Below, piece after piece: positions 1-34,904 of a stretch of DNA of 34,904 nucleotides. The notes below the pieces were generated by a model, which was not told the DNA's origin, did not search any database, and saw nothing but the letters and a program-made list of their open reading frames with translations. The translations under genes were made by a program, and so were the position numbers. Each line of letters starts with the position of its first letter. Position 1 is the first letter of the stretch. Source of the stretch: a virus; IMG/VR virus record IMGVR_UViG_3300030520_000076, positions 1 to 34,904 of that record; one strand, given 5' to 3'.

Positions 1-1
1 C

Positions 2-592
2 TCGGACGGAAACCACGCCTGCATCGCCTCACCGGGCGAGGCTCCATCGGCAGGCTCCGGCACAGTGAACATCTACAACAACACGATGTGGGACTGCTCT
101 TCTGATTTGAACGCGAATAATGTCAACAACGCGAGCGCGATCCTTTATTTCTACGAGACAGGGCAGACAGGGCTCACGCTAAACCTGGTCAACAACATCA
201 TCGCGGCTCCGGCGTACACCAATACCGGAACGCAGAATGTTTACCTCTCGAATACGGGAGTCTCAGGCCCCGCACTAACGGGCAGCAACAACCTCTTCTA
301 TAGCGCCTCGACGCCGGGAAGCACATCGCCAGCCTCTAGTCTAACTTCGCAGGCAATTCCAACCAATCCAGACTTCTCGAACACCACAACACCGGGTCCT
401 TGGACGAATCTTGAGTTGCAAAGCGGATCACCCGCAATCGGTGCAGGGACTTCCAGCCTCGCCTCTACGCTGGACTTTGTAGGCGTTACGCGGCCTACTC
501 CCCCAAGTATCGGCTTTGTGGAGTACGTCTCTTCTGGCTCCGTATCAGCAACTTTTTCAGGTGGCGTCATAAGTGGCGGTGTAGTCTACTAA
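2..592 (+). CDS. Tail spike / right-handed beta-helix protein, C-terminal part (5' cut by window edge)
   Basis: The reading frame is open from base 2 to the TAA at 590-592, so the gene begins before the window; the GTG at 65 is only an internal codon. The visible ~196 residues have short repeating segments rich in N, T and G with NN steps (for example NIYNNTMWD, LVNNIIAAP, GSNNLFY), which is typical of parallel beta-helix rungs. They end in a segment of the form SPAIGAGT...D..G..RP..PSIG.VEY, seen at the C-terminus of many beta-helix and pectate-lyase-like proteins. The last 17 residues are a glycine/serine/valine-rich tail. In phages such proteins are receptor-binding or polysaccharide-degrading spikes. 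The lysis genes start 15 bases downstream, the usual place for a spike gene at the end of the late block. The fold is inferred from composition; no catalytic residues could be assigned. Confidence 0.65.
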   Translation, partial: SDGNHACIASPGEAPSAGSGTVNIYNNTMWDCSSDLNANNVNNASAILYFYETGQTGLTLNLVNNIIAAPAYTNTGTQNVYLSNTGVSGPALTGSNNLFYSASTPGSTSPASSLTSQAIPTNPDFSNTTTPGPWTNLELQSGSPAIGAGTSSLASTLDFVGVTRPTPPSIGFVEYVSSGSVSATFSGGVISGGVVY

Positions 593-607
593 CTACTAGG
601 GGGTCTT

Positions 608-838
608 ATGAATTCATGGGCTATTTGGGTGCCGTCGATTATCACTCTCATCTCCGTCGTCTACGGAGCGGGAGCAATCGTAGGGAGGATCAAGGACCAA
701 GAGGTCACGATCTCGGCGCACAACGAATGGCTCAAGAGCCATGATGTGCGATTGAACGTAAACGAGATCGCTATCGCCAAAGGTGAATCCTGGCGGGCTG
801 GGTACGATGCTGGTAAGTCATCGCATGGAAGGGCCTAA
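608..838 (+). CDS. Small membrane protein, holin-like candidate
   Basis: A 76-residue protein with one hydrophobic segment near the N-terminus (about residues 4-24, IWVPSIITLISVVYGAGAIVG), followed by a charged helical part with the repeated theme of an exposed amphipathic helix. A GGGGGTCTT ribosome-binding region lies just before the ATG. The last base of its stop codon is the first base of the lysozyme start at 838, so the two are translationally coupled. One-helix proteins of this size directly upstream of an endolysin are often holins or holin-like XhlA-type proteins. The sequence does not match a family I can name, and a second candidate lies at 1269. Function is inferred from position and topology only. 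Confidence 0.6.
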   Translation: MNSWAIWVPSIITLISVVYGAGAIVGRIKDQEVTISAHNEWLKSHDVRLNVNEIAIAKGESWRAGYDAGKSSHGRA

Positions 839-1272
839 TGAACTACGGACCCAGAGGACTTGCCCTCACGAAGAGCTTTGAGCAATGCCGTCTCACGGCA
901 TACCAAGACGGCGCAGGCCGTTTGACAATAGGCTGGGGGCATACAGGTCCAGAAGTAGTCTCCGGCCTCACCTGGACGCAAGCGCAGGCTGATGCTCAGC
1001 TAGTCGTAGACACGGCTTGGGCTCAGTCGGTCGTCAACAGCACTATTACGGAGCCGATCAACCAAAACCAGAACGATGCCCTTGTAGATTTCGTTTACAA
1101 CGTCGGCTCTGGAAACTTCATCTCCTCGCATCTCAGGATCTTCGTGAACGAAGGGGAGTTCGCCCAGGCTGCCCAGCAGTTCGGTTTGTGGGTTCATGCT
1201 GGAGGTGTTGAGGAAGAGGGCCTTGTACGGCGTCGAGCGGCTGAAGTAGCATTGTTCGAGGAGGCGATATGA
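838..1272 (+). CDS. Endolysin, T4-type lysozyme (glycoside hydrolase family 24)
   Basis: A 144-residue muramidase that cuts the beta-1,4 bond between N-acetylmuramic acid and N-acetylglucosamine in peptidoglycan. The catalytic triad of the family is visible with exact spacing: E15 (in KSFEQ), D24 (in YQDGAG) and T30 (in LTIGWGHT), that is E-8 residues-D-5 residues-T as in T4 lysozyme E11/D20/T26. The C-terminal ..GL.RRR..E..LF motif is also typical. There is no N-terminal signal or anchor, so release to the cell wall needs a holin; small membrane proteins flank it on both sides. The start overlaps the preceding stop by one base, and the stop overlaps the next ATG (ATGA). Confidence 0.95.
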   Translation: MNYGPRGLALTKSFEQCRLTAYQDGAGRLTIGWGHTGPEVVSGLTWTQAQADAQLVVDTAWAQSVVNSTITEPINQNQNDALVDFVYNVGSGNFISSHLRIFVNEGEFAQAAQQFGLWVHAGGVEEEGLVRRRAAEVALFEEAI

Positions 1273-1553
1273 GCCCAATAACTTCAATCCTGATAAGCTT
1301 CTTCACCGAGTGCATCCGCAACATGGTGGGATTTTTCCTGGTCATCGTCGGAATTATTATCATCTGCCTCGGAGCTAAGTGGCACATGGATGACTTGATA
1401 AAGTTGGGGACGCTTACTCTCATTCCGGCTGCTATGCTCGCGCTTCAAAGCAAGCGAACTCCCGAGGGCAACACGACGACGACTCAAACCACAGTCCCAA
1501 TCCCTGCAATGGTCGCTCCGGCTGACCAGAGTACAATCATCCCAAAGCAGTAA
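1269..1553 (+). CDS. Two-helix membrane protein, holin candidate
   Basis: A 94-residue protein starting at an ATG that overlaps the lysozyme stop (ATGA at 1269-1272). Two hydrophobic segments are visible: about residues 18-38 (NMVGFFLVIVGIIIICLGAK) and residues 46-60 (LIKLGTLTLIPAAMLAL), joined by a short charged loop (WHMDD). The tail is polar and rich in T, P and Q. Two-helix small proteins next to a lysozyme are a common holin class. The protein at 608 is the alternative holin; the two might act as holin and antiholin. No family assignment could be made. Confidence 0.65.
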   Translation: MSPITSILISFFTECIRNMVGFFLVIVGIIIICLGAKWHMDDLIKLGTLTLIPAAMLALQSKRTPEGNTTTTQTTVPIPAMVAPADQSTIIPKQ

Positions 1554-1576
1554 GCGCACGACCCAAGGAGATCCAC

Positions 1577-2002
1577 ATGAGTTTCATCACTGAATTGCAC
1601 ACATTTGCAAGCTGGGCTGAGTCCGAGCTAAAGAAGTTGGTCGGAGCAGAGCCTGCCATCGAAAAGGTGGCTGACGCGACTCTTCAGTATGCCGGAGCCG
1701 CTGCCAGCATCATTGCAGGCATTGAAGGTGGCCCTGCAACTGGAGCCGCTGTTGCCGCTGTCGTCAGCAAGATCCAGACCGGCGTAGTCGCCCTTGGCGG
1801 TCTCATCCAAGACTTCGGCGCAACCCCTACGGCGGCCTCTGTTGCTTCTGCGATTGCCTCTAACGCCCAGTCGCTTATCTCGGCTGGTCAAATCAAAGAT
1901 CCTAAGAGCATCACGGCGGCTACGGCTATCGTGACCAACCTCACCACCCTGGCTACCGCGCTCACTTCGGCTGTCCCGGCCCCCGGTGCGGCGACAGTCT
2001 AA
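1577..2002 (+). CDS. Alanine-rich hypothetical phage protein
   Basis: A 141-residue protein preceded by a clear AAGGAG site at 1565-1570. It begins with a short charged helix (SWAESELKKLVGAEPAIEKV) and then a long, low-complexity A/G/V/I-rich stretch (about residues 38-75) and a second A/S/T-rich part. The hydrophobic stretches are small-residue-rich and could be membrane-associating or could pack as a helical bundle. It sits in the lysis cluster, and its stop overlaps the next ATG by one base. I do not recognise a family, and its role in lysis is only suggested by position. Confidence 0.6.
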   Translation: MSFITELHTFASWAESELKKLVGAEPAIEKVADATLQYAGAAASIIAGIEGGPATGAAVAAVVSKIQTGVVALGGLIQDFGATPTAASVASAIASNAQSLISAGQIKDPKSITAATAIVTNLTTLATALTSAVPAPGAATV

Positions 2003-2718
2003 TGTCCTGGCAATCTGAGACGCGAGCATGGACCCTGGCAGCAGCCGGGGTCTTTTGCTTGTGCTCTGTCGCCTATAAGGTTCTGACTATCCCGAACCTC
2101 AAATCGGTTACGGACGGAGCTACTCAAACCTTTGCTCTTATCAATCGCCCAGAGGGTGCCAAGGACGTCCGCGGCAAGCTTCTCCCCCCTGGGTCTATCG
2201 CCGTCTTCAACAAGGCCGTCACGAAGGCTGGAGACGCTACCGTAACCGGGCAATTGAGCCTCCAGCAAATAGCCCCCGCCATTCAGGCTACCGCCTCCAG
2301 CTTCCAGACGATAGTCCCTCACGCTAATGAAGCTCTAGATGGGGTATCTCAAACCGCTCAGACGGCCTCTAGGAGCCTCCAGGACGTTTCCGACCACCTA
2401 ACCCCCGTCCTAGACTCCACCAACGCCACCGTGAAGGCCCTGGGCGATGCTGTGACCCTCCACAGCGCAGCCCTTGAAGTGTCTGAGAGGGACTTCGACG
2501 CCTTGGTCACAAATCCGGCTGTAGCCCAGACCGAGGACAACATCCAGCAGATCACAAAAGAAATGGTCCCCGTCATAGCGACCGGGAACCATATGCTGTC
2601 CACTGCGGATCAGGTGGAGACCAAGCTTACAAAATGCACCCTCAATCCAACCTTCTGGTGCTCATTCAAATCAGACGTTATCTTCGGGGCTCAGGTGGGC
2701 GGATACTTGCTCCACTAG
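2002..2718 (+). CDS. Membrane-anchored coiled-coil protein, possible spanin-like role
   Basis: A 238-residue protein with an N-terminal hydrophobic segment (about residues 9-27, TLAAAGVFCLCSVAYKVL) and a long, probably periplasmic, helical region (about residues 80-215) rich in A, S, T, Q and D with heptad-like spacing. This resembles the signal-domain-like coiled coils of chemoreceptor or methyl-accepting proteins. The start overlaps the previous stop (TAATG). An N-terminal anchor plus a periplasmic coiled coil in a lysis cluster fits an inner-membrane spanin in outline, but it is longer than usual and no partner lipoprotein gene was found. Its 3' end overlaps the leftward gene at 2671-3090 by 48 bases. 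Confidence 0.6.
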   Translation: MSWQSETRAWTLAAAGVFCLCSVAYKVLTIPNLKSVTDGATQTFALINRPEGAKDVRGKLLPPGSIAVFNKAVTKAGDATVTGQLSLQQIAPAIQATASSFQTIVPHANEALDGVSQTAQTASRSLQDVSDHLTPVLDSTNATVKALGDAVTLHSAALEVSERDFDALVTNPAVAQTEDNIQQITKEMVPVIATGNHMLSTADQVETKLTKCTLNPTFWCSFKSDVIFGAQVGGYLLH

Positions 2719-3090
2719 TGCCTCCCTGGGAGGGGCGGGAAGAGGACGCCAGTGGGAGATACTATAGCCATCGCCTCCGTTGAACTGATCGCGCCAAGGA
2801 AATGATATGTATCTGGTTGGCTCGTAGGTTGCGATATGCTCCCTTTCCGCATTGGCTTTCCACACCAAGACGCGCTCCCCATCTTCCGGCAACTCCTGAT
2901 CCACGCTGATATACTGGTTCTCTTTCTCCATTGCGGAGAGTCGAGCCAAGGCGTCTCGTAGCTGGCGCTCCATTTCCTCGCAGTATTCCGTCACGCCTCT
3001 GACGTAGGTCTGAAATGGGCCATCCTGTACCGAAACAGACCACAGTACAGGTCTAGGCGGCAGTTCTTGTGTGTCTAGGGGGTTACTCAT
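2671..3090 (-). CDS. DUF551-domain protein
   Basis: A 139-residue protein with the DUF551 signature in its second half: ISVDQELPEDGERVLVW (about residues 61-77) and a closing SHWRPLPAPP (about residues 110-119). The family is common in phages and has no established function. The first half has a short helical stretch (YCEEMERQLRDALARLSAMEKE). It is the last gene of a three-gene leftward unit and overlaps the stop of the upstream 3083-3823 gene by 8 bases. Its 3' end runs 48 bases into the oppositely oriented gene at 2002-2718, so the two are convergent and overlapping. Confidence 0.8.
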   Translation of the reverse strand: MSNPLDTQELPPRPVLWSVSVQDGPFQTYVRGVTEYCEEMERQLRDALARLSAMEKENQYISVDQELPEDGERVLVWKANAEREHIATYEPTRYISFPWRDQFNGGDGYSISHWRPLPAPPREALVEQVSAHLSPEDNV

Positions 3091-3823
3091 GGTTGGCCTC
3101 GGCCTTCACGTGATTGCGGGCCATCAACTGCGCCCCTGCTAACAAGAGTTCGGATAGGTTGTCGGCTACAGGAAGTTCGTGGCCGGGGAAGCACCAGTAC
3201 AAAGCCTCTCCATCCTCTGTCATGCGGTATTCGGGTGGCCCGTACTCGCAGCAAACTTCATCAACCATCAGCATCCAGTTAGGCTCGGGCTGCTTCGAGG
3301 CTGGGGCTTGGGGTGCCACAGGATCTGCCATGACTGCTTCGAATTTGCGCTTGCCGACAGCTAAGTGACAACTCAATTCGTGGTCACAGAATACGCAGCG
3401 TGCATTGCTTCCATCTTCGAACTTAGAGCAAGGACCGAGATTGCCGGGATAGGTGTTGCAGACGCAATCCTTATTCTCGAAACGCTCGGTCATGGTTGTA
3501 TCGCACAAACCTTGTGACTTCGGCTCCTCGCTCCCTGCTGCTGTTGGGGCTGCCCCTCGTTTAGGTATCAGAGTGTTACCTGTCAATGCATTCCATTGGC
3601 GCTGCGAGGGGTCAGAGTAGTCGATCTGCTGACATCCTTCGGGGATGCGCTCCTGCGGCTCTGAGGGGATAGCATCTGCTGGGAGCTTGGCCTTCAGCTT
3701 TAGGTACATCCGCGCCAGATTACCAACGTCTCCCATCGTGATAGGGAGAGCATCCTCAACCATCGCGGCGGAGGTGTCACAAACGGCCATCGTTTGAATC
3801 ATCGTCTCGCTTAGTTCTGCCAT
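3083..3823 (-). CDS. Hypothetical protein with a cysteine-rich, probably metal-binding centre
   Basis: A 246-residue protein. The N-terminal ~60 residues look helical and the middle ~50 are low-complexity and proline-rich. A cysteine/histidine cluster follows (CVCNTYPGNLGPC, then CVFCDHELSCH, about residues 119-154) that could bind one or two zinc ions. A C-terminal part carries VCCEYGPPEYRMTEDG and LYWCFPGHE. The pattern suggests a modular phage protein with a zinc-ribbon-like insert. I cannot name a family. It is transcribed leftward with its neighbours, probably from the promoter at 4104-4132. Confidence 0.65.
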   Translation of the reverse strand: MAELSETMIQTMAVCDTSAAMVEDALPITMGDVGNLARMYLKLKAKLPADAIPSEPQERIPEGCQQIDYSDPSQRQWNALTGNTLIPKRGAAPTAAGSEEPKSQGLCDTTMTERFENKDCVCNTYPGNLGPCSKFEDGSNARCVFCDHELSCHLAVGKRKFEAVMADPVAPQAPASKQPEPNWMLMVDEVCCEYGPPEYRMTEDGEALYWCFPGHELPVADNLSELLLAGAQLMARNHVKAEANHE

Positions 3824-3848
3824 CTCTGCTCCTTATAGTGTGGTGGGA

Positions 3849-4067
3849 CTACTTTGCTTCAGGTGGTGCGGCTCGAAACATGAATTGGTGAATGTTATCC
3901 GCGCAGCGCTTATAGCCGCGAGTGATAGATTTCCCAGTCTCATCGTCGCCCAAGCCCTCCTGTAGGGACATGAGAAACGATCCAAGAGCGACCCGCATCG
4001 TCATAGCTTCAGCGGTGCTCAGCGTAACGCCATTGACCGTAATCACCGGCTCGATTCCAAGGCTCAT
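3849..4067 (-). CDS. Small hypothetical protein
   Basis: A 72-residue protein. The ATG at 4067 is preceded by a GAGG ribosome site 7 bases upstream, and the leader from the predicted transcription start is about 30 bases. The sequence begins with a short strand-like part (IEPVITVNGVTLSTAEA) followed by two helices. It is the first gene of the leftward unit below the divergent promoter. No family was recognised. Confidence 0.6.
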   Translation of the reverse strand: MSLGIEPVITVNGVTLSTAEAMTMRVALGSFLMSLQEGLGDDETGKSITRGYKRCADNIHQFMFRAAPPEAK

Positions 4068-4103
4068 TTCATTTCCTCATTTCAGCGCAGCAGCGCATCA
4101 GTT

Positions 4104-4132
4104 ACTATGACCCCTCTTGTCTTACTTGTCAA
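4104..4132 (-). promoter_or_regulatory. Sigma-70-type promoter, leftward, for the 2.7-4.1 kb genes
   Basis: On the minus strand a perfect -35 box TTGACA (complement of 4127-4132) lies 17 bases from a CATAGT -10 box (complement of 4104-4109). The predicted start is about 4097, giving a 30-base leader with a GAGG site before the ATG at 4067. One full CTTGTCTTAC motif (4116-4125) lies in the spacer. Confidence 0.7.
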
Positions 4133-4160
4133 ACTTGACACACTTGTAAGACTGTCTTAC
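4116..4160. promoter_or_regulatory. Probable operator: three GTCTTAC/GTAAGAC sites
   Basis: CTTGTCTTAC at 4116-4125, GTAAGAC at 4146-4152 and GTCTTAC at 4154-4160 lie within both divergent promoters; the last overlaps the start of the rightward -10 box. The same 10-base word occurs twice in the leftward promoter at 18.5 kb. An RHH gene follows directly, and RHH proteins usually bind short repeated sites in their own promoter, so autoregulation is the simplest reading. Confidence 0.6.
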
Positions 4161-4163
4161 TAT
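4135..4163 (+). promoter_or_regulatory. Sigma-70-type promoter, rightward, leaderless start of the RHH gene
   Basis: A perfect -35 box TTGACA (4135-4140), a 17-base spacer and a -10 box TACTAT (4158-4163). The -10 box ends 6 bases before the ATG at 4170, so the expected transcription start is the A of the start codon. The two -35 boxes of this divergent pair are separated by only two bases (4133-4134), forming a TGTCAA-AC-TTGACA palindrome. Confidence 0.8.
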
Positions 4164-4169
4164 TCAGGA

Positions 4170-4313
4170 ATGGCAAACGTGAAACATAAACGCACAGCTA
4201 CCATCTCTCTTGAAAAAGAGGATTGGAAGAGAATAGACGCGCTCAAGAAGGAACTCAAAACTCCTTCTACCACCACCGTCGTCAAGCACGCCTTGAAGGA
4301 GACGGTAAAATGA
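4170..4313 (+). CDS. Ribbon-helix-helix (Arc/CopG-type) DNA-binding protein
   Basis: A 47-residue basic protein. RTATISLEKEDWKRIDAL gives a beta-strand followed by helix A, and STTTVVKHALKETV gives helix B, the size and layout of Arc/CopG/MetJ-fold repressors that dimerise through the N-terminal strand. An in-frame ATG exists at 4107, but it lies upstream of the promoter. The ATG at 4170 is chosen because the -10 box ends six bases before it and the protein from there is exactly one RHH domain. The stop overlaps the nuclease start (ATGA at 4310-4313). Likely role: repressor acting on the GTAAGAC sites in the adjacent promoter and at 18.5 kb. Confidence 0.75.
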   Translation: MANVKHKRTATISLEKEDWKRIDALKKELKTPSTTTVVKHALKETVK

Positions 4314-5374
4314 GCAAACCACTAGATGCGGCATTGGAAGTTCTCAGTCCAGTGCTGGACGATAAAGACCCCACGAAGGCGCTGGTCGCGGCAAAATGTG
4401 TCGGGCTCATGCACGGCTACGACGCACGCTGGCTCAACGCTCCGTACCTGATCGACGCCGTAGAAAGCGTCCTGACCGCCGATCTCTACAACCCAGATTC
4501 GCATCGCAAATCTCGCACTTTTACCACTGCCGGGAAGCTAGATGTTCGGGCTACCGAAATTGAAACCGGCAAGAAAGTCATCTTCGACCATAAGACAACC
4601 AGTGAGGATATTTCAGATCCGAATTCTCCCTACTGGCGTCAACTGGTCGTCGAGGGACAGGCAACCCACTACATGCTTCTGGAGTGGCTCAATGGAGAGA
4701 AGGTCGATGCGGCTGTTTGGGATGTGATCCGCAAGCCTGGGATCAGCCCGAAGGGTTTGACTAAGAAAGACGCGGTTATCTTTCGAGATGACCCGACCTA
4801 TTTTGGAGCATTCTTCGGAAAGGATGAAGTTGATCGCTGGTACGCTGACCCAGATGCTAGGGAAACTCCACGCATGTATGCCGCGCGTCTTGCTTCCGAC
4901 TGCTCGAATGAGCGCCCGCAGTGGTACTTCCAACGGCGCACGATTCCAAGACTTGATGGAGAGGTAATGGATTATGCGCGAGACCAATGGGACATCGGAC
5001 AAGATATTATTCACGCTCGGGCTGAGAACCGCTGGCCTCGAAACAGTGGAGCCTGTCTCCTCTACCATTCTCCTTGCAAATATTTAGGAATCTGCTCGGG
5101 GCACGATACTGTGGATTCGGAGAACTGGGCGAAGAAGGATTTCGTCCACATAGAGCTTCCCGAACTGAATCAAAGTGGGAATGGATCGAATATCCTAACC
5201 AACAGCGGCATGAGAGAGTTTCAAACCTGCAAAAGGAAGTATTACTACGACAAGGAACTGGGTATTGATAGGGTCGACGCGGAGGAGAGGGAGTCCTTGT
5301 TTTTTGGTTCTCTTTTCCACGCGGCCTCGGAACAGTTTTTTCTCCAACTAATGAAGGATCAAGCCGATGCCTAG
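4310..5374 (+). CDS. PD-(D/E)XK nuclease with Cas4/AddB-like cysteines, unusual domain order
   Basis: A 354-residue protein starting at an ATG with AAGGAGA 7 bases upstream. The nuclease core comes first: E52, GKLD (D78), IFDHKTTS (D93 and K95), then Q117 and Y121 of the QxxxY-type motif. A three-cysteine segment follows (C249, C256, C262). The segment that normally opens RecB/Cas4-like nucleases, S.mreFqtCkrkYYYd...lfFGslFHaa, is instead at the C-terminus (about residues 298-342), including C307, the usual first iron-sulfur ligand. So all four [4Fe-4S] candidate cysteines are present but the order looks circularly permuted; alternatively the tail is the start of a second, lost copy. Such nucleases process DNA ends in recombination, in line with the Sak4-like and SSB-like genes downstream. 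An HNH gene begins within its stop region. Confidence 0.8.
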   Translation: MSKPLDAALEVLSPVLDDKDPTKALVAAKCVGLMHGYDARWLNAPYLIDAVESVLTADLYNPDSHRKSRTFTTAGKLDVRATEIETGKKVIFDHKTTSEDISDPNSPYWRQLVVEGQATHYMLLEWLNGEKVDAAVWDVIRKPGISPKGLTKKDAVIFRDDPTYFGAFFGKDEVDRWYADPDARETPRMYAARLASDCSNERPQWYFQRRTIPRLDGEVMDYARDQWDIGQDIIHARAENRWPRNSGACLLYHSPCKYLGICSGHDTVDSENWAKKDFVHIELPELNQSGNGSNILTNSGMREFQTCKRKYYYDKELGIDRVDAEERESLFFGSLFHAASEQFFLQLMKDQADA

Positions 5375-5780
5375 AATTTACAAAAAGAGGGAGGAGCGGT
5401 ATCGCGTCGATGCAGCAACTGGATGCTGGAACTGGCTCGGCTATATCAACCCCGATGGATATGGATGGACCAAGGTAAAAGGTCGCGCTATGTTCGCTCA
5501 TCGCTTCCACTATGAAGAGGTGAAGGGGCCGGTACCCGAAGGCTTAGAACTAGACCATCTATGCCGAAACGGAGCCTGTGTAAATCCTGACCATCTAGAA
5601 GCAGTAAGCCATACCGAGAACATTAGAAGGAGGGGCATTACGAAATTGACCAAGCTCTTAGCGGACAAGATTTGTGAACGCTATGAACATGGAGAAAAAC
5701 AGTATTCTCTAGCAAGAGATTTTGGAGTTTCCCAGCCTATCGTCTCTCGCATCGTAAACAACCATCTCTGGGCAGGTTGA
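5367..5780 (+). CDS. HNH endonuclease with C-terminal helix-turn-helix
   Basis: A 137-residue free-standing HNH nuclease of the HNH_3 type. The core reads HRFHYE (H45), GPVPEGLELDHLC (D63, H64, C66), C71VNPDHL (N73, H76) and a closing TEN (N85). A basic segment and a helix-turn-helix (LADKICERY...YSLARDFGVSQPIVSRIV, about residues 98-130) follow and probably give DNA-site recognition. The first 8 bases overlap the end of the nuclease gene. Such genes behave as selfish, homing-type elements in phages, and this is one of four HNH genes in the replication block. Confidence 0.88.
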   Translation: MPRIYKKREERYRVDAATGCWNWLGYINPDGYGWTKVKGRAMFAHRFHYEEVKGPVPEGLELDHLCRNGACVNPDHLEAVSHTENIRRRGITKLTKLLADKICERYEHGEKQYSLARDFGVSQPIVSRIVNNHLWAG

Positions 5781-5788
5781 ATCGTTTT

Positions 5789-5825
5789 GTAAGACAACGC
5801 ATCAAAGATGATAGGAGTAAGACAA
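5789..5825. promoter_or_regulatory. Two GTAAGACAA motifs before the Sak4-like gene
   Basis: GTAAGACAA occurs at 5789-5797 and 5817-5825 in the 45-base gap between the HNH stop and the ATG at 5826. They match 9 of 10 bases of the motif in the 4.1 and 18.5 kb promoters. No convincing -10/-35 pair accompanies them, so an operator role here is a weak inference; the second copy overlaps the ribosome-binding region. Confidence 0.35.
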
Positions 5826-6737
5826 ATGGCAATCCAACAAAAGTTACAGCCTCGGGGAGCGTCCTCGGGATCTGTGGCGACGAAAGTATTCTCGCTCGCC
5901 AACGTCACCAGCAAGGGAGCAGGCGCTCCTGGTCGCTGGGGGCTCCACGCGCAACCAGGATTCAGTAAGACATCCATGCTAGCCTATTCCCGCAATCCGA
6001 TCTTCATCTTAGCGAAGGGCGAAACCGGCCTTCTGAGTCTGATCGACTCCGGCCAGATTCCAGATACTCCCCACTTCCCCGAATGCCAAACGTGGAACGA
6101 TCTTATCACCGCTCTTGAGACGCTGCTCAATGTCGAGCACGGCTACAAGACCCTCGTTCTCGACACCCTCAATGGATTCGAGCGCATGTTGTACGAATAC
6201 GTGTGCGAGCGGGACTTTGATGGCGATTGGGGAGATAAGGGCTTCGGCGGCTATCAGCGCGGTTTTGAGGTCTCCTTAGCTGACTGGAGAATCTTTCTAA
6301 ATCTTGCTGATCGTCTCCGGCTAGAGAAGGGCATGACCCTTTTCTTCCTTATGCACACGCGGGTAAAAAACTTCAAAAATCCGTCCGGTGCCGATTTCGA
6401 CAAGTACGCTCCCGAAATGAACGATAAGACTTGGGCGCTTACAAAGGGATGGCTCACAGCGTACCTCTGTGGTGCCTTAGAGGTCACCGTAACGGCTGGG
6501 GGCAAGGATGTATCAGACAACCCCAGCAAGCGCGGTAAGGCTTCAGACACCGCGCACCGTGTACTCTACACGTCAATGGACAACCCGATCTTCGACGCAA
6601 AGAACACTTGCGGTCTCCCTGCCGAAATTGCCCTTGGCGACTCGGCAAAAGAAAGCTGGGAAATCCTCGCGAGAACCATTACCAAATCCCGCAAAATTAC
6701 CCCCGCTCCTACGAGCGAGAAAGAAGAAACCAAATGA
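5826..6737 (+). CDS. Sak4-like / RecA-fold ATPase, probable single-strand annealing factor
   Basis: A 303-residue P-loop protein. The ATG at 5826 is chosen because AGGAG (5813-5817) lies 8 bases upstream; an in-frame ATG at 5808 lacks such a site. The Walker A region is GLHAQPGFSKTS (about residues 39-50), with serine where glycine is usual before the lysine. Walker B is TLVLDTLNG (about residues 109-117, D113). LFFLMHTRVK around residue 175 fits the next strand of the RecA core. Phage proteins of this kind (Sak4 or phage nucleotide-binding family) act with SSB in strand annealing, and an SSB-like gene follows with an ATGA overlap. Confidence 0.75.
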   Translation: MAIQQKLQPRGASSGSVATKVFSLANVTSKGAGAPGRWGLHAQPGFSKTSMLAYSRNPIFILAKGETGLLSLIDSGQIPDTPHFPECQTWNDLITALETLLNVEHGYKTLVLDTLNGFERMLYEYVCERDFDGDWGDKGFGGYQRGFEVSLADWRIFLNLADRLRLEKGMTLFFLMHTRVKNFKNPSGADFDKYAPEMNDKTWALTKGWLTAYLCGALEVTVTAGGKDVSDNPSKRGKASDTAHRVLYTSMDNPIFDAKNTCGLPAEIALGDSAKESWEILARTITKSRKITPAPTSEKEETK

Positions 6738-7315
6738 AGCCCTACTACGACGAAGGCTCCTATGTCGGAGAGATTATCCAACAGGCGATTACGGAGACCA
6801 AGACCAGCAAGCCGCAATTGCTCCTCCGGGTCAAAGTCCTCGGCATCCCCGAAGATGACGGAACATTCACCCCGATTGAACGCCAATATGAGAGGTCAAT
6901 CTACATGGTCCTAACCCCGAACACAATTGCTTTCCAGGTAGAGAATTTGCGGACGGCGGGCTTTGAGGGCGACAAAGTAAGCGAACTCGATCCGGCTAGC
7001 CCGAATCACCAGTCTCTTGTCGGCAACCAAATCAACCTCTGGTGTAAGCACGAGCCGGCCTTCTCTGGAGACGGGGAGCAGGAGCGTTGGCAGGTAAGCA
7101 AGGGACGGCAGGTAATCGAGAATAAGAAGCCCCTGGACGCTAAGGGGCTCCGTAGCCTCGATTCCCTCTTCTCGAAGGCGCTGAAGGCCACGCCAGCCCC
7201 GGCAAAGGGCAAGTCTCGCGTCAAGCCAGAGGACGAGAACCAGGATGCGGAAATCCCGAATCGCGTCATGACAGATGACGGAACCGAGATCACAGATGAA
7301 GATATCCCTTTTTAG
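6734..7315 (+). CDS. SSB-like single-stranded-DNA-binding protein
   Basis: A 193-residue protein starting at an ATG overlapping the previous stop (ATGA). The first ~130 residues have alternating strand-like segments (SKPQLLLRVKVLG, QYERSIYMVLT, GNQINLWCKHE) compatible with an OB fold. A low-complexity K/P/A linker follows, and the protein ends in ITDEDIPF. This acidic tip ending in DIPF is the hallmark of bacterial SSB C-termini (DDDIPF), which recruit replication and repair partners. The order nuclease - Sak4-like ATPase - SSB supports a recombination role. The OB fold itself is inferred; the tip is directly visible. Confidence 0.75.
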   Translation: MKPYYDEGSYVGEIIQQAITETKTSKPQLLLRVKVLGIPEDDGTFTPIERQYERSIYMVLTPNTIAFQVENLRTAGFEGDKVSELDPASPNHQSLVGNQINLWCKHEPAFSGDGEQERWQVSKGRQVIENKKPLDAKGLRSLDSLFSKALKATPAPAKGKSRVKPEDENQDAEIPNRVMTDDGTEITDEDIPF

Positions 7316-7323
7316 ATTGGATA

Positions 7324-7332
7324 TGTTACACT
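7324..7332 (+). promoter_or_regulatory. Extended -10 promoter, near-leaderless HNH gene
   Basis: TGTTACACT (7324-7332) is an extended -10 element (TGn-TACACT) ending 7 bases before the ATG at 7340, with no purine-rich ribosome site in between. The identical nine bases occur before the gene at 19313. No good -35 box is seen. Confidence 0.5.
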
Positions 7333-7339
7333 GCTTCAC

Positions 7340-7825
7340 ATGAAGACTTGTATTTCCTGCGGAAGAAATAGACGGCTGGGAAGTTTTTACATCCATGCCG
7401 CAATGAGCGATGGGCATCTCGGTAAATGCAAAGACTGCTGCAAACGAGATGCCCTAATCGCCCGGTCTAATCGCCTCACCGAGGTAAGAGAATATGACCG
7501 GAAACGTAGCAACCAGCCATCTCGCGTCGAGGCCCGCCGACGATATGCCAAGACCGAGGGTGGAAGAGAAAAATCGATCAAGGCGAAGCGTGCATGGGAT
7601 GAGCGCAACAGAGATAAAAAGAAAGCTCAAACATCCGTCCACAACGCCATCCGAGATGGAAAACTCATCAAGGGTACGGCATGTTCTCGGTGTGGTCTTC
7701 CGGGCAAACTCGAAGCTCACCACCATGACTACAGCAAGCCGCTAGAAGTTCTCTGGGTCCACGATTCATGCCATAAGGCAATCCACAAAGAAGAACGCGC
7801 TGCGAGGCGGGCAACCGGGAAATAG
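7340..7825 (+). CDS. HNH-type endonuclease with N-terminal zinc ribbon
   Basis: A 161-residue protein. The N-terminus has two CxxC pairs (C4/C7 and C30/C33, in a KTCISCG...GKCKDC arrangement), a zinc ribbon common in phage recombination/HNH proteins. A basic middle (about residues 45-105) probably binds DNA. The C-terminal part, CSRCG....LEAHHHDYSKPLEVLWVHDSCHKAIH, matches the compact phage HNH nucleases with their own CxxC...HxxxxH zinc site. It sits between SSB and replication genes, is not overlapped with either, and has its own probable promoter, all as expected of an inserted mobile endonuclease gene. Confidence 0.8.
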   Translation: MKTCISCGRNRRLGSFYIHAAMSDGHLGKCKDCCKRDALIARSNRLTEVREYDRKRSNQPSRVEARRRYAKTEGGREKSIKAKRAWDERNRDKKKAQTSVHNAIRDGKLIKGTACSRCGLPGKLEAHHHDYSKPLEVLWVHDSCHKAIHKEERAARRATGK

Positions 7826-7832
7826 CAACTTG

Positions 7833-7932
7833 TGTCATAATAATCGTAGCCGACGAGCCGCCCGGTTCTAAGCTATTTGGCAAACGTGAGATCGCCACTC
7901 ACGCAATGGAAGGGGGAGTCCATAGCTCCCCC
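7833..7932 (+). promoter_or_regulatory. Candidate extended -10 promoter and structured leader for 7960
   Basis: TGTCATAAT (7833-7841) resembles an extended -10 box. Downstream, before the gene at 7960, are two hairpins: stem CGTGAG (7885-7890) with CTCACG (7898-7903), and stem GGGGGAG (7912-7918) with CTCCCCC (7926-7932). Neither is followed by a T-run, so they are not simple terminators. An in-frame ATG at 7906 lies in the leader, just before the second hairpin, without a ribosome site. Confidence 0.4.
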
Positions 7933-7959
7933 GACCGCCTCAACTATGGAGAGGACGAC

Positions 7960-8205
7960 ATGATTTTAGATATACGCACTGACGACGAAACTATTCACCT
8001 CGAACTAACGGGTAAGACTCAAACCATCTACACTCCTCCGGCCTGCTCCGAACAGCAGCTTCTCGCCTACAAAGAACTCTTTAGGGCGTCGGTGGCTACC
8101 CTAGCTGCGGCCAATGGAGAAGATTCTATGGCTCAAACTAACCGCGCCTTGCGTGGTCTGCAAGCTGCGGTAGACGCCCTCGATGGGATGGTTGGGAAAT
8201 GCTAA
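7960..8205 (+). CDS. Small hypothetical protein
   Basis: An 81-residue protein from the ATG at 7960, chosen over the in-frame ATG at 7906 because GGAGAGGA (7948-7955) lies just upstream. It begins with beta-strand-like segments (MILDIRTDDETIHLELTGKTQTIYTP) and ends in helices (LLAYKELFRASVATLAAAN, NRALRGLQAAVDALDGMV). Its last 7 bases overlap the replication-initiator start. Not recognised. Confidence 0.6.
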   Translation: MILDIRTDDETIHLELTGKTQTIYTPPACSEQQLLAYKELFRASVATLAAANGEDSMAQTNRALRGLQAAVDALDGMVGKC

Positions 8206-8891
8206 TTCGCGACGCACGCCGCCACAATTTCTTTACTGTCGACAACGCAATTCTTGATAAGGGCCTGAGCCGCTATGCGCTCGTGACCTACCTAGTGCTT
8301 TGCCGCTACGCCAACAACGAAACCCAGACCTGCAAAGTTCTCCTTGCAACGATAGCCGACAAGGCTGGATGCGGTCGCACAAACGTCTCTCTGGCGATCA
8401 AGGAATTGGAGACCTTGGGGCTCATATCGGTGAACCGGGCGAAGGATTCAAGCTGCGTTTTCACCCTTCTCTCGGTGGATACCCCCATTCAAAATACGAA
8501 TGCCCCCCATTCAAACGGCGAACTACCCCCATTCGCAGTTTGTACGCATAACAATACTTCTAATAACAAAACTGAAACCAAGGAAATCCTCTCGGCTGTC
8601 GCCGAGGTATTCCGCTACTACAAAGACAGGATCGGGAAGAGCGGTCTCTACACCCTAACTCCAGATCGTCAAAAGAAAGGCGTTGCGCGGCTGCGGGAGT
8701 GCCTCAAGAAAACCGGCAATCTCCCAGGGGCGGTCGAAATGATGCGAATTTGCGTAGATGCCATCGAGGGCAGCGACTTCCACATGGCTCGCGGCAAGTA
8801 TCAAGGTCAGCGCCCGTACAACGATTGGGAGAACCAACTCTTTGGGTCTGAAAGCAAAATGGAGAAGTGGCTAGAGGAGGCCCAGCGATGA
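8199..8891 (+). CDS. Replication initiator / replisome organiser with N-terminal winged helix
   Basis: A 230-residue protein. Residues ~10-90 form a helix-turn-helix of the phage replication-initiator type: FFTVDNAILDKGLSRYALVTYLVLCRYAN, then CKVLLATIADKAGCGRTNVSLAIKELETLGLI. After a variable linker rich in N, T and P, the C-terminal domain (about residues 125-230) carries FRYYKDRIGK..LYTLTPDRQKKGVARL and YNDWENQLFGSE, as in DnaD/replisome-organiser-like phage proteins that bind the origin and load the helicase. The primase-helicase gene lies 1 kb downstream. It overlaps both neighbours (ATGCTAA at the start, ATGA at the end). Confidence 0.75.
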   Translation: MLIRDARRHNFFTVDNAILDKGLSRYALVTYLVLCRYANNETQTCKVLLATIADKAGCGRTNVSLAIKELETLGLISVNRAKDSSCVFTLLSVDTPIQNTNAPHSNGELPPFAVCTHNNTSNNKTETKEILSAVAEVFRYYKDRIGKSGLYTLTPDRQKKGVARLRECLKKTGNLPGAVEMMRICVDAIEGSDFHMARGKYQGQRPYNDWENQLFGSESKMEKWLEEAQR

Positions 8892-9178
8892 GTACCCCCA
8901 CACTATTCGGAGGCTGTTCCTACGTCGTAGGCCACGGCAAAAAAGGCAACAAGCCCTTCAAAATTTTCTGCAACAAGCTGGTCGAGCCCATGCAGCAGTT
9001 CTGCCCTAAGCACCTGGAGTTCATCGCAGACGAGAGCAAGGAACCCGAACGGAGAGCCTTAGCACGTCGTCAGAAGAAAGAACATGCGGCGGCGGAATTG
9101 GAAGCGCTGGCGCTCTCCCCGCTGAAGGCCGACAATCCAGACTTTGATAAACCACGTACGTACTCGGAGGCCGAATGA
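8888..9178 (+). CDS. Small zinc-binding-like hypothetical protein
   Basis: A 96-residue protein starting at the ATGA overlap at 8888. The pattern GGCSYVVG...KIFCNKL...QQFCPKHLEF (cysteines about residues 10, 29, 39 plus H42) suggests one zinc site. The C-terminal half is a charged helix (EPERRALARRQKKEHAAAELEALAL). Not assigned to a family; the position inside the replication block suggests an accessory DNA-metabolism role. Confidence 0.6.
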   Translation: MSTPTLFGGCSYVVGHGKKGNKPFKIFCNKLVEPMQQFCPKHLEFIADESKEPERRALARRQKKEHAAAELEALALSPLKADNPDFDKPRTYSEAE

Positions 9179-9492
9179 TACTCGCGATGCCAACACTTGA
9201 GATTCCGACAACCGGGATCTATCTGGACGACAGAGGCTACCGACGCTACTCGGCTGGTCCGAAGCGGTACAAGCGCGTCCACCGCGACCTCATGGAGCAG
9301 CATCTCGGTCGCCCACTGCGTCGTGACGAACATGTTCATCACCGCGACGAGAACAAGCTAAACAACCAGGAGCACGCGGACGGAATGTGGAATCTCGAAC
9401 TTCTTGACGAGTCCACACACAACGCGATCACCGCGCGGCAATACTGGTATCTCAAGAAGAATGGATTGCTGGAGGTGAGAAATGGGCTATAA
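9175..9492 (+). CDS. HNH endonuclease (HNH_3 type)
   Basis: A 105-residue protein with the typical homing-type layout: YKRVHRDLMEQHLGRPL (H36, R37), DEHVHHRDENKLNN (H55, H56, N60, N64), MWNLELL (N73) and a final TH (H82). These are the metal-binding and catalytic positions of this HNH family. The ATG at 9175 overlaps the preceding stop; an in-frame ATG at 9187 is a possible alternative. It overlaps the next gene's start by 11 bases. Third of four HNH genes in the block. Confidence 0.87.
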   Translation: MILAMPTLEIPTTGIYLDDRGYRRYSAGPKRYKRVHRDLMEQHLGRPLRRDEHVHHRDENKLNNQEHADGMWNLELLDESTHNAITARQYWYLKKNGLLEVRNGL

Positions 9493-9511
9493 CAATATGG
9501 GCTATAACAAT
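9482..9511 (+). repeat. 15-bp perfect tandem duplication covering a start codon
   Basis: The word ATGGGCTATAACAAT occurs twice in direct succession (9482-9496 and 9497-9511). The ribosome site precedes only the first copy. The duplication keeps the frame and repeats the peptide MGYNN. Confidence 0.95.
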
Positions 9512-9703
9512 TTGAGTGAGTCGGGCATGACCGGTTCCGACATGCGCTCTGAGGCGTCGAGAATTGTAACCATGATCGAGGATTCTATCGATCAAATGAC
9601 GCCAGTGGAGCGCAGATTTGTCGAGTCAATGGGAGACGACTTCGCGCCCGTAAGTATTAAGCAACTTTTCTGGTTACGCGACCTCAAGGATAAATACCAG
9701 TGA
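9482..9703 (+). CDS. Small hypothetical protein with duplicated start region
   Basis: A 73-residue acidic helical protein beginning MGYNNMGYNNLSESG. GGAGGTGAG lies just before the first ATG (9482). The first five codons are repeated exactly as a 15-base tandem, giving a second in-frame ATG at 9497. The body (SEASRIVTMIEDSIDQMTPVERRFVESMGDD) and the end (KQLFWLRDLKDKY) resemble small phage proteins of unknown role encoded next to primases. Its stop overlaps the GTG at 9700. Confidence 0.6.
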   Translation: MGYNNMGYNNLSESGMTGSDMRSEASRIVTMIEDSIDQMTPVERRFVESMGDDFAPVSIKQLFWLRDLKDKYQ

Positions 9704-9770
9704 ACTTCACCGCCGACCAGTCCGAAAAGTATTACGAGTCGAGGATCTCAAAGATAAGTATCTGTAGTAG
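9700..9770 (+). pseudogene. Duplicated 5' end of the primase gene plus a stray gene end (recombination scar)
   Basis: Bases 9700-9749 match the true primase start at 9945-9994 at about 45 of 50 positions, including the GTG start (both encode MNFTA.QSEKYYESRIS). Directly after, 9748-9770 resembles the end of the preceding gene (9683-9703): both encode DLKDKY followed by one residue and a stop, at about 16 of 21 bases, but in a different frame from the primase-like part. The junction is the shared word GAGGATCTC. The frame opened by GTG 9700 runs on to 9948 but is out of phase with the good gene at 9780, so I do not count it as a working protein. Confidence 0.75.
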
Positions 9771-9779
9771 GAGGGATAA

Positions 9780-9944
9780 ATGTCTAAACTTGATGAAATG
9801 TGTAAATGTGGACATCCAATCGGGAATCACGTTATCGAGGTTGGAAAAGGAAGATACGCTTGCGCTCACGGTCTTTGGGGTCCAAGAGAATGTCCCTGCA
9901 TGGTTTTTAAGCCTGCAAAAGATAAGAAAATTCGAGGAGAGTAA
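9780..9944 (+). CDS. Small cysteine-rich zinc-binding-like protein (54 residues)
   Basis: A 54-residue gene missed by simple length cut-offs. AGGAGGG lies just before the ATG. The protein has KCKCGHPIGNH (C8, C10, H12, H17), YACAH (C28) and ECPCMVF (C38, C40), a pattern found in many small phage proteins of the form C.CGH....H....C....C.C..F, probably a zinc finger. The stop is followed at once by the primase GTG. It lies between two copies of the primase start, so it probably arrived with the recombination event there. Confidence 0.72.
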   Translation: MSKLDEMCKCGHPIGNHVIEVGKGRYACAHGLWGPRECPCMVFKPAKDKKIRGE

Positions 9945-11609
9945 GTGAATTTCACCGCAGGCCAATCCGAAAAGTATTATGAGTCGAGGATCTCGACTCC
10001 TATCCGCAAGGTAGGCTCGTCCTACAAATGCCTCTGCCCCTTCCATGATGAGACTAACCCTTCGTTTGCGCTCGACTTCAAAAAAGGCAGTTGGTTTTGT
10101 CACACCGAAGGCATCGGCGGGGGTATGGTTGACTTCGAGATGCGGCTGAATGCCGTGACCGCCTCCGAAGCCGCTGCTGCTGTTGGTGTCGTCATGGGAC
10201 TGAGCGACTACGCGTTCGCGTACTCTGGCAAGCCTGAGGCGACGTACCAGTACTACGATGAGCAGGGGAAGCTCTTGTACGAAGTGCAGCGCACCCGAGA
10301 CCCCAGGACGGGCCGCAAGCGCATCACCAACCGTAGGCCGGTAGGCAAGAATGGTTGGGAGTACACGCTCGAAGGCACGCGCCGGGTGCTGTATCACCTT
10401 CAGGAAGTTTTGAAGTCGGATCAGATTTACATCGTCGAAGGCGAGAAGTGCGCGGATGCGGTAAGAGAGGCATTAGGAGAGGAAATTCACAATGGCATTA
10501 CGGCGACGACCAGTCCACACGGGGCTGGGAAATGGAGAGATGAGTTCGCTCCGTATTTCACGGGAAAGCGGGTTGTGGTTGTACCGGACAACGACGGACC
10601 AGGGCGGGACCACATGCAGCAAGTGGCCGCTTCCGTTGCTCGCTACGCACTTGGAGTCAAATGGCTTGATCTGCCTCTTGATTCCGAGAAAGATGACGTG
10701 GCGGATTATTTGGAAAATCATTCGCTGCAAGATCTGGTCAAACTCACCGGAAAGGCTCCTCTTTGGAGAAGGAAAGACGATGCAGGACTTCTAGTCCCGG
10801 CTCACGATTTCATGCGCCATGTCAGTCCAGTCGTGGACTGGCGGGTTGAGGGGGTTATCGAGAAGGGTACCTCAGGCTTCATCATCGCCTTGCCGAAGGG
10901 AGGCAAGAGCTTCTCGACGGTCGATTTGGCCGTCTCCTTGGCCACAGGAGCCCCCTGGCTCGATTGCAGGGTGTCTGAGCCTACCCGAGTGGCTCTCGTG
11001 AGCAGGGAGGACGGCTCAGGGCTCACGGCGAGGCGTATAAAGCGAGTCATAACGGGCCGTGGACTGGATTTGGAAGACTCGATCTGGGAAAGTAACCTTC
11101 TGGTCAACACCCGCGAGCAGAGTCCGCACCTTGCCTTGGAAGACGACGCTCAGGTAGCTGAGTTGATCCACGCGATGCAGGCGAAGAAAATCGAGTTCTG
11201 CATTTTGGACGTTTTGAATGTGCTGCACGATGCGGACGAGAACGACAACACCGAGATGCGGCGGGTGCTCTCTCGCGTGTCCCACATTCGGAAGGAGGTG
11301 GGCTGTCAAGTCTGCATCGTGCATCACGGAGTCAAGGACTGGGACGAGAACAAGACTCTATCCCAGCTTGCCCGTGGGTCGTCAGCCATCGCCGGGTTTG
11401 CCGAGTTTATCATCGGCGTGCGGATGGTCGATGAAGAAACTCAAACCCGGCAGATGCGGTTTGAGACGAAGAGTGCCGAGCCCCTCCCCTCGTTCTACTG
11501 GAAGATCATAGACAAGGCAGATGGCGGGGCGACGTTAGAGAGAGTAGAGTACGAAGACAAACGTAAGACAACCAAGCACCGGCTCTCGGTGCTTACCAAA
11601 GAGGCATAA
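9945..11609 (+). CDS. Primase-helicase: zinc-binding domain, TOPRIM domain and RecA-like (RepA/AAA_25) helicase
   Basis: A 554-residue fusion with GTG start and GAGGAGA upstream. Residues ~27-64 form a CHC2-like zinc domain (CLCPFH..., WFCHTEGIGGG), but the last ligand of the usual CxxC is E55, so the site is unusual. The TOPRIM domain has IYIVEGEKCADAV (E165) and VVVPDNDGPG (D215, D217), the metal-binding acidic residues of DnaG-type primases. The helicase part has Walker A ALPKGGKS (about 315-322), Walker B FCILDVLNVLHDAD (D422) and CQVCIVHHGVKD further on, as in RepA-like hexameric helicases. It should prime and unwind DNA at the phage fork, working with the initiator at 8199 and the SSB-like protein. 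Confidence 0.88.
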   Translation: MNFTAGQSEKYYESRISTPIRKVGSSYKCLCPFHDETNPSFALDFKKGSWFCHTEGIGGGMVDFEMRLNAVTASEAAAAVGVVMGLSDYAFAYSGKPEATYQYYDEQGKLLYEVQRTRDPRTGRKRITNRRPVGKNGWEYTLEGTRRVLYHLQEVLKSDQIYIVEGEKCADAVREALGEEIHNGITATTSPHGAGKWRDEFAPYFTGKRVVVVPDNDGPGRDHMQQVAASVARYALGVKWLDLPLDSEKDDVADYLENHSLQDLVKLTGKAPLWRRKDDAGLLVPAHDFMRHVSPVVDWRVEGVIEKGTSGFIIALPKGGKSFSTVDLAVSLATGAPWLDCRVSEPTRVALVSREDGSGLTARRIKRVITGRGLDLEDSIWESNLLVNTREQSPHLALEDDAQVAELIHAMQAKKIEFCILDVLNVLHDADENDNTEMRRVLSRVSHIRKEVGCQVCIVHHGVKDWDENKTLSQLARGSSAIAGFAEFIIGVRMVDEETQTRQMRFETKSAEPLPSFYWKIIDKADGGATLERVEYEDKRKTTKHRLSVLTKEA

Positions 11610-11818
11610 TGGCAGACACGATACGGGAAGTTATCAACGTTGAGCAATTGGTGAAAGATCGCGACTATGCAAGAGCCCGCGCTGTAGGTCATGCGGTCAC
11701 GATCATCCGCTTGCGGTATGCACTCGACGCGGCAATCTTTGAGCTTGGGCTCCATCGTAGCGAATCAGATGAGCGCGTTGTTTATCTGAAGAAAGTTTTG
11801 GAGGATGAACATGCCTGA
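11609..11818 (+). CDS. Small hypothetical protein
   Basis: A 69-residue, mostly helical protein (VEQLVKDRDYARARAVGHAVTII...ERVVYLKKVLEDEH) with AGAGG five bases before the ATG. The start overlaps the primase stop by one base and the end overlaps the next gene by 8 bases. Not recognised. Confidence 0.6.
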   Translation: MADTIREVINVEQLVKDRDYARARAVGHAVTIIRLRYALDAAIFELGLHRSESDERVVYLKKVLEDEHA

Positions 11819-12656
11819 GTTTGGATTGTGCGCCTGCGGGTGCGGCAAAACGACTCCTATTGCCAAAAAGACCGACGCTCGCAAGGGCTATCGCAAGGGC
11901 GACCATACAAAGTATTGTCCCGGCCACGTCCAGCGCACGCAAGGGAAAAAGATCACGTTTGAGATGGTCTCGCAAGCCCCAGGTGAGCTTACCGAGGTCG
12001 CTATCGCAGAATTAGAGCAAGGCGACTACGAAGAGGCTGCCAAGGTCGTTGACGCTCGCGCAAGGGCCATTGAGAAGCAGACACGCCGAAGCTTTGTAGA
12101 GCTTGGCCTACTCTGTCATACGATGGACCGCACCGGCTGGTGGTCGAAGTTGGACGACCCCATCACGGGCGTCACATACCATAGTTGGGAAGATTGGGCG
12201 ACCTCTGCTCTGAACGTCGCCAGGAGTAGCGCATTCGCGGCGAAGAAAGTGATTGAGGCTACGCGAGGTACGGCGCTTGAGGATCTTCGTGAGATGACGC
12301 GCGGCAACCTTCAGCAGTTCGCTCGGCTATCCTCGAAGGTCCAGGCTGACCCTAAGATCCTAAAGAAAGCCAAGACCTTGACCGAGACCGAGTTTGTATC
12401 GGCGGTACACAAAGACGCTCCCGGCCAGCACCTCTCGAAAGCTCCGGCGCTCATTCTGAATTTGGAAGAGTCTGAGCGCGAGAATTTCGACGAAGCGGTC
12501 GAGGCTGCGAAGTGGGTCTACGATGTTGAAAGTCGAAATGATGCAATCGCCAACATCATTGCCTACTTCCTCGACGGGCTCTCTGAGCGCGAGGGGTACA
12601 TAAAGCAAACCAATCGCGATGCGTTTGAGGTGGCTAGGAAGCGAGCGGCGGCATGA
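11811..12656 (+). CDS. Hypothetical protein with N-terminal zinc-binding CGCG motif
   Basis: A 281-residue protein. The ATG at 11811 is preferred over an in-frame ATG at 11805 because GGAGG directly abuts the earlier ATG but is six bases from the later one. The N-terminus, GLCACGCGKTTPIA...RKGDHTKYCPGHV, is the short zinc motif often found at the start of phage DNA-binding and homing-endonuclease proteins. The body is helical, with SWEDWATSALNVARSSAFAAKKVI and LEDLREMTRGNLQQFARL, resembling the KorB/ParB-like helical DNA-binding segments of some phage proteins. The family is not identified. Confidence 0.6.
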   Translation: MPEFGLCACGCGKTTPIAKKTDARKGYRKGDHTKYCPGHVQRTQGKKITFEMVSQAPGELTEVAIAELEQGDYEEAAKVVDARARAIEKQTRRSFVELGLLCHTMDRTGWWSKLDDPITGVTYHSWEDWATSALNVARSSAFAAKKVIEATRGTALEDLREMTRGNLQQFARLSSKVQADPKILKKAKTLTETEFVSAVHKDAPGQHLSKAPALILNLEESERENFDEAVEAAKWVYDVESRNDAIANIIAYFLDGLSEREGYIKQTNRDAFEVARKRAAA

Positions 12657-12961
12657 AGCTCCGAGCATTTGGGTACTTACCATACTTACCAAAAGGTAAG
12701 AAGTATTCCACCACCGGAATTAGGCTGCACGGCAAGCATGGCAATCAAGGCCCCAGGATGCCCGTAGCGAAGCCGGATGACTACAGGGAATTTCTGGTAT
12801 CTCAGGGAAGAGGCATTCCAAACGGCTATCAAGAGGCTGTAATCCCCGAGCGCGAGATTTCCGTTCCGAAGTTCAAGATGGAAGATCCCGAGGTGTCGTG
12901 TTCTCGCTGTGACTTCGGAACCGGCTCGCACGCTTGCTGGAGAGGAAACTACAAGCGATGA
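12653..12961 (+). CDS. Hypothetical protein with C-terminal cysteines
   Basis: A 102-residue basic protein starting at an ATGA overlap with its neighbour. The N-terminal half is rich in G, K and Y (GYLPYLPKGKKYSTTGIRLHGKHGNQG) and the C-terminus has SCSRCDFGTGSHACW (three cysteines and one histidine). Not recognised. Confidence 0.55.
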   Translation: MKLRAFGYLPYLPKGKKYSTTGIRLHGKHGNQGPRMPVAKPDDYREFLVSQGRGIPNGYQEAVIPEREISVPKFKMEDPEVSCSRCDFGTGSHACWRGNYKR

Positions 12962-13293
12962 CGACTCGTTCGGAGCTATTGGAATGGTTTTATCGTCGCG
13001 GCAGCGGGGCGAATTATCAGATACTCTCTCAGGATTTTGAGGGAGACGTTGACGAGGCATTGCAGGGCTTGATTGACTTGGGAATTGTCTTTGAGTACAC
13101 CCAGCAAGATGCTGGAGCCAAGAAGAAACGGATGTTCAAGGTGAAAGCCAAATGGTCAAAAGGACTCGAACTAAACAGCGGCCAGGGAGGCTATCGCCTC
13201 GGGAAGTTCAAGACCAGCAATGGAGGATCTTCCAACGCGATAAGGGAGTATGTCAAGACTGCGGCATTCAAGTACGTTTTGGTGCACCGCTAG
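12958..13293 (+). CDS. Hypothetical protein, winged-helix-like N-terminus, long overlap with HNH gene
   Basis: A 111-residue frame starting at an ATGA overlap. Residues 1-65 (SELLEWFYRRGSGANYQILSQDF..DVDEALQGLIDLGIVFEY) resemble a small winged helix. The last ~47 residues lie over the first 142 bases of the HNH gene at 13152 in another frame, and their composition (G, S, N rich) looks less like a folded domain. The real protein may end in the overlap, or a frameshift may have joined or separated the two genes. Confidence 0.5.
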   Translation: MTTRSELLEWFYRRGSGANYQILSQDFEGDVDEALQGLIDLGIVFEYTQQDAGAKKKRMFKVKAKWSKGLELNSGQGGYRLGKFKTSNGGSSNAIREYVKTAAFKYVLVHR

Positions 13294-13469
13294 AAGCTAA
13301 CGATAGTTTTCATCGCGCCCATATTCGCGGTAAGAGGATGTGGGGCGACGGAGACGACAACGTAAAAACATCGTGTGGGCAATGCCATCGCGATCATCAC
13401 GAGGGAACAAAGAGAGGAAAATTTCAACATGCGAAACCAATTGATCGTAGCGGCGATTCTGATATCTAG
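13152..13469 (+). CDS. HNH endonuclease
   Basis: A 105-residue protein: QQWRIFQRDKGVCQDCG (C34, C37), FHRAHI (H57), DDNVKTSCGQCHRDHHEG (N70, C75, C78, H79, H82). This is the classical HNH nuclease with a CxxC zinc pair on each side of the metal-binding histidines. AAGGTG lies about 9 bases before the ATG. The start lies deep inside the preceding frame, and the end overlaps the exported-protein gene at 13429 by 41 bases. Fourth HNH gene of the block. Confidence 0.83.
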   Translation: MVKRTRTKQRPGRLSPREVQDQQWRIFQRDKGVCQDCGIQVRFGAPLEANDSFHRAHIRGKRMWGDGDDNVKTSCGQCHRDHHEGTKRGKFQHAKPIDRSGDSDI

Positions 13470-13722
13470 TGTCGCCGTAGCACAGCAGAAGGGTCCGCAA
13501 GGCCCGCAACTGGACACTGCCAACCGCGTAGCCTTGGACGCGGCAGAGAAGCAGAAGGCGTCTAGCAAAGCGTCCTACCAGCAGGCTCAGCAGATCGAGC
13601 AGCAGATCATTCAAGAGTGGGATGCGGCACACCCTGGATTCACTCTCAACCCCAACGACTTTTCAATCGTGGCGCTCCCGAAGCAAGAGAGCAAGCCTGC
13701 ACCCGCAGCGCCAAAGAAGTAG
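13429..13722 (+). CDS. Small exported protein with cleavable signal peptide
   Basis: A 97-residue protein with AGAGAGGA about 10 bases before the ATG. Residues 1-19 (MRNQLIVAAILISSVAVAQ) form a typical Sec signal: positive N-region, hydrophobic core and A-x-A before the likely cleavage site. The mature part is Q/A/K-rich and helical (ALDAAEKQKASSKASYQQAQQIEQQIIQEW), ending in a proline/lysine-rich tail. A secreted protein within the early block is unusual; superinfection exclusion or envelope modification are possible but unproven roles. Confidence 0.65.
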   Translation: MRNQLIVAAILISSVAVAQQKGPQGPQLDTANRVALDAAEKQKASSKASYQQAQQIEQQIIQEWDAAHPGFTLNPNDFSIVALPKQESKPAPAAPKK

Positions 13723-13736
13723 GGATGGAGGTTTCG

Positions 13737-13952
13737 ATGAAACAGTACAGCGATACAAAGCTGGAAAGTAAGGTAGCTAGTCAGAATCGCAGGGCCGAAC
13801 GCAATGAGATGCAGAAGAAGGTGTTCAAGCACCTCTCAGAGAATTCGGCTATGCGGTTTAGGTCCACTCCCGGTACGATCCATGCGGCTGCTAAGGCTAT
13901 GGTTATGCGTTGGTCGCAGCGCGTGCGAAAGGGCGTGCTGCTTGCCGCGTAA
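13737..13952 (+). CDS. Small basic hypothetical protein
   Basis: A 71-residue protein from the ATG at 13737, chosen because GGAGG is six bases upstream; the in-frame ATG at 13725 would overlap that site. It is highly basic and helical (KVASQNRRAERNEMQKKVFKHLSEN; ending MVMRWSQRVRKGVLLAA), suggesting nucleic-acid binding. Its last 11 bases overlap the nuclease start at 13942. Not recognised. Confidence 0.55.
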   Translation: MKQYSDTKLESKVASQNRRAERNEMQKKVFKHLSENSAMRFRSTPGTIHAAAKAMVMRWSQRVRKGVLLAA

Positions 13953-14268
13953 GGTTCCACGGGCACTGAGTCCGGGCGAAGAGGCGTTTGCTCTCCATTG
14001 TCGGGCGGAAGGGTTGAAGCCGGAGCGCGAATACCGCTTCGATTCGAATAGGCGCTGGCGCTTCGATTTCGCGTTTCCTGATAGCAAGGTAGCCGTAGAG
14101 ATCGAGGGAGGTACTTGGATCGCAGGAAGGCACAACAGAGGCTCGTCAATCGCTAAGGATTTCGAGAAGTACAATCAGGCCGCTCATGCCGGATGGAGGG
14201 TTTTTCGGTATACCACCGAAATGGTGTTAGACGGAACAGCAATAAATGACATGCTGGAAGCGATGTAA
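13942..14268 (+). CDS. Small PD-(D/E)XK endonuclease (Vsr/DUF559-like), TTG start
   Basis: A 108-residue protein. The core reads LSPGEEAFALH, WRFDFAFPDSKVAVEIEGG (acidic residues D and E-x-E of the nuclease motif) and KYNQAAHAGWRVFRYTTEMV, the layout of the Vsr/DUF559-type endonucleases used by phages for mismatch, nick or branch cleavage. No ATG suits the frame: the conserved part begins right after a TTG at 13942 (TTGCCGCGTAAG), with a weak AAAGGG upstream. The frame is open to 13804, but that part reads as a shadow of the preceding gene. May act as a resolvase-like partner of the recombination set. Confidence 0.72.
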   Translation: MPRKVPRALSPGEEAFALHCRAEGLKPEREYRFDSNRRWRFDFAFPDSKVAVEIEGGTWIAGRHNRGSSIAKDFEKYNQAAHAGWRVFRYTTEMVLDGTAINDMLEAM

Positions 14269-14298
14269 ACTGCATCAAAATAAGTGAGGTGAACTAAC

Positions 14299-14472
14299 AT
14301 GCCACTTGGAATTTTGTTTTGGGTGCTTTACGTAGTCGCTGTGATCTTCGGGCTCTGGTCAAACTATGTGCCGGGTCAGCCTCAGTGGTATCGCGCTGCG
14401 GCTCCCTTCTTGATCCTCTGGATCTTAGTCGGCATCCTAGGTTGGTCAGTCTTCGGTCCAGTCGTAAGATAG
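14299..14472 (+). CDS. Small two-helix membrane protein (57 residues)
   Basis: A 57-residue gene with GTGAGGTG upstream of the ATG. It encodes two hydrophobic helices (about residues 3-20, LGILFWVLYVVAVIFGLW, and 35-52, APFLILWILVGILGWSVF) joined by a short polar loop (SNYVPGQPQWYR). Very similar small membrane proteins are widespread in phages with no known role. Followed 7 bases later by the gene at 14480. Confidence 0.65.
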   Translation: MPLGILFWVLYVVAVIFGLWSNYVPGQPQWYRAAAPFLILWILVGILGWSVFGPVVR

Positions 14473-14479
14473 GAGCAGC

Positions 14480-14962
14480 ATGAGTCGTCGAGAGGAAGAC
14501 CGAGAGCTAAGAGAGATCATCGACCTGGACCGCGAGATTCTAGAGCGGCTCCCCAACCATCGCGTTACTCCAACCAGAATTGAATTTAGGGAGATCACAA
14601 TGAATCCTACACAGGCAGGATCGACACAGGTATTCACCGGCACGCTGCAACCGCTGGCGAATGGCACAACCCCGGCAGCCGCGTATCCAGCTGGCGTAAC
14701 CTTCACCGTAACGGCCAACGACGATGCGCTCAACTCTGGGGCTCTTTCGGTTGACCAGACCGGCACAATCGTCACGGTCAGCTACCCGAATGGCTGGGTG
14801 GAGAATGCTTCCCTTCCCTTGGTCATTACGTACGAGTCCAGCCCGTTCACCCCGTTCCCGTCCACCAGTCCTTCGGCTGTAACGGCTACGATCACGCCGA
14901 GCGCACCGCCTGTTGCGGCTGTGCCGACGCCGACCGGCATCTCATTTGTGGAGACTCAATGA
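14480..14962 (+). CDS. Ig-like / beta-sandwich protein with a short helical N-terminus
   Basis: A 160-residue protein preceded by AGGAG. Residues 1-40 are a strongly charged helix (RREEDRELREIIDLDREILERL). Residues 41-120 have the strand pattern of Ig-like phage domains (GSTQVFTGTLQPLANG, YPAGVTFTVTAND, VDQTGTIVTVSYPNGWVENASLPLVITYES), followed by a proline/threonine-rich tail. A second in-frame ATG at 14600 has GGGAG upstream, so the Ig part might also be made alone. Such domains usually decorate virions. It is the last gene before the terminator at 15014. Confidence 0.6.
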   Translation: MSRREEDRELREIIDLDREILERLPNHRVTPTRIEFREITMNPTQAGSTQVFTGTLQPLANGTTPAAAYPAGVTFTVTANDDALNSGALSVDQTGTIVTVSYPNGWVENASLPLVITYESSPFTPFPSTSPSAVTATITPSAPPVAAVPTPTGISFVETQ

Positions 14963-15013
14963 CTAGTATCTAATTTTTCTGGTTAGTGTAATAATCAAGG
15001 GCATGGATACTTC

Positions 15014-15042
15014 AAAAGCCCCCGCTAAGAACGGGGGCTTTT
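15014..15042. terminator. Strong bidirectional rho-independent terminator
   Basis: An 11-bp perfect stem, AAAAGCCCCCG (15014-15024) and CGGGGGCTTTT (15032-15042), with a 7-base loop. T-runs are produced on both strands, so it can end the rightward 4-15 kb transcript and the leftward 15-18.5 kb operon. It overlaps the 3' end of the leftward zinc-ribbon gene. Confidence 0.92.
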
Positions 15043-15195
15043 CTTTGTTCGGTTGAGCCACTTGTGCAGCCATTGAATCGCGGATGATTGGCAGTTTGCG
15101 CATTTGCCATCCTCGATAGTGGCGATGCACTCACAGTCCGCGCAAAAGACTGCATCGGACAATGGGATTGCTTCGACGTATGTCGCTGTGGGCAT
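15025..15195 (-). CDS. Small zinc-ribbon protein
   Basis: A 56-residue protein from the ATG at 15195, preceded by GAGAGGA. The frame is open further upstream (to 15309), but that part reads through the hairpins of the leader and lacks a ribosome site. FCADCECIATIEDGKCANCQ holds two CxxC knuckles (C18/C21, C32/C35), a minimal zinc ribbon, followed by a basic helix (IQWLHKWLNRTKK). The last codons are encoded by one arm of the terminator. Probably the last gene of the leftward operon. Confidence 0.65.
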   Translation of the reverse strand: MPTATYVEAIPLSDAVFCADCECIATIEDGKCANCQSSAIQWLHKWLNRTKKSPRS

Positions 15196-15217
15196 TGAAT
15201 CCTCTCTATGAAGGTTT

Positions 15218-15257
15218 GGCCGCCCTTTCGCGGCGGCCTGCCCGGTTACCAGCCGGG
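15218..15257. other. Two adjacent hairpins between leftward genes; second has a TTACCAG loop on the plus strand
   Basis: Hairpin 1: GGCCGCC (15218-15224) with GGCGGCC (15232-15238). Hairpin 2: CCCGG (15241-15245), loop TTACCAG, CCGGG (15253-15257). The second is followed on the plus strand by GGGGAGGAAAACC and an ATG at 15281. The same seven-base loop occurs in the minus-strand hairpin before the gene ending at 16739. Confidence 0.6.
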
Positions 15258-15280
15258 ACGATTCCAAGGGGAGGAAAACC

Positions 15281-15460
15281 ATGAAAACGACCCTTGGGAA
15301 TGTGTTCAAATTCTGCCGGGAGATGGCGCTTAGCGTTACGTCCCGGACCTTGGCCCTAGTTGTTCAATTGCGAGCTACCACTGTTCGCATCGAAGACTTG
15401 CTTGAACTTCGTTCTATCGATGTATACAGCGTTCAGATCCGCGAAGCCATGATGGATTAG
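15281..15460 (+). CDS. Candidate small gene (59 residues) antisense to the leftward operon
   Basis: An ATG-to-TAG frame encoding MKTTLGNVFKFCREMALSVT and on to IREAMMD, mostly amphipathic helix. It has the best-formed ribosome site in the neighbourhood, and the 13 bases GAGGAAAACCATG are identical to those at the minus-strand start at 16739. Both are also preceded by a hairpin with the loop TTACCAG. Against it: the last 105 bases are antisense to the 3' end of the gene at 15356-16168, which reads as a sound protein, and no plus-strand promoter was found. Confidence 0.4.
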   Translation: MKTTLGNVFKFCREMALSVTSRTLALVVQLRATTVRIEDLLELRSIDVYSVQIREAMMD

Positions 15461-16168
15461 CTCCTTGGAGTCCACGCGGATAGCGCCTGCGGCCACGTAG
15501 GGCTTAGAAAGTGGTCCTCCTGCGAGAGCATCATCGGCTAGTTGGTCGATGAATACTGCAAGCTCCTTCGACGGCTCAAGCCCGAGGCGCTTCATTGCTT
15601 CGGTTTCGGCAGGCGTAGGGAGGGTGGCTTTGCGCTCGGCGATAATCTCGTCGCTGCGCTTATCGAGAGCCTTCTGGTATTCGGGGTTGTCGAGGCAGTA
15701 GACGGCTAACCGCTTACCGCGTTCAATCCCTTCATCTACAGTCAAGCCGAAGCCTTTTGTGACAGCTTCAAGCTCATCGTTATCGTCCGTATGCGCGACT
15801 GCTACCATCTGAGAATCTTGTTCCAAGTTCGGAACAAAGACATTCTCTTTGGTGCTTAGTTCGGGATCTTTCACGCCCCTGGTCCGCTGCAATTCGCAGT
15901 AGTCGCAATCGCATCCGGGAGTGATTGGACCTTCCGGGATCGTGATACCCTTTTCTGCGGAGAGTTCGGCAACCCGCGCATCGTAGGCTACGCGATATTC
16001 GGGGTTCTGAAGCAGGTATTTGAGCAAGGTGACGGCCAGGCCAATACTTTTGGCTTGATCGATGCCGCGCTCTTTGCTGTACGCGGCTAGTGCTTCGCCG
16101 CCGTCATCTTTGTACGCAAGGACGCTAAGTTGCGCGTCAAGTTCTACGTCCCGTTCAAATTTAGGCAT
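15356..16168 (-). CDS. Hypothetical protein with an internal domain duplication
   Basis: A 270-residue acidic helical protein with AGAGGAAACACAA before the ATG. Residues ~12-76 and ~118-181 are diverged copies of one helical unit: each ends with a long helix containing NPEY followed by a basic-acidic helix (LLQNPEYRVAYDARVAEL and CLDNPEYQKALDKRSDEI). The linker contains GCDCDYC (C86, C88, C91), a possible metal site. The C-terminal ~60 residues are a separate piece (VYIDRTKFKQVFDANSG). No family was recognised. It is the largest gene of the leftward operon. Confidence 0.68.
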   Translation of the reverse strand: MPKFERDVELDAQLSVLAYKDDGGEALAAYSKERGIDQAKSIGLAVTLLKYLLQNPEYRVAYDARVAELSAEKGITIPEGPITPGCDCDYCELQRTRGVKDPELSTKENVFVPNLEQDSQMVAVAHTDDNDELEAVTKGFGLTVDEGIERGKRLAVYCLDNPEYQKALDKRSDEIIAERKATLPTPAETEAMKRLGLEPSKELAVFIDQLADDALAGGPLSKPYVAAGAIRVDSKELIHHGFADLNAVYIDRTKFKQVFDANSGSSQLNN

Positions 16169-16188
16169 TTGTGTTTCCTCTTTTCTTG

Positions 16189-16254
16189 TGGGTTATGGAT
16201 GGCATGAGAGTAGGGCTCGGGGATAACCCATACTGCGCTTTGGTCTCATGCCAT
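16189..16254 (-). other. Interlocked inverted repeats with pseudoknot topology in a gene leader
   Basis: In the 120-base gap before the gene ending at 16168, two perfect inverted repeats interlock: TGGGTTAT (16189-16196) with ATAACCCA (16223-16230), and ATGGCATGAGA (16199-16209) with TCTCATGCCAT (16244-16254). The order A-B-A'-B' is that of a pseudoknot, or of two mutually exclusive hairpins. The AGAGGA ribosome site follows about 10 bases after the last arm on the minus strand. Confidence 0.65.
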
Positions 16255-16289
16255 CACGGTTAGTTGGATGCATCTGTAAGACAAACGAT

Positions 16290-16739
16290 TCAGAGCGTGT
16301 CTACCTTGACGATTGCGCTCGGTGGGATGATACCGGGATACCAAAATGCTTCCATTGAAGGCGCGTCTTCGTCATCGTTTAGCTTTGTGGCGATGTTTTG
16401 CGGCACGTTTACTTCGATAATTACAGGCTTTGCCCCGGCAATTGCTTTTGGTCCATGCGGAGACTTGTAATAAACAAGTTGCGTGCGTCCAACAAAGATG
16501 TCCTTTGGGTATTCTGCGACTAGATGTCCAGGTTGGGCAGTCAAGTAGCTAGCTCTTAGTCTGGCGAATTTTTCGGCAGTATTGCGTGACGTGGTGAGAT
16601 AAACGGCATGCTCGGTTTTTGGTATAACCCCATAGTCCTCGGTATTGATGACTTTGAAGTTTTTGCTTGGTTGGGGTTTGAGTCCATGAGCTTCGATGGA
16701 CGGTAGATAGGTGCTGGCAGTGCCGTGATACATAATCAT
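16290..16739 (-). CDS. ADP-ribosyltransferase-like protein (KptA/DarT-like fold)
   Basis: A 149-residue protein. The ATG at 16739 is chosen because AGAGGAAAACC immediately precedes it; the frame runs on upstream to 16919 over a structured gap and another small gene. MYHGTASTYLPSIEAHGLKP (H5-G6-T7) is the first motif of ART/RNA-phosphotransferase-type NAD-binding folds. HAVYLTTSRNTAEKFAR (about 44-60) is the second, and the end FWYPGIIPPSAIVKV matches the closing strand of these families. Phage ARTs modify host polymerase, ribosomes or translation factors. The third catalytic motif is not clear, with D-D-E-D-A near residue 125 a candidate. Its place in a host-takeover-like operon fits. Confidence 0.7.
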   Translation of the reverse strand: MIMYHGTASTYLPSIEAHGLKPQPSKNFKVINTEDYGVIPKTEHAVYLTTSRNTAEKFARLRASYLTAQPGHLVAEYPKDIFVGRTQLVYYKSPHGPKAIAGAKPVIIEVNVPQNIATKLNDDEDAPSMEAFWYPGIIPPSAIVKVDTL

Positions 16740-16755
16740 GGTTTTCCTCTTTTCT

Positions 16756-16835
16756 CGACGCTGGTAACGTCGGTCAGATTGTCCAGCCTTGGACTCGTCA
16801 GCGGCGACATTATCGCCGTACGGGCCGAAGCCCGT
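16756..16835 (-). other. Four consecutive hairpins in the gap before the ART-like gene
   Basis: Arms: CGACG 16756-16760 with 16768-16772 (minus-strand loop TTACCAG); GTCCA 16781-16785 with 16790-16794; CGGCGA 16802-16807 with 16813-16818; ACGGGC 16820-16825 with 16830-16835. The last has a UUCG tetraloop closed by C-G on the minus-strand RNA, an especially stable form. None has a T-run, so terminator function is unlikely. Confidence 0.65.
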
Positions 16836-16845
16836 TTCGTCCTGG

Positions 16846-16974
16846 TTAGAAGGGAAGGGTGAATCCACCAGCTTGGAAGTTCTGGTAGACGGATGAGAGA
16901 ACGGCAAAACCGAGCGCAACGATGAGCACGGTTACGAATATCTTGCTGGCATTGTCTTCGATGAAGTTCTTCAT
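16846..16974 (-). CDS. Small single-helix membrane protein (42 residues)
   Basis: A 42-residue gene with AAGGAGAATCAA before the ATG, a near-perfect ribosome site. MKNFIEDNASKIFVTVLIVA is the N-terminus; residues ~12-28 form one transmembrane helix, then a short polar tail (SSVYQNFQAGGFTLPF). It lies 12 bases after the gene at 16987-17295. No family known; similar tiny membrane peptides occur in phage early regions. Confidence 0.68.
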   Translation of the reverse strand: MKNFIEDNASKIFVTVLIVALGFAVLSSVYQNFQAGGFTLPF

Positions 16975-16986
16975 TTGATTCTCCTT

Positions 16987-17295
16987 TTAGTAGTCAAGCG
17001 AGTTGAAGTAGGGGACTTCTAGAACATCCCCGCGAAGCTTGAGGACGCTATGGGCGACTGCGAACGCGTTCAACGGCCTACCGTATCCATCTGAGGCATA
17101 CGCGATGCGTTGACCGTCGTACGATTCGGTGAATTCAACGTGGTTAGGGTCAGTATCGATCAGTTGGGCGATATGATCGAGTGACAGTTGGGGCTGGGGC
17201 TCGCCGTGTGCGATTCCCGGCGTGCGGGTGAGGTAATCACCCGCTTCTATGGGTTCGGCTTCACCTGAGGCCTTGTAGAGCGTAGCAATGGGCAT
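16987..17295 (-). CDS. Hypothetical protein
   Basis: A 102-residue protein with ATG at 17295, three bases after the preceding stop, so coupled. Strand-rich N-terminus (IATLYKASGEAEPIEAGDYLTRTPG) followed by helix (SLDHIAQLIDTDP) and strands (HVEFTESYDGQRIAYASDGYGRPL). The RNA near its start can form a 7-bp hairpin (GCGGGTG 17224-17230 with CACCCGC 17238-17244). Not recognised. Confidence 0.62.
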   Translation of the reverse strand: MPIATLYKASGEAEPIEAGDYLTRTPGIAHGEPQPQLSLDHIAQLIDTDPNHVEFTESYDGQRIAYASDGYGRPLNAFAVAHSVLKLRGDVLEVPYFNSLDY

Positions 17296-17298
17296 GGC

Positions 17299-17538
17299 TC
17301 ACTCTCCCGCTATTGCCGCTAGACTTGAGTAGCCGTGCAAGGCTACGTCAAAAGCCAGGATGGTGATTAGGGCATCAGCTAGATCCCTTTGCCCCGTTTC
17401 TTCGAGGGCGTATGCTGCGCCTGCGAATAAGGCAATAGCTTCGCGGTCTCGTTTTATGCCCCTCAAGCCCAAAGCGGAGCAACGGTTTATAGCTCGTTTG
17501 GCGATTGAAGATGCGATTGTTTTGCGTGTTTGCTTCAT
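17299..17538 (-). CDS. Small hypothetical helical protein
   Basis: A 79-residue protein with AAGGAGAAACC before the ATG. The first 30 residues are very basic (KQTRKTIASSIAKRAINRCSALGLRGIKRDR) and the rest is an alanine-rich helical pair (EAIALFAGAAYALEETGQRDLADALITILAFDVAL). Could be nucleic-acid-binding. Not recognised. Confidence 0.62.
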   Translation of the reverse strand: MKQTRKTIASSIAKRAINRCSALGLRGIKRDREAIALFAGAAYALEETGQRDLADALITILAFDVALHGYSSLAAIAGE

Positions 17539-17571
17539 AGGTTTCTCCTTTTCTAACGTTGGTCTCGTCAG

Positions 17572-17605
17572 TGTGAGCTTGACTCACAGAGCCCATTGAA
17601 GGGCT
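17572..17605 (-). other. Two hairpins before the gene ending at 17538
   Basis: Arms TGTGAG (17572-17577) with CTCACA (17583-17588), and AGCCC (17590-17594) with GGGCT (17601-17605). They fill the gap between the 31-residue gene and the gene at 17299-17538, upstream of its ribosome site. Minus-strand loops are TCAAG and TTCAAT, without the TACC core. Confidence 0.6.
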
Positions 17606-17611
17606 TTCGAC

Positions 17612-17707
17612 CTAGTTTGTGAATGCGAGATACGCGGTAAACGCTCCGAGTATCAGTATGAGAACAAGCATGTTATGGTTGTAAGCCTTATGGTTGTAGT
17701 GCCTCAC
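17612..17707 (-). CDS. Very small single-helix membrane protein (31 residues), GTG start
   Basis: A 31-residue frame whose GTG overlaps the preceding stop (GTGA), with AGAGG about 7 bases upstream. After a polar, histidine-rich start (RHYNHKAYNHN) it has one hydrophobic helix (MLVLILILGAFTAYLAF) and ends TN. Tight coupling and the clean membrane helix favour a real peptide; a start at the internal ATG (19 residues) is an alternative. Confidence 0.5.
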   Translation of the reverse strand: MRHYNHKAYNHNMLVLILILGAFTAYLAFTN

Positions 17708-17928
17708 TTAGATACCTCTACGATGGATTCGCTAACCTCTGCGACCGTTTCGGTATTCTCGCGAATCGCGAATGCGATGCGGGAGAGGATGCCACCAGCG
17801 GCTAATTCCGTACCCCAATGGGTGAGATATAGGTGAAAGAGGTATTCAGTAGCTTGGATAATGGCGATAGCCAAGATGATGATGAGCGCGTGTAGTACGA
17901 CGGAGCGTAGCTTTTTAGACTTGAGCAT
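17704..17928 (-). CDS. Small membrane protein
   Basis: A 74-residue protein from the ATG at 17928, with GGGGGCG just upstream; it overlaps the end of the preceding gene by 14 bases. The frame is open to an ATG at 17973, which would need a 59-base overlap. One clear transmembrane helix (about residues 9-27, SVVLHALIIILAIAIIQAT) follows a basic start, then a helical tail (IRENTETVAEVSESIVEVSK). Not recognised. Confidence 0.62.
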   Translation of the reverse strand: MLKSKKLRSVVLHALIIILAIAIIQATEYLFHLYLTHWGTELAAGGILSRIAFAIRENTETVAEVSESIVEVSK

Positions 17929-18181
17929 TTTCGCCCCCAGTCTCATACTTTGTCCAGTCGTCATTGTCGCCATTGAGCGGGAAGGTGGAAGCTGCGGCTT
18001 TGTCTAGTTGCTCTTGTTCAAAGTCGATGGCCTGTTGCACCTCATCGCGGGATGCACCGAGTAAAATCGCGATATCGGTAATCGTGTTGAAGTGATGGAA
18101 GTGAAGGTTATGCGCTACTTTCGATTCGATAAAGTCAAGGCTCATGGTTTGTCCTCTTTCCGATGGTTGGTTGCGAATCAT
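17915..18181 (-). CDS. Small helix-turn-helix-like protein with two possible starts
   Basis: An 88-residue protein from the ATG at 18181, preceded by GGAGG seven bases upstream, itself directly after a TACC-loop hairpin. A second in-frame ATG at 18145 has AGAGGACAAACC upstream and would give 76 residues starting MSLDFIESKV. The core NTITDIAILLGASRDEVQQAIDFEQEQLDKA looks like a helix-turn-helix. The end is polar (DNDDWTKYETGGENAQV). Either or both starts may be used. Confidence 0.6.
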   Translation of the reverse strand: MIRNQPSERGQTMSLDFIESKVAHNLHFHHFNTITDIAILLGASRDEVQQAIDFEQEQLDKAAASTFPLNGDNDDWTKYETGGENAQV

Positions 18182-18193
18182 TTTGCTTCCTCC

Positions 18194-18232
18194 AGATGCC
18201 GGTAGCATCTCTTAGTCCAAGACTGGACTAAG
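18194..18232 (-). other. Two hairpins before the HTH-like gene; first has a TACCG loop
   Basis: AGATGC (18194-18199) with GCATCT (18205-18210), minus-strand loop TACCG, ending one base before GGAGGAAGCAAA and the ATG at 18181. Next to it CTTAGTCC (18211-18218) with GGACTAAG (18225-18232), an 8-bp stem with a 6-base loop. Confidence 0.7.
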
Positions 18233-18245
18233 GGTTGATACCGTT

Positions 18246-18386
18246 TCATGGCTCAAAATATCGAAACGTTACTCTATGGGCTATTTCCCGCCCCCATTCG
18301 TAAGCCATTTCGTATTCTCCGCAATTGGTGGTGAACCCGAGCCTAAATTCCTTTACGCCTAGCCAAAAAGCTTTTATTCTGTTCAT
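18246..18386 (-). CDS. Small hypothetical protein (46 residues), first gene of the leftward operon
   Basis: A 46-residue gene with AGGAGGAAACG directly before the ATG, the strongest ribosome site of the region. The sequence runs MNRIKAFWLGVKEFRLGFTT, a CGEYEMAYEWGREIAHR helix and VTFRYFEP. Not recognised; a small soluble basic protein. A hairpin with loop ATACCC abuts its ribosome site. About 135 bases of leader separate it from the promoter. Confidence 0.65.
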   Translation of the reverse strand: MNRIKAFWLGVKEFRLGFTTNCGEYEMAYEWGREIAHRVTFRYFEP

Positions 18387-18397
18387 CGTTTCCTCCT

Positions 18398-18456
18398 GAA
18401 GCGGGTATGCTTCTCACCGCACACTCTGACTAGTGCGGTAGGCTGCATATCAGCCT
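18398..18456 (-). other. Three hairpins in the operon leader; first has an ATACCC loop
   Basis: GAAGC (18398-18402) with GCTTC (18409-18413), minus-strand loop ATACCC, immediately upstream of AGGAGG; ACCGCAC (18416-18422) with GTGCGGT (18433-18439); AGGCTG (18440-18445) with CAGCCT (18451-18456). All lie in the untranslated leader of the leftward operon. Confidence 0.68.
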
Positions 18457-18527
18457 TTCAGTCTTGCCTAGGTTGTCAATGATCCGGTCTTGCTAGCTAC
18501 TTGAGCTATCGCGTTTGCGACTTCCCA

Positions 18528-18556
18528 AATGTAAGACAAGCTGTAAGACAAGTCAA
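18528..18556 (-). promoter_or_regulatory. Sigma-70-type promoter of the leftward 15-18.5 kb operon
   Basis: On the minus strand, TTGACT (complement of 18551-18556), 17-base spacer, TACATT (complement of 18528-18533). Predicted start about 18521. The spacer contains two CTTGTCTTAC words, the second running into the -10 box exactly as at the 4.1 kb promoter (GTCTTAC sharing TAC with the -10). Confidence 0.72.
18531..18552. promoter_or_regulatory. Probable operator: two direct GTAAGACAAG repeats
   Basis: GTAAGACAAG at 18531-18540 and again at 18543-18552, a 12-base period, inside the promoter spacer. The same 10-mer (reverse orientation) is at 4116-4125. Close tandem repeats of a short word are what an RHH repressor would bind cooperatively. 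Confidence 0.6.
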
Positions 18557-18735
18557 CACATTTTATCTAGCTATGCATTCAATGAGTTATAGAGATATCC
18601 ACAGATAGTATCGTATTACGAATTCAATCGGGCACATTTGCTTACTACTGCCTCTAGGCCAATTCAGACATGCTACGGTACGTCCAAGCACCTACCGATT
18701 GCACCTAGAGCCTGCCACGCATGGCATTTGTGCCT
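18557..18735. other. Divergent intergenic region, AT-richer, with a DnaA-box-like word
   Basis: About 180 bases between the leftward promoter and the small-terminase promoter. No gene is visible. It is richer in A/T than its surroundings (for example TTTTATCTAGC, GAGTTATAGAGATATCC). ATATCCACA at 18595-18603 matches the DnaA box TTATCCACA at 8 of 9 positions. A replication or packaging role is possible but unsupported by repeats. Confidence 0.35.
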
Positions 18736-18741
18736 TATTAT
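18736..18741 (+). promoter_or_regulatory. -10 box TATTAT before the small-terminase-like gene
   Basis: TATTAT ends 6 bases before the ATG at 18748; the intervening bases (GGGGTT) are too close for a normal ribosome site. CTGCCA 18 bases upstream is a weak -35. Same geometry as at 4170, 19313 and 20213. Confidence 0.5.
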
Positions 18742-18747
18742 GGGGTT

Positions 18748-19164
18748 ATGCCACGTAAAGGTGTAGCTCCTAGAATCCGTCACCTCAAAGATAAGTACCC
18801 AGACTTGAGCAATGGCCAGATAGCCAAGCGCGTGGGATGCACGCCTCAGAATGTGAGCGGTGTTCTTTCTAGCTATCTTGGGGAAGCGACTGAAGAGGAC
18901 CTGCGAGGATATCAAACGAATCGTGGGGATATCTTCGACGCGATTGGGAGACGCGCGCTACTAAGCATCACTCAGGCCAAGCTAGATAAAAGCTCACCCG
19001 CTGAACTAACTACAGTGATGGGCATACTTTACGACAAAGCTAGACTAGAGCGAGGGCAGGCTACAGGGATCAATGTGAGCGTGTTGCTAGACGTAGCCGA
19101 AGCCATCCGTGAGCGCCAGCGTGGTGTCAAACGCGAACAAAACGCGAACGTGATCGAGGGGTGA
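18748..19164 (+). CDS. Helix-turn-helix protein, probable terminase small subunit
   Basis: A 138-residue protein. The ATG at 18748 is preferred over the in-frame ATG at 18721, which lies before the -10 box. Residues ~8-45 hold a helix-turn-helix (RHLKDKYPDLSNGQIAKRVGCTPQNVSGVLSSYL). The C-terminal helical part (RALLSITQAKLDKSSPAELTTVMGILYDKARLERGQAT) matches the oligomerisation region of small terminases of this phage type, where ..el....gil.dK..l..G is common. It would bind the packaging site and deliver DNA to the large subunit at 20213. A transcription regulator is the alternative. Confidence 0.6.
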   Translation: MPRKGVAPRIRHLKDKYPDLSNGQIAKRVGCTPQNVSGVLSSYLGEATEEDLRGYQTNRGDIFDAIGRRALLSITQAKLDKSSPAELTTVMGILYDKARLERGQATGINVSVLLDVAEAIRERQRGVKREQNANVIEG

Positions 19165-19277
19165 GAGCATGCTTTTTGAGGGTACCCGGTAGCCCCCATA
19201 CGGCTGGCGGGGGGTGTTGCGTATACTATCCCCCTCAAACAATTTTCCCCCAAAAGGTTACTTCTGTTACACATCAC

Positions 19278-19306
19278 TTGCGTACATCTGTCACTAGTGT
19301 TACACT
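19278..19306 (+). promoter_or_regulatory. Promoter with extended -10, leaderless
   Basis: TTGCGT (19278-19283), 17-base spacer, TACACT (19301-19306) with the TG extension (TGTTACACT, 19298-19306). The -10 ends 6 bases before the ATG at 19313 and no Shine-Dalgarno sequence fits in between. Confidence 0.65.
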
Positions 19307-19312
19307 TGTGTC

Positions 19313-19585
19313 ATGGCACTCAACCTACGACATCTAAGCGAAGAGCTACACAAACTCTTGAAGGTTAGGGCTGCGACAGAGGGCGTGACAATCGAATCCC
19401 TATGCGTACGGTTTTTGTGGCAGGGCTTAGACTACGAGAAGACTATGGATGACATGTCGTTCTCGAAAAAGCCGAACACGGTCGTGAAAGCCCCTAAACT
19501 AAACAAGAAAGAGCAGTCGGATCTCAATGTTTGTCCAAAGTGTCACCACATAAACGGTCTTCACCAGAGAGGATGTCACGGATGA
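19313..19585 (+). CDS. RHH protein fused to a C-terminal zinc knuckle
   Basis: A 90-residue protein. Residues 1-40 (LNLRHLSEELHKLLKVRAATEGVTIESLCVRFLWQGL) match the FitA/Arc-type ribbon-helix-helix, normally the antitoxin or repressor part. A charged linker leads to VCPKCHHINGLHQRGCHG (C74, C77, H84, C88 as likely zinc ligands). No toxin gene is next to it, so a DNA-binding regulator is more likely than an antitoxin. Probably translated from a leaderless mRNA. The stop overlaps the next ATG. Confidence 0.7.
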   Translation: MALNLRHLSEELHKLLKVRAATEGVTIESLCVRFLWQGLDYEKTMDDMSFSKKPNTVVKAPKLNKKEQSDLNVCPKCHHINGLHQRGCHG

Positions 19586-19773
19586 ATGCAGAACCTTTGA
19601 TCTATAACTTCAGCTTCAACCAGCAAGAGGCGCTGCTGCTGTCTTCTATGGTCGAAGCGGCTATGGAGCAATATGAATCCGCCTCATTCGAGGAACGTCA
19701 AGATGCCGATTTGCAGGCGGCCTACGCCATTTGGTCCCACCTACACGACCGCCTACCGAGGATGCCCAAATGA
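19582..19773 (+). CDS. Small hypothetical protein
   Basis: A 63-residue protein from the ATG of an ATGA overlap at 19582, with AGAGG 9 bases upstream. It begins NAEPLIYNFSFNQQEALLLSS and continues as acidic helices (EAAMEQYESASFEERQDADLQAAYAIWSHLHDRL). Not recognised. Confidence 0.58.
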   Translation: MNAEPLIYNFSFNQQEALLLSSMVEAAMEQYESASFEERQDADLQAAYAIWSHLHDRLPRMPK

Positions 19774-19970
19774 AACACTACCGCGATTACTCCCAACCCG
19801 GCGATCCCTACGGTCTTTCTGAATACACTGCCCAATCCGCCGACCAAGACGTAATCGGCGAGAAGTGGGATAAGGTCGGAGGGGATCGCGATGTACGAGG
19901 CAATACAACCATGCCCGCCCGAAACGTGCCTACCCAAGCCGAAGCGGATGCGATCAAGGGGGAGTTATGA
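19770..19970 (+). CDS. Small hypothetical protein
   Basis: A 66-residue protein, ATGA overlap at 19770, beginning MKHYRDYSQPGDPYGLSEYT. Hydrophilic, rich in D, G and Y, and probably disordered in part. Start chosen by the overlap. Not recognised. Confidence 0.52.
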   Translation: MKHYRDYSQPGDPYGLSEYTAQSADQDVIGEKWDKVGGDRDVRGNTTMPARNVPTQAEADAIKGEL

Positions 19971-20203
19971 TTCTGTCCATCGTTCTTTATCTAAGCTTCT
20001 GGAACTACAACCCAGCCGTGAACGAGCTTCAGTATTCCATCCACGTCCACACCACCTACCAGACCTGTGGGGCGGTAGGCTATGCGAGCGACGGGTTCTT
20101 CTACGCCGACATCGTCCGGCCTCGCATTGCGGAGAAGATTCAGAGCGTGGAGTTCAACACCCTCGACGGGGCTGAGGCTTTCGTCGAACGCCAGTGCAGG
20201 TAG
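19967..20203 (+). CDS. Small hypothetical protein
   Basis: A 78-residue protein, ATGA overlap at 19967, GGGGGAG upstream. The hydrophobic start (MILSIVLYLSFWNY) may be a short signal or simply a strand. The rest is strand/helix (EKIQSVEFNTLDGAEAFVERQC). Not recognised. Its stop region carries the -10 box of the terminase gene. Confidence 0.58.
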   Translation: MILSIVLYLSFWNYNPAVNELQYSIHVHTTYQTCGAVGYASDGFFYADIVRPRIAEKIQSVEFNTLDGAEAFVERQCR

Positions 20204-20206
20204 ACT
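20201..20206 (+). promoter_or_regulatory. Possible -10 box TAGACT before the large terminase gene
   Basis: TAGACT (20201-20206) ends exactly 6 bases before the ATG at 20213, matching the TANNNT-6-ATG geometry of the other candidates; no ribosome site is in range (the nearest AGG is 12 bases away). No clear -35 box. Confidence 0.4.
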
Positions 20207-20212
20207 AATCTC

Positions 20213-21922
20213 ATGGCTCGCAAGGTAACTGCACCGACAATCGACCTCCTCGACGGATATAAGCCCGAAGACCCCAAATCCTTGGAGGAGGTTGAGTCTC
20301 GTGTCGTCGAGTCGATGCAGCTTTACTACCTCACCATGAACCCCAAGCAAGAGGAGTTCATCCGGGTAAAGAACAACCGGGGGCGAACTCCGAAGACCCG
20401 CCTCTTTGAAGCTGGCAACCAGGGAGGCAAGACCACGATTGGTGTCGCCGAAGATATCGCGCACGCGATGGGCTTTCGTCCCTGGTTGGACAAGTCCGAC
20501 CCGGACTACAAAATCTCGGTCAAGGTTCCCAACCAGGGGATCGTCGGTTGCGAGGTCGCCGGTCAAGTATTGAAGGCCAACATCGAACCCCTGTTCCTGA
20601 AGTTCATCCCCAAGTATTGCGATCCGAAGATCGACCGCTACTCGGATGGGTCGATCAAATCCCTAACCCTGACCTACGATTACACCGGAGCCTACTGTGG
20701 ATCGACCATCCACTTCCGGTCGTATGTTCAGCCAGCCGATAGCTATGAGGGCATCGTGGTTGACTGGTTACACTGGGACGAGCCCCCACCCCGGCCTATA
20801 CTCAATGCAGCAGAGCGCGGGAAGATGAGCACGAACGCACCTTCCTGGCTTACCATGACCCCACTCAAGGAGCCTTACATTTATGACATCTTTACGCTCA
20901 AAGCTTTCAACAACGGTGGCGACGATCAAGAGATCGCTGTCTTTCGTGGCGCGGTCTGGGAGAATTGCCAAGACTGGTGTCGCTCGTGCAACATTACGAT
21001 TCCTGAAAACGACCCTGAAATCCTTGAGCCTGGAGTTTTACGTCCCGTCAACAAGTGCCCTGGCTGCGGAAAAACGCTTGGCTTTATGCCCCGAGCCGGT
21101 ATCGACAACTACCTCAAGAAAATTACCGACCCCGACGAAAGGGAAGCCCGCGAGGAAGGCAAGTGGAAGCACCTCTCCGGCCTCGTCTACAAAGAACTTG
21201 ACCGCGAAAAGCACCTATACCAAGATTTCGAAATCCCCAAAGACTGGATGCGCATCGAAGTCGTCGATCCACACGACGCACGTCCGACCCGATGGATCTT
21301 TGGTGCGGTCTCCCCAGAAGAGATCCAGATAAATGGTAAGACCGTCAACCGGATCTACTGGTACACCTACCTGCTCGCGTCCGGCAATATCGACTCCATC
21401 GCTAAGCAGGTCAAGGTACGACGTGCGGAGTACGGCTACCGCGAACCTGCGATGGTTATCATCGACGCGAAGTTCGGAGGGGCACACAAGCCCAGTCATG
21501 GCGAGGAACAGACATCCTGGGAAGAGGAGCTAGACAAATGCGGGATAAAACATATCATCCTATCGCATTCAGCGAGTGGGGACATCGCTTTAGGACACAA
21601 GATGGTGAAGGAGTATCTACAGCCACACTACTCAACCGTGAAGGACAAGTCGTTTCCCGGAATGTTGTTCGCGGTCAATGGCTGCAAGGGGGAGCGTGGT
21701 CCGATACACGACATGTTCAACTACCAGTGGAAGCTGGGAACCGACAAGCCTGAGGAGCAGTACAAGGACGCCTGTGACTGCATCCGCTATGCTGCGCTTG
21801 AGCAGCCAGTCTACAAAGCTCCTGAGCCTGAGATCAACCAAGAACTAGCCCGCCTGCTGCTCGCGAATCAAAGGGAAGAGACAGGCGGGGCGCTCTATCA
21901 CGGAATGAAGATGAGGTACTGA
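20213..21922 (+). CDS. terL: Terminase large subunit
   Basis: A 569-residue DNA-packaging motor. The ATPase has Walker A GNQGGKTT (68-75) and Walker B IVVDWLHWDE (181-190), then WLTMTPL as the coupling motif. The RNase H-like nuclease has VVDPHD (D352), MVIIDAKFGG (D418) and a final KDACDCIRYA (D519/D522), which cut concatemeric DNA. Between the two lies a cysteine-rich insert (C252, C256, C259, C282, C285), probably a zinc ribbon, as seen in some podovirus terminases. It works with the small subunit (probably 18748) and the portal at 23085. Confidence 0.95.
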   Translation: MARKVTAPTIDLLDGYKPEDPKSLEEVESRVVESMQLYYLTMNPKQEEFIRVKNNRGRTPKTRLFEAGNQGGKTTIGVAEDIAHAMGFRPWLDKSDPDYKISVKVPNQGIVGCEVAGQVLKANIEPLFLKFIPKYCDPKIDRYSDGSIKSLTLTYDYTGAYCGSTIHFRSYVQPADSYEGIVVDWLHWDEPPPRPILNAAERGKMSTNAPSWLTMTPLKEPYIYDIFTLKAFNNGGDDQEIAVFRGAVWENCQDWCRSCNITIPENDPEILEPGVLRPVNKCPGCGKTLGFMPRAGIDNYLKKITDPDEREAREEGKWKHLSGLVYKELDREKHLYQDFEIPKDWMRIEVVDPHDARPTRWIFGAVSPEEIQINGKTVNRIYWYTYLLASGNIDSIAKQVKVRRAEYGYREPAMVIIDAKFGGAHKPSHGEEQTSWEEELDKCGIKHIILSHSASGDIALGHKMVKEYLQPHYSTVKDKSFPGMLFAVNGCKGERGPIHDMFNYQWKLGTDKPEEQYKDACDCIRYAALEQPVYKAPEPEINQELARLLLANQREETGGALYHGMKMRY

Positions 21923-21923
21923 G

Positions 21924-22355
21924 ATGATCCGACCTGTAAGCTATGCGGATATATTCAACGATCCAGGGTTCCCCGCATTGCTCAAGGAGTATGGCGAGGA
22001 GTGCTCTACCCTCGGAACTCCTAAGCCGCAGCCGGATCTCTATGATCTTCTGGAGAAGTCAGGAGGGCTCCAAGTCTTTGGAGTGTACGAAGAGTCCATG
22101 CTGGTCGGATTTGCATCCGTTCTGATCTATCTCTTGCCTCACTTCGGGATCAAGATTGCGACTACTGAAAGCATCTTCATCACCCGAAATTTTCGTCATT
22201 ACGGTCTCGATCTCATGGCGACGATTGAGAACTACGCAAAAGTTTCTGGGTGTGAAGATTTTCTGTACAGCACCCCGGTCGATAGCCGGTTTGATCGACT
22301 CCTCAATGCTTTGGAATACGATCACACCAACAACGTCTATCGGAGGAAGCTGTGA
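21924..22355 (+). CDS. GNAT-family acetyltransferase-like protein
   Basis: A 143-residue protein. GLQVFGVYEESMLVGFASV (about 48-66), then ATTESIFITRNFRHYGLDLM (about 79-98) give the beta4/alpha3 acetyl-CoA-binding elements of GNAT enzymes; RNFRHYGLD is the degenerate form of the Q/RxxGxG/A loop. The end (FDRLLNALEYDHTNNVYRRKL) fits the closing strand. Such genes sit between terminase and portal in many podoviruses; the substrate is unknown. Starts two bases after the terL stop. Confidence 0.72.
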   Translation: MIRPVSYADIFNDPGFPALLKEYGEECSTLGTPKPQPDLYDLLEKSGGLQVFGVYEESMLVGFASVLIYLLPHFGIKIATTESIFITRNFRHYGLDLMATIENYAKVSGCEDFLYSTPVDSRFDRLLNALEYDHTNNVYRRKL

Positions 22356-22822
22356 CTTCAATCGTCAAATTCAACAACCAAATTCCTCCGACCTCTGAAG
22401 AGAATATCGAAAAGGTTCGTATCGCCGAGGAGATTATTCGTGGACATGCCCAAATTGAATTCTGCACCGAGCACGTCTTCCATGCCGGGATGTATGCGCG
22501 AACAGTTCGCATCGCGCCCCACGTTGTGTTCACCAGCGTCCTCATCAAACGACCAACCCTCCTCGTTACTCACGGATCGTACGAGATGCTTGCCGGGGAC
22601 CGCTGGGTCGCTGTTTACGGTTATAGCGTCTTACAGGCGAGCGCCGGGAGAAAGCAAATCTACCGGACAATAACCGAAGTTGAGATGACCATGATCTTCC
22701 CGACCAAGGCCACGAATGTCGCCGATGTGGAGAGTGAGTTCACGGACGAAACGGAGAGTCTTCTCTCGCGTAAGCTAGAAAATGATATTGTGATTACTGG
22801 GGTGCCAGCATGTCCGGAATAG
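22352..22822 (+). CDS. Cupin-like phage protein
   Basis: A 156-residue protein starting at GTG in a GTGA overlap. After an N-terminal helix, TEHVFHAGMYARTVRIAPHVVFTSV and THGSYEMLAGDRWVAVYGYSVLQASAGRKQIYRTI form the two halves of a small cupin-type beta barrel, ending with an acidic tail with T-K-A-T-N-V-A-D-V-E-S-E-F. Proteins of this shape occur beside the GNAT gene in many phages. Metal ligands and function are unknown. Confidence 0.65.
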   Translation: MTSIVKFNNQIPPTSEENIEKVRIAEEIIRGHAQIEFCTEHVFHAGMYARTVRIAPHVVFTSVLIKRPTLLVTHGSYEMLAGDRWVAVYGYSVLQASAGRKQIYRTITEVEMTMIFPTKATNVADVESEFTDETESLLSRKLENDIVITGVPACPE

Positions 22823-23085
22823 CGACGGGTACGGCTCTGTTGATCTCGGCTGGAGTGGGCTTGGCTACCGCAGGGGCCACGATAGGGTACGAGGCGTCAC
22901 AGGGCGGTGGGCCGTCCGCTCCCACGCAAGCGCAGACGGCAAGCGAGCAAGCCCAAGCCGCGACGGCGGCAGCCACGGCTCAAGCGCAAGCCCTCACGAA
23001 GCGCAGGGGAATGGCCTCTACCATGTTGACGAGCCCACTAGGAACCTCCGGCACGGCGAACGTGCAGAAATCGACGCTGGGATAA
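22810..23085 (+). CDS. Small virion-associated-like protein with hydrophobic N-terminus
   Basis: A 91-residue protein, GGGGTG before the ATG, overlapping the previous gene by 13 bases. N-terminus MSGIATGTALLISAGVGLAT is hydrophobic and glycine-rich; the middle is an A/Q/T-rich helix (QAQTASEQAQAATAAATAQAQAL); the end is polar. The N-terminus resembles that of the internal virion protein at 32906 (MSGISAGTSMLIAGG). Probably a minor structural protein. Confidence 0.6.
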   Translation: MSGIATGTALLISAGVGLATAGATIGYEASQGGGPSAPTQAQTASEQAQAATAAATAQAQALTKRRGMASTMLTSPLGTSGTANVQKSTLG

Positions 23086-24953
23086 TGCCCTACTCTTTGC
23101 TCGCTACAAATCGCAACTACGTGAACTCGACGGATTATCGTCCCTCGAAGTTGGGCGGTCGCAGCAATGAGGAGAAGGCGCAGGACTGCCAGAAGTATCT
23201 GGCGGTTCTGGCCGAGCAAAGACTCCCGTGGGAGCCGATGATTGACAACATCATCATGTACGTCAACCACGGACGCCGGTTCATCCAGGACAAAGATTTG
23301 TACCCCGGTCAACAGACGGGGCAGGAGGTCTACGATGATTCTGCGATGCTGGCCAGAAATCTGCTCGTGGATGGAATGGTGGGCTATCTATGCGGGAGAA
23401 ATCAGCCCTGGTTCGGACTTGAGATCCCTGGCAAATTCGACTTTCCCCGGTCCTCAGGTTTACGCCACTGGACTGGCAAGCGAGTTGACTCCTTTCCCCA
23501 AGTCCAGAAGTGGTTGCAGGACTGCTCAACCGTCATGTACTCGGCCTTCAATCGATCCAACTTCTACGACGTAGTTCCTGAATTCATTTCGGATGGAGCG
23601 ACGTGTGGGACTGCAAACATTCTGATCGAGGAAGACATTGAGCGAGCAGCGATTGCTTTCACCGTTCCTCACTTCCGCGAGTGCTTCATCGGAGAGAATC
23701 AGTTCGGCGCGGTGGATACCAACTACCGAATTTACAAGATGACCCTCCGGCAGTTGGTTCAGAAGTTTACGATGGAGGCGATGGAAGCCGCCGACGACAA
23801 TTTCAAGAAGCGGTACGAGGCGAACATGTACGCCGAGGAGGAGATCCTCCATGCCGTCTATCCGCGTACGGACTTCAACCCCCTGAGGATCGACGCCAAG
23901 AACAAGCGGTGGGAGTCGGTGTGGATCTATCGCAAGGGTGGGAAGGTTCTTGATACGAAGGGCCGGACGCCATCGAATGCGAGCGATAGGGTCACTCTCT
24001 TGAGCGAGGGTGGCTACGATACGATGCCGATGGTGTCGTGGCGATGGAGAAAGAACAACGATGAAGTCTACGGGCGCGGTCCTGCTCACGATGCCTTTGT
24101 TCAGATCGCCCTGGGTAACCAAATGGGCCGGACGAATCTCATCACCGGACAGCGAGCCGCCGAGCCTCCTCTGGTTGCTTACGCCGATATGCGCGGTGCT
24201 ATTCAGCGCGGCCCGAATGGGATAACGTACATGGAGTCGAATCGCGGAGACATTCGCACGCGGGCTCCTATCCCACTCACGACCGGCGTACAAAATCTTC
24301 CGTTCTTGATCGAGAATCAGGACCGGGTTTCGAAGATAATCAACCAGCACTTCCATACCGACGTGTTCATGATGATGTCTCAGCTTGCCGCTGGTGGTAA
24401 GAGCGAGCGCATGGTAACCGAGCAGATCGCGGAGCTTCAAGGTGAGAAAGCGGCGATCCTCGGCACTCGTGTCGGCAACCTCCAGTCCGAAGCGTTCAAT
24501 CCGATCATCAACCGGGTGTACAGCATTGAGTCTGAAGCGGGACGCATACCCCAACCTCCAGACATCCTCATTGAATCGATCCACGGCCCGGTGGAGGTTC
24601 AGTACCTCGGACCTCTCGCTCAAGCTCAGACCCGCCTGACAACCGTGCGCCAGATTCAGTCCTTCTTGTCGGCAGCGCAACAGGTAGCGCAGTTCGATCC
24701 AACCATTGTTCATGCGGTGAATGGACCTGAGGTTCTCCGCATCATGCGCGATGCGCTGAATGCCCCTGTCGATATCGTCTACGACGATAAGACCTTCGCC
24801 TCGATCATCCAGGGCGTCAACAAGCTGGCCGAGCAGCAGCGCAATGCGGAGACGATACCGAAGATGGCGAAGGCCGCATCTGCGCTTGCGAAAGCCCCTG
24901 AAGCTGGAAGCATACTCGACAAATTGATGGGGAATGACAATGGACAGCAGTAG
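23085..24953 (+). CDS. Portal protein (head-to-tail connecting protein)
   Basis: A 622-residue protein of the podovirus head-tail connector family (Pfam Head-tail_con type). Typical segments: YDDSAMLARNLLVDGMVGYLC, WFGLEIPG, VPEFISDGATCGTANI, GRGPAHDAFVQIALGNQMG and the C-terminal long helix region with FLSAAQQVAQF. It forms the dodecameric ring at one capsid vertex, binds the terminase during packaging and later the tail adaptor. Start overlaps the previous stop by one base (TAATG). Length is within the family's usual range. Confidence 0.92.
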   Translation: MPYSLLATNRNYVNSTDYRPSKLGGRSNEEKAQDCQKYLAVLAEQRLPWEPMIDNIIMYVNHGRRFIQDKDLYPGQQTGQEVYDDSAMLARNLLVDGMVGYLCGRNQPWFGLEIPGKFDFPRSSGLRHWTGKRVDSFPQVQKWLQDCSTVMYSAFNRSNFYDVVPEFISDGATCGTANILIEEDIERAAIAFTVPHFRECFIGENQFGAVDTNYRIYKMTLRQLVQKFTMEAMEAADDNFKKRYEANMYAEEEILHAVYPRTDFNPLRIDAKNKRWESVWIYRKGGKVLDTKGRTPSNASDRVTLLSEGGYDTMPMVSWRWRKNNDEVYGRGPAHDAFVQIALGNQMGRTNLITGQRAAEPPLVAYADMRGAIQRGPNGITYMESNRGDIRTRAPIPLTTGVQNLPFLIENQDRVSKIINQHFHTDVFMMMSQLAAGGKSERMVTEQIAELQGEKAAILGTRVGNLQSEAFNPIINRVYSIESEAGRIPQPPDILIESIHGPVEVQYLGPLAQAQTRLTTVRQIQSFLSAAQQVAQFDPTIVHAVNGPEVLRIMRDALNAPVDIVYDDKTFASIIQGVNKLAEQQRNAETIPKMAKAASALAKAPEAGSILDKLMGNDNGQQ

Positions 24954-25164
24954 TGAAGAGATGCAAAAGCGGTACAAGAATGTCTTCTCGACTCCCGAGG
25001 GGAAAATTGTTTTAGGTGATATCTTGACGAAGGGCCATTACGGTGTGACACTAGATCCTGAGAACGCAGTCCAGATTTCTGAATACAACTTCGCACTTGT
25101 AATTGCAACAAACGCAGGAGTGTTTGATCCGCTCTACCGTGGTCTTGGATTGATAAAGGAGTAA
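24940..25164 (+). CDS. Bbp19-like protein
   Basis: A 74-residue protein. The ATG at 24940 is taken because GGGGA is six bases upstream; an ATG at 24934 is in frame. MQKRYKNVFSTPEGKIVLGDIL and a following aromatic/hydrophobic helix are the Bbp19-like signature (y..vF.tp.Gk.VL.dL) in BPP-1 relatives, always next to portal and scaffold. Function is not established. It overlaps the portal gene by 14 bases. Confidence 0.72.
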   Translation: MDSSSEEMQKRYKNVFSTPEGKIVLGDILTKGHYGVTLDPENAVQISEYNFALVIATNAGVFDPLYRGLGLIKE

Positions 25165-25165
25165 C

Positions 25166-25573
25166 ATGGCAAATCCTAACGCAGCTTTCGATAATATCCA
25201 GTGGCCCGGAGGAGATGGACTCAGAGTTCCCCAAGAGCGTGCAGGATTCCGTCCTCTGGCTACGCAGACTGGTCCCACCTTGGACACCTATGGGGAAGTG
25301 GATCTTGGCAGCGTATCTGGCACTGTGAAGCTGACGATCCAACAGGCCGGGGCGTCACTCATCACGCTGACCCCCAGCGCGGCTGTGACTCTCGTATTTC
25401 CGAACTGTCAGCCGGGGTATTCGACCATTGTGCAGAATCTCAGCGCGACCTATGCGATCACGGCGGAAGTCAATGGGAATACGACCAATACGGCGACCTG
25501 TGCCGTGAGTGTTATGACCACGGTCGTCTTCACTGGCCTGAACGGTGGATGCAGGGCGCAGGCTTCCGCGTAA
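25166..25573 (+). CDS. Hypothetical beta-rich structural protein
   Basis: A 135-residue protein with GGAG before the ATG. The second half is strand-rich with T and V (VSGTVKLTIQQAGASLITLTPSAAVTLVFPNCQPGYSTIVQNL, TAEVNGNTTNTATCAVSVMTTVVFTGL), resembling small capsid- or tail-decorating phage proteins. It lies in the head gene block between Bbp19-like and scaffold genes. Family unknown. Confidence 0.6.
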   Translation: MANPNAAFDNIQWPGGDGLRVPQERAGFRPLATQTGPTLDTYGEVDLGSVSGTVKLTIQQAGASLITLTPSAAVTLVFPNCQPGYSTIVQNLSATYAITAEVNGNTTNTATCAVSVMTTVVFTGLNGGCRAQASA

Positions 25574-25607
25574 GATTTTTGATGTAGTATTTTGATTGGA
25601 GAAGTAA

Positions 25608-26327
25608 ATGCCTGAAACATTGGAAGCGACCGAGCCGACAACCGAATCCCTGGGATGGCGTGCTGGATTACCGGATGAACTCAAGACGAATGAAACCTTT
25701 GCTCCGTTCAAGACGGTTGGCGAGTTTGCTAAGAGCTATCTTGAAACGAAGACGAAGGCGACAGACTTTGAGCAGCGTCTCGGTAATTCAATACCCAAAC
25801 TTTCGGAGACGGCTACCGACGAGGACCGCTCCAAGTTTTACGATGCTCTGGGAAGGCCGAAAGACCCCAAGGAGTATGAATTCGATGGTGAGGACAAGAA
25901 CGCTACCGAGTGGACGAACGACTGGAAGGAACAATTTCATGATTTGGGTCTTACGAAGCCCCAAGCCAAACTGCTGAGCCAGAAGTGGAATGCTTCAGTT
26001 CAGAAGATGGTGGAGGCGCACAACGTTGCTCTCCAGAATGAAGTAGCGCAAGCTACCCAGGCGCTCAAAAACGAGTACGGCGACAAGTACGAAGCCAACG
26101 TGGAACTGGCAAAACGGTTGTACCAAAAGCATGTCGGTACGGAGTTCGACAAGGATTTTGATGCGGGCACCGAGAAGACTCGGCTCTCGACCATCAAGTT
26201 GCTTGTGAAGCTCGCCGCTTTGACGGGAGAAGATCGTTCGCCGCAGGGAACAAACGGCTCTGGTAATGTAGCCCCCGCTACGGGGATCAACTACAGCAAG
26301 AGCAATATGCCTCCTGCTAAGGTCTAA
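25608..26327 (+). CDS. Capsid scaffold protein
   Basis: A 239-residue acidic, helical protein preceded by TTGGAG. The order GWRAGLPDELKTNETFAPFKTVGEFAKSYLETKTKA, then FYDALGRPKDPKEYEF (about residues 72-87) and a long helix (about 115-165) is typical of scaffold proteins of this phage type. It guides assembly of the procapsid and is lost on maturation. The gene directly precedes the major capsid protein, as expected. Confidence 0.78.
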   Translation: MPETLEATEPTTESLGWRAGLPDELKTNETFAPFKTVGEFAKSYLETKTKATDFEQRLGNSIPKLSETATDEDRSKFYDALGRPKDPKEYEFDGEDKNATEWTNDWKEQFHDLGLTKPQAKLLSQKWNASVQKMVEAHNVALQNEVAQATQALKNEYGDKYEANVELAKRLYQKHVGTEFDKDFDAGTEKTRLSTIKLLVKLAALTGEDRSPQGTNGSGNVAPATGINYSKSNMPPAKV

Positions 26328-26352
26328 AAATCTGCGGTAAGGGAGTTTCACA

Positions 26353-27396
26353 ATGGCTGACGCAAACGTACTCGGGTACCCAACCCTGATCGACATCATC
26401 AACAACTATGGGTCTGCTGACGCTCGCGCTCAGTACATCCAACCGGCTCGAATCCTCGACCGGAAGTGCCCCCTCATTCGGATGCTTCCGATGGTGGCGA
26501 GCAACAACGTCCTATCCAACATCGCTACTCGCACTGACTCTTTGCCGATCCCCGGAACGCGTCGGTGGAATGAGGGTGTGTTGCAGACGGCTTCCCACAA
26601 CACTCCGATCAACGATCCGATTGCTCTCTTTGAGGACTACTCGGAAGTTGATAAGGAGCTTTGCCGGATTCAGAACAACCCGACCGCATGGCGCACCGAT
26701 CAGGACATGAACCATATCGAAGGTTTCCGGCAGACGCTGGAGAACATGTCTTGGTACGGTAACATCGGAACTAACCCTGGAGCATTCAATGGCCTCGCCA
26801 CTCGGTTCAACAACCTCGAATCGTATCCGAACGGCGACACCTCCTGGAACCCGAACGTGCTGAACGGCGGTTCTACCTCCGGCTCGGTTACGAGCATGTG
26901 GTTGATCGAGTTCGGCCCCGGCAAGGTGCATGGGATCTATCCCCCGAACACCCCTGGCGGGTTCAACATCGAAGACCTCGGCGAAGTGACGAAGGAGAAC
27001 GCTCAGTCGCTCGGAGCCGTCTCCCAGAATTACTTGCATCAGGTCTATCGCACCCACTTCACATGGTTCATGGGTCTTCAGGTGCCTGACGAACGCTGCG
27101 TGCAGCGTGTCGCCAACATCAACCCCGCCATCCTCAGCAGCAATGACTTCGACGAAAACATCCTCATCGAAGCGATCAACTACCTGCCGGACGAAGGGGC
27201 GAATCCTGGGACCGCGATCTTTGTGAATCGCGCTCTCAAGACCCAGATTGACATCCGGGCGGTGAGTCAGAAGATCAACGCCTACACGATGTTCAAGCCC
27301 GGTATGGATGTCTTTGGCGGTCGCGTGACGACCTTCCAGGGAATTCCGATTTACGTTGCAGAGAAGTTGCTCAACACCGAGACGGTCATCAGCTAA
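26353..27396 (+). CDS. Major capsid protein (HK97-type, BPP-1-like)
   Basis: A 347-residue protein with AAGGGAG before the ATG. The N-terminal part (ILDRKCPLIRMLPMVASNNVLSNIATRTDSLPIPGTRRWNEGVL) and the C-terminal part (QKINAYTMFKPGMDVFGGRVTTFQGIPIYVAEKLL) match the major head proteins of BPP-1-like podoviruses. It forms the shell, with the cement protein at 27413. Position between scaffold and cement genes supports the call. Confidence 0.88.
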   Translation: MADANVLGYPTLIDIINNYGSADARAQYIQPARILDRKCPLIRMLPMVASNNVLSNIATRTDSLPIPGTRRWNEGVLQTASHNTPINDPIALFEDYSEVDKELCRIQNNPTAWRTDQDMNHIEGFRQTLENMSWYGNIGTNPGAFNGLATRFNNLESYPNGDTSWNPNVLNGGSTSGSVTSMWLIEFGPGKVHGIYPPNTPGGFNIEDLGEVTKENAQSLGAVSQNYLHQVYRTHFTWFMGLQVPDERCVQRVANINPAILSSNDFDENILIEAINYLPDEGANPGTAIFVNRALKTQIDIRAVSQKINAYTMFKPGMDVFGGRVTTFQGIPIYVAEKLLNTETVIS

Positions 27397-27412
27397 GCCA
27401 AAGGAGAATGAA

Positions 27413-27940
27413 ATGCCTGTAACAGACGCTCTAACTTACCTCCACGGCAGCGGAACATCCGCCTTCGGCCCGGTCACGAACACGGCTGGTGTTTACGGCG
27501 ATGCCCTCTGCTACGCGGGGAGTCAGTATTCCAATCTCGAAATCGACTTTGGCGCACCGACTTCCTCTGTCAACCCCGGCAGCTTCCCGTCCCTCACGGA
27601 GAAGGGTTACACCTTCCCTCCTGAGCTTCCGGGAAATGGCGGCGTCGAGATGGGGCTTCATGTGATCGTCGGCTCGGCATTCAATTTGCTGACCAGCATC
27701 AACTTTGAATTCTGCACCTCGCTCACCACCGGCGCACTTTACACTGCGTCTCCCAACCCGGTTGCTGCTCGCACGCTGACCCTGGCGCAGCTTGCGGTCG
27801 TCGGCGCACACTACTACATCCCGATTCAGTTGGGGTCGCTTTTGGAATTCAATCGTTTTTATGCGGCCCTCACTGGAACTGATCCCACAACTGGAACGAT
27901 CCTTGCTTGGTTTGGTCCTCGCACGGGTGGAGAACAGTAA
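27413..27940 (+). CDS. Capsid cement / decoration protein (Bbp16-like)
   Basis: A 175-residue protein; start at 27413, seven bases after AAGGAG (27401-27406). The frame is open further upstream but inside the capsid gene. Strand-rich with GYTFPPELPGNGGVEMGLHVIVGSAFNLLTSINFEFCT, YYIPIQLGSLLEFNRFYAALTG and ILAWFGP, the pattern of the Bbp16-like cement proteins that follow the major capsid gene in this group. It should stabilise the shell at symmetry axes. Confidence 0.75.
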   Translation: MPVTDALTYLHGSGTSAFGPVTNTAGVYGDALCYAGSQYSNLEIDFGAPTSSVNPGSFPSLTEKGYTFPPELPGNGGVEMGLHVIVGSAFNLLTSINFEFCTSLTTGALYTASPNPVAARTLTLAQLAVVGAHYYIPIQLGSLLEFNRFYAALTGTDPTTGTILAWFGPRTGGEQ

Positions 27941-27941
27941 A

Positions 27942-28454
27942 ATGCTGGTAATGGCAAAATGCACGGCGCGGGCCTGGGATAATACTCAGGCTCGCGAATA
28001 CCTCCCCGGTTTCGAGTACGAGATCGATACCGACTCCCCTCTTGCTTCTCTGACCACTCACCCCGTTGCCTATAAGGACGGGAAGCCGGTCAAGTACATG
28101 CGCAGCGACGAGGGGAAGCTCGAAGCGTTCCCGACTTCCAAGCCCCCCTACGTTTTTGAGTTCGACCGCAACGCCAACCCGAACGACAAGCCGCATGACT
28201 ATTCTTGCAAGAAGCCGGGATGCGGAGCGTTCTTCAAGACCCTTTCGGATCTTGGGACGCATACCAAGACGGCGCACAACGAAAGTCCAGCCGTGGACAA
28301 CGAGCCTGCGGTGATTGTAAAAGACCAACGCGGCAAGCAAAAGAAGGGTGCCGTGAAGTGCAAGGATTGTGGGGAGTCGTTCCCGCATCTCTACGCTCTC
28401 AAGGTTCACAAAAAGACGCACGCCAAGGTCGAGGCCGAGCCCGTTCTCGCCTAG
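27942..28454 (+). CDS. Hypothetical protein with two C2H2 zinc fingers in the capsid block
   Basis: A 170-residue protein starting at 27942 with GGTGGAG upstream, one base after the cement stop. Residues 1-86 are mixed (charged strands, YKDGKPVKYMRS). Finger 1 is C89-4-C94-12-H107-4-H112 and finger 2 is C140-2-C143-12-H156-3-H160, both with the hydrophobic positions of classical C2H2 fingers (FFKTLSDLGTH, FPHLYALKVH). C2H2 fingers are rare in phage structural modules. It could be a head-assembly or DNA/host-targeting protein; nothing in the sequence decides. Confidence 0.75.
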   Translation: MLVMAKCTARAWDNTQAREYLPGFEYEIDTDSPLASLTTHPVAYKDGKPVKYMRSDEGKLEAFPTSKPPYVFEFDRNANPNDKPHDYSCKKPGCGAFFKTLSDLGTHTKTAHNESPAVDNEPAVIVKDQRGKQKKGAVKCKDCGESFPHLYALKVHKKTHAKVEAEPVLA

Positions 28455-28466
28455 AGAGAGGGCCAA

Positions 28467-29219
28467 GTGAACTACTCGCAAACTCAGATCACGAACCTCG
28501 CACTTGGTCGCCTAGGCGCTCGCAACCTCATCACAAGCATCAACGATCCCTCACCGAACGCGGTGAGGGCGTTGGCTGTCTGGGACCCTGTGTTCCAAGA
28601 GGTATTATCCGAGCGCGACTGGCGGTTCGCGAAGACCCGCACGAAACTTCAGCTTAGCCCCTGGCAGCCTCTCTATGGATGGCGCTGGGCCTGGGCTCTC
28701 CCCGCCGACCTCCTACGCTTCGTACGGCCCGTAAAGAACGGTCGCGGGCGATCCTTTTACGATTGGTGCTGTGGGCCAGAGGGTGATGGCTGGTATCACC
28801 GCAGGGATACCCCGTTCTGGCCCTCGCATGAGCCATACGTGATCGAGACGATGAATACAGGTGCTTGGGCCACCCCAGTCAACGGAGCGCCTCCTGACCC
28901 CCTTCCGCCTGCGCCCACGGGCCGTTTCGTCCTGACCAACTATGGAGGGTTCTTCGGGCCAGCCAAGATTTGCTACATCCAACTCATCTCCGACTACACC
29001 CAGTTGATGCCCGGGTTTGTGAACTGTCTGACGAATCGCCTCGCGCAAGAGCTTGCCATCCCGGTTACGGAGGATAAGGGAAAGTTCGCGGCGGCGGCTG
29101 AATGGTACAAGGAAAGCCTCAACTCGGCTGAAGCTCAGAATGAATGCTTGGACTATTCGGAAGACGAGGCGGGCTCTGATTCATGGGAACGTGCTGGTCG
29201 GCGCGTGTGGGGGTTGTAA
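28467..29219 (+). CDS. Tail adaptor / tail tubular protein A-like
   Basis: A 250-residue protein with GTG start and GAGAGGG five bases upstream. The opening ITNLALGRLGARNLITSINDPSPNAVRALAVWDPVFQEVLSERDWRFAKTR and then YGWRWAWALPADLLRFVRPV is the standard signature of podovirus adaptor proteins (T7 gp11-like), which dock between portal and nozzle. The C-terminus has TNRLAQELAIPVTEDKGK. Its stop is followed at once by the nozzle GTG. Confidence 0.88.
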   Translation: MNYSQTQITNLALGRLGARNLITSINDPSPNAVRALAVWDPVFQEVLSERDWRFAKTRTKLQLSPWQPLYGWRWAWALPADLLRFVRPVKNGRGRSFYDWCCGPEGDGWYHRRDTPFWPSHEPYVIETMNTGAWATPVNGAPPDPLPPAPTGRFVLTNYGGFFGPAKICYIQLISDYTQLMPGFVNCLTNRLAQELAIPVTEDKGKFAAAAEWYKESLNSAEAQNECLDYSEDEAGSDSWERAGRRVWGL

Positions 29220-32200
29220 GTGGCTCCGAAAGCTTATCCAGTAAAGTACGCATTCAACTCTGGCGAAATTTCGGAACTCTGCCAGTTCCGGGATGACGTG
29301 CAGAAGATTGAGAGTGCGTGCCTAACGATGGAGAACATCCTGCCCTTGGTGGAGGGTGGTGCCAAGAAGATGCCCGGCACCTACTTCGCCGGGGCGACTG
29401 CTCTTGGCGGGGCGATGTTCGTCGGCTCAATCGACGGAACGACGCTTACCGTCACCGAGGTTATTTACGGGACGATTAGGATAGGGCAGACCGTCTATGG
29501 CGTCGGTGTGACCCCTGGCACGGTCATTACGGCTTACATCCCCACCGAGACGCCGTTCTTCACCTACTACAACGTCACACGCGACGGTACAGGAAACGGA
29601 ACCGGAAATTGGCAGTTCGTGGGAACGCAATGGAGGACTCACTTCGAGCCGGTGACTTCGGCTTTGAGTGAACTGACATTTTCAGATTTTGGATTTGCCA
29701 TACCCGCCAGCGCAACGATCTTAGGGGTATCGGTGAGCGCGGAGCTGGTTTCGCAGTTCACGACCACCAGCGTCTTGTCGCAGGTAGCCCTATGGAATTC
29801 CGCTGGACAAGTCGGAACCCTCAAGACTCCAAACACGCCGTTCACCACTTCAGTCTTGCCTGAGACCTACGGCAACGATACTGACCTATGGGGAGCCGCA
29901 CTAACCCCCGCAATCATCAACGACTCCACCTTTGGATTTGCGATGGCAGTTGCGACTGACACCTCGCGCGTCTTTATAGGCGCTCCTTTTATGGTGACGG
30001 TTTGGTATCAAATTGAGACCGAGGTTGAGAGTGGCTCTCCGGGTGGAGTGGGACAGTATACGGTGAGCGTATCGCAGACGGTCGGCAGCGAACTTCTCCA
30101 GACTGCAACGAGTGGGAAGAGCCGTCTTGCGCCGTTTCAGTTCTCCACGGATCAGGGAGCGGTTCTCGAATTCTCGGCTGGCGTAGTTCGTATCTGGGAA
30201 GGGGCCACTCAAGGATCTTGGTCTTTGGGTATCGCGTTGCAAACTCCTCCTGCTGGGGCCAACTACAGTCCTCAGACGGCATACGTGGCTGGCAACCTTG
30301 CCTTGGTGGGTCCGTGGGCCGACGCGCTAAATTACACGGCTCCCACTTGGACTCCGAACCCCTCCTTGGGTGTTTTGACCTTTTCGGCCCCTTATGGATC
30401 GAGCTACGCATCCCCCGTAACAATTACAATCCAGACCAATGGGACGAATTCCCTTGCTGTCGTCAAGGGTGGAACGTCTCCGAATCAGTCCATCAACATC
30501 TTCCTCGCGAACACTACGCAAGGTCTCAACTCGGCTGTCTCGATTCAGGCTGCGATACGCACGCTAGGTTCCCTCAACACTGTTGGGAATAATTTTGTGG
30601 ATCTCTCTGGATGGACAGTAACTCCCGATCCGATTTATTTTTCCTCCCCGTGGATTACCGCTCCGACCGCACCGGCTGGATCAACAATTTCGGTAGGTAG
30701 CGCATCTTCCTTCGTTGCGCAGTGCGTCGTCGCGAACAATGAGGAGCAGTTCCCCGTTCTTTACACCGGAGCGTTCAACTCGGCGTATTGGGTGGCTTAC
30801 AACGCCACGGCTCAGCCTCCGATTGAACTGGTTACTCCGTATCTCGAAGCCGATCTCTTCCAACTCGATTGCTCGACGCAGAGCGCGGATGTTTTGTGGG
30901 TCTTCCATCCCAACTATCCACCGGCAGTGATCGAACGCCTCGGTGCGAATTCGTGGGCCTATAGTCTTTCGCTTCCAGGGCAGACCGGAGGTGAACCTCC
31001 GTATCGAGGCACGCCGGACGTAGTGACGACCGGCTACAGTGCTCTTGGGCAAAACATCTCTCTGATCTCTCAGTCGGCAACCTGCACGATTGTCTTAGCT
31101 TCGCCGTCATCGACCCAGCCATTCAATGTGGGTGACCGAATTTATATCAACCTCGGTTCTGGAATGGTGGAGCTAAATGAGGGAGAATTTTTGGTCTCCA
31201 CTATTGCTTACGAGACGGGAACCGTACCGGTGATTGACGCGGCTGGAACAGCTTCAACGGTTCCAGCGACGGGTTGGTTTATGACAATTCTCGACCCGGA
31301 TACGGATGCCGTAATCGACTCCTCCAGCTACTTGCAATATCAGGGCGGGGCGTTTGCCGTGAAGGTGATTCCAATGTTTGCGGCCCCTGGCAATTACCCC
31401 GCGTGCGGAACGCTCTATCAGGAGAGGCTAACTGTCGGTGGGGCTCTCAGTACCCCCACCCAGCTAAATGGAAGTGTCGCAGATGATTATCCTGATTTCA
31501 TTTGTGATCCAAACGAAGAGGACTACGCATACCAATTCACGTTGGTGTCGAACCAAGTCAACCAGCTTCTCAACATGATCGGAACTCCGAATGCATTGCT
31601 GGCCGGAACCGCTGGTGGGATTTGGGTCATCGCTCCGAGCAGTGGAACCTCTCTGAGTCAAACCAACGTAAACGCAAGCCAGCAGGGAACGCAGGGAGTG
31701 GCGGCGCTACAGCCGCAGACGATCAACGGGTCTGGAATTTTCGTATCTCGCTCTGCGAGGATCGTGAACTTCCTTCTCTACAGCTTCGTAAGTAACTCGT
31801 GGGAGAATATCGACCTCACTCGGCTCAACCGGAACATTACCCTCGGACCCTCGTCCGCTCTCTCTGGGATCGCGCAGACAGGTTTCCAGATGGAGCCCTA
31901 CCCGATCTTCTGGGCGGTGCGCAATGATGGGCAACTCATTGGGCTCCTCTTCAATACTCAGGATCAGGTGTACGCGTGGTTCCGCGTGAACATGCAGGGG
32001 ACGGGGACGATTGAATCAGTAGCCGTGGTGAGCGGACAGGATCAAGAGGACCAGCTTGTTGTCGTCGTCAACCGTACGATCAACGGTGTTCCGCAGAGGT
32101 TCGTAGAATACTTCATGCCGCAGGAATTGTTCGGCCAGCTATCGAATGCTTTCTTCGTGAACTGTGGTCAGCAGTTGAACGGCGGTCCCGCAGCGGCGAT

Positions 32201-32897
32201 AACTGGAATCAACAATGGCAATCCAGTGATAGTGATGGCTCCGGCGCATGGATTTACGAATGGGATGACAGTGCAGATTGCTGGCGTGCTGGGCATGACG
32301 GAGATCAATCAGGATGCCACTGAGGCATACACCGTCGCGAACGCTACGACGAACACATTTCAGCTTGTCGGCATGGACTCTACGGACTTCGGGGTTTATA
32401 TCAGCGGCGGAACGGTCAAGCAGGTATTCAACCAAGTGACCGGCTTGAGCTATCTACTCGGGCAGGAAGTCACGGCTGTAGGTGACGGAGCTATTATTCT
32501 TCCGCCTACGGTGGTCACGGAGGATGCGATCACCTTCCCGTATTACGCCAACCTCATCACGATTGGTATCCCTTACGGGCTGCTCTTGAGGCCGACTAAC
32601 CCAGTGTTGGCTTCGCAGGGCATGACAACTCGCGGCATGAAACAGAAGTTGAACCGCGCTACACTGTCTTTGTATCAAGCAATGGGAGGGCAGACCGGAA
32701 CCGATCTTGGGTTTATGTACGATATCGATTACGGCCCCGGTGCAATGGGTCAAGCTCCGCAGATGACGACATCTGAAATTACCCGCGATATCGACGGCGA
32801 TTGGACGGAGGAATCTAAGTTTTATGTTCGGCAAAACGTTCCTTTGCCATTTACGTTGCTGGGCTTGGTTTTACGTATGACCGCGAATCAGGATTAG
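29220..32897 (+). CDS. Tail nozzle / tail tubular protein B-like, with inserted domains
   Basis: A 1225-residue protein, GTG start directly after the adaptor stop, GGGGG upstream. The N-terminus (KYAFNSGEISEL....ENILPLVEGGAKKMPGTYFAG) and SGKSRLAPFQFSTDQGAVLEFSAGVVRIWEG (about 298-328) are the T7 gp12-like nozzle core. Residues ~62-295 interrupt this core. Within that insert, a jelly-roll-like module (about 107-268) splits a smaller repeat-type domain (GSIDGTTLTVTEV... and GVGQYTVSVSQTVGSE). Near residues 994-1065 an FCCH-type domain appears (ITGINNGNPV.VMAPAHGF.NGM.VQI.GVLGM). The protein is much longer than the T7 homologue. It closes the tail tip. Confidence 0.85.
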   Translation: MAPKAYPVKYAFNSGEISELCQFRDDVQKIESACLTMENILPLVEGGAKKMPGTYFAGATALGGAMFVGSIDGTTLTVTEVIYGTIRIGQTVYGVGVTPGTVITAYIPTETPFFTYYNVTRDGTGNGTGNWQFVGTQWRTHFEPVTSALSELTFSDFGFAIPASATILGVSVSAELVSQFTTTSVLSQVALWNSAGQVGTLKTPNTPFTTSVLPETYGNDTDLWGAALTPAIINDSTFGFAMAVATDTSRVFIGAPFMVTVWYQIETEVESGSPGGVGQYTVSVSQTVGSELLQTATSGKSRLAPFQFSTDQGAVLEFSAGVVRIWEGATQGSWSLGIALQTPPAGANYSPQTAYVAGNLALVGPWADALNYTAPTWTPNPSLGVLTFSAPYGSSYASPVTITIQTNGTNSLAVVKGGTSPNQSINIFLANTTQGLNSAVSIQAAIRTLGSLNTVGNNFVDLSGWTVTPDPIYFSSPWITAPTAPAGSTISVGSASSFVAQCVVANNEEQFPVLYTGAFNSAYWVAYNATAQPPIELVTPYLEADLFQLDCSTQSADVLWVFHPNYPPAVIERLGANSWAYSLSLPGQTGGEPPYRGTPDVVTTGYSALGQNISLISQSATCTIVLASPSSTQPFNVGDRIYINLGSGMVELNEGEFLVSTIAYETGTVPVIDAAGTASTVPATGWFMTILDPDTDAVIDSSSYLQYQGGAFAVKVIPMFAAPGNYPACGTLYQERLTVGGALSTPTQLNGSVADDYPDFICDPNEEDYAYQFTLVSNQVNQLLNMIGTPNALLAGTAGGIWVIAPSSGTSLSQTNVNASQQGTQGVAALQPQTINGSGIFVSRSARIVNFLLYSFVSNSWENIDLTRLNRNITLGPSSALSGIAQTGFQMEPYPIFWAVRNDGQLIGLLFNTQDQVYAWFRVNMQGTGTIESVAVVSGQDQEDQLVVVVNRTINGVPQRFVEYFMPQELFGQLSNAFFVNCGQQLNGGPAAAITGINNGNPVIVMAPAHGFTNGMTVQIAGVLGMTEINQDATEAYTVANATTNTFQLVGMDSTDFGVYISGGTVKQVFNQVTGLSYLLGQEVTAVGDGAIILPPTVVTEDAITFPYYANLITIGIPYGLLLRPTNPVLASQGMTTRGMKQKLNRATLSLYQAMGGQTGTDLGFMYDIDYGPGAMGQAPQMTTSEITRDIDGDWTEESKFYVRQNVPLPFTLLGLVLRMTANQD

Positions 32898-32905
32898 GAG
32901 AAAGT

Positions 32906-33382
32906 ATGTCGGGGATCTCAGCCGGAACATCGATGTTGATAGCGGGTGGGGCCTCAAGCCTCACGTCGGCGGCTGGGAAAATTGTCAGCGGTCAAGAGCA
33001 GAAGTCTGCCTACGACTATAACGCTCAGGTAACCCTCGACAACATGCAATCTCAGATGGTTGCGAATCAGCAGAAAACTTCAGATCGAACCGGAAAGCAG
33101 GCTAGTGCGTATGCAGCATCGGGTGTGGATATTGCTTCTGGTTCTCCTCTTCTTGTCATGGCCGCGACCGCTGCCAGAGGGTCTCAAGAAGGTTCGGAGG
33201 TCGAAGAGGCGGGCACGGAAGAGGCGGCCATGCAGAGATACTACGGGCGAATTGCAGCGTTCTCGGGAACGATGAGTGGCATCGGCTCATTTATGTCTGG
33301 AATGACTTCTACTTTTGCTTCCTCGCTCAAGCAGTCTCAACCTTCAGGGACGGTACCCGATGTCCCGGATTCGATGTTCTAA
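32906..33382 (+). CDS. Internal virion protein (gp14-like)
   Basis: A 158-residue protein with AGGAG before the ATG. Residues 1-25 are hydrophobic and glycine-rich (MSGISAGTSMLIAGGASSLT), then YDYNAQVTLDNMQSQMVANQQKTSD and KQASAYAASGVDIASGSPLLVMAATAARG, the pattern of podovirus ejection proteins that line the portal and enter the cell envelope. The nozzle gene is 8 bases upstream and the next ejection protein starts after its stop. Confidence 0.75.
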   Translation: MSGISAGTSMLIAGGASSLTSAAGKIVSGQEQKSAYDYNAQVTLDNMQSQMVANQQKTSDRTGKQASAYAASGVDIASGSPLLVMAATAARGSQEGSEVEEAGTEEAAMQRYYGRIAAFSGTMSGIGSFMSGMTSTFASSLKQSQPSGTVPDVPDSMF

Positions 33383-34904
33383 GTGGCCCAGATACCCGGA
33401 ATCCCCACACTCGATCCCGTAGAGAAGCCAAGAGAAGACCCGCGTCAAGCGGGTAAGGTAGGGGCTGCGATTGGAGACTTTGGAGACACCTCTCTCGACA
33501 TTGTCAACCACATCCGCGAAGCGCAGAAGCAAGTAGACATGCTCGCGGCTCGAAATGATCTAAACGCGGCCTTTACTGCGACTCAGAATCAGTTGATGAA
33601 GACGCAGAACTCGCGTGATGTAGCTGGGGTGATTCAGCAGGGCAAGGATTCTCTGAACGAGATATCTGCGAAGTGGGGGCAGTCCCCCGCTGCTATTGCC
33701 ATCCAGATGGACGCCGACAGCCTACATCCGAGTTTGGATCACGTAGGAACAGTCAAGCAAGTTGATCTCATGTCGAAGGAAGGAAAGATTCAGCTTACCC
33801 AGGCTGCTCAAACTTTTGCTCAAGACTACGCGAAGTCGAGAGGTATGGGAGACGCTGCCGGAGAACAGAACGCACTCGCAGCGTATACGCAGTCTGTGAA
33901 TAGCCTCGTAAAGACTGGCCTAATGGGAGATGCTGAAGCTAAGGATTCGATTCGCGCTTTTCGCGAGTCCGGTCAGGAGCTTCAGATCAGGAATGCGATC
34001 AGCAACGCAGACCCTTCCGTGAACGCGAAGGTTCATGAGGATATGGCCAACCACCCCGAGATGTTCCCCGACGTGAATGCGGAGAAGCTCGACACCTACA
34101 AGGGTCAAGCACTCTCTGCCGAGGAATCTCACACGCGTTTTCAGGAGTGGTCGGAAGGCCAGAACGCCGTCAAGACGAAGCTGGTTCCGCTCATCAATCT
34201 GCACACCAATGCGGCTACCGGACAGTTCAATGAGGGCGAAGCCCTGAAGGATATCGCCGATGGCGTAGCGAATGGGAGCGTCACTCCGTATCAGGAGAAG
34301 GTTTTAGCTGAAGCTGTTAGGTCTCACGGAGCGGAACTAAACGTAAACGCGAAGCAGGAAGCCGGAAAGAAATTGGATGCCGTTGAAGACCTTCTGACTA
34401 AGCATCAGTTCGGCGCGGCGAAGTTGCAGATGGAGCAGGACAAGGGATGGTTTGAGAACAATAATCTAGGTGAGGATCACAGGGCCGAACTCCATTACAT
34501 GAACCAGATGGAATCTCAGCAGCGTGCGGAGGCTGCGGCTGAACGTACGGAGGGTCGCTACGAATACCAGATGGCGCGGCAGGTAGCTCAGGACCAAAGC
34601 CAAGACATGCTTGGAGAGGTATCGCACTTCATCTCTAGCGGCGGCATTCTCACTAAGGCTCAGGTTCAGAATATGGCGGGGACCGGCAAGGGCAAGATGA
34701 GCGTGAAGGATGTAGACGAGGCGTGGAAGATGATGCAGGCATACCAGTCACAGCCTGACTACAAGAACGCGTTCGACTACATCGACAAGAGCTTCCAAGT
34801 TCCGAAGGATGCGAGCGCGGATTCTGCCGCTGCTCAGAACAAGAAATACGCCGACACGCTCGCTACATTCCAGCAACAGGTAAACGCCCATCCAGATCAG
34901 AGCA
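33383..34904 (+). CDS. Internal virion protein, large, 3' part cut by window edge
   Basis: A GTG directly after the preceding stop opens a frame that stays open to the last base (507 codons visible). No ribosome site is clear, so coupling is likely. The protein is helical, rich in A, Q, E and K with many long helices (HNYMNQMESQQRAEAAAE-like stretches) and has no obvious enzyme motif so far. Position and character fit a gp15/gp16-like ejection protein; a transglycosylase domain could lie beyond the window. Confidence 0.7.
   Translation, partial: MAQIPGIPTLDPVEKPREDPRQAGKVGAAIGDFGDTSLDIVNHIREAQKQVDMLAARNDLNAAFTATQNQLMKTQNSRDVAGVIQQGKDSLNEISAKWGQSPAAIAIQMDADSLHPSLDHVGTVKQVDLMSKEGKIQLTQAAQTFAQDYAKSRGMGDAAGEQNALAAYTQSVNSLVKTGLMGDAEAKDSIRAFRESGQELQIRNAISNADPSVNAKVHEDMANHPEMFPDVNAEKLDTYKGQALSAEESHTRFQEWSEGQNAVKTKLVPLINLHTNAATGQFNEGEALKDIADGVANGSVTPYQEKVLAEAVRSHGAELNVNAKQEAGKKLDAVEDLLTKHQFGAAKLQMEQDKGWFENNNLGEDHRAELHYMNQMESQQRAEAAAERTEGRYEYQMARQVAQDQSQDMLGEVSHFISSGGILTKAQVQNMAGTGKGKMSVKDVDEAWKMMQAYQSQPDYKNAFDYIDKSFQVPKDASADSAAAQNKKYADTLATFQQQVNAHPDQS

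Follow-up and report, generated by a model that had tools for sequence, protein, structure and literature searches.

The window analysed here (34,904 nt of viral DNA, IMG/VR record IMGVR_UViG_3300030520_000076) contains a minus-strand phage operon whose gene gaps hold a series of RNA structures, together with one structured region on the plus strand (Table 1). The first-pass annotation had claimed four hairpins with a shared TACC loop core before ribosome sites, and all four were found in the sequence, three on the minus strand and one on the plus strand. As it had noticed, the same 7-base loop TTACCAG is present on opposite strands, at +15246 and -16767. When the start regions of the window were shuffled with dinucleotides preserved, none of 2000 shuffles produced a 4-mer common to four loops, as TACC is here. 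For the window starts accepted as genes, with a hairpin end allowed at most 20 nt 5′ of the Shine-Dalgarno sequence, 12 such hairpins were seen, compared with 3.4 expected. A fifth Shine-Dalgarno-adjacent hairpin with an ACC loop (17571-17553) was absent from the initial list. The ATG at 18181, previously read as a gene start, seems to be a remnant of a gene that was deleted and joined to its neighbour, and the homologous start is at 18145.

Table 1. Structured RNA elements of the window and their counterparts in the relative L003.
Element	Position	Strand	Sequence or context (5′ to 3′)	L003
Hammerhead-like scaffold	18459-18414	minus	GAA-AGGCUG(AUAUG)CAGCCU-A-CCGCAC(...)GUGCGG, then UGAGAAG in place of CUGANGA	
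Hairpin	18413-18398	minus	GAAGC-AUACCC-GCUUC, directly 5′ of AGGAGG and start 18386	
Class 2 unit	18242-18194	minus	GGUA (18242-18239), hairpin CUUAGUCCA-GUCU-UGGACUAAG (18232-18211), then hairpin 18210-18194	three copies before genes, plus a looser fourth (alignment A7)
Hairpin	18210-18194	minus	AGAUGC-UACCG-GCAUCU, abuts UGGAGG	loop and core stem identical, 8290 region
Type II (open stem II) hammerhead	17612-17561	minus	GGUC-GAA-AGCCC(UUCAAU)GGGCU-C^-UGUGAG(UCAAG)CUCACA-CUGACGA-GACC; predicted cleavage between 17589 and 17588	ortholog, 7181-7130
Core-tail hairpin	17571-17553	minus	CUGACG-AGACCAA-CGUUAG, adjoins AAAAGGAG and start 17538	
Type II hammerhead	16842-16791	minus	GGAC-GAA-ACGGGC(UUCG)GCCCGU-A^-CGGCGA(UAAUG)UCGCCG-CUGACGA-GUCC; predicted cleavage between 16819 and 16818	ortholog, 6382-6331; core kept, stems I and III changed
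Alternative hairpin	16794-16781	minus	GUCC-AAGGCU-GGAC	kept as GUCC-AAGGAAU-GGAC
Hairpin	16772-16756	minus	CGACG-UUACCAG-CGUCG, between ribozyme and Shine-Dalgarno of the 149-aa gene (start 16739)	CGACGC-CUACCA-GCGUCG
Conserved leader element	16255-16198	minus	5′ of the 270-aa gene; long stem GAUGGCAUGAGA/UCUCAUGCCAUC	aligned
Conserved structured region	15218-15301	plus	hairpins A (15218-15238), B and C	aligned
Hairpin B	15241-15257	plus	CCCGG-UUACCAG-CCGGG	stem CCGAG/CTCGG, TTACCAG loop unchanged
Hairpin C	15261-15301	plus	AUUCCAAGGG-(SD + AUG)-CCCUUGGGAAU	20-nt loop identical

The closest informative relative, L003, has a terminase 88% identical to that of the window, and the proteins neighbouring the ribozymes are only 54-60% identical between the two. 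No known phage relative was returned by megablast in INPHARED. Relatives of the operon proteins were confined in IMG/VR to the window's own species and L003, and none were found in the GTDB genomes. Structure prediction for the 149-aa protein gave a pLDDT of 43.

Two gaps of the operon hold perfect-core type II hammerhead ribozymes, for which self-cleavage is predicted from the sequence. We take this class to be Rfam family RF02276. Both cores are complete (CUGANGA, GAA, A15.1-U16.1, and C or A as H17 before stem I), stems I and III are closed by loops while stem II is open, and loop I matches the UNANG consensus, which was not required by the descriptor. The first ribozyme starts at the final base of the upstream stop codon TAG, and the second has its upstream stop codon 3 nt to the 5′ side. 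With a covariance model built without this lineage (R2), they scored 59.6 bits (E = 5e-17) and 63.4 bits (E = 3e-18), respectively; both window ribozymes and both L003 orthologs fell within E values of 1e-16 to 6e-20. The type II descriptor gave five matches in 578 kb, all within gaps of this lineage, whereas neither the window nor the terminase relatives contained a match to the type I or III descriptors. When the entire window, the operon, L003 and two individual gaps were compared with Rfam, nothing exceeded the gathering score, with Hammerhead_3 reaching only 11.6 bits in a 141-nt scan; this score is a library threshold, not a structural feature that defines hammerheads. The suggestion of a processing site, offered initially as a second option, was therefore nearer the mark, although these two complete ribozymes had gone unremarked.

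Using two patterns that fix stem II, at least 297 hammerheads were gathered from IMG/VR contigs, with up to nine in a single contig among the matches listed. A stop codon was situated within -6 to 25 nt before the hammerhead in 87% of these at least 297, compared with 26% at random. Among the matches listed, a Shine-Dalgarno sequence and start followed within 90 nt in 260 of 297 (36% at random positions), and the complete order of stop codon, hammerhead, Shine-Dalgarno and start was observed in 227 of 297. Stem covariation in the hammerhead alignment (A4) is partly built in, since the pairing descriptor selected the sequences. The pseudoknot between loop I and the 3′ tail is common but not universal in type II hammerheads (PMC3088659) and is therefore not strictly defining; the corresponding complementarity was not enriched over shuffles in the 297 hammerheads among the matches listed. 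A general rule of a hairpin in the tail was discarded, as only 12 of 260 tails among the matches listed carry one; the additional UUACCAG hairpin at 16772-16756 is thus atypical.

At the first ribozyme, the core-tail hairpin is formed by the catalytic strand and the 3′ tail; it exposes the stem II strand GACC in its loop and is the minimum free energy (MFE) fold of both the full leader and the predicted 3′ product. Core-tail pairing of at least 5 bp was observed 44 times among the at least 297 hammerheads, against 6 expected. Furthermore, N7 covaries with its tail partner in 45 of 57 hammerheads among the matches listed (27.8 expected, 0 of 5000 shuffles), and in 14 of 21 when similar ribozymes among these matches were collapsed (8.4 expected, 9 of 5000 shuffles). 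A literature search found no description of pairing between the catalytic strand CUGAN and the 3′ tail. At the second ribozyme, it is the stem II strand that pairs with the tail, and this alternative hairpin is the MFE fold of the 3′ product. Since the RNA before cleavage likewise has the core-tail hairpin at 17571-17553 in its MFE fold, this hairpin might inhibit cleavage instead of following it.

Further gaps are structured as well. The scaffold directly upstream of the 18413-18398 hairpin is probably a decayed ribozyme, judging from its sequence; only four such scaffolds occur in 1.14 Mb of scanned strand, two of them true hammerheads, and it was not recognised by hammerhead model R1. The class 2 unit is without a hammerhead core. 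Its GGUA is complementary to the UACC loop of the following hairpin, and the MFE fold pairs CGGUA with UACCG. A pattern scan of IMG/VR recovered this structure only in the present lineage, the remaining matches being without it. In the leader element of the 270-aa gene, CAAAGYGCAG and CCUAC are conserved within an internal loop. Neither this element nor the class 2 unit is a hammerhead or has an Rfam match. Both lie between stop codon and Shine-Dalgarno, where other gaps have the ribozymes. They could represent a new self-cleaving or otherwise processed RNA that is interchangeable with hammerheads in this lineage, but we give this only a slim chance.

Combined, we consider it about 70% probable that the hairpins belong to RNA-processing modules, of which they form the part nearest the ribosome site, and that these modules fill the gene gaps of the minus-strand operon. 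Two gaps carry complete type II hammerheads, a third an apparently decayed one, and others lineage-specific hairpin modules in the same position. From the sequence, structure and conservation of these modules we infer cleavage, end protection and refolding. The polycistronic RNA would be cut just after the stop codon, between stems III and I. The upstream mRNA would then end in the stem III hairpin with a 2′,3′-cyclic phosphate, while the downstream mRNA would begin with the stem I hairpin and a 5′-OH; each new end would carry a hairpin because stems I and III are both closed in the type II permutation, the only one in which the RNA on either side of the cleavage site keeps a closed hairpin. 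Both ends would be expected to resist exonucleases and the 5′-phosphate-dependent RNase E. The freed catalytic strand would subsequently pair with the tail (CUGACG/CGUUAG), presenting GACC in a loop beside an exposed Shine-Dalgarno. The UACC (18210) and AUACCC (18413) hairpins take the equivalent place, after a hairpin and before the Shine-Dalgarno; their loops match an NACC stem II strand, with GGUA also lying upstream of the former. The order of stop codon, type II ribozyme and Shine-Dalgarno suggests a role in punctuating phage polycistronic RNA. If so, this may be how certain phages divide a long transcript into individual messages that end in hairpins. The pairing of core and tail, with its N7 covariation, would contribute a further step, either refolding or an off switch.

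Synthetic insulators of the RiboJ type consist of a hammerhead and a hairpin before the ribosome site. The same order of ribozyme, short hairpin and Shine-Dalgarno is found at 16842-16740, although the window arrangement is natural, uses a type II instead of a satellite-virus ribozyme and has a different hairpin. Phage type II hammerheads as such are already known, and it is the stop-ribozyme-Shine-Dalgarno arrangement that was measured here. In prophages they lie on either side of single genes; they self-cleave in vitro, some also in E. coli (PMC3088659), and the literature treats the role of hammerheads in bacteria and phages as open (PMC6155905, PMC3088659). The type II hammerheads of Perreault et al. 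2011 (PMC3088659) share the core, the permutation and the multiple copies between phage genes; in contrast, those described here have a regular 4-bp stem II, no Rfam match and no enrichment of the loop I-tail pseudoknot, and in a subset the tail pairs with the catalytic strand. HHphage of haloviruses HF1/HF2 is also a hammerhead close to a phage gene start, 13 nt before the start codon (PMC3088659), but it is a core variant in an archaeal virus, whereas the window core is canonical.

Alternatively, the UACC-loop hairpins could be operators at which an RNA-binding protein of phage or host origin controls translation of the operon, with the ribozymes as independent neighbours, which we regard as unlikely. 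Phage coat-protein and N-peptide operators are similarly short hairpins with a conserved loop near the start, but the window hairpins have no conserved stem bulge, no cognate protein emerged for them among the operon proteins, and they are lineage-restricted. ACC loops cluster beside Shine-Dalgarno sites far above background, in 5 of 6 adjacent hairpins of the window and 4 of 5 in L003 (p = 6e-5 for the latter against a background of 5.9%), and two additional ACC-loop hairpins lie in L003 gaps that are missing from the window. UUACCAG itself occurs at two unrelated window sites; at one of them, 15246-15252, L003 has the same loop on a stem that has covaried. However, ACC loops were at background level in more distant relatives (3 of 56 Shine-Dalgarno-adjacent hairpins) and in ribozyme-bearing contigs among the matches listed (43 of 639). 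The earlier view that a constant loop on changing stems marks a conserved RNA element thus applies to this lineage (window and L003), not to phages generally. Moreover, the loops differ (UACCG, AUACCC, UUACCAG, AACCA, AUACCAU), the hairpins lie beside and not over the Shine-Dalgarno, so that occlusion is not obvious, and none of the operon proteins could be placed in an RNA-binding family, although the majority match no family at all.

We assign a similarly low likelihood to plain insulating or stabilising hairpins near ribosome sites, whose shared loop would be due partly to the shared origin of a few copies, the class 2 paralogs, and partly to coincidence. The class 2 units of L003 are similar outside the loop and are therefore copies, the window has a fusion of two such units with an apparent deletion between them, and the enrichment is lineage-specific. 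Against this, neither stems nor flanks are related among the hairpins at 16772-16756, 15241-15257 and 18413-18398, and no shuffle gave four loops with a common 4-mer. The idea of hammerheads left over from mobile or circular RNA, with no part in operon expression, is very improbable: their function in prokaryotes is unproven in the literature (PMC3088659, PMC6155905) and one probable decayed copy is present, yet the L003 orthologs keep the core despite the divergence of the neighbouring proteins, and the exact stop-ribozyme-Shine-Dalgarno order recurs in most of the matches listed.

A further hairpin proposed inside a gene (17224-17244) exists, but its stem is not preserved in L003. The two UUACCAG hairpins stand outside the core-tail scheme, and their common loop is not accounted for by the ribozyme modules. 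On the plus strand, it is doubtful whether the ORF at 15281 is a gene: in L003 the corresponding frame ends after 15 codons, and all codon differences read from the alignment are non-synonymous. Searching genomes for the 15281 start motif yielded only ordinary ribosome sites of unrelated genes. Hairpins A, B and C in this region all show compensating stem changes relative to L003, while the loop of hairpin B and the 20-nt loop of hairpin C are identical.

When read as RNA, two gaps in the window hold complete type II hammerhead ribozymes, an already known kind that the first-pass annotation had overlooked. A strict descriptor applied to 578 kb matched only these, the copies in L003, the closest informative relative, and a duplicate in L001, another terminase relative. 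A covariance model trained on 43 hammerheads, all from unrelated contigs and none from the window or L003, gave the two window ribozymes, in table order, 59.6 bits (E 5e-17) and 63.4 bits (E 3e-18), and the next best score was 8.9 bits. An Rfam search detected neither of them. The window comes from a tailed phage and spans an entire virus record of 34,904 bases, for which INPHARED contained no phage matching at the DNA level. Its terminase is at least 60% identical to those of 31 IMG/VR contigs. L001 and L025 match it fully across the terminase, L001 appearing to be the same species, and the same minus-strand operon is covered by one informative relative only, L003 (terminase identity 88%).

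Features of the window and of L003 (empty cells, nothing reported)
Feature	Window	L003	Strand	Details
Type II hammerhead	17612-17561		-	GGUC-GAA-AGCCC(UUCAAU)GGGCU-C^-UGUGAG(UCAAG)CUCACA-CUGACGA-GACC
Type II hammerhead	16842-16791		-	GGAC-GAA-ACGGGC(UUCG)GCCCGU-A^-CGGCGA(UAAUG)UCGCCG-CUGACGA-GUCC
Type II hammerheads		7181-7130, 6382-6331		corresponding gaps, stems altered
Core-tail hairpin	17571-17553		-	CUGACG-AGACCAA-CGUUAG; stem II strand GACC in loop, adjoining SD
Three consecutive hairpins, conserved region	15218-15301	about 3960-4060	+	compensating changes, loops conserved
8-bp perfect hairpin	17244-17224		-	GCGGGTGA-TTACC-TCACCCGC; within 102-aa gene
Leader of 270-aa gene	16255-16198	5725-5650	-	long stem around internal loop
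Promoter-like element	18556-18528		-	TTGACT-17-TACATT over repeated TTGTCTTACA (18551, 18539)
149-aa protein gene	16739-16290		-	behind ribozyme; protein starts YHGTASTYLPSI...VYLTTS
Terminase large subunit	20213-21922
GP7-type major capsid protein	26353-27396

IMG/VR was scanned with two DNA patterns fixing stem II as GGUC/GACC or GGAC/GUCC. The matches contained at least 297 distinct descriptor-confirmed type II hammerheads on at least 202 loci, while mononucleotide-shuffled sequence yielded none. Among the matches listed (n = 297), 87% follow an ORF, 30 codons or longer, that ends -6 to 25 nt from the ribozyme, compared with 26% at random, with distance peaks at -1, 0 and 2 nt. In 227 of these 297, such an ORF end goes together with an SD (Shine-Dalgarno) site and a start codon no more than 90 nt beyond the ribozyme; the median distance to the start is 21 nt, and a single contig listed carries up to 9 hammerheads. 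The listed hammerheads thus sit exactly between genes. All three stems covary in an alignment of 47 hammerheads of 52 nt (99.6% of cells paired). The descriptor forces this covariation in part, but it does not demand the loop I consensus G-UNANG-C. Type II hammerheads, several per prophage and around single genes, have been described before and were reported to cleave in vitro, one also inside E. coli (Perreault et al. 2011, PMC3088659). A later review treats the hammerhead role as an open question with a persistent phage link (PMC6155905).

The type II cut would fall between two closed hairpins, leaving stem III at the end of the upstream mRNA and stem I at the beginning of the downstream one, unlike in types I and III, where one product end is single-stranded. 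We infer that type II suits mRNA punctuation by leaving both product ends as hairpins; each message would then be monocistronic, with its ends protected, a 5'-OH, and its ribosome site exposed.

In a subset of type II hammerheads, the catalytic strand finds its complement in the tail directly 3' of stem II, as in CUGAU-GAGACC-AUCAG and CUGAC-GAGACC-GUCAG. Such core-tail matches of at least 5 bp occur in 44 of the 297 hammerheads listed versus about 6 in shuffled tails, and matches between loop I and the tail are not enriched in the same set. N7, the sole base left free in the core strand, covaries with its tail partner: among the matches listed, the two are Watson-Crick in 45/57 cases (27.8 expected; 0/5000 shuffles) and, with similar ribozymes collapsed, in 14/21 (8.4 expected; 9/5000 shuffles). 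TCAG is 7 times commoner in these tails than other orders of the same letters. No description of core-tail pairing was found in the searched hammerhead literature. The window hairpin of this kind is predicted in folds of the uncleaved RNA and of the 3' product alike, and because of this it may serve either as a product-release step or as an off state.

The first-pass annotation had proposed that four hairpins with unrelated stems and a shared TACC loop core before ribosome sites form a conserved RNA element. All four are present exactly as described, and their loop sharing is above chance (0/2000 dinucleotide shuffles equal it for any 4-mer). Across all window starts that were taken to be genes, 12 hairpins end within 20 nt of an SD, compared with 3.4 expected. 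ACC loops occur in 5/6 SD-adjacent hairpins of the window and 4/5 of L003; the background, taken over all hairpins of these contigs, is 5.9%. The proportion is at background in more distant terminase relatives (3/56) and, among the matches listed, in ribozyme-bearing contigs (43/639), so the motif is real yet lineage-limited. The observation is confirmed and its interpretation partly supported: besides type II hammerheads, the gaps contain lineage-specific hairpins, and some of the ACC in their loops is the stem II strand as it appears in an alternative fold.

A scaffold of GAA and two 6-bp stems, III and I, separated by one base precedes the 18413-18398 hairpin, with UGAGAAG where CUGANGA is expected. 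Scaffolds of this kind are rare, numbering four in 1.14 Mb of strand, of which two are true hammerheads, so this one seems to be a decayed ribozyme that has retained its core-tail hairpin. The 18210-18194 hairpin is part of a unit (GGUA, hairpin, GAUGC-UACC-GGCAUC) in which the MFE fold pairs its loop with the GGUA lying upstream. In L003 the unit stands before other genes in three clear copies, with a fourth that fits less strictly, and a pattern scan of IMG/VR found no occurrence outside this lineage. Window 18181-18145 looks like a deletion junction fusing two such units. Set against L003 8330-7584 (minus strand), window 18210-18145 (minus strand) has apparently lost two genes through this deletion, which would make the ORF start at 18181 a fused one.

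The 16772-16756 hairpin lies between a ribozyme and its SD, an order similar to that of the RiboJ synthetic insulator, and shares the loop UUACCAG with the 15241-15257 hairpin. The latter belongs to the three-hairpin plus-strand region, whose last hairpin holds SD and AUG within a 20-nt loop; the length of the ORF that follows is not conserved (59 aa in the window, 15 in L003). The additional TTACC hairpin noted inside a gene is present, and its stem is not kept in L003.

The internal loop of the 270-aa gene leader conserves CAAAGYGCAG and CCUAC in both genomes; it has no Rfam match, and a riboswitch, ribozyme or protein site is possible. The 17-mer TTGTCTTACAGATGCAT at 16284 (minus strand) recurs at the L003 operon promoter (8534, minus strand); together with the repeats of the promoter-like element, it probably marks a repressor operator and a second promoter. 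The 149-aa protein is reminiscent of ADP-ribosyltransferase / RNA 2'-phosphotransferase folds, with a weak PHROG match only (phrog_5470, E 0.078) and a poor structure model. A separate family of AACC-loop hairpins (GCAACC-AACC-GGTTGC, GTAAGC-AACC-GCTTAC) lies upstream of CCGCCAGGAG sites in L195, L223 and L299 (starts 3549, 7743 and 9793), contigs that carry hammerheads too.
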